Below are positions 1 through 38,590 of a DNA stretch of 38,590 nucleotides, piece by piece. Origin of the DNA: Acidobacteriota bacterium (GTDB taxonomy: Bacteria; Acidobacteriota; Vicinamibacteria; Vicinamibacterales; UBA2999); contig JAUSDY010000125.1 of assembly GCA_030650395.1 (NCBI GenBank), forward strand, positions 1 through 38,590. The letters are read 5' to 3'. The notes under the pieces are model-generated. The model saw only the letters and a program-made list of their open reading frames with translations. It was not told the origin of the DNA and searched no databases. The first letter of the stretch is position 1; each line of letters opens with the position of its first letter. The position numbers and the translations under genes are program-made.

Positions 1-230
1 AGCACCAGCCACACGAACGCGCCGACGATGCCGGCGAGGAGGCCGACGATGGCGCCGTCACCGGCGTTGACGGGCTCGGGGTGGTTCTGCTGCATCAAGT
101 ACGCAGCGAGGGCCCCGCCAAAAAGAATCCACGCACAGCAGCAATTGGCGAGGCTGATGACCGGCAGCGCCGACAGCACGCCAATCGCCAGTCCGCCGAG
201 CAGTGCCGGTTGAGTCTTCGCTGGCGCCAT
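1..230 (-). CDS. small membrane protein, 3' end outside the window
   Basis: A reading frame starts at the ATG complement ending at base 230 and stays open to the window edge, giving 76 codons without a stop. The protein starts MAPAKTQPALLGGLAIGVLS and has two hydrophobic stretches (about residues 10-45 and 56-76). These are separated by a short polar loop with QQNHPEP; three adjacent cysteines (NCCCAW) lie near residue 31. This suggests a small two-or-more-pass inner-membrane protein. It lies 31 bp downstream of the inositol-phosphate synthase gene on the same strand, so it may be co-transcribed. I do not recognise a family with certainty. The C-terminus is not visible. Confidence 0.6.
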   Translation of the reverse strand, partial: MAPAKTQPALLGGLAIGVLSALPVISLANCCCAWILFGGALAAYLMQQNHPEPVNAGDGAIVGLLAGIVGAFVWLV

Positions 231-265
231 TCAAGTCCTCAAGTCCTTAAGCCCTCAAGGCCTAA
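231..265. repeat. short tandem repeat of the GAGGGCTT/AAGTCCTC family
   Basis: Units of about 8 bases (AAGTCCTC, AAGCCCTC) run from the stop codon of the inositol-phosphate synthase gene (TAG at 262-264, minus strand) to the start of the small membrane protein. Read on the coding strand this is the same GAGGGCTT family seen at 4667-4703 and 17234-17317. Confidence 0.7.
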
Positions 266-1575
266 TCGTAGTATTCGCGGCCCAGGTGCGTAATCAGATC
301 TTCGCCCTTCATGTGGCGCAGCGTGTTCTTCAGCTTCATCAACTGAATGAAAAGATCGTGTTCGGGGTAGAGATCCTTGGCGTGCATCGGCGCCTTGTAA
401 TAGAACGACAGCCATTCCTGGATGCCCGACAGGCCGGCGCGCTTAGCGAGGTCGAGGAACAACGCCGAGTCGAGCACGATCGGCGCGGCCAGGATGCTAT
501 CGCGGCACAGGAAGTTGATCTTGAGCTGCATCGGGTAGCCGAGCCAGCCCACGATGTCGATGTTGTCCCAGCCTTCCTTGTTGTCACCGCGCGGCGGGTA
601 GTAGTTGATGCGGACCACGTGCGAGATGTCCTTGTAGAGATCGGGATAGAGGTGCGGCTGGAAGATGTAATCGAGCGCCGACTTCTTGCTCTCTTCCTTG
701 GTCTTGAACGATTCGGGATCGTCCAGCACCTCGCCGTCGCGATTGCCGAGGATGTTGGTCGAGTACCAGCCGCGCACGCCGATCAGCCGCGCCTTCAGGC
801 CGGGCGCGATGATCGTCTTGATCAGCGTCTGTCCCGTCTTCATGTCGTTGCCGGCGAGCGGCGCTTTCGTCTTCGCCGCCAGCTCCAGCATCGCCGGAAT
901 ATCAGCGGTGAGGTTCGGCGCCGCATTCGCAAACGGCAGGCCTTCCTTCAACGCCGCGTAGGCGTAGACCATGCTCGACGGAATTGTCTCGTCGCTTTCC
1001 TCGAGGCCCTTCTCGAACGAGGCCAGCGTCTGGTGCACCGGGCCCTCCTTCATGAAGACTTCGGTGCTGCCGCACCACACCATCACGAGGCGCGAGCAGT
1101 TGTGCTTCTGCTTGAACGCGCGGATGTCGGCGATCAGCTGGTCGGCCAGGTCCTTCTTGTTCTTGCCCTTCTTGACGTTGGGGCCCGACAGGCGCTTGAC
1201 GTAGCGCTGGTCGAACACCGCGGCCATCGGCTTGATCGCCTCGAGCTCGGAACGAATCGAATCCAGCAGCGATCGTTCGAGCACGCCCGCCGTGCACGCC
1301 GCGGCGTAGCAGTCGTCTTCGAAGATGTCCCAGCCGCCGAACACGATGTCGTCAAGCTGCGCGAGGGGAACGAAGTCGCTGATCTTGGGCGAGCGGTTGT
1401 CGGTGCGTTTACCGAGACGAATCGTGCCCATCTGTGTGAGCGATCCAATCGGTTTCGCGATGCCCTTACGGATGGCGATGACGCCGGCAATGGTCGTGGT
1501 GCTGACCGCGCCAAGGCCGACTAACAGGACGCCCAGCGTCCCCGTAGCCGGAGCGATTTCTGCTGGCTGTTTCAC
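262..1575 (-). CDS. ino1: inositol-3-phosphate synthase (myo-inositol-1-phosphate synthase)
   Basis: This 437-residue protein matches the NAD-dependent synthases that convert glucose 6-phosphate to 1D-myo-inositol 3-phosphate. Visible signatures are the N-terminal nucleotide-binding loop GVLLVGLGAVSTT (about residues 14-27), GGWDIFEDDCYAAA near residue 80, the GNDMKTGQT motif in the centre, and NILGNRDGEVL followed by a KKSALDYIF segment. The length is typical for the bacterial family. The start is GTG, preceded closely by AAGG; no better in-frame start is seen. It is divergent from the methyltransferase gene, with a 13-bp repeat array between them. Inositol phosphate would feed phosphatidylinositol or other inositol-containing lipids. 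The family call is firm; the use of the product here is inference. Confidence 0.92.
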   Translation of the reverse strand: MKQPAEIAPATGTLGVLLVGLGAVSTTTIAGVIAIRKGIAKPIGSLTQMGTIRLGKRTDNRSPKISDFVPLAQLDDIVFGGWDIFEDDCYAAACTAGVLERSLLDSIRSELEAIKPMAAVFDQRYVKRLSGPNVKKGKNKKDLADQLIADIRAFKQKHNCSRLVMVWCGSTEVFMKEGPVHQTLASFEKGLEESDETIPSSMVYAYAALKEGLPFANAAPNLTADIPAMLELAAKTKAPLAGNDMKTGQTLIKTIIAPGLKARLIGVRGWYSTNILGNRDGEVLDDPESFKTKEESKKSALDYIFQPHLYPDLYKDISHVVRINYYPPRGDNKEGWDNIDIVGWLGYPMQLKINFLCRDSILAAPIVLDSALFLDLAKRAGLSGIQEWLSFYYKAPMHAKDLYPEHDLFIQLMKLKNTLRHMKGEDLITHLGREYYD

Positions 1576-1593
1576 CTTGGAAATATATCACGC

Positions 1594-1677
1594 AGGTTCT
1601 TCACAGGGGTTCCTTACGAGGGTTCCTTACGAGGGTTCCTCACGAGGGTTCCTCACGAGGGTTCCCTACGAAGGTTC
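1594..1677. repeat. 13-bp tandem repeat array, left arm of an inverted pair
   Basis: About six copies of a 13-base unit, consensus GGGTTCCTCACGA, with TTAC and CCTAC variants. It lies in the divergent intergenic region between the synthase and methyltransferase genes. The array at 2221-2272 carries the same unit in the opposite orientation on the far side of the methyltransferase gene. Confidence 0.9.
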
Positions 1678-1689
1678 TATGATGCTGGC

Positions 1690-2238
1690 ATGCTGCTTTT
1701 CAAGATGCTGCGTAGAGGCGGCGGCCGCACGATGGACCCGCTGCAGGTCTCGATGACCGGCGTGCGCATGGGTGAGCGGTTCATTCAAATCGGTTGTGAT
1801 GATCGTTCGCTGCTCGCCGGACTTGCCGCGAAGGTCGGACTCAGCGGCTCCGCGGCGGTCGCGGTATTCGACGAAGCCTCTGCCGGGCGCGCTCGCGCAA
1901 CCGGAGCGAAGGTTGGCGCGTTGATCGACGTGCACGTGATCGCATCAGGCACGCTGCCGTTCGATACCGGCCAGGTTGACATGATGGTCATCGACGACAC
2001 GCGCGCGGCGCTATCATCGCGTCCCGAGGATGTACGTCGGATGATCCTGAGCGAGGCTTTCCGCACGGTCCGCAGCGGCGGACGAATCGAAGCCGTCGAG
2101 AGTATGGGCAAGACGCCGACCACCGTGACCAGCGATCTCGAGCAGGCGGGATTCAAACCAGTACGCATACTTGCTGAAAAAGACGGTTTCCGATTTGTTG
2201 AGGGATTGAAGCCGAACCTTCGTGGGGAACCTTCGTGA
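1690..2238 (+). CDS. class I SAM-dependent methyltransferase-like protein
   Basis: The protein has 182 residues. FIQIGCDDRSLLAGLA (about residues 31-46) looks like SAM-binding motif I, a second acidic strand end lies near VAVFDEA, and LPFDTGQVDMMVIDD followed by AFRTVRSGGRI resembles motifs IV-VI of class I methyltransferases. It is short for the fold, and no substrate-recognition domain is visible. The last residues (about NLRGEPS) and the TGA stop are encoded by the flanking 13-bp repeat, so the original C-terminus may have been replaced. An alternative start exists at 1732, but the 1690 start keeps a basic N-terminus. The gene sits between inverted repeat arrays at 1594-1677 and 2221-2272. 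Substrate unknown. Confidence 0.7.
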   Translation: MLLFKMLRRGGGRTMDPLQVSMTGVRMGERFIQIGCDDRSLLAGLAAKVGLSGSAAVAVFDEASAGRARATGAKVGALIDVHVIASGTLPFDTGQVDMMVIDDTRAALSSRPEDVRRMILSEAFRTVRSGGRIEAVESMGKTPTTVTSDLEQAGFKPVRILAEKDGFRFVEGLKPNLRGEPS

Positions 2239-2272
2239 AGAACCCTCGTGGGGAACCCTCGTGGGGAACCCT
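2221..2272. repeat. 13-bp tandem repeat array, right arm of an inverted pair
   Basis: Four copies of CGTGGGGAACCCT, the reverse complement of the unit at 1594-1677. The array codes for the last residues and the stop of the methyltransferase. Its right edge touches the stop codon (TAA, complement of 2272-2274) of the FHA remnant on the other strand. Confidence 0.9.
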
Positions 2273-2603
2273 TACATCGTCAGCGTTGTTGGATCGTCCG
2301 GGCGTTCGACGATGAACCAGACCTTGACGCTGCCGAATTCGATCTCGTCACCATCATTGAGAACGGTCGGCCCCTTGATCGGCTCGCTCTGCACGCAGGT
2401 GCCGTTCTTAGGTTCGCCTCCACCACAAAGGCGTCGGGCCATAACTGCTCCATCAGCTCCGCTTTCGGCAGCACGCGGGGCCGGGCCTCGATCAGGAGCT
2501 TGAGCAGCTCGAAGGCTTTTGGGGAAAGGTGCCCGGCCACCCCGTCGCGGGTGAGATCCCTGCTCGACGTATCGAGACGGCAATGACCGAACACGTAACG
2601 CAT
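2272..2603 (-). pseudogene. winged-helix / FHA regulator with an internal deletion
   Basis: Two same-strand frames make up one broken gene. The first, from the ATG ending at 2603, reads MRYVFGHCRLDTSSRDLTR and on through LSPKAFELLKLLIEARP to LWPDAFVVEANL. This is the N-terminal part of an OmpR/CadC-type winged-helix domain. The second frame gives PKNGTCVQSEPIKG and LNDGDEIEFGSVKVWFIV, the last third of an FHA phosphothreonine-binding domain. The recognition half of the winged helix and the phosphopeptide-binding part of the FHA domain (including the expected GR and SRxHA motifs) are missing, and the two pieces are out of frame. The join lies near 2410-2420. I infer loss of roughly 100 codons plus a frameshift; the product is unlikely to work. 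Confidence 0.75.
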
Positions 2604-2652
2604 GTAAAAGCCTTAGGCAGCCAAATCCTACCCTAGAAAAACCCTAGGCAAA

Positions 2653-2780
2653 CTAGCGCACCTTGGCCAGCTTACGGACGATGTGCCCGCCGGGCTGGCC
2701 GGTCAGCGTCGTGCCGGGCACCGTTTCGCCGACGTAGATATTGCCGTCCCTGTCTACGGCCACACCTTCGGCCAAAGGAA
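2653..2780 (-). pseudogene. 3' remnant of an NHL-repeat beta-propeller protein
   Basis: The frame reads LAEGVAVDRDGNIYVGE, then TVPGTTLTGQPGGHIVRKLA and a TAG stop. This is the typical last blade of an NHL-type propeller (GVAVDxDGNIYV). About 40 residues remain. The frame continues upstream only into the 7-bp repeat array at 2781-2822, where the homology ends abruptly. A full gene would need several hundred more codons. No start codon or signal peptide is left, so this is a truncated remnant. Confidence 0.7.
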
Positions 2781-2822
2781 GGCAGAAGGCAAAAGGCAGA
2801 AGGCAGAAGGCAAAAGGCAGAA
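2781..2822. repeat. 7-bp tandem repeat array GGCAGAA, left arm of an inverted pair
   Basis: Six 7-base units (GGCAGAA, with GGCAAAA variants) lie at the breakpoint of the NHL remnant. The reverse complement, TTCTGCC, forms the 12-unit array at 3331-3414 on the far side of the four-helix-bundle gene, so the two arrays could pair. Confidence 0.95.
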
Positions 2823-2942
2823 ACTGCCGTGCCTCAAGGGACTTGGGAGCGCAGGAATTCAAATCCCGACAAGCAAGAAGCGGTGATTCGGGCGCGATCA
2901 GGCATTTTAGGACGCGGCATCGGACGTGCGATCGAAGACCGC

Positions 2943-3326
2943 ATGGCCAAACCATTCGACATTCGTGAACGTTCGTTTCTTTTCGCCTGCGACGCAGTCA
3001 ATGCGTACCCCAATACTCGTCTGGAGCCGCGCACTCTCCGTATCTGGTTGCAGTTCTTGGCCGCGGCGACATCCGGTGGTTCTCACCTCGAGGAGGCGGA
3101 AGCAGCGTCCAGCCGCGCGCACTTTGTGACATTGAACCGTGGCGCACTCCGCGAGTTGCGCGAAGCGCATTACTGGCTTCGCCTCATCATCGCAACAAGG
3201 CTTACGGGGCATGGCCATGCCGGCCCGTTGGCTAACGAAGCCTCTGAACTCGTCGCGATAGTTACGACCATCGTCAAAACGGCATCAAGCAAGCTGAACC
3301 GCGGCAGCGCCCGCCCGGGCTCCTAG
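2943..3326 (+). CDS. four-helix bundle protein (23S rRNA-intervening-sequence/S23 type)
   Basis: With the ATG at 2943 the protein has 127 residues and begins [20 protein letters not shown]. Long amphipathic helices follow, with features of the four-helix-bundle family known from ORFs in 23S rRNA intervening sequences: an early F/I-x-x-R-S-F-x-F segment, [18 protein letters not shown], a helix with [14 protein letters not shown] and a final [13 protein letters not shown]. The upstream in-frame extension to 2829 lies in repeat-derived sequence and is not homologous. The family is RNA-associated in some contexts but its function is largely unknown. The gene stands alone between inverted heptamer arrays (2781-2822 and 3331-3414), an arrangement recalling the stem-flanked rRNA intervening sequences. 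Confidence 0.82.
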
Positions 3327-3330
3327 GCCG

Positions 3331-3414
3331 TTCTGCCTTCTGCCTTCGGCCTTCTGCCTTCTGCCTTCTGCCTTCTGCCTTCGGCCTTCTGCCTTCTGCC
3401 TTCTGCCTTCTGCC
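3331..3414. repeat. 7-bp tandem repeat array TTCTGCC, right arm of an inverted pair
   Basis: Twelve consecutive 7-base units, ten TTCTGCC and two TTCGGCC, begin 4 bases after the TAG of the four-helix-bundle gene. They are the reverse complement of the unit at 2781-2822. The same unit also occurs inside the DUF1015 gene (17837-17885). Confidence 0.97.
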
Positions 3415-3570
3415 TTCAAGAGGCGACACCCCGTCCCCAAAGCGCCACAGATCGATTGCGGCCTCGGCGCAAAGATTTCGTGAAATATGGCCGAAAAGCC
3501 TGATCATGAGGACATCGGGCAGACCACGACCGGACGGCAAGGCTTTTGCGATAACGCGATTAGCACAGCC

Positions 3571-4668
3571 ATGTTAGGCGCCCTTCCTCCCGACGTGTAT
3601 ACCGCCCGCGATATCGCGGCTGCGGCCGGCGCGTCTGAAGCCCGCGTGCAGGCGCTGCTTGCGCACGGGGAGATCCGCTCGATCGCGGCGCAGCTGCCGA
3701 TCGGCGGCGGGCATCCCGACCTGGCCGAATTCGTCGCGCAGGCCGAGGCCGTGCGCGCCGTGCGCGCGCTTGCCGCGGGGACGACCGTCGGCGTGCCCGA
3801 CGCGATGGGCCTGGGCCGAGAGCTCTTCTCGAACGAGGCGCCAAACGGCCGCGCCACGACCGTGCCCCTGATCGTATCGACCAGCCTTCATGCGCTGGCG
3901 ATCGCAGCCATCCTGTTTATCGCCAGCCTCGGCTTCGCCGTTGCCGACGAGCGCACCGAACCGATCAAGGACGAGCCGATGCGTCTGGTTTTTCTCGTCA
4001 CGCCCGGTCCGGGCGGCGGCGGTGGTGGCGGCGGATTGAAATTCAAGACCCCACCGCCGAAGGCGCTGCGCAAGGGCATCGAGAAGATCAGCAGCCCCAT
4101 CCCGGCGCGCACGCTGCCGCCGCCGATGAGGCCGCAACCGAAACCGCCAGAACCGCCAAAGCCGCTTGAAGCCAAACAGCTTCCGCCGGTGATGGCGCCG
4201 ATCGCCACCAAGCAGGCGGAGCCGCAGGAGCGCGAAGGCGTGCTCGCGAAGGCGCCGGAAGTGCCGCCCAGCCAGGGCTCCGGCGCTGGCGGTGGCGTGG
4301 GCTCCGGACGCGGCACGGGCATCGGCGAAGGCGACGGTGCGGGCCTGGGCGATGGATCGGGCGGCGGCACGGGCGGTGGTCCGTTCCGTCCCGGCAGCGG
4401 CGTCGAGCCGCCGCGCTTGTTGCGCGAAGTGAAGGCGGATTATTCGGACGAAGCGCGCCGCGCCAACATCGAGGGCGAGGTCGAGTTGGAGATCGTGGTG
4501 CGCAGCAACGGCACCGTGGGCGACGTCAAGATCCTGCGCGGGCTGCCCGCCGGCTTGAACGATCGCGCCGTGCAGGCCGTGCGGCAGTGGCGCTTCTCCC
4601 CCGGACGCATGAAGGGTGTGCCGGTCGATGTCGTGGTGCACGTTGGCGTCGAATTCAGACTTCGCTGA
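3571..4668 (+). CDS. TonB-family energy transducer with an N-terminal HTH-like segment
   Basis: The C-terminal about 85 residues ([18 protein letters not shown], then [26 protein letters not shown]) form a standard TonB C-terminal domain, which contacts outer-membrane receptors. Before it come a proline/lysine spacer ([13 protein letters not shown] type) and glycine-rich linkers. One transmembrane helix ([18 protein letters not shown]) lies at about residues 99-123. The cytoplasmic N-terminus is unusual: [20 protein letters not shown] looks like a MerR/Xre-style helix-turn-helix, where TonB usually has a few residues. I chose the start at 3571 because the domain begins there; an in-frame ATG at 3487 would add 28 residues. 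Its receptor partner is not in the window. The TGA stop merges into the repeat at 4667. Confidence 0.85.
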
Positions 4669-4703
4669 GGGCTTGGGGGCTTGAGGGCTTGAGGGCTTGA
4701 AGG
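4667..4703. repeat. 8-bp tandem repeat GAGGGCTT
   Basis: Four 8-base units (GAGGGCTT three times, GGGGGCTT once) begin within the TGA stop of the TonB-like gene and run to within about 14 bases of the next start codon. Confidence 0.9.
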
Positions 4704-4716
4704 TCAGGGTTTGAAC

Positions 4717-5565
4717 ATGGACACAGTGTTGTTAGCGGTCACGGTGATCTCGCTGGTCGTGGCGCTCGTGATGAGCGTGTCGGCCTGGCGAGTGACGCGC
4801 GACGACAAGCGGCGCTCGGCGGCGCGGATCGCGGCGTTGTCGCTGGCTGCCTCGGAAGGCGCGCGCGGCCAGGCCGTCGAGGCCGAACCGGCACGGGCGC
4901 CATGGGCGCCGGCCCGCCTTTCGGTGGCCAGCACGCCTCGACCCGCACCGGCGCCGCAGGCCGGGGCCCCCGGCGCGGCACCCGCGCCGGGGTGGGAGGA
5001 GATGTTCTTGAACGAGCCGGCGCCGGTTCGCGAGATCTCACACTCGACCGGTTTTCTCAGCGGTACGACGCCAGCGGCCACCACCGGCAGCGGCGGCCGG
5101 CAACACTCGCTGGCGATTGCGGCGGCGGTGCTGTTCGTCGGACTGGCATCGGGCCTCTTCTGGATGATGTCGGGACCGCGTGGCACCACGGCGGCGGCGG
5201 TTGGACCCAACATGCCGCTCGAGCTCGTGTCGCTGCGCCACGATCGGCAGAACGCGAAGCTCGCGGTGTCGGGTCTTGTGCGAAACCCGGTCACGGGCCG
5301 TCCTGTCGAACGTCTATCGGCCGTCGTCTTTCTGTTCGATCAGCAAGGCACGTTCATGACGAGTGCGACCGCGCCGGTGGATTTCATCAAGCTCGGGGTC
5401 GGCGACGAATCGCCGTTTGTCGTGGCGCTTGATGCGCCCGCCAATGTCGCCCGCTACCGCGTCAGCTTCCGGACCGGCGAGGGCGTGGTGCCGCACATCG
5501 ATCGGCGCGGCGCGGCACCGATCGCCACTGGGGCAGAGCAGCCAGTCAGCGTCAAGTTGAAGTGA
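4717..5565 (+). CDS. two-segment membrane protein of unknown function
   Basis: With the ATG at 4717 the protein has 282 residues; a TTG two codons earlier is possible. There is an N-terminal hydrophobic segment (VLLAVTVISLVVALVMSVSA), then an alanine/proline-rich region. A second hydrophobic helix follows near residues 131-150 (LAIAAAVLFVGLASGLFWMM). The C-terminal domain (LELVSLRHDRQNAKLAVSGL, then VRNPVTGRPVERLSAVVFLF) reads like an FxLYD or transthyretin-like beta-sandwich that may sit in the periplasm. It lies between the TonB-like transducer and the VWA protein in the same direction and may belong to one transcription unit. I can assign no function. Confidence 0.7.
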   Translation: MDTVLLAVTVISLVVALVMSVSAWRVTRDDKRRSAARIAALSLAASEGARGQAVEAEPARAPWAPARLSVASTPRPAPAPQAGAPGAAPAPGWEEMFLNEPAPVREISHSTGFLSGTTPAATTGSGGRQHSLAIAAAVLFVGLASGLFWMMSGPRGTTAAAVGPNMPLELVSLRHDRQNAKLAVSGLVRNPVTGRPVERLSAVVFLFDQQGTFMTSATAPVDFIKLGVGDESPFVVALDAPANVARYRVSFRTGEGVVPHIDRRGAAPIATGAEQPVSVKLK

Positions 5566-5580
5566 TCGGGCACTTCTTGC

Positions 5581-5640
5581 CGGGAGGACATTCGTCGTCG
5601 GGAGGGCAGCTCTTGTCGGGAGGACACTTCTTATCGGGAA
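5581..5640. repeat. 18-bp tandem repeat beginning CGGGAGGACA
   Basis: Three 18-base units start with CGGGAGGACA or CGGGAGGGCA at 5581, 5599 and 5617. A partial unit lies on each side. The array fills most of the gap between the membrane-protein gene and the VWA gene. Confidence 0.85.
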
Positions 5641-5653
5641 TACGGAGAGCAAA

Positions 5654-6730
5654 ATGACCAGGAACAGAAGCCGGAGCCCGGTGGTTTGGGCGATCGCCGC
5701 GGGGTTGTTGGCGATTGCCGGCACGAACCCGATCGCGCAGCAACAGGACGGCTTCCGCTTCAAGAGCGGCGTTGAGCTGATCAACGTCACCGCCACGGTC
5801 ACCGATCGATCGGGCCGCTTTGCCGGACGCCTGGGCAAGGAGGACTTCGTCGTCTACGAGGACAACAAGCTCGTGGAGGTCACGCACTTCAGCGCCGAGC
5901 GCACGCCGGTCAGCCTCGGCATCGTCGTCGATTCAAGCGGCAGCATGCAGGGTGAGAAGTGGTCGGCAGCTGTCAATTCCGTCGATCGGTTGCTTCGGAT
6001 GATGTCGGACGAGCTCGACGAGTTTTTCCTGTATCGCTTCAGCGCCAACGCCGACCTGGTTCACGACTGGAGCGAGGATCGCGAACGCCTGAGCTCGAGC
6101 ATCCACCGCATTCACCCCAACGGCGGCACGGCGATGTACGACGCCGCCGCCGAGTCGGTACCGATGGCGCAAAGCGGCAGGAACCGCAAGAAGGCGGTCG
6201 TGATCATTTCCGACGGCAACGACACCAGCAGCCGCGTCGGGGTGTCGGAGGTCAAGCAGATCGTGCGCCAGACCGAGGTGCTGGTCTACGCCATCGGTGT
6301 CGACAGCGAGGGACAACCGACGTTCCAGCGCCCGACGCCGCCGATTCAGCAGCCGCGGCCGCGGCTTCCGATTCCGTTTCCTTTCCCCGGTGGACGTGGC
6401 GGCGGCCGCATCCCGCTGCCCCAGCCATATCCGCCGACCGGCGGCGGTGGCGGCGGCGGCACCTACTCGGTCGGTGGCGCCGGCGATCGCCTCAACGTCG
6501 CCGCGCTGCGCGAGATGACCGACGACAGCGGCGGTCGAACCGAGATCGTCCGCGACTTCCGCGATCTGGATCCCGCGGTCGCGAGCATCGCGGATGAATT
6601 GAGCCAGCAGTACTACCTCGGTTATCCGAGCCCCGGCCTCAAGGACGGACGCTGGCACACCATCCGGGTCGAAGTGCGCGATCCCTCGCTCAAGGTCCGC
6701 GCGCGCAAAGGCTACGTCGCGACGCCTTGA
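5654..6730 (+). CDS. secreted VWA-domain protein (VWFA-related acidobacterial type)
   Basis: The protein has 358 residues. A signal peptide (WAIAAGLLAIAGTNPIAQQ) is followed by FKSGVELINVTATVTDRSGR and LGKEDFVVYEDNK. This lead-in, then a von Willebrand A domain, is typical of the secreted VWFA-related family of Acidobacteria. The metal-ion site DSSGS is intact (D93, S95, S97), with GGTAMYDA and ISDGND further on. A proline/glycine-rich insert (about residues 215-275) interrupts the domain before QYYLGYPSPGLKDGRWHTI. VWA domains of this type bind partners through a divalent metal; the partner here is unknown. Confidence 0.9.
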   Translation: MTRNRSRSPVVWAIAAGLLAIAGTNPIAQQQDGFRFKSGVELINVTATVTDRSGRFAGRLGKEDFVVYEDNKLVEVTHFSAERTPVSLGIVVDSSGSMQGEKWSAAVNSVDRLLRMMSDELDEFFLYRFSANADLVHDWSEDRERLSSSIHRIHPNGGTAMYDAAAESVPMAQSGRNRKKAVVIISDGNDTSSRVGVSEVKQIVRQTEVLVYAIGVDSEGQPTFQRPTPPIQQPRPRLPIPFPFPGGRGGGRIPLPQPYPPTGGGGGGGTYSVGGAGDRLNVAALREMTDDSGGRTEIVRDFRDLDPAVASIADELSQQYYLGYPSPGLKDGRWHTIRVEVRDPSLKVRARKGYVATP

Positions 6731-6816
6731 ATCTGTTGAGCTTGTTGATCTCGTGATCGATTGATCTCTCGGTTGAGCTCTTGATCTTGTGAGCTGTTGA
6801 CCAATCCGTTGATCTA
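6731..6816. repeat. degenerate TTGATCT-type tandem repeats
   Basis: About nine imperfect units of 8-10 bases built on TTGATCT or TTGAGCT run from the VWA stop codon to the point where BON-domain homology begins. Confidence 0.75.
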
Positions 6817-7059
6817 AGGGTCGCGCGCGCGATCTATAGCCACAGCCTGTTCTGGAGTTACGCGTCGATGGCCAACCCGCCCATCCGCGTCGTCGTCAAT
6901 CGCGGGCACGTCACGCTCGAAGGGGTCGTGCAGAGCAACGTCGAGCGCATGCTCGCTCGTTCTCTCGCATCTGGCCTGGGCGCGTTCGACGTGAAGAACG
7001 ATTTGAAGACTGATGCGGAAGTGCGCGAGTCGATGGAGCCGAGAAAAGCCGTTAACTGA
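6817..7059 (+). pseudogene. 3' remnant of a BON-domain protein
   Basis: The frame with an ATG at 6868 gives MANPPIRVVVNRGHVTLEGV followed by VQSNVERMLARSLA and FDVKNDLKTDAEV, the second half of a BON (phospholipid-binding) domain. The same frame upstream reads IYSHSLFWSYAS, which matches the segment preceding this motif in intact BON proteins, back to about base 6817. There the TTGATCT repeat begins, and an in-frame TGA at 6790 lies within it. The first half of the domain and any signal peptide are missing. A short protein from the ATG could still be made (63 residues), but it would lack a complete domain. Confidence 0.7.
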
Positions 7060-7068
7060 TGAAGGGAC

Positions 7069-7090
7069 GGACAAACCTAAAGGTTTGTCC
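7069..7090. repeat. dispersed palindrome, copy 1
   Basis: Perfect 9-base arms GGACAAACC and GGTTTGTCC surround a TAAA loop. An identical 22-base copy is at 36707-36728, also followed by CCACCT and GCGGG. Its size and form are REP-like. Confidence 0.85.
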
Positions 7091-7128
7091 CCACCTTGCG
7101 GGTCTTCACCCCACCTTGCGGGTCTTCA
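7089..7128. repeat. 20-bp tandem duplication at the 3' end of a lipoprotein gene
   Basis: CCCCACCTTGCGGGTCTTCA occurs twice in direct succession (7089-7108 and 7109-7128). On the minus strand the first-read copy encodes the last residues KTRKVG, and the junction supplies the TGA stop. Confidence 0.9.
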
Positions 7129-7819
7129 CAAACCAGATGGCCGCTGCAAACGTGACGACGACGGCGGCCATCATCGCGGCAAAGAGCGAAAGCGTGCGAT
7201 TCAGAATCGACTCCGATTCCATCCTGACCTGGCCCGCCAGGACGACGTTCTTCAGTCGATCCGTCAGCAGCTGCTCCCACACGAGGATGTTGCCGCGCTC
7301 GATCCCCGAAGGCGAATCGTGGAACGTCACTCTGCTCGGTATGTGCAGGCGAAAGGCGACTCGTTCAGTTCCGTTCCAACCGACGTCTCCGACATCTTCT
7401 CCGGCGGGCAGGTTCCATCGATGCGCGTAGAAAATGATGCCGTCGGATCGCGGAATGAACGCAGTAGCCGACCAGCTGAACGGCGCCGCCTCCGATAAAC
7501 GCTGAATGTTGGCGACCTCGATCCGCAGATGAACGTAGCGCCGGCCGTCGCGTCGTGAACTGGTCACGCTCGCCACGCGCGTGACTGGCGTCTCGTAGAA
7601 ACCGCGCACCTTTTGTAGATCGAGCCGCGCGTTGGGATCCACCGGCAGATCCAGGCCGCGGAGCGCCACGAGCGCCGGCACTGAAGCGTTGACGTTCACG
7701 GTCGCGGAACGGTCGAGCGCGAGGAAGACTTCTTCTTCGTATTCGTACTTCCGGGACATCACGCTGCTGCAGGCCGACAGCAGCATCGTCGAGAGCAGCA
7801 GCAGACCGAACGCAACACG
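7106..7819 (-). CDS. putative membrane-anchored lipoprotein of unknown function
   Basis: With a GTG start at 7819 the protein has 237 residues and starts with a lipoprotein signal, RVAFGLLLLSTMLLSAC, whose lipobox ends in LSAC. A beta-rich central domain follows (YVHLRIEVANIQRLSEAAPF, FIPRSDGIIFYAHRW, GTERVAFRLHIPSRV), ending in a C-terminal helix FAAMMAAVVVTFAAAIWFV. A longer frame to 7855 would begin inside the palindrome at 7850 and is less likely. The last residues come from a 20-bp duplication. The start is divergent from polA, with AT-rich TATATTAT between them that may hold a promoter. No family is recognised. Confidence 0.65.
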   Translation of the reverse strand, partial: RVAFGLLLLSTMLLSACSSVMSRKYEYEEEVFLALDRSATVNVNASVPALVALRGLDLPVDPNARLDLQKVRGFYETPVTRVASVTSSRRDGRRYVHLRIEVANIQRLSEAAPFSWSATAFIPRSDGIIFYAHRWNLPAGEDVGDVGWNGTERVAFRLHIPSRVTFHDSPSGIERGNILVWEQLLTDRLKNVVLAGQVRMESESILNRTLSLFAAMMAAVVVTFAAAIWFVKTRKVG

Positions 7820-7849
7820 CACTATCGAATAATATACGGATGGTGCCGA

Positions 7850-7872
7850 GGGCACCCCATAAAGGGGTGCCC
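7850..7872. repeat. perfect palindrome upstream of polA
   Basis: 9-base arms GGGCACCCC and GGGGTGCCC enclose an ATAAA loop, 9 bases before the polA start codon. The layout (two 9-base arms around a TAAA core) resembles the element at 7069-7090, though the arms differ. Confidence 0.85.
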
Positions 7873-7881
7873 TACAGAATC

Positions 7882-10569
7882 ATGTCCTCCGCTCCCACCC
7901 TCTTTCTGATCGACGGCAGCAACCAGATGTATCGCGCCTACCACGCGATCCGCGGGCTGACTGGACCGGAAGGCCAGTCGACCAACGCCGTCTACGGCTT
8001 CATCACGATGCTGCGCAAGCTGCTCGAGGATCACAAGCCCGAATACATCGCGGCCTCGTTCGATCTGCCGTCGCAGACGTTTCGCTCGAAGCTCGCCGCC
8101 GACTACAAAGCCAACCGCACGGCGATGCCCGGCGACCTGGTCGAGCAAGTGCCGTGGGTCTTCGAGGCGTGCGAAGCGATGGGCGTGCCGATTTTCACGT
8201 CGGAGGGCTTCGAGGCCGACGATGTGATCGGGACGCTGGCGAGCCAGGCCGCCGCGCACGGCTTGCAGGCGGCGATCGTGACCGGCGACAAGGATTTCTT
8301 TCAGCTCGTCGGCGACGGCATTCGCGTCTTCAATCCGCGCGACGAGGGTCTTTGGTACGACGCCGAGGGTGTCGTGCAGAAGTTTGGCGTCAACCCCGCA
8401 CAGGTCGTGGACGTGCTGGCGCTGATGGGCGACACCAGCGACAACATCAAGGGCGTGCCCGGCATCGGCGAGAAGGGGGCCACCGCCCTGATCGCGGAAT
8501 ACGGGTCGCTCGAGGCGCTGCTCGCGAGGGCCGGCGAGATCAAGCAGAAGAAGTACCGCGAAGCGCTGCTCGCCAACGCCGACCAGGCGCGCCAGAGCCG
8601 GGAACTGGTGACGATTCGAACCGACGTCGACGTGCCATTCGATGCGGAGCGGTTCCGGTTCCGGGGCTCGTCACGCGAACGGTGTTACGCGCTGTTTTCG
8701 AAACTGGGTTTTCGGACGCTGGTCCCGCAGTTTGCGCCGACGGCCGCCGAGGTCACCAAGGATTACGCGATCGTCGGCTCGACCGAGGAGCTGACGGCGC
8801 TGGTGCAAGAACTGAAAACCGCGGGCCGTTTCAGCCTGAAGGTGATCACCGATGGCACCGCACCGGTGCGCGCGACGCTGGTCGGCATCGCGGTGTCGAC
8901 CGGGCCGGCGATGGCCCGATACATCCCGTTAGGTCACGAAGGTTTTGGGGGCGGCTTCTCCATGGCCAAAGCCGAGGCCCTGGATCTGCTGGCGCCGCTC
9001 TTGACGGATCCGGCGATCGAGAAGATCGGGCACGACATCAAGGCGGATCTGATTGTTCTTGGCCGGCACGGCATCGATCTCAAGAACCCGAAGGCGTTCG
9101 ACACGATGCTCGCCAGTTACCTCGTCGACGCGAATCGATCCAGCCAGGCGCTGGAACCGATCGTGCTCGAGCAGCTGGGCTACAAGGCGCTGACCGAAGA
9201 CGATGTCCGCGGCAAGGGCGTGAAGGCCCTGCCGTTTTCGCAGGTGCCGGTCGACAGCGTGCTGAACTACGCCGGCGAGCGCGCCGATCTTGCGTTTCAG
9301 CTGGCGGCGCACCTGGCGCCGGCGCTGGTGCGTGACGGGCTCGAAGGCGTCTACAACGATCTGGAGCTGCCGCTCGTGCCGATTCTCGCGGAGATCGAGC
9401 GGACCGGCGTGCGCGTCGACGTGCGCGCGCTGGCGGCGCAGTCGACGCTGCTCGATCGCGAGATGAACGATCTCAGCCGCCAGATTTTCGGCCTGGCCGG
9501 CGGCGAGTTCAACATCGGTTCGCCCAAGCAGCTTGCGGAAGTTCTGTTCGAGAAACTGCAGCTCCCGGTGCTCAAGCGGACGGGCACGAGCCGGGCGCCC
9601 TCCACGGCGGTCGAGGTCCTCGAGGAGCTGGCGGCGCAGCACGACATCTGCCGGTCGATTCTCGACTGGCGGGGCCTTGCCAAATTGAAGGGGACGTACA
9701 TCGACGCGCTGCCCGCCCTGGTTAATCCGGAGAGCGGCAGGGTGCACACGCAGATCAGCCAGGCGGTCGCGGCGACGGGACGGCTGAGCAGCAGCGATCC
9801 CAATCTCCAGAACATCCCGATCCGGACCGAGATCGGCCGGCAGATCCGCAAGGCGTTCATCGCCGAGCCCGGCCACGTGCTGGTGTCGGCCGATTACTCG
9901 CAGATCGAATTGCGGGTGCTGGCGCACCTGTCGGGCGACGAGACGCTGATTGCGGCGTTCGAGCGCGGTGACGACATCCACGATCAAACCGCCGCGAAGG
10001 TGTTTGGGGCCGACAGCACGCTCGATCCCCATGAGCTGAGGCGCCGGGCCAAGATCGTCAATTACGCGCTGCTCTACGGCAAGACCGCGTTCACGCTCGC
10101 GAAAGACATCGGCGTGACGCAACTGGCGGCGCAGCAGTTCATTGACGCGTACTTCGCCGGCTTCCCGCGCGTGCGCGCGTTCATCGATCAGACCCTCGAG
10201 GACGCGCGCAAGACCGGCGTCGTCAAGACGATCTTTGGCCGGCGCCGCCCGGTGCCGGAGCTCACCAGCCGCAACCGGATGATCAGCGCCGCCGCCGAGC
10301 GGGTGGCGGTGAACATGCCGATCCAGGGCACGGCGGCTGACATCCTCAAGCGCGCGATGATCGACGTGCACGCCGTGCTGGCGGCCAGGCACGCGCGGGC
10401 GCGCATGATTCTCACCGTGCACGACGAGCTGTTGTTCGAGGCGCCGAAGGAAGAGGCTGATGACGTCGCCGCGCTGGTGAGAACGACGATGTCGAAGGCG
10501 GTGCCGCTGCGCGTGCCGCTCGACGTCGACGTGGGGATCGGCGAGAACTGGATGGAAGCTAAGAGTTAA
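7882..10569 (+). CDS. polA: DNA polymerase I
   Basis: This 895-residue protein has all three parts of the family. The 5' nuclease domain (LFLIDGSNQMYRAYHAIRG; GDTSDNIKGVPGIGEKGA) spans about residues 1-300. A 3'-5' exonuclease-like domain spans about 305-490. The polymerase domain has motif A VSADYSQIELRVLAHLSGD (D670), motif B RRAKIVNYALLYG and motif C TVHDELLFE (H847, D848). It works in repair and Okazaki-fragment processing. Two details stand out. The exonuclease motifs are degraded (SLKVITDG where DxE is expected; YAGERAD where YxxxD is expected), so proofreading is probably absent. Motif B has Tyr where E. coli has Phe762. The start at 7882 excludes the palindrome; the last residues KS and the TAA stop lie in the AGAGTTA repeat. 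Confidence 0.97.
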   Translation: MSSAPTLFLIDGSNQMYRAYHAIRGLTGPEGQSTNAVYGFITMLRKLLEDHKPEYIAASFDLPSQTFRSKLAADYKANRTAMPGDLVEQVPWVFEACEAMGVPIFTSEGFEADDVIGTLASQAAAHGLQAAIVTGDKDFFQLVGDGIRVFNPRDEGLWYDAEGVVQKFGVNPAQVVDVLALMGDTSDNIKGVPGIGEKGATALIAEYGSLEALLARAGEIKQKKYREALLANADQARQSRELVTIRTDVDVPFDAERFRFRGSSRERCYALFSKLGFRTLVPQFAPTAAEVTKDYAIVGSTEELTALVQELKTAGRFSLKVITDGTAPVRATLVGIAVSTGPAMARYIPLGHEGFGGGFSMAKAEALDLLAPLLTDPAIEKIGHDIKADLIVLGRHGIDLKNPKAFDTMLASYLVDANRSSQALEPIVLEQLGYKALTEDDVRGKGVKALPFSQVPVDSVLNYAGERADLAFQLAAHLAPALVRDGLEGVYNDLELPLVPILAEIERTGVRVDVRALAAQSTLLDREMNDLSRQIFGLAGGEFNIGSPKQLAEVLFEKLQLPVLKRTGTSRAPSTAVEVLEELAAQHDICRSILDWRGLAKLKGTYIDALPALVNPESGRVHTQISQAVAATGRLSSSDPNLQNIPIRTEIGRQIRKAFIAEPGHVLVSADYSQIELRVLAHLSGDETLIAAFERGDDIHDQTAAKVFGADSTLDPHELRRRAKIVNYALLYGKTAFTLAKDIGVTQLAAQQFIDAYFAGFPRVRAFIDQTLEDARKTGVVKTIFGRRRPVPELTSRNRMISAAAERVAVNMPIQGTAADILKRAMIDVHAVLAARHARARMILTVHDELLFEAPKEEADDVAALVRTTMSKAVPLRVPLDVDVGIGENWMEAKS

Positions 10570-10596
10570 GAGTGCAGAGTTAAGAGTTAAGAGTTA
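10561..10596. repeat. 7-bp tandem repeat AGAGTTA between convergent genes
   Basis: Units of AGAGTTA, with one AGAGTGC interruption, span the 3' ends of polA and the convergent TPR-like gene. They supply the TAA stop codon of both. The same unit occurs at 34806-34907. Confidence 0.92.
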
Positions 10597-11403
10597 CTTC
10601 CAGCGTTCCTTCACGACGGCCCATTCGGCGCGCAGATCGGATTCCATCTGCGCACGCTTGTCGGGTGCTGCAGTGCGGACGCGGTCTGGAATGATTCCTT
10701 CCATCACGAGCTTGTCGAGGTCGGCGCGCAGGGAAGCCGAGCGCGCGCTGGCCATCCGGGCCCGAACCCAGCCGGCGATGGCGGCATCCCACGCCGCGGC
10801 AGGGTCGCCGGCGCCCCGCGACCCGACGACGACCCAGTAAGCTGCCGCCGCGGAACCGGGACTGCGGGCCAGTTGCAGGGCCATTCGATCGCGGAGGCGC
10901 CCGAATGCCTCGGCGCGGAGCTCGCGCCCCAGCGCGTCGGCATGCCGCTCGGCGGCGCTGCCCCACCAGTCGAGCATGGCCTCGCCGGGGACGGCGCCCT
11001 GGGCATACGCGCCATCGATGCCGCTTTCAAACAGCTGCGCGGCGGCGCCGTAATCGTCTTCGAAAAACAGCGCGGCGCCGAGCGCCATGAGAAAGTCGAT
11101 GTTGTCGCGGGCATCGAGGCTGGCCGCCCGGACGGTACCAAGAGCCGCCCGGGCCGCCGACAGATCGGACGGGTCGGCGCGCTCGCGATAGCGTTCCAGG
11201 TGCGCGCGCGCGAGAACGATCGTGGCGGCGTCCGCGGTGGCCGGCGTTTTCTGCGCCAGGGTGGCCGCCTCGATCGCGCCATCAAACTGCCGCTGATTGT
11301 AGAGAGAACGGGCCCGGGCCAAATCTGCTCGCGTAGCCAACAAGGTAGCTCCGCTCAGCGCGATCACGAGGGCCGCAAAGGACGCAGATAATACAGTTCT
11401 CAC
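10594..11403 (-). CDS. exported helical-repeat (TPR-like) protein
   Basis: From a GTG at 11403 the protein has 269 residues. A signal-peptide-like N-terminus (TVLSASFAALVIALSGATLL) leads into ARARSLYNQRQFDGAIEAA, a TPR-like helical hairpin. More helix pairs follow (AATIVLARAHLERYRE; FLMALGAALFFEDDYGAAAQ; LFESGIDGAYAQG), consistent with a TPR solenoid. The longer frame to 11430 would begin inside the ACACAGAT repeat, so the start is uncertain. It converges on polA, and its stop lies in the repeat between them. It probably acts as a periplasmic or secreted protein-interaction scaffold; no specific role can be given. Confidence 0.72.
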   Translation of the reverse strand: MRTVLSASFAALVIALSGATLLATRADLARARSLYNQRQFDGAIEAATLAQKTPATADAATIVLARAHLERYRERADPSDLSAARAALGTVRAASLDARDNIDFLMALGAALFFEDDYGAAAQLFESGIDGAYAQGAVPGEAMLDWWGSAAERHADALGRELRAEAFGRLRDRMALQLARSPGSAAAAYWVVVGSRGAGDPAAAWDAAIAGWVRARMASARSASLRADLDKLVMEGIIPDRVRTAAPDKRAQMESDLRAEWAVVKERWK

Positions 11404-11408
11404 CGGGG

Positions 11409-11473
11409 CCACAGATGACACAGATAACACAGATCTTAATCCACGGCCGCAGATGACACAGATTACACAGATC
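11409..11473. repeat. ACACAGAT-type repeat, left arm of an inverted pair
   Basis: Two near-identical 27-base blocks (11409-11435 and 11447-11473), each made of three 9-base steps such as AGATGACAC and AGATAACAC and ending in AGATC. The inverse sequence occurs at 13351-13423, beyond the DUF262 gene. Confidence 0.9.
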
Positions 11474-11515
11474 TAACTCATGCGGCTTCCGGCGTTAGGT
11501 GGCCTTCATCGATGG

Positions 11516-12178
11516 CTACTCGGAGGGGCCAAGGCCGAGCAGCCGGTTCAGCTCGGCAGCCAATCGCGTCCGGCGCCACTGAAGGAATGCTGGATACGCG
11601 TCGAGTTCCCAGAGGGCTGGATCGGTCGGAATCAGCTGGCCGGTTAAAGCCTCTTCACCTCGAGCCTTGATGATCTCGGGAAGGTACTTCCTGGGCTCTT
11701 TGTTGGTAATCGCGCGATTGGCCCGCCCGCTGATGAAGGCGAAGTTCGCGATCTCGTTGATCTCGGCCTTCTCGTAGTTCCGCTTGGCCAGCAGCGACTT
11801 CGGGAAGATGTGGTGGTACTCGATGTAGTGCATCTTGCCTTGATGCGTCAGCGAGAGGCCGAGGCCGCTCACCCAATCCTTGGCATCTCTCTGCTTCAAT
11901 GCCAAGTAGGTCGTCGGAAACAGGGAACTTCGTGCACCACGACCGACAAAATCGCCCGGCTCGACGTGAAGTCTACCCAGCTGCTGCTTGAGCGACGCCA
12001 TCAGATCGTCGAGGGAACCAGTCTTGAAGATGACGTTCAGGTCCTGGTCTAAGAGTGTTTCCGTCGAGCCGCGACTATAGCGGCCGCGGGCGTTGGCGAT
12101 CAAAGTCCACTGTCGCAACTGTAGCCCGTCCTTCTTCGACAGCTTCTGTTTGCGCGCGGCGCCAAAAGCCGCCAAGGA
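11516..12178 (-). CDS. DUF262/HNH nuclease (GmrSD-like), C-terminal part after a frameshift
   Basis: This frame holds the C-terminal half of the gene that begins at 13112. The real homology starts near 12178 with AARKQKLSKKDGLQLRQWTL and IANARGRYSRGS; the open frame extends upstream to 12289 only as a shadow. The centre carries YIEYHHIFPKSLLAKRNY, the HNH-like core of the GmrSD C-terminal domain (His-His, then Asn further on), followed by ANFAFISGRANRAITNKEP and a helical tail. The stop is TGA. It joins the N-terminal part by removal of one base from TTTT at about 12165-12168. It would cut DNA once the N-terminal domain has engaged a nucleotide and target. Confidence 0.82.
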   Translation of the reverse strand, partial: SLAAFGAARKQKLSKKDGLQLRQWTLIANARGRYSRGSTETLLDQDLNVIFKTGSLDDLMASLKQQLGRLHVEPGDFVGRGARSSLFPTTYLALKQRDAKDWVSGLGLSLTHQGKMHYIEYHHIFPKSLLAKRNYEKAEINEIANFAFISGRANRAITNKEPRKYLPEIIKARGEEALTGQLIPTDPALWELDAYPAFLQWRRTRLAAELNRLLGLGPSE

Positions 12179-13112
12179 TGCTCTGCACGGTCTTGAAACG
12201 GCTCTGCCCTGTCGCAAATACGACCATAGTCCGGACGAGCAGACCGGTATCGAGCGTGAACCAAGATTTGTTATCGAGGTCCTCACCAAACTCCTCGAAC
12301 AGGCGAAGTGAATTCTGCCATCGCGCCGTTACCTGGGCCATAGCAAGATCCGAACTCCGAAGCTTCACGCCTAGCGAGTTCACCCGGACGAAAATCTCAG
12401 CCACCTCTTCGTACGACAGTTTCCGATCCAGGACGTGCATTACGTACTGATACTGCTGGATCGCACGCAGCTTCTGGAGTCGGTGGCTATACTTCTCGTA
12501 AAGCGGATCGTCTGGCTGGAGTCCAAGTGGCTTGAGGAGCGCCCAGTCGCCCCTCTTTGGATTGAACACGTCCGAAACACGAATCCACGTGGGAATCGCA
12601 GCCAATGCCTTGGACGCCACAACAAACGTTCGTTTCCTGAGCCGCTGTTGAAGATCGTCTACTTCATCCTCTTCGTCATCAAGAGCGATCTCTTCCTCTG
12701 CAAGTAATGGAGATTCTGAATCGTCGTCGACCTCCGTCAATTCCACTGGTGCACCCTCGGGGTGCTCCAGATTGAACAAGATGTCGATGGGCTTCTTGCG
12801 ACCGCGGACCATGATCGGCTCATCACACAACACGGCTCGCAGGGAAGTCACGCGCTGCTGGCCGTCGAGCAACAACTTGTGCGTCACAAAGGCGTTTGTT
12901 GCCTGGGCCACATCGAGGTCGCGACTTGGGGCATTTTGATCCGTTTCCCAAACCAGCACGGCGCCAGAGGGGTAACCCCGATACAACGAATCAATCAAGT
13001 CGCGGACGCGAGTCGCCCTCCAGACATACCGGCGTTGCATTTCGGGGAGGCGCAGCTCTCCTCTTCCGACCATGTCGACAAGCTCGCGTACGGTGGTATC
13101 TACCTTTGGCAC
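12075..13112 (-). CDS. DUF262 (GmrSD N-terminal) part of a frameshifted restriction-type nuclease
   Basis: The protein starts at a GTG preceded by GGAGAG and shows the DUF262 hallmarks: LRLPEMQRRYVWRATRVRDL near residue 20, SGAVLVWE near 50 and the nucleotide-site motif LLLDGQQRVTSL (D83-R87). VRVNSLGVKLRSSDLAMAQV occurs later. An acidic insert (about residues 125-155) is present. From about residue 310 the frame departs from the family and ends after about 30 unrelated residues. The continuation is in the frame at 11516-12178. One extra T in a TTTT run explains the break; it could be a sequencing error, a true inactivating indel or a phase-variable tract. Type IV GmrSD enzymes attack modified phage DNA. 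The gene is alone, bracketed by inverted repeats. Confidence 0.85.
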   Translation of the reverse strand: MPKVDTTVRELVDMVGRGELRLPEMQRRYVWRATRVRDLIDSLYRGYPSGAVLVWETDQNAPSRDLDVAQATNAFVTHKLLLDGQQRVTSLRAVLCDEPIMVRGRKKPIDILFNLEHPEGAPVELTEVDDDSESPLLAEEEIALDDEEDEVDDLQQRLRKRTFVVASKALAAIPTWIRVSDVFNPKRGDWALLKPLGLQPDDPLYEKYSHRLQKLRAIQQYQYVMHVLDRKLSYEEVAEIFVRVNSLGVKLRSSDLAMAQVTARWQNSLRLFEEFGEDLDNKSWFTLDTGLLVRTMVVFATGQSRFKTVQSILGGFWRRAQTEAVEEGRATVATVDFDRQRPRPL

Positions 13113-13476
13113 AGATCTCTCCGAACTTCCGATAGATGACCGTCAGCCCCGATGGTGCCGGTGCGAATTCGATGTCTTGGCTGGAACCCAAGTGCAACAG
13201 GGTCGGACGTGCCCCACAAGCTGGGTGATCGTCTCTCGCGCTAACCTCACCTGTCAACGCGGTCTTTGACTGGCCTTGCACCGTCCGGTCAACTGTGCAC
13301 GCAGGTTTTCGTGGTGTTCTGACGAACCAGCCGCGCGGTTCCCTGTATTCGATCTGCGTCATCTGTGTTATCTGCGGCTTGGTTTTGAAGTATTTGATCT
13401 GTCATCTGCGTCATCTGCGGCCCCGTTGGTGATTTAGTCGGTGCCATCTGCGGCTCAGCGCATAGAATCTGTGTGG
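13113..13476. other. intergenic region upstream of the DUF262 gene and pcnB
   Basis: This 364-base gap separates two divergent genes and has lower GC than its neighbours. It contains the ACACAGAT repeat arm (13351-13423), a further partial ATCTGCGG unit just after it, and presumably the promoters for both genes. I found no convincing conserved coding sequence or RNA gene in it. Confidence 0.5.
13351..13423. repeat. ACACAGAT-type repeat, right arm of an inverted pair
   Basis: Two blocks (13351-13378 and 13397-13423) read GATCTG, CGTCATCTG, TGTTATCTG and CGGC. This is the reverse complement of the blocks at 11409-11473, so the pair encloses the DUF262 nuclease gene. Confidence 0.88.
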
Positions 13477-14910
13477 ATGGCGTTACCGGTGATTGTCCCG
13501 CGGGCTGAGCACCCGATTTCGAGACGGGACATCGACGCCGACGCGCTCAAGGTGCTGTATCGCCTGCAGGAATCGGGCTACACCGCCTACCTGGTCGGCG
13601 GCAGCGTGCGCGACTTGCTCCTCAGCCGGAAGCCGAAAGACTTCGACATCGGCACCTCGGCCCATCCGTATCAGATCAAAAAGCTCTTCCGCAACTGCTG
13701 GATCATCGGCCGCCGCTTCCGGCTTGCCCACGTCCGCTTCGGCACCAAGGCGATCGAGGTGGCGACGTTTCGAAAGAACATCCCGGCCGGGAGCGAGTCC
13801 GAGCCGAGCGAGTCCGCCTCCGCTCGCGAACAATCCGGCGAGCTACGGCGGGACAGGCCTAACGAGAGGGTGGACGCCGGCGGCGATCCAGACCTGCTGA
13901 TCAAGCACGACAACACCTTCGGCACGCCTGAAGAAGACGCGTTCCGCCGCGACTTCACCATCAACGCGCTGTTTTACGACATCGGGTCGTTCTCGATCAT
14001 CGACTACGTCGGCGGGTTGCAGGACCTCAAGGACGGGCTGATCCGCTGCATCGGCGATCCCAACGATCGCTTCCAGGAAGACCCGGTGCGGATGATGCGC
14101 GCGATCGTGATGGCGTCGCGGCTCGGCTTCCGGCTCGATGAGCCGGTCGTCAAGGCGATCGCCAGGCATCGATCGCTCATCGCCACCTCGTCACCCTCGC
14201 GCCTGATCGAGGAGTACTACAAGATTCTGCGATCGGGCGCGGCCGAGCAGACCTTCCGGGCCCTCGCCGAGCATCGCCTGCTCGATCCGATCACACCGGA
14301 GATCCAGCGCGGCGCCAAGAACCAGGCGCTGTGGGAAGGGTTGGCCGCTCTCGACTTGTATCGCCGCGGCTTCGAGAGCGCGCCGCCGACGCTCACCAAT
14401 CCCGTGCTGCTTGGCACACTGCTGATTCCGCTCGGCCTGATGCCCCGCAAAGACGAGCGCCGCGTCGACGATGAAGAAGAGGAGGTGGAGGAAGCCCCGC
14501 CGGCCGAGGACCCTGCCCTGCCGAGATCGCGCTCGCGGTTCCGCCGGCCGCCCAAAGATCCGATTCTCAAAATCGGCGCGCTGCCGATTGCCCGGGGCGA
14601 TACGGAGCGGTTGCGGCAGTTGCTGTCATTGCAGGGCCGGATCGGAGACCTGGAGATGTCGCCGCGCGCCAAGCGCGCGTTGATGCACCGCGGACCGTTT
14701 GAAAGCGCGCTGACGTGGTTTGAAATCCACGGCCAGGCGCCGGCGGTGCTCGAACACTGGAAAGGCTTCATCGAAGCGCTCGGCCCCGATGCGCTCAAGC
14801 CTCCGTCCACCGCACCGGGCGCGTCGATCGATGGCGAGCGGCGGCCTGCCGGCGGCAGGCGGCGCCGACGACGCCGCGGCCGTGGTTACAAGAGACCGCC
14901 CGAAACTTAG
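13477..14910 (+). CDS. pcnB: poly(A) polymerase / tRNA nucleotidyltransferase family protein
   Basis: The protein has 477 residues from the ATG at 13477. The class II nucleotidyltransferase head shows LVGGSVRDLLL (residues 39-49), the catalytic DFD (D55, D57), EEDAFRRDFTINALFYD, and the RNA-binding PNDRFQEDPVRMMRAI. An arginine-rich C-terminus (GGRRRRRRRGRGYKR) is typical of PcnB rather than of CCA-adding enzymes, favouring mRNA polyadenylation. Two oddities: residues about 103-137 (SESEPSESASAREQ, ELRRDRP) interrupt a conserved stretch and are coded partly by a palindrome at 13812-13854; and an acidic, proline-rich insert lies near residues 330-350. The upstream GTG at 13441 falls in repeat sequence. 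Its stop overlaps that of convergent serC. Confidence 0.9.
   Translation: MALPVIVPRAEHPISRRDIDADALKVLYRLQESGYTAYLVGGSVRDLLLSRKPKDFDIGTSAHPYQIKKLFRNCWIIGRRFRLAHVRFGTKAIEVATFRKNIPAGSESEPSESASAREQSGELRRDRPNERVDAGGDPDLLIKHDNTFGTPEEDAFRRDFTINALFYDIGSFSIIDYVGGLQDLKDGLIRCIGDPNDRFQEDPVRMMRAIVMASRLGFRLDEPVVKAIARHRSLIATSSPSRLIEEYYKILRSGAAEQTFRALAEHRLLDPITPEIQRGAKNQALWEGLAALDLYRRGFESAPPTLTNPVLLGTLLIPLGLMPRKDERRVDDEEEEVEEAPPAEDPALPRSRSRFRRPPKDPILKIGALPIARGDTERLRQLLSLQGRIGDLEMSPRAKRALMHRGPFESALTWFEIHGQAPAVLEHWKGFIEALGPDALKPPSTAPGASIDGERRPAGGRRRRRRRGRGYKRPPET
13812..13854. repeat. imperfect palindrome inside pcnB
   Basis: The arms GTCCGCCTCCGCTCGC and GCGAGCTACGGCGGGAC pair with few mismatches around a loop. 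The element is in frame and codes for the region of ELRRDRP. A related element in the PEGA gene (20618-20663) codes for ELRRGRP. Confidence 0.7.
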
Positions 14911-16001
14911 CCGTTTTTCTTCTCGAACTCCTGCATGAACGACACCAGCGCGTCGATGCCCTCATCCGGAAACGCGTTGTAGATCGAGGCGCGCATGCCG
15001 CCAACCGAGCGGTGGCCCTTCAGGCCATCAAGGCCGGCAGCGGTCGATTCCTTCACGAATGTTTTTTCGAGCTCTTCGCTCGGCAGCCGGAACGTGATGT
15101 TCATCCGCGATCGGCTCGCCTTGTCGGCCGTTCCTCTGTAGAAACCGGACCGGTCGATCTCGGCATAGACCTTCGCCGCCTTGCGCTCGTTGTGCTTGCC
15201 GATCGCGTCGAGGCCGCCTTCGGCGAGCCCCCACTTCATGACCAGCCCCATCAGGTAGATGCCGAAGCAGGGCGGCGTGTTGTACATCGACCCGTTCTCC
15301 GCGTGAACGGCGTAGCTCAGCATGGTGTGAAGCGACTTGCTCGAGCGCGCCAGCAGGTCTTCGCGAATGATCACGAGCGTGACGCCGGACGGCCCCAGAT
15401 TCTTCTGCGCGCCGGCATAGATCAGTCCGTACTTCGAGACGTCGATCGGCCGGCTGAACATGTCGGACGACGTGTCGGCCACCAGCGGCGCCTCGCCGAC
15501 CTTCGGCTCGCTCGGCCACTCGGTGCCGAAGAGCGTGTTGTTGGTGGTGATGTGCACGTAGGCGGCATTGGCGGTCAGCTTCAGCTCGTCTTGCCGCGGA
15601 ATGCGGGTGAAGTTCTCGCTCTCGGTCGAGGCCGCGATGTTGACCGTGCCGACGCGCTGCGCTTCTTTCACCGCCTTCTGCGCCCAGCCTCCGGTCACGA
15701 GGTAGTCCGCGGTGGCGCCGGCGGCGAGCAGGTTGAGGGGGACCATCGAAAACTGCAGCGAAGCGCCGCCCTGCAGGAACAGGACTTTGTAATTGGACGG
15801 CACCTTGCCCAGCGCCCGGAGGTCGGCCTCCGTCTTCGCGAGGATGTCCTCGAAGGTCTTCGAGCGGTGGCTGATCTCGAGCACCGACATGCCGACGCCG
15901 GGCAGCGCGACCAGGTTGCGCTGTGCTTCTTCGAGAACGGGAACCGGCAGCACAGCAGGACCGGCGGAGAAGTTATGAATACGGTGAGTCGTAGTGGCCA
16001 T
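14907..16001 (-). CDS. serC: phosphoserine aminotransferase
   Basis: The protein has 364 residues and catalyses glutamate-dependent transamination of 3-phosphohydroxypyruvate to O-phosphoserine, the second step of serine synthesis. Signatures are HNFSAGPAVLP at the N-terminus, SVLEISHRSKTF, FLQGGASLQFSMVPLNLL, VADTSSDMFSRPIDVSKYGL and the PLP-lysine segment IYAGAQKNLGPSG (Lys near residue 200), ending with GHRSVGGMRASIYNAFP. The frame stays open upstream through serA, but the ATG at 16001 gives the standard N-terminus. It follows serA by 8 bases, so the two form an operon. The stop overlaps the stop of convergent pcnB. Confidence 0.97.
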   Translation of the reverse strand: MATTTHRIHNFSAGPAVLPVPVLEEAQRNLVALPGVGMSVLEISHRSKTFEDILAKTEADLRALGKVPSNYKVLFLQGGASLQFSMVPLNLLAAGATADYLVTGGWAQKAVKEAQRVGTVNIAASTESENFTRIPRQDELKLTANAAYVHITTNNTLFGTEWPSEPKVGEAPLVADTSSDMFSRPIDVSKYGLIYAGAQKNLGPSGVTLVIIREDLLARSSKSLHTMLSYAVHAENGSMYNTPPCFGIYLMGLVMKWGLAEGGLDAIGKHNERKAAKVYAEIDRSGFYRGTADKASRSRMNITFRLPSEELEKTFVKESTAAGLDGLKGHRSVGGMRASIYNAFPDEGIDALVSFMQEFEKKNG

Positions 16002-16009
16002 GATTGAAT

Positions 16010-17233
16010 TTATCTCAATTTCACCAGCTGCAGGTCGAGGATGTCGGCGTTGCCCGACTGCATGGCGTCGAGGGCGCGCGCCGAGGGCGCGCCGTCGAGG
16101 TTGATGCGAGCCACGGCGGCGTGCGCGCCTTCGAAGATGATGTTCTCGGTTTCCTGAACGTTCAGGTGCGCGACGCGCAGGTATTCGAAGACATGAGCCA
16201 GCACACCGGGCCTGTCGCGATGCCGCACCACCAGCATGTGCGTGGCGGGCGTCTGCCTGGCCAGGTTGACCACGTTCGGCACCCGCCCGGTGTCTTTGAA
16301 CGTGCGGATGATGCGGACGGTCTCGCCGGCAATCGCCTCCTGCGCCTGGTCGGTCGACGCGCCGATGTGGTGCGTGCCGTAGACATTCGGTTGCGCCACG
16401 ATCGAATCGGTAAACGCGCCGGTCGCCGCGGAGGGTTCGGCGGCGAACACATCCAGGCCGAGCCGAAGGCCCTTGTCCCGCGCGGCGGCCTCGAGGGCCG
16501 TGTAGTCGACCACCTCGCCACGCGCCGTGTTGATGAAGTACGCACCCGGCTTGGCGTGCGCGAGCAGCCCGGCATTCACGAAGCCCCGCGTCTCTTTGGT
16601 CAACGCAAGGTGAACGCTCAGGATGTCGGCGCGCGCCGCCAGCTCCGCGGCCGTCGCGACCACCTCGATGCCGAAGGCGTCGGCCGCAGCCGCACGCGCC
16701 GCCGGGTCTTCGCTGAATCGGCGGCTCCAGACCAGGACCGGCATGCCGAACGCACGCGCCCGCCTGGCGACTTCCTGTCCGATATGGCCGAAGCCGATCA
16801 GGCCCAGGGTCTGTCCGAACAGGCCGCGCGCCTTGGAATATTCCTGCTTGTTCCACGTGCCGGCGCGCAGCTCGGCGACGTTGTCGGGAATGCGCCGGTC
16901 CACCGCGAGGATGAGCCCCATCGTGAGCTCCGCCACTGCCACCGAATTCTTGCCCGGGCAGTTGGACACGTAGATGCCGCGTTTGGATGCGCCCGCCACA
17001 TCGATGGTGTTGACGCCCGCGCCCGCGCGGACGATCAGGGCCAGCGCGCCCGCATCGAGCATCGCGTCGGTGACCTGGGTCGAGCGCACGACCAGTACGG
17101 GCGCGGCCGATTCGGCGAGGGCCTGGACGAGGCTGTCGCCGCTTGCGTCCGGCTGGTAGATCACGTCGCAGCCCGCGGCCTTCAAGCTGTCGAGGCCGGA
17201 CTTTTCGAACTTATCCGCTATCAGTACCTTCAT
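16010..17233 (-). CDS. serA: D-3-phosphoglycerate dehydrogenase
   Basis: The protein has 407 residues and oxidises 3-phosphoglycerate to 3-phosphohydroxypyruvate with NAD, committing carbon to serine. The substrate domain holds VRAGAGVNTIDV. The nucleotide fold has LGLIGFGHIGQEVARRA (about residues 143-159), followed by ADILSVHLALTKET, the conserved FINTARGEVVD and THHIGAST with its catalytic His. The C-terminus (HMLVVRHRDRPGVLAHVFEY) is an ACT domain, suggesting allosteric control by serine. It is the first gene of the serA-serC pair. Its 5' leader contains a long inverted repeat (17234-17317) that may affect expression. Confidence 0.96.
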   Translation of the reverse strand: MKVLIADKFEKSGLDSLKAAGCDVIYQPDASGDSLVQALAESAAPVLVVRSTQVTDAMLDAGALALIVRAGAGVNTIDVAGASKRGIYVSNCPGKNSVAVAELTMGLILAVDRRIPDNVAELRAGTWNKQEYSKARGLFGQTLGLIGFGHIGQEVARRARAFGMPVLVWSRRFSEDPAARAAAADAFGIEVVATAAELAARADILSVHLALTKETRGFVNAGLLAHAKPGAYFINTARGEVVDYTALEAAARDKGLRLGLDVFAAEPSAATGAFTDSIVAQPNVYGTHHIGASTDQAQEAIAGETVRIIRTFKDTGRVPNVVNLARQTPATHMLVVRHRDRPGVLAHVFEYLRVAHLNVQETENIIFEGAHAAVARINLDGAPSARALDAMQSGNADILDLQLVKLR

Positions 17234-17317
17234 GGGCTCCGAGGGCTTAAGGGCTTGGGGGCTTAGGGGCTTAGAGGGGGGCTTTCAAGTCCTAAAGCCC
17301 TCAAGTCCTCAAGTCCA
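17234..17317. repeat. inverted array of the GAGGGCTT family upstream of serA
   Basis: The left half has GGGCTTAA, GGGCTTGG and GGGCTTAG units; the right half has the complementary AAGCCCTC and AAGTCCTC units. The two halves can fold into a stem of about 25-30 pairs with mismatches, located between the DUF1015 stop and the serA ATG. Confidence 0.85.
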
Positions 17318-17320
17318 CCG

Positions 17321-18559
17321 TTAGATTATGTGCGAGAGAAGGCCGTCGCGAAGTTTGGGCTCGAACCATGTGGACTTGGGCGGCATGATGCCGCCGGCGT
17401 CGGCAATGCGCATCAGGTCGTCCACCGACACCGGGAAGAGGGAAAACGCCACCGCGAATGCACCGGAGTCGACGAGCTGCTCGAGCTCGCCGGTGCCGCG
17501 GATGCCGCCGACGAAATCAATCCGCTTGTCGGTCCTCACATCGTCGATGCCCAGGATCGGATCGAGAATTGAGGTCTGTAACAGGTCGACATCGAGCGAG
17601 ACCGCTGCGGCAGGCATGACGAGCGTGTGCCACCGGCCGGCCAGATAGATTGCGATTTCGCCCTTGCGTGCCGGTGTGGCGGGGCCGCCGTCGCGCACCG
17701 TCAGCCGGCGCTTCAGGGAGGCGAGGAACTCGGCGGCCGTCAACCCGTGAAGATCCTTGACCACGCGGTTGTAGGGCAGCACCTGCATCTGGTTGTCGGG
17801 AAACGCGACGGCCAGGACTCGATCGTACTCTTCGCTTTCTGCCTTCTGCCTTGTGCCTTCTGCCTTGTCCCTGTTGCCTTCTGCCGTCTGTTGCAACGTG
17901 CGCCGCGCCCGCGCCGCGCTTGCCGCGCGATGGTGGCCGTCGGCGATGTACAAAGCCCGGATGGCCGCGAACGCATCGACGATCGACTGATGGTCGGCGG
18001 CATCGACCCGCCACACCTCATGGCGCACGCCATCGGCGGCGGTGAGGTTGAACAACGGCTTGCGCGTGATCGCGCGCGCCACCACGGCGTCGACGGCTGC
18101 CGACGCGCGATAGGTCAGGAACACCGGACCGGTTTGCGCGCCAATGGCGAGCAGGTGCCTGGTGCGGTCGTCTTCCTTGTCGGGACGGGTCTTCTCGTGC
18201 TTCTTGATCAGGCCGCGGTCGTATTCGTCGATCGAAAAGCACGCCGCCACGCCCGACTGCAGATGCGAGCCCATGGTCAGGCGATAGATGTAAAAACTCG
18301 GCGCGTCTTCGACCACGAGCGGCGCCGCGGCTCTCAATTTCTGGAAGTTGGCCGCGGCCAGTTGATACACGGCATCGCCGTGGGGATCAGCGCCGGCGGG
18401 GAGATCGATCTCCGGACGCGACACATGCAGGAAACTGAGCGGGTTGGCGGCGAGCGCGCGGGCCTCCTCGGTATTCACCACGTCGTACGGCACTGCCGCC
18501 ACATCGGCGGCGGCAGCCGGCGACGGCCTGAGCGCGGCAAACGGGTAGATCGCGGACAT
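17321..18559 (-). CDS. DUF1015 family protein
   Basis: The protein has 412 residues and begins MSAIYPFAALRPSP, followed by VAAVPYDVVNTEEARALA and NPLSFLHVSRPEIDLP, the standard DUF1015 opening. IYRLTMG, GLIKKHEKTRPDKEDDRTRH, YIADGHHRAASAARARR and MPPKSTWFEPKLRDGLLSHI are further family signatures. The biochemical function is unknown, but the family is often found beside serA and serC, as here on the same strand upstream of serA. Residues around 230-245 (AEGNRDKAEGTRQKAES) are encoded by a heptamer repeat block (17837-17885) and are not part of the usual family. GTG at 18562 is an alternative start. Confidence 0.88.
   Translation of the reverse strand: MSAIYPFAALRPSPAAAADVAAVPYDVVNTEEARALAANPLSFLHVSRPEIDLPAGADPHGDAVYQLAAANFQKLRAAAPLVVEDAPSFYIYRLTMGSHLQSGVAACFSIDEYDRGLIKKHEKTRPDKEDDRTRHLLAIGAQTGPVFLTYRASAAVDAVVARAITRKPLFNLTAADGVRHEVWRVDAADHQSIVDAFAAIRALYIADGHHRAASAARARRTLQQTAEGNRDKAEGTRQKAESEEYDRVLAVAFPDNQMQVLPYNRVVKDLHGLTAAEFLASLKRRLTVRDGGPATPARKGEIAIYLAGRWHTLVMPAAAVSLDVDLLQTSILDPILGIDDVRTDKRIDFVGGIRGTGELEQLVDSGAFAVAFSLFPVSVDDLMRIADAGGIMPPKSTWFEPKLRDGLLSHII
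17837..17885. repeat. TTCTGCC heptamer block inside the DUF1015 gene
   Basis: Seven imperfect 7-base units (four TTCTGCC, plus TTGTGCC, TTGTCCC and TGTTGCC) lie inside the coding region and are read through in frame. The unit is identical to that of the intergenic arrays at 2781-2822 and 3331-3414. Confidence 0.88.
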
Positions 18560-18570
18560 CACCCTAAATT

Positions 18571-18620
18571 AAACAGGAGATCAGGAGACCAGGAGACTCC
18601 TGACCTCCTAGTCTCCTGTT
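18571..18620 (-). terminator. hairpin after the M23 peptidase gene
   Basis: An inverted repeat built on AGGAGACC and AGGAGATC units (AAACAGGAGA at one end, CTCCTGTTT at the other) can form a long stem directly after the peptidase stop codon. On the minus strand it is followed by TTTAATTT. This suits a terminator, although the tandem structure makes it a member of the repeat set too. Confidence 0.6.
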
Positions 18621-19871
18621 TTAGTTGTTAGCGGCCTTGGTTTGCGATCGCGCGAACAGCAGTCCGATGTAGCGATCGCGCTCGGTGGCGAACGCGTTGA
18701 GCAGCATCGCGGGCACCGGCTCACCCGGAGGCATATTGCGATGCTCCAGAACGGGATTGACGTAGCGGCCGCTCTTCTTCAAGCCGTAGTGCAAATGCGG
18801 GCCGGTCGCCAGGCCGCTCTGGCCGACGCGGCCGACCAGCTCGCCCTGGCCGATGCGAGCGCCGGCGCGAACCGTGATGCCCGACAGATGCAAGTACTCG
18901 CTTTCGTAACCGTTCGGATGCCGCACCTTCACGGTGCGTCCGCCGCCGCCGCTCCAGCCGGCGAGCGTGACCACGCCCGGAGCCACTGACACAACCGGCG
19001 CACCGGAGCCGGCGCCGTAATCCACGCCGTTGTGCGCGCGCGCGTAACCGAGAATGGGGTGCTTGCGCGAGCTCGAGAATCGGGAGGTGACGCGCGGCTC
19101 GAACTTGAGCGGCGACTTGAGGAAGAAGCGCTTGAGCGATCGGCCCTGGTCGTCGTAGTAGGCCGGCGACCCTCCTTCGGGCGTGAACCGCACCGCGCGC
19201 AGCTGCCGGCCATCGTTGACGAACTCGGCCGCAAGAATGGGCCCGTAGCCGGCCAGCTTTCCTTCGCGCGTGTGCCGTTCGACCGCCACGCGGAAACGAT
19301 CGCCAGGCTGCAGATCCGAGCTGAAGTCGATCTCGCCGGACAACACATCCGCCAGGCCCAGCGCCAGCTCGATCCGCTCGCCCGCCTTATCGATGGCGGC
19401 GGTCAGCGAGTTTTCCTCGCGGTTGATTTCGCCTTCGATCATGACGACGGCGGTTTGCTTGGGGATGCGATCGATCGTGGTGATGAATCGCGGCGCGCCG
19501 TCCATCGACGCACGCCTCGCGACCAGCATGCGGTCGCCGTCAATCTCGTACTCAAAACGGCGAACCCGGCCGTCGAGCATGCGATCGATGGTGTACGGTT
19601 GGCCGGCCCTGAGACGCCGGAGATCAAAGGTCTCTGCGATCGAGCCGACGAGCGTGACCGCTTCGCGGCCCTCGATCAAATGGTCCTGGAACAGCGCCGA
19701 CATGGTCGTGCGCGTGGGAACGACGCCGGCAAGAAAATCGGCATCGCTCACGAGCGTGACGTCGGTCGCCGGGCGGGCGAGCGAGGTCGAATCGGCGGCT
19801 GAAACCATCCAGTACGGAAGGGCAGCGGCGCCGGCGAGCAGAGCGATAGCCGGAACGAGCAGTTTGCGCAT
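18621..19871 (-). CDS. M23 family metallopeptidase (LytM/MepM-like)
   Basis: The protein has 416 residues. A signal peptide (LLVPAIALLAGAAALPYW) is followed by a middle region (DLRRLRAGQPYTIDRML; SSDLQPGDRFRVAVERHTRE) resembling the OapA/LysM-like segments of MepM-type endopeptidases. The C-terminal M23 domain has HNGVDYGAGSGAPVVSVAPG (zinc ligands His and Asp of HxxxD, about residue 280) and GPHLHYGLKKSGRYVNP (HxH, about residue 358). It should cleave peptidoglycan cross-bridges in the periplasm during growth or division. It lies upstream of the DUF1015 gene on the same strand, separated by the hairpin at 18571-18620. Confidence 0.93.
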   Translation of the reverse strand: MRKLLVPAIALLAGAAALPYWMVSAADSTSLARPATDVTLVSDADFLAGVVPTRTTMSALFQDHLIEGREAVTLVGSIAETFDLRRLRAGQPYTIDRMLDGRVRRFEYEIDGDRMLVARRASMDGAPRFITTIDRIPKQTAVVMIEGEINREENSLTAAIDKAGERIELALGLADVLSGEIDFSSDLQPGDRFRVAVERHTREGKLAGYGPILAAEFVNDGRQLRAVRFTPEGGSPAYYDDQGRSLKRFFLKSPLKFEPRVTSRFSSSRKHPILGYARAHNGVDYGAGSGAPVVSVAPGVVTLAGWSGGGGRTVKVRHPNGYESEYLHLSGITVRAGARIGQGELVGRVGQSGLATGPHLHYGLKKSGRYVNPVLEHRNMPPGEPVPAMLLNAFATERDRYIGLLFARSQTKAANN

Positions 19872-19933
19872 TCAAAGGACGGTCGATACTAGCAAAAAAC
19901 CCCGTAAAACGGGATGCAAAGTTACTTATCGGC

Positions 19934-21748
19934 TTATCGCCGCGGCATCGGTACCACTAATTGCGCAGTTATGCCCGCTTCAATGCGAACGGCCTGCGTG
20001 ACTTTACGCCCGTTGGCCTCGAGCACCACGCTGTGGTCGCCGGGCGGAAGGTCGCGAATCGTCACGGGAGAAGTGCCACGGTTCTGGCCATCGATCGTGA
20101 TTCTTGCGCCGGGCGGATCGCTGCGAATGTCGAGCCCTCCGGTGGTCGGGACGTTCTGCAGCTCGATGTATTGGGCGGTCTGCACGCCCGATTGAATGGT
20201 CAGCGGGATCACGCGCGGCTCGGACTTTCCGATCTGCACTTCGAGCACGTGCGCTCCGGCCGGCAGCGCCATCGTGATTGGCGTGACGCCGCGGTCTTCT
20301 CCGTCGACCGACACGCGCGCGGAAACGGGACGCGATTGCACGACCAGCTCGCCCTGGCCGGCGCGGGCTGTGCCCGGCTCGCGGTTCCAGAGCCAGAGCA
20401 CGACCAGCGTCTGAAACACCGCGACTGCGAGCAACGCGAGCACCAGCGGGCTGCGCACGCCGGCTGAGACAGGTGAGGCGGGTGGGGCGGGTAGGGCCGG
20501 TGGGGTCGCCGCGACCGGTGCGACCACCGCGACAGGGGCAGGTATGACGCGTTCGACGGGTTCGACGGGTTCGGCAGGTTCGGCAGGTTCGACGGGTTCG
20601 ACAGATTCCGCGGGCCTGCCCCGCCGAAGCTCCGCAGGTTCTTCCGCTGGAGCGTAGGCGGGCGGAGCCACGGGCTCTGGAGCACGCACGGGCTCCACCC
20701 ACTCCGGTTCAGCGACCCGCTTGGGCGCCCACTCCGGCTCTCGCGCAGGAGGAGGTGGAGGTGGCGGTGGCGGTGGCGGCGGCGGTTCGGGCTCGGGCTC
20801 GGGCTCGGGAACGACCGCGACCGGCTCTGGCTCAGGCGGTCTCCGTTCGGCATCGAGCAGGCCGCCGACCTTGCTGACCCACTCTTCGAGGGCGGTTGAC
20901 CTGGTGACGTAGCCGCGATCGCTTGCGAGCACGGCCTCAAACGCTACTTGCGCCTCGTGCGGTGATTGAAACGCCTTCGTGACGTCGAGCTGCAAAGCAC
21001 GGCTCAGCCAGGTCGAAAGCGCGGGCGACAGCGGGACCGCCTGACCGTCGTGCCGCTCCGATGTTCCCTCGAGCAGCGCTTGCAGCTGGCCCGGGTATTC
21101 ATCCTCCTTGAGCACGCGGCCGATCAACAACGAGAGCGCGACCACACCAAGCGCGTTGGCATCGGCGCGCGCGTTCGCGCGCGGCAGGCCCGCCGATGGC
21201 GGCATCGTCACTCGCAAGTCACGCCACAGGCGATCGCGCCCGAGGTTCAACTTCTCGAGCGCAGGGCCGAACGCGTGTTCGGCAATCACCAGCCGCGCCT
21301 GCGGCGTCACGATCAATCGCTCCGGCGCCAGCGCCCCGATGGCCGCGTCGCGATTGTGGCGTCCGTATAACGCCGCAGCCGGAAGCAGCTGGCGCAACAG
21401 GCCGATCACCACCGTGATGTCGAGCGGCGCATCGGCGCGCGGGCCCGCATCCAACAGATCGGCGAGTCTCCAGCCGGATGTCGAGTCGGAGACAAGCACG
21501 AGCCGATCGGCTGACGGCCGATCGAGGCGCCGATGATGCGCGTAGGACGCGTGCCTGACGGTGGCGAAGCGGGCGACGCGCTCGGCGAGCGCCGTCACAA
21601 AACCGTTGCTCTCCACGAGCGTCGCGGTGAGCTCGAGCAGCTCGACTTCGTCGCCAGTGTCCGGGTCCACACCACGCGTGCGGCTTCCAAACCCGTCGGC
21701 AATTGTCGGGTCTGCTGGCACAGCGGCGGCTGAAGGCACTCGAGTCAT
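19934..21748 (-). CDS. membrane protein with pseudokinase-like N-terminus and two PEGA domains
   Basis: The protein has 604 residues. The first about 290 (FVTALAERVARFATVRHASY, VVIGLLRQLLPAAALYGRHN, ALGVVALSLLIGRVL) resemble the C-lobe of a serine/threonine kinase. I see no VAIK lysine, no HRD and no DFG, so a pseudokinase is likelier. A proline/glutamate-rich linker follows, with a 9-base coding repeat giving VEPVEPAEPAEP. One transmembrane helix lies at about 429-450 (LVLALLAVAVFQTLVVLWLW). The C-terminus holds two PEGA domains: ARVSVDGEDRGVTPITMALP and ARITIDGQNRGTSPVTIRDL. PEGA domains are extracytoplasmic and often linked to the cell surface. A palindromic element inside the linker codes for ELRRGRP. 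Confidence 0.8.
   Translation of the reverse strand: MTRVPSAAAVPADPTIADGFGSRTRGVDPDTGDEVELLELTATLVESNGFVTALAERVARFATVRHASYAHHRRLDRPSADRLVLVSDSTSGWRLADLLDAGPRADAPLDITVVIGLLRQLLPAAALYGRHNRDAAIGALAPERLIVTPQARLVIAEHAFGPALEKLNLGRDRLWRDLRVTMPPSAGLPRANARADANALGVVALSLLIGRVLKEDEYPGQLQALLEGTSERHDGQAVPLSPALSTWLSRALQLDVTKAFQSPHEAQVAFEAVLASDRGYVTRSTALEEWVSKVGGLLDAERRPPEPEPVAVVPEPEPEPEPPPPPPPPPPPPPAREPEWAPKRVAEPEWVEPVRAPEPVAPPAYAPAEEPAELRRGRPAESVEPVEPAEPAEPVEPVERVIPAPVAVVAPVAATPPALPAPPASPVSAGVRSPLVLALLAVAVFQTLVVLWLWNREPGTARAGQGELVVQSRPVSARVSVDGEDRGVTPITMALPAGAHVLEVQIGKSEPRVIPLTIQSGVQTAQYIELQNVPTTGGLDIRSDPPGARITIDGQNRGTSPVTIRDLPPGDHSVVLEANGRKVTQAVRIEAGITAQLVVPMPRR
20618..20663. repeat. imperfect palindrome inside the PEGA gene
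   Basis: GCCCCGCCGAAGCTCCGC and GCTGGAGCGTAGGCGGGC pair imperfectly. The element is read in frame as part of the linker (AYAPAEEPAELRRGRP) and resembles the one in pcnB at 13812-13854. Confidence 0.6.
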
Positions 21749-21882
21749 GGTGCAACGGGCCTTCCAGACCAGGCTGGCTGGGCCGTGCGTATGCTAACCC
21801 GAAGTTGACGTGTTAGTTACGGAAATGCGCCGGGCGGTATTCCCTGCCGACAAGGAGTAAACTTCGTAATCGTGGAGACGAA

Positions 21883-23460
21883 ATGGTCATGAGAAAACAC
21901 CTGCTGATCCTCCCGGTAGTCGTCCTCACTCTCGTGCTGATGGGCCTCGGCCTTTCTGCGCAGTCCGGTGAGCCGGTCGATCTTTACGCGATCCAGCGGA
22001 TCAAGGCCGAAGGGTTCGAGCGCTCGCAGGTCATGGACACCGCGTGGTGGCTCACCGAGATTCACGGCCCCCGGCTGACCAACTCTCCGCAAATGCGCGC
22101 GGCCGCGGATTGGACCGTCAAGAAACTGGCCGAGTGGGGTCTCGCCAACGCGAAGCAGGAACCCTGGGGCGAGCCGTTCGGGCGCGGCTGGAGCAACGAG
22201 CGAACAGTGGTGCACGTGCTCAAGCCGACGCCGTGGCCGGTGCTGGCCTACCCGCGCGCGTGGACGCCCGGCACGAGCGGCGCCGTGACCGCCGAAGCGG
22301 TGGTCGCCCCGATCGCCGCCGATGCCGACTTCGACAAGTTCCGCGGCAAGCTCAAAGGCAAGGTCGTGCTGTTGCAGGCGATACGCGAGGTGAAGCCGAT
22401 GTTCGACGCGCCCGCGCGCCGATATACGGAAGCTGAACTGGAGGCACTGGCGATCGAAGAGCCACCGGCGCCGGGCCGCGGCGGGTTCAATGGCGGGCAG
22501 GGACAAAACTTTGCCGCCAAGCGCAACGCGTTTCTGATCGCCGAAGGCGTCGTCGCGGTGCTCGAGCCGGGCACCGGGCGCGGCGACAGCGGCAGCATCC
22601 TCACCGGCTCCGGCGGATCGCGTAATCCGAAAGATCCGCCAGTGCCGTCGCAACTGAACATCTCGACCGAACAGTACAACCGCATCGTGCGGATGGTCAG
22701 CAACGGGACGCCGGTGACGATCGAAGTCGACGTCCGCAGCTCGTTCCACGACGCCGATCAGAACATGTTCAACATCGTTGCCGAGATCCCGGGCACCGAT
22801 AAGGCGGATGAAGTCGTGATGCTCGGCGCGCACTTTGATTCGTGGCACGCGGGCGTCGGCGCCGTCGATAATGCCGCCGGATCGGCCGTGATGATGGAGG
22901 CGATGCGCATCCTGAAGCAATCGGGCGTGCGACTGCGGCGCACCGTGCGGCTCGGCCTCTGGACCGGCGAGGAACAGGGCTTGATCGGATCGCGGATCTA
23001 CGTGAAGAACCACTTTGGCGATCCGGCGACGATGCAGCTCAAGCCGGAGCACGCGAAGCTGGCCGGCTACTTCAACATGGACAACGGCACCGGGCAGTAT
23101 CGCGGCGTCTACCTGCAGGGCAACGAAGCCGTCGCACCAATTTTCCGGGCGTGGATGGCGCCGTTCCCCGGCCTGGGCATGAAGCAGCTGACCATTCGCA
23201 ACACCGGCGGGACCGATCACCTGTCGTACAACGCGGTCGGCCTGTCCGGCTTCCAGTTCATCCAGGATCCGATCCAGTACGGCAGCCGCACGCACCACTC
23301 GAACCTGGACCTGTACGATCAACTGGTCGCGGCTGACCTCATGAAGAATGCGGTGATCACCGCGGCCTTCGTGTACCACACGGCCAACCGCGATCAGATG
23401 CTGCCGCGCAAGGCCTTGCCGAAGCCGCCGGCGCCTGCGCGGCCGCCCACGCAACAGTAA
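21883..23460 (+). CDS. M28 family zinc aminopeptidase, secreted
   Basis: The protein has 525 residues with a signal peptide (LILPVVVLTLVLMGLGLSAQ). A PA-like insert with GKLKGKVVLLQA is found near residue 155. The catalytic region shows the M28 zinc ligands in order: AHFDSW (His, about 316), GAVDNAAGSAVMME (Asp, about 328), WTGEEQGLIGS (Glu, about 362), FNMDNGTGQ (Asp, about 398) and RTHHSNLDLYD (His, about 470). It is expected to release N-terminal amino acids from peptides outside the cytoplasm. It is followed at 22 bases by rmuC in the same direction. A second ATG at 21889 is possible. Confidence 0.93.
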   Translation: MVMRKHLLILPVVVLTLVLMGLGLSAQSGEPVDLYAIQRIKAEGFERSQVMDTAWWLTEIHGPRLTNSPQMRAAADWTVKKLAEWGLANAKQEPWGEPFGRGWSNERTVVHVLKPTPWPVLAYPRAWTPGTSGAVTAEAVVAPIAADADFDKFRGKLKGKVVLLQAIREVKPMFDAPARRYTEAELEALAIEEPPAPGRGGFNGGQGQNFAAKRNAFLIAEGVVAVLEPGTGRGDSGSILTGSGGSRNPKDPPVPSQLNISTEQYNRIVRMVSNGTPVTIEVDVRSSFHDADQNMFNIVAEIPGTDKADEVVMLGAHFDSWHAGVGAVDNAAGSAVMMEAMRILKQSGVRLRRTVRLGLWTGEEQGLIGSRIYVKNHFGDPATMQLKPEHAKLAGYFNMDNGTGQYRGVYLQGNEAVAPIFRAWMAPFPGLGMKQLTIRNTGGTDHLSYNAVGLSGFQFIQDPIQYGSRTHHSNLDLYDQLVAADLMKNAVITAAFVYHTANRDQMLPRKALPKPPAPARPPTQQ

Positions 23461-23482
23461 GCTCTGAAGGAAACGAGCAGAT

Positions 23483-24697
23483 TTGGAACTGGCCGTCATT
23501 GCCGTCGTGGCACTGGTCGCGGGGTTCGCCGCCGGGTGGCTGCTCGCGTCCAGAAGCCGCGCGACCAATCATCATCAGCTGCGCGATTCGTTTCAAGCGC
23601 TCGCGGCGGACGCGCTCAAATCGAGCACCGACGAGTTTCTCAAGCTGGCCGATCAGAAGATCGGCAACGTCCACAAGGAAGCGGCGGCCGACCTTGGCCG
23701 GCGGCAGCAGCATCTCGACACCCTCGTCGCGCCCATCAGGGACACGCTCGCGCAGGTTGACGCGAAGCTTCGCGAGGTCGAAAAGTCGCGTGTCGACGAC
23801 AGCGCCAACGTCCGGACCATGCTGAGCCTTGTCGGTCAGACGCAGAAAGAGCTCCAGCTCGAAACGCAGAATCTGGTGCGCGCTCTTCGTTCTCCCGGCG
23901 TGCGCGGACGCTGGGGCGAAGTGCAGTTACGGAAGGTCGTCGAGCTCGCCGGCATGATGGACCACTGCGACTTCGACGAGCAGCGGACGATCTTCACCGA
24001 AACCGGCCGGATGCGGCCCGACATGATCGTCAACCTCCCGGGCGGCCGCTCGATCGTCGTCGACGCCAAGGCGCCGCTCGAGGCTTTCCTCGATGCGCAG
24101 GGCGCGACAGACGATGGGGTGCGGACTGGAAAGCTGGCGGATCACGTTCGCCAGGTGAAGGATCACGTCACCAAGCTCGGCGCCAAAGCTTACTGGGACC
24201 AGTTTCCGTCTTCTCCTGAGATGGTCGTGCTGTTCCTTCCGGCCGAAGCGATCTACATGGCCGCGCTCGAACAGGATGCGCTGCTGATCGACTTCGGCGT
24301 GAAGCAGAACGTGATCATCGCGAGCCCGCTCACCTTGATCGCGCTGCTGCGGGCCGCGGCCTTCGGCTGGAGGCAGGAGCGCCTGACGATCAACGCCGAA
24401 GAGATCAGCCGCCTCGGCCGCGCGCTGCACGAAAGCGTGGCGACGATGGCGGAGCACCTGGAAGATCTGCGCCGAAGGATGGACGGCACCTTCGGCACCT
24501 TCAATAAGCTCGTCGGGTCGTTTGAAAGCAACGTGCTGATCAAGGCGCGGCGATTCCGCGAGCTTGGTGCGGGCAGCGCGAAGGAAATCCCGCTGATCGA
24601 TCCGCTCGAGACCGTGGCGCGGAAGCTGGAAGTGCCGGTCCAGGGCGGGTTGTTGGATCCCGAAAAAACCGAAGCGACATCAGGAGACCGTTCATGA
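23483..24697 (+). CDS. rmuC: RmuC family DNA recombination protein
   Basis: The protein has 404 residues. An N-terminal membrane segment (AVIAVVALVAGFAAGWLLAS) is followed by a coiled coil (about residues 25-130) and the RmuC nuclease-like domain: GVRGRWGEVQLRKVVELAGM, IVVDAKAPLEAFLDA, VVLFLPAEAIYMAALEQD and LIALLRAAAFGWRQERL. RmuC restrains rearrangements at inverted repeats in E. coli, which is notable in a window so rich in them. The start is TTG at 23483 with AAGGA 11 bases upstream. The ATG of the next gene overlaps its stop by 4 bases. Confidence 0.93.
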   Translation: MELAVIAVVALVAGFAAGWLLASRSRATNHHQLRDSFQALAADALKSSTDEFLKLADQKIGNVHKEAAADLGRRQQHLDTLVAPIRDTLAQVDAKLREVEKSRVDDSANVRTMLSLVGQTQKELQLETQNLVRALRSPGVRGRWGEVQLRKVVELAGMMDHCDFDEQRTIFTETGRMRPDMIVNLPGGRSIVVDAKAPLEAFLDAQGATDDGVRTGKLADHVRQVKDHVTKLGAKAYWDQFPSSPEMVVLFLPAEAIYMAALEQDALLIDFGVKQNVIIASPLTLIALLRAAAFGWRQERLTINAEEISRLGRALHESVATMAEHLEDLRRRMDGTFGTFNKLVGSFESNVLIKARRFRELGAGSAKEIPLIDPLETVARKLEVPVQGGLLDPEKTEATSGDRS

Positions 24698-25617
24698 AGC
24701 GACTTGCGTTGGTGATGGCGGCATTGATGGTGACGACGGCCGTGCCTCGTGCGGAACAGGCTGCCGCGAAGACCGAAGCCACGTCGTTGTCGGGCAAACC
24801 GCTCTACGCGCCGTCGGCAATCCCGAACAAGCAGAAGCTCGATGCCGACCTCACGCACGCCGAGAAAGATCTTGCGGCACGGCCGAACGACGCCGAAGCG
24901 ATGATCTGGGTCGGACGCCGGTTGGGGTACCTGTGGCGCTTCAACGATGCGATTGCCGTGTTCACCAAGGGCATCGCGGCGCATCCCGATAATCCGAAGT
25001 TCTACCGGCATCGCGGGCACCGCTACCTCACGATCCGGCAGTTTGCGAAGGCGGAGGCCGATTTCGAGAAAGCGGAGCAGCTCTTCAAAGGCAAGCCCGA
25101 CGAGATCGAGCCGGACGGCGCGCCGAATGCCGCGGGCAAGCCGCGCAGCACGCTGCAGTTCAACACCTGGTATCACCTTGGCCTCGCTCGTTATCTGCAA
25201 GGTGATTACAAGAGCGCGTACGACGCCTACGTCGAGTGCATGAAGGTGTCGAACAATGACGACTCGGTGACAGCGACCAGCGACTGGATGTGGATGACGC
25301 TGATGCGCCTCAATCGCAAGGCCGACGCCGACAAGGTGCTTGCGCGCATCACGCCGAAGATGGACATCATCGAGAACGGCTCGTACCACCGCCGGTTGCT
25401 GATGTACAAGGGCCTCGACAAGCCTGAGGCGCTGCTCGACACGGCGAAGGCCGACGATACAACCATTGCCACGCAGGGCTACGGCGTCGGCAACTACTAC
25501 TACGTGACCGGCGACATGAGGAAGGCGCGCGAGGTGTTCGAGAAGGTCACCTCGGGCGGCGGCTGGAACGCGTTCGGCTACATCGCTGCGGAAGCGGACT
25601 TACAGCGCATGAAGTAG
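24694..25617 (+). CDS. exported TPR-repeat protein
   Basis: The protein has 307 residues. A short signal peptide (RLALVMAALMVTTAVPRAEQ) is followed by tandem TPR helices: NDAEAMIWVGRRLGYLWRFN with AIAVFTKGIAAHPDNPKFY, RGHRYLTIRQFAKAEADFEK, WYHLGLARYLQGDYKSAYDA and YYVTGDMRKAREVFEKV. It overlaps the rmuC stop (ATGA), so the two are translationally coupled. The repeats suggest a protein-binding scaffold in the periplasm; the partner is unknown. The TAG stop overlaps the first unit of the 13-bp array that follows. Confidence 0.85.
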   Translation: MKRLALVMAALMVTTAVPRAEQAAAKTEATSLSGKPLYAPSAIPNKQKLDADLTHAEKDLAARPNDAEAMIWVGRRLGYLWRFNDAIAVFTKGIAAHPDNPKFYRHRGHRYLTIRQFAKAEADFEKAEQLFKGKPDEIEPDGAPNAAGKPRSTLQFNTWYHLGLARYLQGDYKSAYDAYVECMKVSNNDDSVTATSDWMWMTLMRLNRKADADKVLARITPKMDIIENGSYHRRLLMYKGLDKPEALLDTAKADDTTIATQGYGVGNYYYVTGDMRKAREVFEKVTSGGGWNAFGYIAAEADLQRMK

Positions 25618-25786
25618 GTTCCTCACGAGGGTTCCTCACGAGGGTTCCTCACGGAGGTTCCTCACGGAGGTTCTCCACGAGGGTTCGACCTACGTTTCTG
25701 GGCTCGCAGCTTCGAAATCGTTTGAGGGAACCTGCGTTTGGAACCTTGGTGAAGAACCTTTGTGGGGAACCGACGTGAGGAACCCC
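25616..25786. repeat. inverted pair of 13-bp arrays, hairpin with a short spacer
   Basis: The left arm (25616-25686) has five units like GGGTTCCTCACGA. The right arm (about 25724-25786) has five GGAACC cores at 13-base spacing in the opposite orientation. About 37 unrelated bases separate them. The unit is the same as at 1594-1677 and 2221-2272, but no gene is enclosed. Confidence 0.9.
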
Positions 25787-25815
25787 CGGCATCCCCCTTG
25801 CAGCCCCTCTTCTCG

Positions 25816-26511
25816 ATGTCGATCAAAGTGCGTGTTGGCGTGGCCTGTCCGATTCCTGGCGAGCGCGCCGCTTTCATCGAGTGGCTGGATGGTGCCGGCT
25901 ACGAGCCGGTGCCGATGCTCGATCTCGACTCGGTGGCGCGCGACCTCAGCGTCCGCCCGATCGAAGCGCTGATCGCCGATGTCCGCTTCGTCCCCGCCAC
26001 CGAGCTGCCGCGCATCGTCCGGATCCTGGGCCCGAACCGCGCCCTGATGCTGGTCGGCGCCGCCGGCTCAGGGCCCGAAGCCGTGCCGCGCGACGCCACC
26101 TGGATCGATCGGCCCGTCACCAAGAACAACTTCCTGCTGCTGGTGGCGCTCGCGCTCGCCGAAGGCCGGCCGGCGCGCCGATCGCCACGCAAGTTCGTGC
26201 CGAAGCTGCTGTCGACGATCGACGGCGTCACCGCGAGGGTGATGGATGTCAGCACCGAGGGCGTGCGCCTCGAAGTGTGCGAGGTGCAGACGGCCGCACT
26301 GCCGCCCTACTTCACGCTGCGCGTGCCCGGGTTTGGCCTGGCGATCAAGGTCAAGCGCGTCTGGGTCGCGATGCCGCCCAATGGCGCGATGTGGTGCGGG
26401 GGCGTGGTAGACAAACCGATGCCGAAGGCCAAGACCACGTGGCGAACGTTTGTCGAGAACGCGCCGAGCACCGCGTCGATAGTCAGCGGCGAGTCGCGGA
26501 CGTTCCAGTAA
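25816..26511 (+). CDS. PilZ-domain protein with a receiver-like N-terminus
   Basis: The protein has 231 residues from the ATG at 25816. Residues 1-115 look like a degenerate response-regulator fold (VRVGVACPIPGERAAFIEWL, ALIADVRFVPATELPRIVRI, ATWIDRPVTKNNFLLLVALA), keeping a D where the phospho-acceptor would sit. Residues about 120-215 (SPRKFVPKLLSTIDGVTARV; VMDVSTEGVRLEV; VWCGGVV-like end) resemble PilZ, which binds cyclic di-GMP in many proteins. The RxxxR signature is only partly visible, so nucleotide binding is uncertain. It converges on the phospholipase D-like gene with adjoining stops. Confidence 0.72.
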   Translation: MSIKVRVGVACPIPGERAAFIEWLDGAGYEPVPMLDLDSVARDLSVRPIEALIADVRFVPATELPRIVRILGPNRALMLVGAAGSGPEAVPRDATWIDRPVTKNNFLLLVALALAEGRPARRSPRKFVPKLLSTIDGVTARVMDVSTEGVRLEVCEVQTAALPPYFTLRVPGFGLAIKVKRVWVAMPPNGAMWCGGVVDKPMPKAKTTWRTFVENAPSTASIVSGESRTFQ

Positions 26512-27420
26512 TTACGCGGCGCTCACCTTCTCGTCTTTCTTCTCTTCCTTCTTCTCTTCCTTCTTCTCGTCGATAATTTCCTTCGGCGCCGACTCTTTCC
26601 AGTCGGCCTCAAACACCTGCAACAACTGACGCGCCACCGTCGGGTTGTTGACGATCAGCCCGACCTCACGACGTTTTTCCAGCTCGCCCTTGGCGAGGCT
26701 CTGGCTGCCGACAAACGCGCGCAAGCCGTCGCGCACGATCGCACGAACGTGTAGTCGCATCGGCGCCAGCTTGTATTCGTCGATGCCGTCATGCTTGCCC
26801 TTGACCGAGCCGAGCACGCGGATCCGGACGCCCTTGGCGACGCGCTCTTTGAGCAGCTTGATCATCGCCGGGTCATTGACCTTCTCGTCGTAGATCGCCA
26901 ACTCCTTGCGCGCGCCCTTGATGAAATCGGCGAGCATTGCGCGCGAGGTCTCGGGGCTCACCACCAGGTGCGACTTCGCCGGCACGTACGGCTGTCGCGT
27001 CAGGTCGGCTTCGAACACCTTGGCCGCCTCCTGAACAGCTTTCTTGTCCTTCGTGGAAATGGCGAAGCTGCGGCTCTTGCCGATGTCGAGCTTGGTGAAA
27101 TTGAAACCGAGCAGATGCAGCATCCCGTCGCAGATCATGAGCTTGGCGTGGTAGCGCAACAGGTCGTCGGCGGTGCGTGACACATTCAACCCGGCCGCGA
27201 GCATGCGTTGCTCGAGCTTGCGCAGCTTTGACTCGCCGCCCCGGTTGGTATGCGCAATCAAGGCGCGCACCATGACGCCGCGTTGAACGGCGTCGGCCAG
27301 CGCCTTCTCGACCGGGTTGAGGTCGAAACGGAAGATGACGACGTCGATCGTCTTCTTGGCTTTCTTGATGGCCTCTAGCACCGGCACGATGCCGGCATCG
27401 GGCTGCGTAACCAGCTTCAC
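26512..27420 (-). CDS. phospholipase D-like protein
   Basis: The protein has 302 residues from a GTG start and resembles two-domain PLD/cardiolipin-synthase-like enzymes. The first HKD site is good: LLRYHAKLMICDG (H91, K93, D98). The second is degenerate: MRLHVRAIVRDGLRAFVGSQ has H224 and D231 but Arg in place of Lys. No membrane segment is visible. The C-terminal tail (DEKKEEKKEEKKDEK) is charged and repetitive. It is the last gene of the five-gene island operon; its start lies one base after the stop of the DUF4956 gene. Substrate (phospholipid or nucleic acid) unknown; the changed second motif may reduce activity. Confidence 0.83.
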   Translation of the reverse strand: MKLVTQPDAGIVPVLEAIKKAKKTIDVVIFRFDLNPVEKALADAVQRGVMVRALIAHTNRGGESKLRKLEQRMLAAGLNVSRTADDLLRYHAKLMICDGMLHLLGFNFTKLDIGKSRSFAISTKDKKAVQEAAKVFEADLTRQPYVPAKSHLVVSPETSRAMLADFIKGARKELAIYDEKVNDPAMIKLLKERVAKGVRIRVLGSVKGKHDGIDEYKLAPMRLHVRAIVRDGLRAFVGSQSLAKGELEKRREVGLIVNNPTVARQLLQVFEADWKESAPKEIIDEKKEEKKEEKKDEKVSAA

Positions 27421-27421
27421 G

Positions 27422-28183
27422 TTACTTCGGCACCTTGTCCTTCGACTTCTCGTCCCACACGATCGCGCCCTTGCCCTCCGGCACGAGCGCCATGATTTCG
27501 TTCGAGACCTTGTCGGTCTGCAGCTTGCGCGGCGTCGTCACCTGATACCCAACCTCCTCGGCCGAGGACGCCCGAAGCTCGTAGCGGACCTTGTAGCGGC
27601 GCAAGATCTGCTCGATCTTCGGTTTTAGATCTTGGGTGGCGTCGCCGAGCTTGAGACTGAGCTCGAAGACGCGCGTCTGCGGCTCGAAGCCCTCAAGGAT
27701 CCACAGCGACAGCACCAGGAAGGCGGTGCCGATCGCGGCAAGGCCATACAAGCCGACGCCCGACGCCAGGCCCACCGACAGCGCGCACAGCATGACCACC
27801 GCGTCTTTCGGATCGTCGATCTTCGAGCGATAGCGAATCAGGTTGGCCGCGCCGACGATGCCGAATGCGCGGGCGAGGCTGGAGCCGACCACCAGCATGA
27901 TCAGCGAGCCGACCACCGCGAGGATGATCTGCGTCTGCACGACGGTAGGCTGCCGCGGCGCGGTGGCGCCGCGCCTCGGGCGAAGCGCGAGGGCGGTGCC
28001 CAACAGCGCCGCGAGCGGCAGGCGGATCAACGACGCCAGGACTTCCTCCTGGAGGTTGTCCATCACGCCGGGCAGATCGACTTTGCCCTGCGGTGGCGGC
28101 GGCTGGGTGATCTCCTGGGCGCCCGCGCCGACACTGAGCAGCAGGACGAACAGGCTGAACGTCAAGAAGGCTGAGCGGGTCAT
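27422..28183 (-). CDS. DUF4956 family inner-membrane protein
   Basis: The protein has 253 residues. A signal-like N-terminal helix (FLTFSLFVLLLSVGAGAQ) precedes transmembrane segments (SLIRLPLAALLGTALAL; IILAVVGSLIMLVVGSSLAR; AVVMLCALSVGLASGVGLYG; FLVLSLWILEGF) and the diagnostic loop GAANLIRYRSKIDDPKDAVV. The C-terminus is a soluble alpha/beta domain (ELSLKLGDATQDLKPKIEQI). The family is membrane-bound and of unknown function; it is often encoded beside CotH-type kinase-like and VTC-type polyphosphate proteins in bacteria. Here its neighbours are an exported kinase-like protein (4-base overlap) and a PLD-like protein. Confidence 0.85.
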   Translation of the reverse strand: MTRSAFLTFSLFVLLLSVGAGAQEITQPPPPQGKVDLPGVMDNLQEEVLASLIRLPLAALLGTALALRPRRGATAPRQPTVVQTQIILAVVGSLIMLVVGSSLARAFGIVGAANLIRYRSKIDDPKDAVVMLCALSVGLASGVGLYGLAAIGTAFLVLSLWILEGFEPQTRVFELSLKLGDATQDLKPKIEQILRRYKVRYELRASSAEEVGYQVTTPRKLQTDKVSNEIMALVPEGKGAIVWDEKSKDKVPK

Positions 28184-29184
28184 CTTTCCACCGAGGTTGT
28201 CGCTGTCAATGCCAGCCCTTCCTGAATTTTCGACTTCAGTTTACGAATGTAGCGGTCGCTGGTTTCCTTCGAAAACGCCGCGCCGCGAAACGCATCGTCC
28301 CACTGCCGGTCGGAAATCTTGTCGAGAATCCTGCAGATCCAGATCACGTCCGCCGGCGTGATGTTTTCCATCAGCTCTCTGTGCCGCGCCTGGTAATCGA
28401 ACTGGACGCGCCCGTTATCGACGCCGATAACGAAGCGCTGGCTCTCGAAGTCGTCGACGTTGTTGCGGTTGCCGACCGGCCACGCGGTCTTGCCGAGCGA
28501 TGCGCCGACATCCTGGGCGACGTACCAGCGCGCGGGCGTGAGGCCCTCGACCACGTCGTAGATGCGGTTGTTGGTCTGCTTGATGTCCCAGTTGTTGAGC
28601 AGGAGGTTGGTGATCACCAGGCCCTTGAACTCGCGCGTGCCGAAGAACGGATTCTCGGTCCACGACCAGTCGCCGGCGCTCTTGTGATCGTGGCCGTAGC
28701 GGAACCGCCCGGACAACGGCTTGGCGACCGGGCCGTTCGTCAAGACCCACTCGGGCACGAAGTAAACGATCGGCTGGTGGTAGCCGGCCGCCCACAAGAT
28801 CCGGCTCGACACCACCTCGGTCTGGCCTTCGTCGCCGGTCTTGACGTCCCACTTGCGGCCCTGCGGATCGACGACGTCGTAGCCGGTGCTGTAGCCAACG
28901 GTGTCGATCGCCTTGAACTCGAACGGCGTGGTCGGCGATGGCACGAGCGCCTTGCCGCCGCGCCCGTAGAACAGATCGCGCGACGTGACGTCGCCGGGAT
29001 CCTGCCAGAGCTCGGCGATGTTCGGCTTGCCCTGAGCCGGGTCGAAGGGCCGGGCCTGCGACTTATCGGCCGGCTGCTCCTTCTGCGCCGTCGATTGCGC
29101 GAGGCTGCCTGGCCCGGGAAAACATGCGGCGGTGACCGCGACCAGCACGAAGGCTGCGGACATCCGCCCGAGCCGGCTCTTCAT
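28180..29184 (-). CDS. exported atypical-kinase-like protein A
   Basis: The protein has 334 residues with an N-terminal signal (SAAFVLVAVTAACFPG) that may be a lipoprotein signal (C21). I see an ordered set of kinase-like residues: KWDVKTG (K115), TEVVSSRILWAAGYH (E123), LLLNNWDIKQTNN (D200, N205) and YVAQDVGASLG (D225). This matches the Lys-Glu-Asp-Asn-Asp logic of protein-kinase-like folds such as HipA and FAM20, but overall sequence similarity to those families is not obvious. Protein B (32000-33124) has the same set. It overlaps its neighbours by 4 bases on both sides in a five-gene operon after a phosphatase. The substrate and activity are unknown. A short palindrome codes for residues 45-52. 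Confidence 0.65.
   Translation of the reverse strand: MKSRLGRMSAAFVLVAVTAACFPGPGSLAQSTAQKEQPADKSQARPFDPAQGKPNIAELWQDPGDVTSRDLFYGRGGKALVPSPTTPFEFKAIDTVGYSTGYDVVDPQGRKWDVKTGDEGQTEVVSSRILWAAGYHQPIVYFVPEWVLTNGPVAKPLSGRFRYGHDHKSAGDWSWTENPFFGTREFKGLVITNLLLNNWDIKQTNNRIYDVVEGLTPARWYVAQDVGASLGKTAWPVGNRNNVDDFESQRFVIGVDNGRVQFDYQARHRELMENITPADVIWICRILDKISDRQWDDAFRGAAFSKETSDRYIRKLKSKIQEGLALTATTSVER
29029..29050. repeat. CCCTGAGC/GTCGAAGGG element in kinase-like gene A
   Basis: The 22-base element begins GCCCTGAGC and ends GTCGAAGGGC, with outer arms GCCCT and AGGGC. It is read in frame as ARPFDPAQGKP in the exported linker after the signal peptide. Confidence 0.75.
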
Positions 29185-30083
29185 TGAGTCCCGGCATTCT
29201 GGCGGGTGATTTCTCCGGAGTCGACGCGCTTGCCACTCCGCGAGATCGTCTGGAAGCGCATCACGTCACCATCAAGCTCGACGACCATGAAGCTTTGCTC
29301 CGTGTCGAAACCCTTCGCCGTGAGGTTGCTGCTGCGAATGTCACCCTCGCGAAGCTTGGCGGAGCCACCGGCGGTGAAGTAGTAGATGCCGCCCTGCGGC
29401 TTGACCCGCTCGTAGAAATGCTCGTGGCCCGCGAAGACAACGTTGACGTTGTGCTTCTTGAACAGCGGCTCGATGATGGTGCGCAGATCGACTTCCGAAC
29501 CGTGCGTGGCGCCCGATGAATAGAGCGGGTGGTGGAAGTAGGCGATCTTCCATTTCGAGTTCGACGCCGCGAGCTCTTTCTCCAGCCAGGCCTGCTGATC
29601 CTTGTCCATGTAATTGCTGTCGAGGGCGAAGAACCGCGCGTCCTTCTTCTGGTAGGTGTAGAAGCGCTGGCCATTCATCCCGAACGGTTTGTAGTAACGC
29701 TGGTTGGGGTCGTCGTGATTGCCGAGCGCCGCATAAAACGGGATGTTGGCGTCGAGCAGCGGCTTATAGGGCGTCTCGAACTTCTTCTTGAAATCCTGAG
29801 GGCGCTCCGAGCCGTAGATGTTGTCGCCGAGCATGATGGCGAACTCGTACGGGAACACCGCGTGCGCCTTCCAGGCCTGCACGGCGGTGTCGTACTGCCC
29901 GCGGTCGCCGGTACCGGTGTCGCCGAGCACGAGGAACTTGACCGAGTCCTTGCCGACCGGCGGCGCGGTTTCGCCGGCCGCCGACATCTGCGGCACGCCG
30001 GGGCGCGTCTGGTCTCTGGTGGCCGCCACGATGGCCACCACGGCCGCAAGGATCAACGCAATCGTGATGGTTCTATTTCGCAT
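29181..30083 (-). CDS. exported calcineurin-like (purple acid-type) metallophosphatase A
   Basis: The protein has 300 residues; ATG at 30083, with GTG two codons earlier possible. A hydrophobic N-terminus (ITIALILAAVVAIVAATR) is followed by the metallophosphoesterase signatures in order: FLVLGDTGTGD, IMLGDNIYG, AALGNHDDPN, AYFHHPLYSS and VFAGHEHFYER. All usual metal ligands are present, so it should be active as a phosphatase on an exported substrate. Its stop overlaps the start of kinase-like gene A (ATGA), so the two are translationally coupled. Protein B (31036-32028) is a paralogue with the same motifs. Confidence 0.88.
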   Translation of the reverse strand: MRNRTITIALILAAVVAIVAATRDQTRPGVPQMSAAGETAPPVGKDSVKFLVLGDTGTGDRGQYDTAVQAWKAHAVFPYEFAIMLGDNIYGSERPQDFKKKFETPYKPLLDANIPFYAALGNHDDPNQRYYKPFGMNGQRFYTYQKKDARFFALDSNYMDKDQQAWLEKELAASNSKWKIAYFHHPLYSSGATHGSEVDLRTIIEPLFKKHNVNVVFAGHEHFYERVKPQGGIYYFTAGGSAKLREGDIRSSNLTAKGFDTEQSFMVVELDGDVMRFQTISRSGKRVDSGEITRQNAGTQ

Positions 30084-30104
30084 GCGCACTTCGCCTCTCG
30101 AAAA

Positions 30105-30821
30105 TCAGCTCGGAATCGTCGGCACGACATCGCGCAGGATGTCGACAATCAGGTTCGCCTTGACGTCGCGGAGAATCAGGCTGCGACCGACGAGGCGATA
30201 CTCGAGCTCTGGTGGCAGATCCGGAAGCTTCCGGAGCAGCATGGGCGGGAAGGTCGCCAGTGGAAGCGTGGTCGGGTAGACGGTGTTGATGTCGACCTTC
30301 ATGTTCTTGGGCAGCTCCACGATGATCGCCTTGCGGGCGGCGGCGCTGCGCGTGGCGAAATCGTCCTGCACGATCTTGATGAAATAGGGCTGGTACTCGG
30401 GAGCGAAGATGTCGCCGAGCTTCGCGCCGGCCCGCAGCGTCTGAATGGTCTTGGCCAGCGCCGCTTCGCGTTCGGAGATCTGTGCCGGGTCGTTCGTATT
30501 CTTGAGGTTCGGCACCTTGGTTTCGGCTTCGTTGTGGATCTTGAGGTATTCCTTGATGCGATTGTGGAACTCGAGCGTGGCGCTACCCTGCGCGTTGGCA
30601 GCTGGCTGGCCTGTCGGCGTAGCGGGCGCGACCGTGGCCGGCGAGGGTGAGGCCGGCTGTTGCGGATCCGTGGGCAGCCGTGGCTTGGCGGTTGCGGCAG
30701 CGGGCTTGGCCGGCTTGGCCTGCACTTCCGCGGCGTTGACCGATTCGGGCGCGTTGCGCTGGCAGCCTACGAGTATGGCTGCCGAAAGGAAGACGACCGA
30801 GACCGACTTGAAAATGGTCAT
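30105..30821 (-). CDS. lipoprotein of unknown function, first gene of the island operon
   Basis: With the ATG at 30821 the protein has 238 residues. The signal FKSVSVVFLSAAILVGC carries a lipobox. An alanine/proline-rich linker (PAKPAAATAKPRLPTDPQQP) precedes a folded domain (LEFHNRIKEYLKIHNEAETK; ALAKTIQTLRAGAKLGDIFA; IIVELPKNMKVDINTVYPTT; LILRDVKANLIVDILRDVVP). The end may contain a short peptide segment exposed to the periplasm. The longer frame to 31175 lacks homology and crosses the divergent region. It precedes phosphatase A by about 21 bases. No family is recognised. Confidence 0.75.
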   Translation of the reverse strand: MTIFKSVSVVFLSAAILVGCQRNAPESVNAAEVQAKPAKPAAATAKPRLPTDPQQPASPSPATVAPATPTGQPAANAQGSATLEFHNRIKEYLKIHNEAETKVPNLKNTNDPAQISEREAALAKTIQTLRAGAKLGDIFAPEYQPYFIKIVQDDFATRSAAARKAIIVELPKNMKVDINTVYPTTLPLATFPPMLLRKLPDLPPELEYRLVGRSLILRDVKANLIVDILRDVVPTIPS

Positions 30822-31035
30822 AGCATGCCCTGCTACTACAAGCCCTGTGCCAGAGGATGCACCACCATTAGTTGCGGTAGAGCCGGCGTGGGGCCTGACA
30901 CCAATCATTTTCTGGCGCAATTTCTGGAAATGCAACCCAGCATTCAGGTCCGTGTTACAACGGGCTTTACCCAAAATGGCCCTCGAGTTGCCTAATGGGC
31001 CGTGGTTCGGATTCTGCATGAATTGTGAACGCCAG
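30822..31035. promoter_or_regulatory. divergent intergenic region between the two island arms
   Basis: This 214-base gap separates the divergent starts of the island lipoprotein (minus) and phosphatase B (plus), so it should hold both promoters. It is less GC-rich than the flanking genes. I can point to no clear -35/-10 pair or operator, only a GGGGCCTGACACC stretch that may be a degraded repeat. Confidence 0.35.
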
Positions 31036-32028
31036 ATGATCCGCGTCCTCCTCCTGCTTTCAACGCTTTGGCTGTCGGCCTGCGGCGACCTCTGGGTCAG
31101 CAAAGACACCGCCGCGGCCGCGCAGCGCACCACCCAGGTCGAAGCCCGCGATCTAAAGAATATTTCGGCCGGCACGCTGGCGCTGCCGAACGAGGAGCGT
31201 TCGATTAAGTTTGCGGTGATCGGCGACAGCGGGCGCGGCTCCGCCGAGCAGCACGAGGTTGCCGGGCAGATGGCGGCGTTTCGACAACGCTTCGACTATC
31301 GCTTCGTGCTGATGGCCGGCGACAACATCTACGAGGGCCCGGCCACGGCGGAAGACTACCGCTTGAAGTTCGAAGAGCCATACCAGGCGCTGCTCGATGC
31401 CGGCGTGAAATTCTTCGCGGCCCTCGGCAACCATGACGACCCCCGCCAGGTGAACTACAAGCCGTTCAATATGGACGGGCGCCGCTACTACACCTTCACG
31501 CCGCCGGTCGATTTGATCACGCGGCTCGAGACGCGGGTCCGGTTCTTCGCGCTCGACAGCACCTACCTCGACGGCGAACAAATGCGCTGGCTCAATCACG
31601 AGCTCGAGCAGTCGAATGCGGAATGGAAGATCGCACTGCTCCACCATCCGCTCTACACGTCGGGCCGTTATGGCCTGGCGGCTCGGGGCATTCGCTTTGC
31701 GCTCGAATCCGCGTTCCTGTCAGGCGGCGTCGACGTGGTGTTCTCGGGCCACGAGCACATCTACAATCGGTCGGAACTGCAGAAGGGGATCTTGTACTTC
31801 ATCAGCGGCGGCGCGGGATCGCTTCGGGCCGGCGATGCGAAGCGCTCGCCGCAGATCGCGAAGAGCTTCGATACCGACTACCACTTCATGCTGATCGAGG
31901 TCACCGACAAGGGGTTGTTCTTCCAGGCGATCGATCGCAAGGGCAACACCGTCGACGCCGGCGCGCTGCATCAACCGGGCAAGACCACCGACGCAGCCGC
32001 TACTTCGGGCACGGCGCCCCGTCGCTGA
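31036..32028 (+). CDS. exported calcineurin-like metallophosphatase B (lipoprotein)
   Basis: From the ATG at 31036 the protein has 330 residues; ATG at 31018 is also possible. The signal MIRVLLLLSTLWLSACGDLW has a lipobox (LSAC), so it should be membrane-anchored. The phosphoesterase motifs FAVIGDSGRGS, LMAGDNIYEG, AALGNHDDPR, ALLHHPLYTSG and VFSGHEHIYNR match those of protein A in order. The reading frame stays open far upstream to 30445 but without homology. It converges on kinase-like gene B, overlapping its 3' end by 29 bases. Confidence 0.88.
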   Translation: MIRVLLLLSTLWLSACGDLWVSKDTAAAAQRTTQVEARDLKNISAGTLALPNEERSIKFAVIGDSGRGSAEQHEVAGQMAAFRQRFDYRFVLMAGDNIYEGPATAEDYRLKFEEPYQALLDAGVKFFAALGNHDDPRQVNYKPFNMDGRRYYTFTPPVDLITRLETRVRFFALDSTYLDGEQMRWLNHELEQSNAEWKIALLHHPLYTSGRYGLAARGIRFALESAFLSGGVDVVFSGHEHIYNRSELQKGILYFISGGAGSLRAGDAKRSPQIAKSFDTDYHFMLIEVTDKGLFFQAIDRKGNTVDAGALHQPGKTTDAAATSGTAPRR

Positions 32029-33124
32029 TTTGCCGGACCCTGCTCTTGAAGACGCGGACCCATTCCGACACCGGCTTGGCCGGCGCCGTCAGGAAGCTCT
32101 TCTTCTTGTCGAACCGCGCGCCCTTGAATAGATCCTCGATCTGATCGTCGGACAACTGTTCGAGCAGCGACGCCAAATGGCGGCGGCCCGCCTCGGTGAC
32201 TTGAACCGGCTTGAAGGTAGCGCCCTCATACGGCAGGCTCTCCATGGTGGTAACACACGTCTCGCGATTGCCCCAGATCGGGGCGACCTGCCAGCCGCTC
32301 AGGTCGACCTTGCGCGGGCCGAAAGCGCCGCCAACATCCTGCAGCATCGCTAACGGTTTCTCGCAGCGCCCGCCCTCGGGCCAGTCTTGTTGCGAGAGGC
32401 AGACAAGGCGCTGGTTTTCAGACTTGTTGTCCCAGTGGGCGATGAATACCGCGAGCAAGCGCAGCGCGTCGACGTGGGCCCGCGGTGCCCCGCCTTTGGC
32501 TTCGTCGATTTGATCCAGCTCGTGGAATGCCCAGCCCTCGAGTTTGCCGCTTTCGATGGCGCGCGCGGGATGCTTGCGCTCGACGAGCGCCCATTCGAAG
32601 TCTTCGAACGTGTCGTAATTGACCAGCTTGCTGTAGAGACCTTCAGCCTTGGTGAAATCCACGGCCTTCATCGTGATGAACGGCTCCTTGGGGCATCCGT
32701 AGCAGCGGACGTGTTGGTAGAGCGTCACCGTGTCGCTACCAAAGCCAAGCGCGCTCAACAGCCGCGACGCGGCGATCTCTGAAGGAATCTCCGGCGTGCG
32801 GCCGTACTTCACGCGGAGGCGCTCGCCGGAATCGAGCGTGCAATCGAATTTCGGCGAGGTGCCGCTCGGGGCGTTGAGAATGAACTTGCACGCAATCGAA
32901 TCCGGCTGGTCCAACGCCGGGCCAAGACTGGCTTTCGCGATCTCAACGGTGGGCTTTTGCCACACGGCCGCGCGCCCGAGCGCGTCGGCGCGCTCCTCCT
33001 GGCCGACGTCCTTCTTGGTCGGCGCGGAGGAGGTTTGCGCGGCCGGCCGCTCGGCCGCGCGGCTCGCCATCACCACCACCACCACCACGGCCGTAACAAT
33101 CACGAGCCATCGGCTGATTCGCAT
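32000..33124 (-). CDS. exported atypical-kinase-like protein B
   Basis: The protein has 374 residues and begins with a signal anchor (RWLVIVTAVVVVVVMASRA). The putative kinase-like core starts with SPKFDCTLDSGERLRVKYG (K106), then PSEIAASRLLSALGFG (E116), FIAHWDNKSENQRL (D232, N237) and AMLQDVGGAFGP (D263). The WD-x-K-x-x-N and QDVG motifs are shared with protein A (28180-29184). It differs by an extended middle region and several cysteines (HVRCYGCPKEPF) that may form disulfides. The length and order suit a small atypical kinase fold; catalytic activity is inferred only. It is convergent with phosphatase B. No named family is recognised. Confidence 0.65.
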   Translation of the reverse strand: MRISRWLVIVTAVVVVVVMASRAAERPAAQTSSAPTKKDVGQEERADALGRAAVWQKPTVEIAKASLGPALDQPDSIACKFILNAPSGTSPKFDCTLDSGERLRVKYGRTPEIPSEIAASRLLSALGFGSDTVTLYQHVRCYGCPKEPFITMKAVDFTKAEGLYSKLVNYDTFEDFEWALVERKHPARAIESGKLEGWAFHELDQIDEAKGGAPRAHVDALRLLAVFIAHWDNKSENQRLVCLSQQDWPEGGRCEKPLAMLQDVGGAFGPRKVDLSGWQVAPIWGNRETCVTTMESLPYEGATFKPVQVTEAGRRHLASLLEQLSDDQIEDLFKGARFDKKKSFLTAPAKPVSEWVRVFKSRVRQISDGAPCPK

Positions 33125-33294
33125 CCTGCGGTGGCGGTTGCAAGAAGCGTGACCTCAGCAGTGTGATGCCCAACCTATCCGGTCGTCCGCCGAGGTTGAG
33201 AAGCGGGCTGGGCAAACCGTCCGAACCATGTGAGCGCCCCAGAGGGAAACCGGTAATTACCAGTTATGGCAGAGGTCTTGCTTCGCCTGCGGTA

Positions 33295-33927
33295 ATGGCT
33301 CACCTCGAACCCCGGACGAAACGAGTTCTGGCATTGCAAGTGGCACTCGACCGCGCCGGGTTTTCTCCTGGAGAGATCGGCGCGCACAGCAGCGCCAACA
33401 CCGAGCGCGCGCTGCGGGCGTTTCAGCAGGCGCACGGGCTGCACGTCACCGGCGAGCTCGACCGCAAGACGGTCCGCACGCTGGGTCAGCCGTTCGTCCG
33501 CTCGGTGCGCACCTACCAGATTACTGAGCGCGACATGGAGACGGCGCTTGATTGGACCTCTCTTGCCGACATGCTGGCTGAGCGGTTTCACACCAGCGCC
33601 GCGCTGCTGCGTTACATGAACACCGAGACGAGGTTCGAGGAAGCCGAGACGCTGCTCGTGCCGAACGTCGAGCCCTTCGCCGCCCAGCGGCCCGAGACGC
33701 CGGTCGTCGTGACCGTCGCCGAGCGCGCGCACATGCTGAGCGTGCAGAACGCCTCCGGCGAGGTGATCTTTCACGCCCCGCTGACTACGCCCGGCGACAA
33801 CGACGCGTTTGCCTCCGAGCCAACCGGCCTGCCGAAGGTCAGCCTCGGCGGGATCAGGCTGACCAGCTGGGACGCGATGCGCCTGGCGTGCCTGATGAAC
33901 GGCACCGCCAAAGTCGTGATGCGGTAA
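33295..33927 (+). CDS. peptidoglycan-binding protein with a degenerate L,D-transpeptidase end
   Basis: From the ATG at 33295 the protein has 210 residues. Residues about 8-65 (LALQVALDRAGFSPGEIGAH; FQQAHGLHVTGELDRKTVR) form a PG_binding_1 domain. A middle segment (LADMLAERFHTSAALLRYMN) resembles the LysM-like hairpin of acidobacterial L,D-transpeptidases. VTVAERAHMLSVQNASGEVI is the first strand of a YkuD domain. After TTPGDNDAF the large central part of that domain is missing, and the usual SHGCVRLTNWD reads SLGGIRLTSWD. The catalytic His and Cys have become Leu and Gly, so transpeptidase activity is not expected. No signal peptide is visible. Confidence 0.72.
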   Translation: MAHLEPRTKRVLALQVALDRAGFSPGEIGAHSSANTERALRAFQQAHGLHVTGELDRKTVRTLGQPFVRSVRTYQITERDMETALDWTSLADMLAERFHTSAALLRYMNTETRFEEAETLLVPNVEPFAAQRPETPVVVTVAERAHMLSVQNASGEVIFHAPLTTPGDNDAFASEPTGLPKVSLGGIRLTSWDAMRLACLMNGTAKVVMR

Positions 33928-33930
33928 AAC

Positions 33931-34062
33931 ATCCACCCCGTGCTCCTCGGGTCTGGCGCGCCGGCCTTTCTCGACCCGGGAGCCAGGGTGAAGCTCGAGC
34001 TCACGGAATGCCGGGAGCTGGATGGTGGCTGCGTGCTGGCGACGTATCGGGTGAAACACTAG
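33931..34062 (+). pseudogene. 3' remnant of a dihydrofolate reductase/RibD C-terminal family gene
   Basis: Immediately after the preceding stop the same frame continues IHPVLLGSGAPAFLDPGARV and KLELTECRELDGGCVLATYR, ending VKH and TAG. This is the typical end of the DHFR-like RibD C-terminal domain (PVLLGxGxPxF, then VKLxLxxxRxxxxGCVxxxY). Only 43 residues remain and no start codon is present. It overlaps the convergent membrane-protein remnant by about 60 bases. Confidence 0.6.
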
Positions 34063-34480
34063 GCCGCACGCTCATGCGGTAACCCATCCAGGTCAGGATC
34101 AAACCGGCGAGCTCGGTGACATAGAGCACTTCGGTGTAGCCCATGCGCGTCGCGGTGCCGCCGATGCCGGGCAGAATCGCCCCGACTGCGATCAGGACGT
34201 TAGCGACGGCGCGGTGGCGCGTCGCCGGGTTGCCGCTGTAGCGCAACGCCGAGAGAATCGCGCCGCCGATCAGAAAGACGACGGCGTAGAGGTTGACGAA
34301 CGGGCTGAAGTAGCGCACCCAGCGCCACTCCAGCACCGCGCCGCTGAGCCGATGCGGCTCCACCAGCGTGTAGTTGATCGGCGACATCAGCACCGCGACC
34401 GAAGCGGTGGCGATGAAGCCGATCAGGATCACCGTCAGCACGTGCGCGACGCGCCGTGGCAACAGCAGGTAGCCCCCCGA
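34001..34480 (-). pseudogene. 3' remnant of a polytopic membrane protein
   Basis: The frame reads LLLPRRVAHVLTVILIGFI, ATASVAVLMSPINYTLVEP, FVNLYAVVFLIGGAILSALR, AVANVLIAVGAILPGIGGTA and LYVTELAGLILTWMGYRM. These are four hydrophobic helices of what looks like the second half of a seven-helix membrane protein. The upstream portion does not belong to it: the sequence before about 34460 is the end of a TonB-receptor fragment in another frame. The first half, including any start codon, is missing. The last residues after YRMS run antisense into the dihydrofolate reductase remnant. Confidence 0.55.
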
Positions 34481-34792
34481 GCTCCAGCACGACGGGCACA
34501 ACGAGCGTGGCCTCGCGCTCCTGCACCGTCACTGTTCGAGCGGCTTCCGAGAAGCTGAGCGCGTGACGATCACAAGGTAAGAGCCAACGGCGGGCGCGTC
34601 GAACTTGTAGCCGCCCTGCGCATCGGTTTCCGACACGATTTCCTGACCGGTCGCGATGTCACGAAGAACCACGCGCGCCGATGGCAGCGCGGCGCCGGTA
34701 GTGTCAGACACCGTGCCACGAATGGTGGCGGCGGCTGAGGGAGTGGCGGTTAAGAGGACTGCGAGAAACGAAAGAACACAAAAAGTACGCAT
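34455..34792 (-). pseudogene. 5' remnant of a TonB-dependent receptor (carboxypeptidase-regulatory domain)
   Basis: From the ATG at 34792 a signal peptide (FCVLSFLAVLLTATPSAAA) leads into ATIRGTVSDTTGAALPSARV, EIVSETDAQGGYKFDAPAVG and SYLVIVTRSA. This is the CarbopepD_reg-like domain that precedes the plug of many acidobacterial receptors. The frame then stops at SRKPLEQ. In the next frame the domain continues FSEAARTVTVQEREATLVVP and VVLELGGLPAVATA, so a single-base loss near 34560 broke it. Beyond about 34455 the homology ends at the join with the membrane-protein remnant. Confidence 0.65.
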
Positions 34793-34805
34793 GACATGGC
34801 TCCGC

Positions 34806-34907
34806 TCAGAGTTCAGAGTTAAGAGTTCAGAGTTAAGAGTTAAGAACGTGCGCGCGAGAGCGGAGCTGAGAGTCTCTTAACTCTGAACTCCGAACTCTTA
34901 ACTCTTC
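34806..34907. repeat. inverted pair of AGAGTTA arrays
   Basis: The left arm (about 34806-34845) has AGAGTTA/AGAGTTC units. The right arm (about 34870-34907) has the complementary TAACTCT/GAACTCC units. About 25 bases of GC-rich spacer separate them. The right arm supplies the stop of the following membrane-protein remnant. Confidence 0.88.
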
Positions 34908-35239
34908 TGCGGAGGGGGCCGTGAAGCGTAGGCGGGTGAGAAGCCGTCGGCAAGAATGCCGGGTGCGGCGAATGCGAGCGGGAGGTCGAAGGCGTGGCTG
35001 ACCTGGCGGCGGCGGCCCGCAAACCTCGCGGCCAACAGCAACAGACCAAGGCCGGCGGCGGACACCACCAACTGCAAGACGGCGGTGATGGTCGTCTCTG
35101 GCAGCGCGAGAGAATCAAACGCGTCGCTGGAATTGGCGGCAACAGCCGGACCGTGCAGGACGGCAGCCAGCACCCAGATCGCGATGCCCGCGCCCCCAGA
35201 TCGATCCGCCGCGAACACGAACAGCGGCAAGCGCCGCAA
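34898..35239 (-). pseudogene. fragment of a membrane protein
   Basis: The frame gives FAADRSGGAGIAIWVLAAVL, HGPAVAANSSDAF, ETTITAVLQLVVSAAGLGLL and LLAARFAGRRRQVSHAFDLP, two hydrophobic helices and a basic loop. The only in-frame start is a TTG. The end PPPQKS and stop are coded by flanking repeat sequence. Both ends therefore seem replaced. No family is recognised and I cannot exclude that a short protein is made. Confidence 0.4.
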
Positions 35240-35282
35240 TCAGCCCATCCTTCGGCGGCACCTTGGTGGCCGCGATGGCGTC

Positions 35283-35364
35283 GGTTCAGGGGTTCAGAAG
35301 TTCAAGGTTCAAGGTTCAAGGTTCAACCTTGCTCGAAGTGCTGAACCACTGAACTACTGAACCG
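35283..35364. repeat. inverted pair of GTTCAAG arrays
   Basis: The left arm (35283-35330) carries GTTCAGAA and GTTCAAG units with 7-base steps. The right arm (about 35340-35364) has CTGAACC, CTGAACT and CTGAACC. The MFS gene ends within it (its last residues and TGA are repeat-coded). Confidence 0.85.
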
Positions 35365-36647
35365 ACATCACGCTTGAGTACATTACCACCGTAGCGATCG
35401 ACCCAAAGCGAGCCAAGAAGTGCGAGCACGGCGGAGCCGATCATTAAGTACGCGGGTGATGAGGGCTGCCCTGTGTCGCGGATCAACGTGGTGGCCACGA
35501 GCGGCGCGGTGCCGCTGAAGATCGTGAAGCTGATATTGAAGACGAGCGCCACGCCGGTGAAGCGGATGCGGGTCGGAAAGAGGTCGGTCAGCAGCACGGC
35601 AAACGCGCCGTTGGTGAGGCCCGCGCTCAGACCGGCAAGGACGAGCAACAGCGTCAGGTTGACCGCGCGTGTTTCGAGGGCGATGTAAAACGGATACGCA
35701 AATACGAGGAGAAGGGCGACGCCCGTGCGCAGCAGATATCGGGGCGGAATGCGATCGCCGAGCCAGCCGGTCGCGAGAATTCCAAGTGCGGATGCGATCA
35801 CGCCGGCGGTCTGCGAGAACACCGCCTGCCGAGGGTCGTACTGCAGCACGCCAGACAGGTAGGCGGGCAGGTGTGAGAAGAACAGCCCGTTGAAGCAACC
35901 GGTGCCGGCCAGCAGCGCGCACCCGACCAGCACATGAACGCCGTGCGTGCGGAGCAATTCGCGGAACGGCTGCCTCGACGCGAGGCTGCGCATGCGCTCG
36001 AACTCCGGCGACTCCTCGAGCGATCGGCGCAGCACGAAACTGAGAATGCCGCCGAGGCCGCCGATCACGAACGCGATCCGCCAACCGTACACGGGGACCA
36101 GCGCCGGATCCAGCCAGGTACGAACCGAGAGGCTCACCGCCGTCGCCGCCGCCACGCCCATCGTGACGCATGCGAATACCACGCTGCAGACGAAGGGCGC
36201 GATGCGCGGCGCGGTTTCGACAACGTAGGTCAACGCTCCGGGCAACTCACCGCCAAGGCAGAACCCTTGGAGCAGTCTGAGAGTGACCATGAGCACGCTG
36301 GCGGCGACGCCCCACGAGGCAAACGAAGGGACCAGCCCCATGCCGAGTGTGGCGCCAGACATCACGAACACCGACCACAGGAACACGCGCCGGCGGCCGT
36401 AACGATCGCCGTAGTGGCTGAGCACGATGCCGCCGATCGGACGGGCGAGATAGCCGGCCGCGAATGCGGCAAACGACGCCATCAGCGAGCCGATCGGTGA
36501 CGAGCTCGGAAAGATCGCGGCGGCAATGTCCCTGGCAAAGACGCCGAAGATGACGAAGTCGTAGAACTCGAGCGTGCCGCCGAGGCTGGCGAGCAGCACG
36601 ATGCGCCAGCCGGCAGCGCCGATGCGATCGGAAGCGGACGTAGTCAT
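35316..36647 (-). CDS. MFS transporter (metabolite:H+ symporter type)
   Basis: The protein has 443 residues and twelve predicted membrane helices. Near the start is GGTLEFYDFVIFGVFARDIA, typical of the MHS/ProP-like subgroup. The MFS loop 2-3 motif appears as RPIGGIVLSHYGDRYGRRR. Further marks are LRLLQGFCLGGELPGALTYV and, in the second half, GWLGDRIPPRYLLRTG. It probably moves a small organic acid or osmolyte with protons; the substrate cannot be told. The start overlaps the stop of the tiny lipoprotein gene (ATGA). The last about ten residues (QWFSTSSKVEP) come from the flanking repeat. Confidence 0.9.
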   Translation of the reverse strand: MTTSASDRIGAAGWRIVLLASLGGTLEFYDFVIFGVFARDIAAAIFPSSSPIGSLMASFAAFAAGYLARPIGGIVLSHYGDRYGRRRVFLWSVFVMSGATLGMGLVPSFASWGVAASVLMVTLRLLQGFCLGGELPGALTYVVETAPRIAPFVCSVVFACVTMGVAAATAVSLSVRTWLDPALVPVYGWRIAFVIGGLGGILSFVLRRSLEESPEFERMRSLASRQPFRELLRTHGVHVLVGCALLAGTGCFNGLFFSHLPAYLSGVLQYDPRQAVFSQTAGVIASALGILATGWLGDRIPPRYLLRTGVALLLVFAYPFYIALETRAVNLTLLLVLAGLSAGLTNGAFAVLLTDLFPTRIRFTGVALVFNISFTIFSGTAPLVATTLIRDTGQPSSPAYLMIGSAVLALLGSLWVDRYGGNVLKRDVGSVVQWFSTSSKVEP

Positions 36648-36805
36648 CGGCTACGAAGCATATTCCGAGTGACAGCGGGGTCGCCGTGGAGGATGGCGAT
36701 CGGTTTGGACAAACCTAAAGGTTTGTCCCCACCTGCGGGCTGCGAGCAGGCGGCGAGGACGACGAGCAGGACGGCGCAACACCAGCCGCGGCGACAGAAC
36801 CGCAT
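36644..36805 (-). CDS. tiny lipoprotein-like protein, translationally coupled to the MFS gene
   Basis: A 53-codon frame starts at the ATG ending at 36805, 12 bases after the stop of the thioredoxin-NHL gene. It ends with TGA overlapping the MFS start as ATGA. The N-terminus (GWCCAVLLVVLAACSQPAG) is a good lipoprotein signal with lipobox LAAC. It is followed by GDKPLGLSK, coded by the dispersed palindrome at 36707-36728, then PIAILHGDPAVTRNMLRSR. The tight spacing on both sides supports translation. The protein could be the truncated start of a larger lipoprotein. No family is recognised. Confidence 0.6.
   Translation of the reverse strand: MRFCRRGWCCAVLLVVLAACSQPAGGDKPLGLSKPIAILHGDPAVTRNMLRSR
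36707..36728. repeat. dispersed palindrome, copy 2
   Basis: Identical over 22 bases to the copy at 7069-7090 (arms GGACAAACC and GGTTTGTCC, TAAA loop). Here it lies within the coding sequence of the tiny lipoprotein. Confidence 0.85.
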
Positions 36806-36817
36806 CAGCCCCACACC

Positions 36818-38428
36818 TTATCTCAGATAGCTCCACGCCGCCGGCGGCGTGAGGCCATCGAGTACGAGCGTGCCAACTTCCCTGGTCGCGATGTCGATCG
36901 TTCGCACCGCGTGGTTGTTGGTGTCGGCGACATAGAGCGTGTTGCCCGCCACGGATAATCCGCCGGGCTCGAAGAATTGCGCCCGGCCTCCGGGTCCGTC
37001 GGCGTGGCCCGGCTTCCCCGTGCCTGCAAACGTCGTCACCGTCCGCGAAACGGGATCGAGCAGCTTGATCTTGTGGTTGTAGGTGTCGGCGATGAATACG
37101 CGACCGCCGTACACCGCCACGCCGAGTGGGTGCTGCAGCCGCGCCGCATCGCCGCTGCCATCGGCGTCGCCGAACTTGAAGAGGTCGCCACCGGCAATCG
37201 TCGACACGCTGTTCCCGGGCGGCAGTACGACAGCGCGAATCACGTTGGCTTCGGCATCGGCCACGAACAGCGTGTTGCCGCCTGCCCCGAGCGGAGTCGA
37301 GGGGTCGATCGCCAGGCCCGACGGCTGCGCGAAGGTCGCGGTGTTCACCGGACCGTCGGTCTTCGCTTCCTGGCCGGTGCCGGCATACGGATACGCCTGA
37401 CCGTGCAGCAGATCGACCACCCAAATCTGGTGCGGGCCCGCCATGGCGACGATCAGGATGCCGGGTTTGAGCGCGAGGTCCCACGGCGAGTTGAGGTCGA
37501 TCCGAAGCGCGTCGCCGCCGTCGCCGCTCCACGCGCCTTGCTTGCCCGTGCCGGCGACGGTGTGAACCGCGCGCGCCTGAAAATCGACAACGCGGATCTG
37601 ATGGTTTTCGGTGTCGGCCACATACAAGTTGTCGTCGTCGAGCGCGAGGCCCTGCGGTCGATAGAAACGGGCCTGCGAAAAAATTCCGTCGTTATCGCCT
37701 TGAAAGCCGGATCCGATCGTCTCAATCACGTGACCATCGAGTGAGGCGACGACGATGCGGTTGTGGTTCGAGTCTGCGATCAAGAGCCGACCGCTGGCTT
37801 CGTCCGCGAGAACCTTGCCTGGATAGAGCAAGGGCCGATCCGCATGCCGCCGCCGCTCGAGATCGAGGGGTAACGGCGCCCGGTTAATGCCCCCTGCCCT
37901 GAGCGAGTGTGCCGGCGAATCCGCCGGCACAGGAGTCGAAGGGTGCTCATCAAACACGCGCACGACCGTTCGCACGGCGCTGATGAAGCCTTCGAGGTTG
38001 CCCTCGCCCATCGCGGTGCCGACGATGTTGCCGGCCGGGTCGACGATCACCCGCGTCGGCCAGGCCTGCACGCCGTAACGCCGCCAGATGTGGTGGTCCG
38101 CATCGTTGGCGACGGGATGCTCGATCTCGTAACGCACCAGTATCCGCTTCAGGTTGTCGTTGGCTTTTTCGTTGGTGAACTTCGGCGAATGCACGCCGAT
38201 CACGACGAGCTCTTCGGGAAAGCGCGTCTGGAGCGTCTTCAGGTCGCGCAGGATGTGCACGCAGTTGATGCAGCCGTAGGTCCAGAAGTCCAGGATGACA
38301 ACCTTGCCGCGAAGCTGCTCGATCGAGATCGGCGCGGCGACGTTGAGCCAGCCGACTGCGCCGTCGAGTGAAGGAGCGGCAATGGGGCCTTGGGGCGCTT
38401 CGCTTGCTGTGTGTTCTGGACCGCTCAT
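36818..38428 (-). CDS. thioredoxin-like / NHL-propeller protein (NHLRC2-like)
   Basis: The protein has 536 residues from the ATG at 38428; a GTG at 38455 would add nine. The N-terminal thioredoxin-like domain has VVILDFWTYGCINCVHILRD (C53, C56; a CxxC of the form CINC), VIGVHSPKF and the cis-proline segment VQAWPTRVIVDP. From about residue 200 a six-bladed NHL propeller follows, with repeats such as LLIADSNHNRIVV, LYVADTENHQIRVVD, LFVADAEANVIRAV, VFIADTYNHKIKLLD and LYVADTNNHAVRTID. This is the architecture of NHLRC2. Two palindromic elements are inserted in frame, one in the linker (37896-37945) and one in the propeller (37284-37304). It is the first gene of an operon with the tiny lipoprotein and MFS transporter. 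There is no signal peptide. Confidence 0.9.
   Translation of the reverse strand: MSGPEHTASEAPQGPIAAPSLDGAVGWLNVAAPISIEQLRGKVVILDFWTYGCINCVHILRDLKTLQTRFPEELVVIGVHSPKFTNEKANDNLKRILVRYEIEHPVANDADHHIWRRYGVQAWPTRVIVDPAGNIVGTAMGEGNLEGFISAVRTVVRVFDEHPSTPVPADSPAHSLRAGGINRAPLPLDLERRRHADRPLLYPGKVLADEASGRLLIADSNHNRIVVASLDGHVIETIGSGFQGDNDGIFSQARFYRPQGLALDDDNLYVADTENHQIRVVDFQARAVHTVAGTGKQGAWSGDGGDALRIDLNSPWDLALKPGILIVAMAGPHQIWVVDLLHGQAYPYAGTGQEAKTDGPVNTATFAQPSGLAIDPSTPLGAGGNTLFVADAEANVIRAVVLPPGNSVSTIAGGDLFKFGDADGSGDAARLQHPLGVAVYGGRVFIADTYNHKIKLLDPVSRTVTTFAGTGKPGHADGPGGRAQFFEPGGLSVAGNTLYVADTNNHAVRTIDIATREVGTLVLDGLTPPAAWSYLR
37284..37304. repeat. CCCCGAGC/GTCGAGGGG element in the NHL propeller
   Basis: A variant of the element at 29029-29050 and 37896-37945: GCCCCGAGC, four bases, then GTCGAGGGG. 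It is in frame and codes for DPSTPLGAGG in a loop between two propeller strands. Confidence 0.6.
37896..37945. repeat. CCCTGAGC/GTCGAAGGG element with an inner hairpin
   Basis: The element begins GCCCTGAGCGAG and ends GAGTCGAAGGGTGC. Between these lies a near-perfect hairpin with arms GTGCCGGCG and CGCCGGCAC. It is in frame and codes for about 17 residues (HPSTPVPADSPAHSLRAG) in the linker between the thioredoxin and NHL domains. Confidence 0.75.
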
Positions 38429-38590
38429 GAAGAAAAATAACCAATAACGAATCACTCTTGTCCAAATTAGCTCGCAGATTGGCGACTTGAACGGGTTAAG
38501 TCGTTGAAAATGCTAAACGAACTCGCTCGAACGAAAACGACACCTCCAATGACTCACGGATGCTGTCCAAATTGGCGGCCGGACAGGCCA
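38429..38590. promoter_or_regulatory. upstream region of the thioredoxin-NHL operon
   Basis: No gene is visible here. The decamer TGTCCAAATT occurs twice in direct orientation (38459-38468 and 38564-38573). A hairpin with arms CGACTT and AAGTCG lies at 38483-38503. An AT-rich stretch next to the gene (AAAAATAACCAATAACGAAT) may hold the promoter. Confidence 0.35.

Follow-up and report, generated by a model that had tools for sequence, protein, structure and literature searches.

To our knowledge few secreted bacterial kinases are known, and the locus described here, which encodes two kinase-like proteins (A and B), bears on how such enzymes obtain their phosphate donor outside the cell. In vertebrates, the secretory kinase Fam20C is paired with the phosphatase TRAP (ACP5). 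The Fam20 secretory kinases resemble the probably exported A and B in their protein-kinase-like (PKL) fold, predicted for the latter, and the partner phosphatase of our locus has its closest PDB relatives among TRAP-type enzymes. However, there is no sequence match between the two kinase families, and identity in fold alignments is about 8-14%. CtkA of Helicobacter pylori is the best fold match for the predicted models of both A and B, but is only 11-14% identical over aligned residues, and the new family differs from it by a leader segment.

CotH (PF08757) shares with the new kinase a PKL fold, a leader, and neighbours encoding DUF4956 and a polyphosphate polymerase. CotH, polyphosphate polymerase and DUF4956 genes have been reported beside Pel clusters of Gram-positive bacteria (PMC7112168). 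The new kinase differs from the CotH module by the absence of VTC, in place of which PPK1 or a PLD-like protein is found, and by the lack of any Pfam CotH match.

Two further systems are relevant. The phosphatases of the locus resemble TRAP-type purple acid phosphatases (PF00149, with GDxG, GDNIY, GNHD, HHP and GHEH), yet are bacterial and often have a dedicated lipoprotein partner. Finally, the PLD-like protein aligns with both C-terminal catalytic domains of polyphosphate kinase 1 (PPK1), including their His positions, but lacks the N-terminal and middle PPK domains.

Organization of the locus

The window, that is the whole stretch of 38,590 nucleotides from an Acidobacteriota bacterium, contains the following genes:

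26512..27420, minus strand: two-domain PLD-like protein, like the C-terminal catalytic half of PPK1 (PF13091, 9.7e-28)
27422..28183, minus strand: DUF4956/MgtC-like membrane protein (PF16316, 32.2 bits; PF02308, 33.3 bits)
28180..29184, minus strand: kinase-like protein A, 334 aa (K115, E119/E123, D200, N205, D225-G227)
29181..30089, minus strand: phosphatase A, purple-acid-phosphatase/TRAP type with GDNIY (PF00149, 4.8e-20)
30105..30821, minus strand: lipoprotein (LVGC lipobox), conserved phosphatase partner
31036..32028, plus strand: phosphatase B, purple-acid-phosphatase type, probable lipoprotein (LSAC near the N terminus; PF00149, 2.4e-17; start taken from sequence)
32000..33124, minus strand: kinase-like protein B, 374 aa (K106, E112/E116, D232, N237, D263-G265; N-terminal hydrophobic segment)

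All are open frames at these coordinates, which are those of an earlier sequence-only reading of the same DNA. That reading had proposed a tight operon with a translationally coupled kinase-like A, and this is what we find: lipoprotein, phosphatase A, kinase-like A, DUF4956 and PLD-like genes follow each other on the minus strand with successive gaps of 15, -4, -4 and 1 bases, both overlaps being ATGA. The second kinase-phosphatase pair is convergent, as had also been proposed, the 3' ends of B (32000, minus strand) and of phosphatase B (32028, plus strand) overlapping by 29 bases.

Both phosphatases carry GDxG, GDNIY, GNHD, HHPLY and GHEH, i.e. the full set of purple-acid-phosphatase metal motifs, confirming that each kinase-like gene lies beside a calcineurin-like phosphatase with complete motifs. 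Among solved structures in the PDB, phosphatase A comes closest to those of purple acid phosphatases (1qhw, E 2e-12). A homologue of the lipoprotein adjoins the phosphatase in 11 of the 14 phosphatase loci among L061-L138, and in two loci (L033, L035) lipoprotein and phosphatase share one open frame.

A conserved family of kinase-like proteins

A single BLASTP comparison shows A and B to be homologous (E 6e-6, 24% over 160 columns), and the ordered set of residues that the sequence-only reading had seen in both is not due to chance. Among 51 distinct family members (frames of at least 200 aa taken from 64 hits, A and B included), the Lys, the first of two Glu, the catalytic Asp, and the Asp and Gly of DxG are present in 51/51, the second Glu in 50/51, the Lys of D-x-K in 45/51, and the metal-binding Asn in 42/51. 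The remaining nine members have Gln at the latter position (by our own count, seven B-type and two A-type), while A and B retain Asn. In an alignment of 85 rows (A3, with A and B among the rows, and without members in long frames, one fragment and near-copies), K115, E119, D200, N205, D225 and G227 of A are all invariant. A separate alignment (A1) omits L015 and L019, both of which lie in long frames. The Glu expected 8-10 residues past the Lys does exist, but is accompanied by a nearer one (the pair being at +4 and +8 in A, and at +6 and +10 in B), and it is the nearer that is invariant.

Searches by sequence against Pfam, NCBIfam and the PDB gave nothing significant, those against the PDB returning no kinase for either A or B, in agreement with the initial impression of an unrecognised family. 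A and B belong to one putative PKL family that is nameless in the Pfam and NCBIfam releases searched, the relatives examined being the best 80 of 146. It may already be included in the KINtaro family list; we did not meet it in titles and abstract openings of the literature on PKL families, secreted kinases, VTC-MgtC, and CotH in Acidobacteria. A search of viral contigs gave 21 pattern matches and no relative, and one of plasmids gave no match.

A and B are deep paralogues

The sequence-only reading had taken the two pairs as a duplication, and we considered a recent tandem or local duplication of the kinase-phosphatase pair. Several observations speak against it. In a tree of 72 rows (16 B-type, two from the window that duplicate two others, and 54 further, 20 of them random), the branch parting the A and B groups has an SH-aLRT support of 100, and each group is found in several families of genomes. 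The kinases, which are about 22% identical in the family alignment, have diverged far beyond the phosphatases, which are 47% identical, making a single duplication of a kinase-phosphatase unit unlikely. Moreover, in a sister genome (G167), where B and its phosphatase occur together with the lipoprotein, phosphatase A, DUF4956 and the PLD-like protein, phosphatase A and DUF4956 have no kinase gene between them; this comparison covered 47 phosphatase rows with E below 1e-50 among the matches listed, leaving out three fragment rows and 13 others (one split piece and 12 weak). By sequence, A and B are deep paralogues of one family, and a recent or local duplication of the pair is not supported.

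Predicted fold and export

AlphaFold predicts a PKL fold for both A (pLDDT 84.7, pTM 0.81) and B (pLDDT 74.2, pTM 0.75, from an input alignment that is mostly A-type), and the models match bilobed kinase folds, as had been anticipated. CtkA comes first for both (Z 14.2 over 217 residues for A, 13.0 over 231 residues for B), followed among others by Fam20 (12.2 for A; 12.3 for B, to the Golgi casein kinase) and CotH (5jd9/5jda; 10.6 for A, 11.6 for B), several other PKL families scoring a Z equal to or higher than that of CotH. The best Foldseek E values are 3.7e-5 (A) and 1.5e-4 (B). The model of A places K115 in a strand, E119 and E123 in the helix that follows, D200 past a helix and D225 past a strand, indicating the canonical kinase order; across the family, Lys, Glu, catalytic Asp, and metal-binding Asn (or Gln, in the members mentioned above) and Asp follow the order typical of PKL enzymes. 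The kinase reading thereby withstands the two checks set for it by the sequence-only reading, one on the bilobed fold of the models and one on the retention of the residue set among homologues. Fam20 sequence profiles gave no family match in A, B or the 49 members scanned.

In two alignments, 84/85 and 49/49 rows have a hydrophobic leader ahead of the core, and it was present in 91 of 93 proteins whose core was located, among 135, in a first count. These counts are based on hydropathy of stop-to-stop frames. As a control, a similar measure found a leader in 2/22 PPK1 (first 90 residues) and 0/30 PLD-like proteins (residues ahead of the conserved motif). Hydropathy thus favours the export suggested by the sequence-only reading, and because the leader precedes the core in nearly all rows, the kinase domain is probably outside the cytoplasm.

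A DUF4956 protein and a PLD-like relative of polyphosphate kinase 1

The DUF4956 protein of the window scores above the Pfam cut-offs for both PF16316 (32.2 versus 30.6 bits) and MgtC PF02308 (33.3 versus 31.4 bits). The PLD-like protein matches the NCBIfam PPK1 model NF003925 (5.3e-10 over 17-298), and its profile aligns with PPK1 across 271 columns, including both C domains and the HxR second motif. H91 and H224, conserved in at least 90% of 30 rows, align with the PPK1 His. The two-His pattern is common to any HKD protein, and the profile comparison covered PPK1 only. Against the curated PPK1 score the protein reaches 38.1 bits for a cut-off of 707, only the C-terminal half aligning, and the curated models that fit it best are those of DrmC and NucT.

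The new family alternates with CotH around DUF4956

Among 48 DUF4956-like genes from 54 genomes, 15 lie within 5 kb of the new kinase and 19 within that distance of CotH; none is near both and 14 are near neither, for a chance expectation of 0.16 (new kinase) and 0.15 (CotH). The mutual exclusion has a P of 7e-5 if the two are independent, all counts being uncorrected for genome relatedness. Within the same distance, the VTC polymerase is near CotH in 11/15 cases and near the new kinase in 0/15, and PPK1 is near the new kinase in 5/44 and near CotH in 0/44, three of these five PPK1 genes being also near DUF4956. A PLD-like protein accompanies both kinases, with a homologue beside CotH in eight loci. 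These counts included all 48 DUF4956 rows and the 73 kinase rows above 200 bits (26 rows at or below 69 bits were left out); split rows were merged, reducing CotH from 41 to 39 and VTC from 16 to 15, and seven hand-picked weak phosphatase rows were kept outside all counts.

The new kinase family takes the place of CotH around DUF4956 in sister clusters, and we infer that the two may be functionally equivalent. The alternation ties both kinases to polyphosphate polymerases, a link that goes beyond what the sequence-only reading had observed, and a second kinase family alternating with CotH opens the way to a testable role for DUF4956.

A strong purple-acid-phosphatase homologue lies within 5 kb of 17/73 kinase genes, in support of a link between the two enzymes. 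Of 78 other kinase loci (up to 7 kb on each side), 23 contain PPK1 and 20 contain DUF4956, in every case on the kinase strand, and the stretches examined lack PPK1 in 55 and DUF4956 in 58. Of the 73 kinase genes, 31 have a DUF4956, PPK1 or strong phosphatase homologue within 5 kb and 42 have none, while 45 have neither PLD nor PPK1 nearby, a count based on only the five PPK1 genes near the kinase, none being near CotH.

A possible extracytoplasmic phosphorylation module

The explanation we favour, and regard as reasonably probable, is that the genes of the locus make up an extracytoplasmic phosphorylation/dephosphorylation module, with a new PKL kinase in the role of CotH and a second half built on a polyphosphate-type polymerase. 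A and B would be exported or membrane-anchored kinases, each beside an exported purple-acid-type phosphatase. As is common for PKL enzymes, Lys and Glu would hold the nucleotide, the Asp of WDxK would be catalytic, and Asn and the Asp of DxG would bind the metal; the conserved residues suggest that A and B may be catalytically active. The target of the kinase would lie at the surface or in the periplasm, and the phosphatase would take the phosphate off again. DUF4956 would form the cytoplasmic/membrane half together with a polymerase of polyphosphate type (VTC, PPK1 or, putatively, the PPK1-like PLD protein). We infer that the module is probably linked to polyphosphate. Against such a module stand the many kinase genes with no module neighbour (42/73), and the operon of G167, which lacks kinase A.

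This module faces a donor problem, since PPK1 belongs to the cytoplasm and free ATP would not be expected beyond it. A more daring version, which we consider improbable, would be that the polymerase (PPK1, VTC or PLD-like) and DUF4956 make polyphosphate and pass it across the membrane to feed surface phosphorylation, the kinase drawing its phosphate from it, directly or via a nucleotide, in a compartment devoid of ATP, and the purple acid phosphatase reversing the mark. If true, the PLD-like protein would represent a minimal polyphosphate polymerase of a new type, with CotH and the new family serving the same module as exchangeable kinases.

The alternative that survives best, although we deem it unlikely, is an envelope kinase whose substrate would not be a protein but a lipid, lipid A or an exopolysaccharide, with phosphatase and PLD remodelling the same molecule. 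FAM20B acts on a sugar, and PI4KII, which acts on a lipid, belongs to the top fold matches (Z 12.4 for A, 11.8 for B); the fold, however, does not separate lipid from protein kinases. An MsbA-like ABC exporter lies near the kinase in 16/78 loci, often with PLD and phosphatase, and CotH-DUF4956 sets are reported to adjoin Pel exopolysaccharide clusters (PMC7112168), but a scan of ten proteins of the window (25.7-34.5 kb) revealed no ABC exporter or glycosyltransferase.

We give little credit to a PKL enzyme with another chemistry (AMPylation, glutamylation), or to a pseudokinase acting as nucleotide-binding regulator. PKL folds with other chemistry do exist (PMC10870513), and the replacement of the metal-binding Asn by Gln in 9/51 members would fit. 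However, the Lys, the nearer Glu, the catalytic Asp and the Asp of DxG never vary, as would be expected if the enzymes were active, the Asn is retained in both A and B, and the frequent presence of a phosphatase nearby is consistent with a phosphate mark. Lastly, a HipA-type cytoplasmic toxin kinase with a house-keeping phosphatase as neighbour appears very improbable, since despite fold matches of the A model to HipT (Z 11.2) and HipA (Z 10.7), the leader is nearly universal, the neighbours look exported, and the best HipA Pfam match among 49 members is a single sub-threshold one to HipA_C (E 0.057).

Two versions in one genome

Under the favoured reading of a phosphorylation module in which the new kinase stands in for CotH, the two families may replace each other, yet no sequence similarity between them reaches significance. 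A and B have no match to Pfam CotH at E 1, nor have 49 family members at E 10. Profile comparison by hhalign, using 18 CotH proteins from 20 stretches, is not significant (probability 0.5-1.1%), with kinase-CotH E values of 0.11 and 0.048, while profiles of phosphatase, PLD and PPK1 gave 0.13-0.83. The best CotH register places D200, NN and D225 on Asp, NN and Asp of CotH, which by itself is no evidence.

The window's genome, in which a search for VTC gave no match, carries both versions. Besides the new-kinase module of the window, another contig (C107) encodes a phosphatase, a STAS-DUF4956 protein, a PLD-like protein, a phosphate-selective porin and CotH, and the two modules offer a natural comparison within a single genome.

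A conserved family with a predicted kinase fold

The genome of the window is 98% complete (180 contigs). The gene arrangement described in the sequence-only reading, a tight five-gene operon facing a convergent pair, is real:

30821-30105, minus strand: lipoprotein, first gene of the operon, followed by phosphatase A, kinase-like A, DUF4956 and a PLD-like gene (ending at 26512)
28180-29184, minus strand: kinase-like protein A
32000-33124, minus strand: kinase-like protein B, facing the operon

Intergenic gaps along the operon are 15, -4, -4 and 1 bases, and B is convergent with phosphatase B (plus strand), with a 29-base overlap of their ends.

Neither A nor B could be assigned to a family of Pfam or NCBIfam; a match to B (E 0.27) is noise. 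The two are homologous by direct pairwise comparison (E 6e-6) and belong to one conserved family with a predicted kinase fold and retained active residues. The predicted model of A (mean pLDDT 84.7, pTM 0.81) matches CtkA (Z 14.2, 217 residues, rmsd 4.5), followed by PI4KII (12.4), Fam20 (12.2), HipT (11.2), actin-fragmin kinase (10.8), HipA (10.7) and CotH (10.6). That of B (mean pLDDT 74.2, pTM 0.75, the longest of its weak stretches being 271-296) matches CtkA (13.0), Golgi casein kinase, a Fam20 (12.3), PI4KII (11.8) and CotH (11.6), and is not a fully independent test since its alignment consists mostly of A-type sequences. Foldseek is concordant, with modest E-values (3.7e-5 for A, 1.5e-4 for B) and low TM-scores by query length (best rows 0.46 and 0.33). 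In the model of A, K115 lies in a strand, E119 and E123 in the next helix and D200 in a post-helix loop, while N205 stands ahead of a strand and D225-G227 follow one; this predicted order matches that of kinase active sites.

All 51 distinct family members (A and B included) carry the Lys, the first Glu, the catalytic Asp and both conserved residues of DxG, its Asp and its Gly; the second Glu is kept in 50, the Lys of D-x-K in 45, and the Asn in 42, with Gln in the remaining ones. Ten columns are invariant in an 85-row alignment (P82, K115, E119, G134, D200, N205, D225, G227, G231 and Q294, in A numbering). Both tests of the proposed kinase reading, structure prediction and alignment of homologues, came out in its favour: the predicted structures are kinase-like and Lys, Asp and DxG are kept across the family, which supports the reading as far as fold and conservation go.

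At E 0.001, query A has matches in 33 and query B in 18 of 297 sampled genomes of the phylum, the weaker matches of B being A-type members. With each species represented by a single genome, a scan identified 146 relatives, the best 80 of which lie in 78 loci (L061-L138), all labelled Acidobacteria/Acidobacteriota or its lineages except L119 ("bacterium"). The suggestion that the two window pairs arose by duplication is not supported, as A and B types are separated by a single branch (SH-aLRT 100) in a 72-row tree, for which a check warns that long branches meet. A profile search also gave 26 weak matches (at most 69 bits, e.g. G137:C154, G092:C45, G269:C21), mostly in longer open frames of ~500-1060 aa, which are perhaps a third, larger branch. 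Some members lie in much longer open frames (L093:1055-3787, in which a Pfam scan found no domain, L128:1930-3996, L019:1309-3534, L015:1153-3276), and others form tandem pairs on one strand with adjacent or overlapping frames (L137:5959-7999, L132:1398-3512, L082:5983-7990, L062:6947-8994).

Alternation with CotH at DUF4956

The main new point is that CotH, a secreted kinase of another family, is exchanged for the A/B family at DUF4956, and that VTC gives way to PPK1 or to a PLD protein resembling it. We searched 54 sampled genomes having a kinase or DUF4956-like match for VTC, PPK1, CotH, the kinase profile and the PLD protein. The new kinase is found within 5 kb of 15 of the 48 DUF4956-like genes (8 genome families; ~0.16 expected by chance) and CotH within 5 kb of 19 (11 families; ~0.15 expected); 14 have neither and none has both, for which P is 7e-5 if the two are independent, a value that is a guide only because the genomes are related.

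DUF4956 is near 12 of the 15 VTC genes, CotH near 11 and the new kinase near none. Five of 44 PPK1 genes are near the new kinase, three near DUF4956 and none near CotH; most PPK1 genes thus have other surroundings, and it is the module that is linked to PPK1, not PPK1 to the module. The 41 PLD-like genes divide into 20 near the kinase, eight near CotH plus DUF4956, one near DUF4956 alone and 12 near none. No two of PLD, VTC and PPK1 occur together within 5 kb of any DUF4956, kinase or CotH gene in the 54 genomes, and 45/73 kinase genes and 19/39 CotH genes have none of the three.

Both module forms occur in the genome of the window, the new kinase in the window itself and CotH on another contig:

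1414-6992 of contig C107 (L169), phosphatase divergent: CotH-DUF4956 module

This set comprises the phosphatase beside a STAS-DUF4956 open frame, a PLD-like gene, a phosphate-selective porin (PF07396, 127 bits) and CotH (PF08757, 138 bits). According to one study, Gram-positive Pel clusters are adjoined by CotH, a polyphosphate polymerase, DUF4956 and DUF4832, and its authors suggest regulation of Pel via phosphorylation (PMC7112168). In the portions consulted of the PubMed Central literature on PKL families, DUF4956, CotH and secreted kinases, we found no description of the A/B family.

Neighbours of the kinase genes

Within up to 7 kb on each side of the kinase, the 78 loci contain PPK1 (23), DUF4956 (20), an MsbA-like ABC exporter (16), phosphatase (14) and PLD-like genes (14), counts that are not independent since close relatives are among the source genomes; many loci have none of the five in these flanks. 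All PPK1 and DUF4956 genes are on the strand of the kinase, and PPK1 lies at most ~150 bases from the kinase frame in 16 of its 23 loci, which are labelled Pyrinomonadaceae or just Acidobacteria. The PPK1 of L076 is genuine, with all four PPK1 domains (859.6 bits vs a cut-off of 465.85). Other loci, labelled Terriglobia, Bryobacterales or Acidobacteria, combine the kinase with PLD, the MsbA-like exporter and the phosphatase in varying orders and strands. The family is repeatedly associated with phosphatase, DUF4956 and either PPK1 or PLD.

Phosphatases A and B belong to PF00149 and have complete metal motifs, including GDNIY; the nearest solved relatives of phosphatase A are TRAP-type purple acid phosphatases (1qhw, E 2e-12). 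Among 20 phosphatases, these two included, GNHD and GHxH are found in all and GDxxY in 18, and all five motif patterns in 11, eight of the 12 misses concerning the narrowly written GDxG pattern. The lipoprotein represents a conserved family adjoining the phosphatase in 11 of the 14 phosphatase loci, and in L033 and L035 the two lie within one open frame. In one cluster of kinase, PPK1 and DUF4956, a different calcineurin-like phosphatase (L175:4459-5103) separates the kinase from PPK1.

The best curated models for the PLD-like protein are DrmC and NucT. PPK1 models also match it (residues 17-298, E 5e-10). Two of four additional relatives match them too; one more, from the contig with CotH, has no PPK1 match. 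When 30 relatives are combined in a profile, it can be aligned to PPK1 along 271 columns (pairwise probability 97.4). H91 and H224 then fall on PPK1 His residues that we take to be catalytic, and the second motif has the HxR form of the aligned PPK1. Since all HKD proteins share the fold and the comparison was limited to PPK1, this likeness is a lead, not proof, that the protein may act on polyphosphate.

Location and possible mechanism

Ahead of the kinase core, 84/85 and 49/49 rows of two family alignments have a hydrophobic segment, the comparable measure being 2/22 for PPK1 and 0/30 for PLD-like proteins; judging from these leader counts, the kinase probably lies outside, the PLD-like protein probably inside. 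Lipobox-like sequences occur in the lipoprotein and phosphatase B, and the N terminus of phosphatase A is hydrophobic. The kinase would be exported and catalytically active, the phosphatase would reverse its phosphorylation, and the new kinase may be functionally equivalent to CotH. Polyphosphate may take part in the module; in the boldest reading, it would be the phosphate donor of the kinase outside the membrane.

The operon can exist without kinase A, since a sister genome (L174, G167:C76, 153-5592) has B, phosphatase B, lipoprotein, phosphatase A, DUF4956 and PLD and lacks A. In the window's genome, a P-loop gene of the thymidylate kinase type (PF02223) is found close to the CotH-DUF4956 module (L169:91-843), and another adjoins the kinase in genome G028 (L186:2575-3252).
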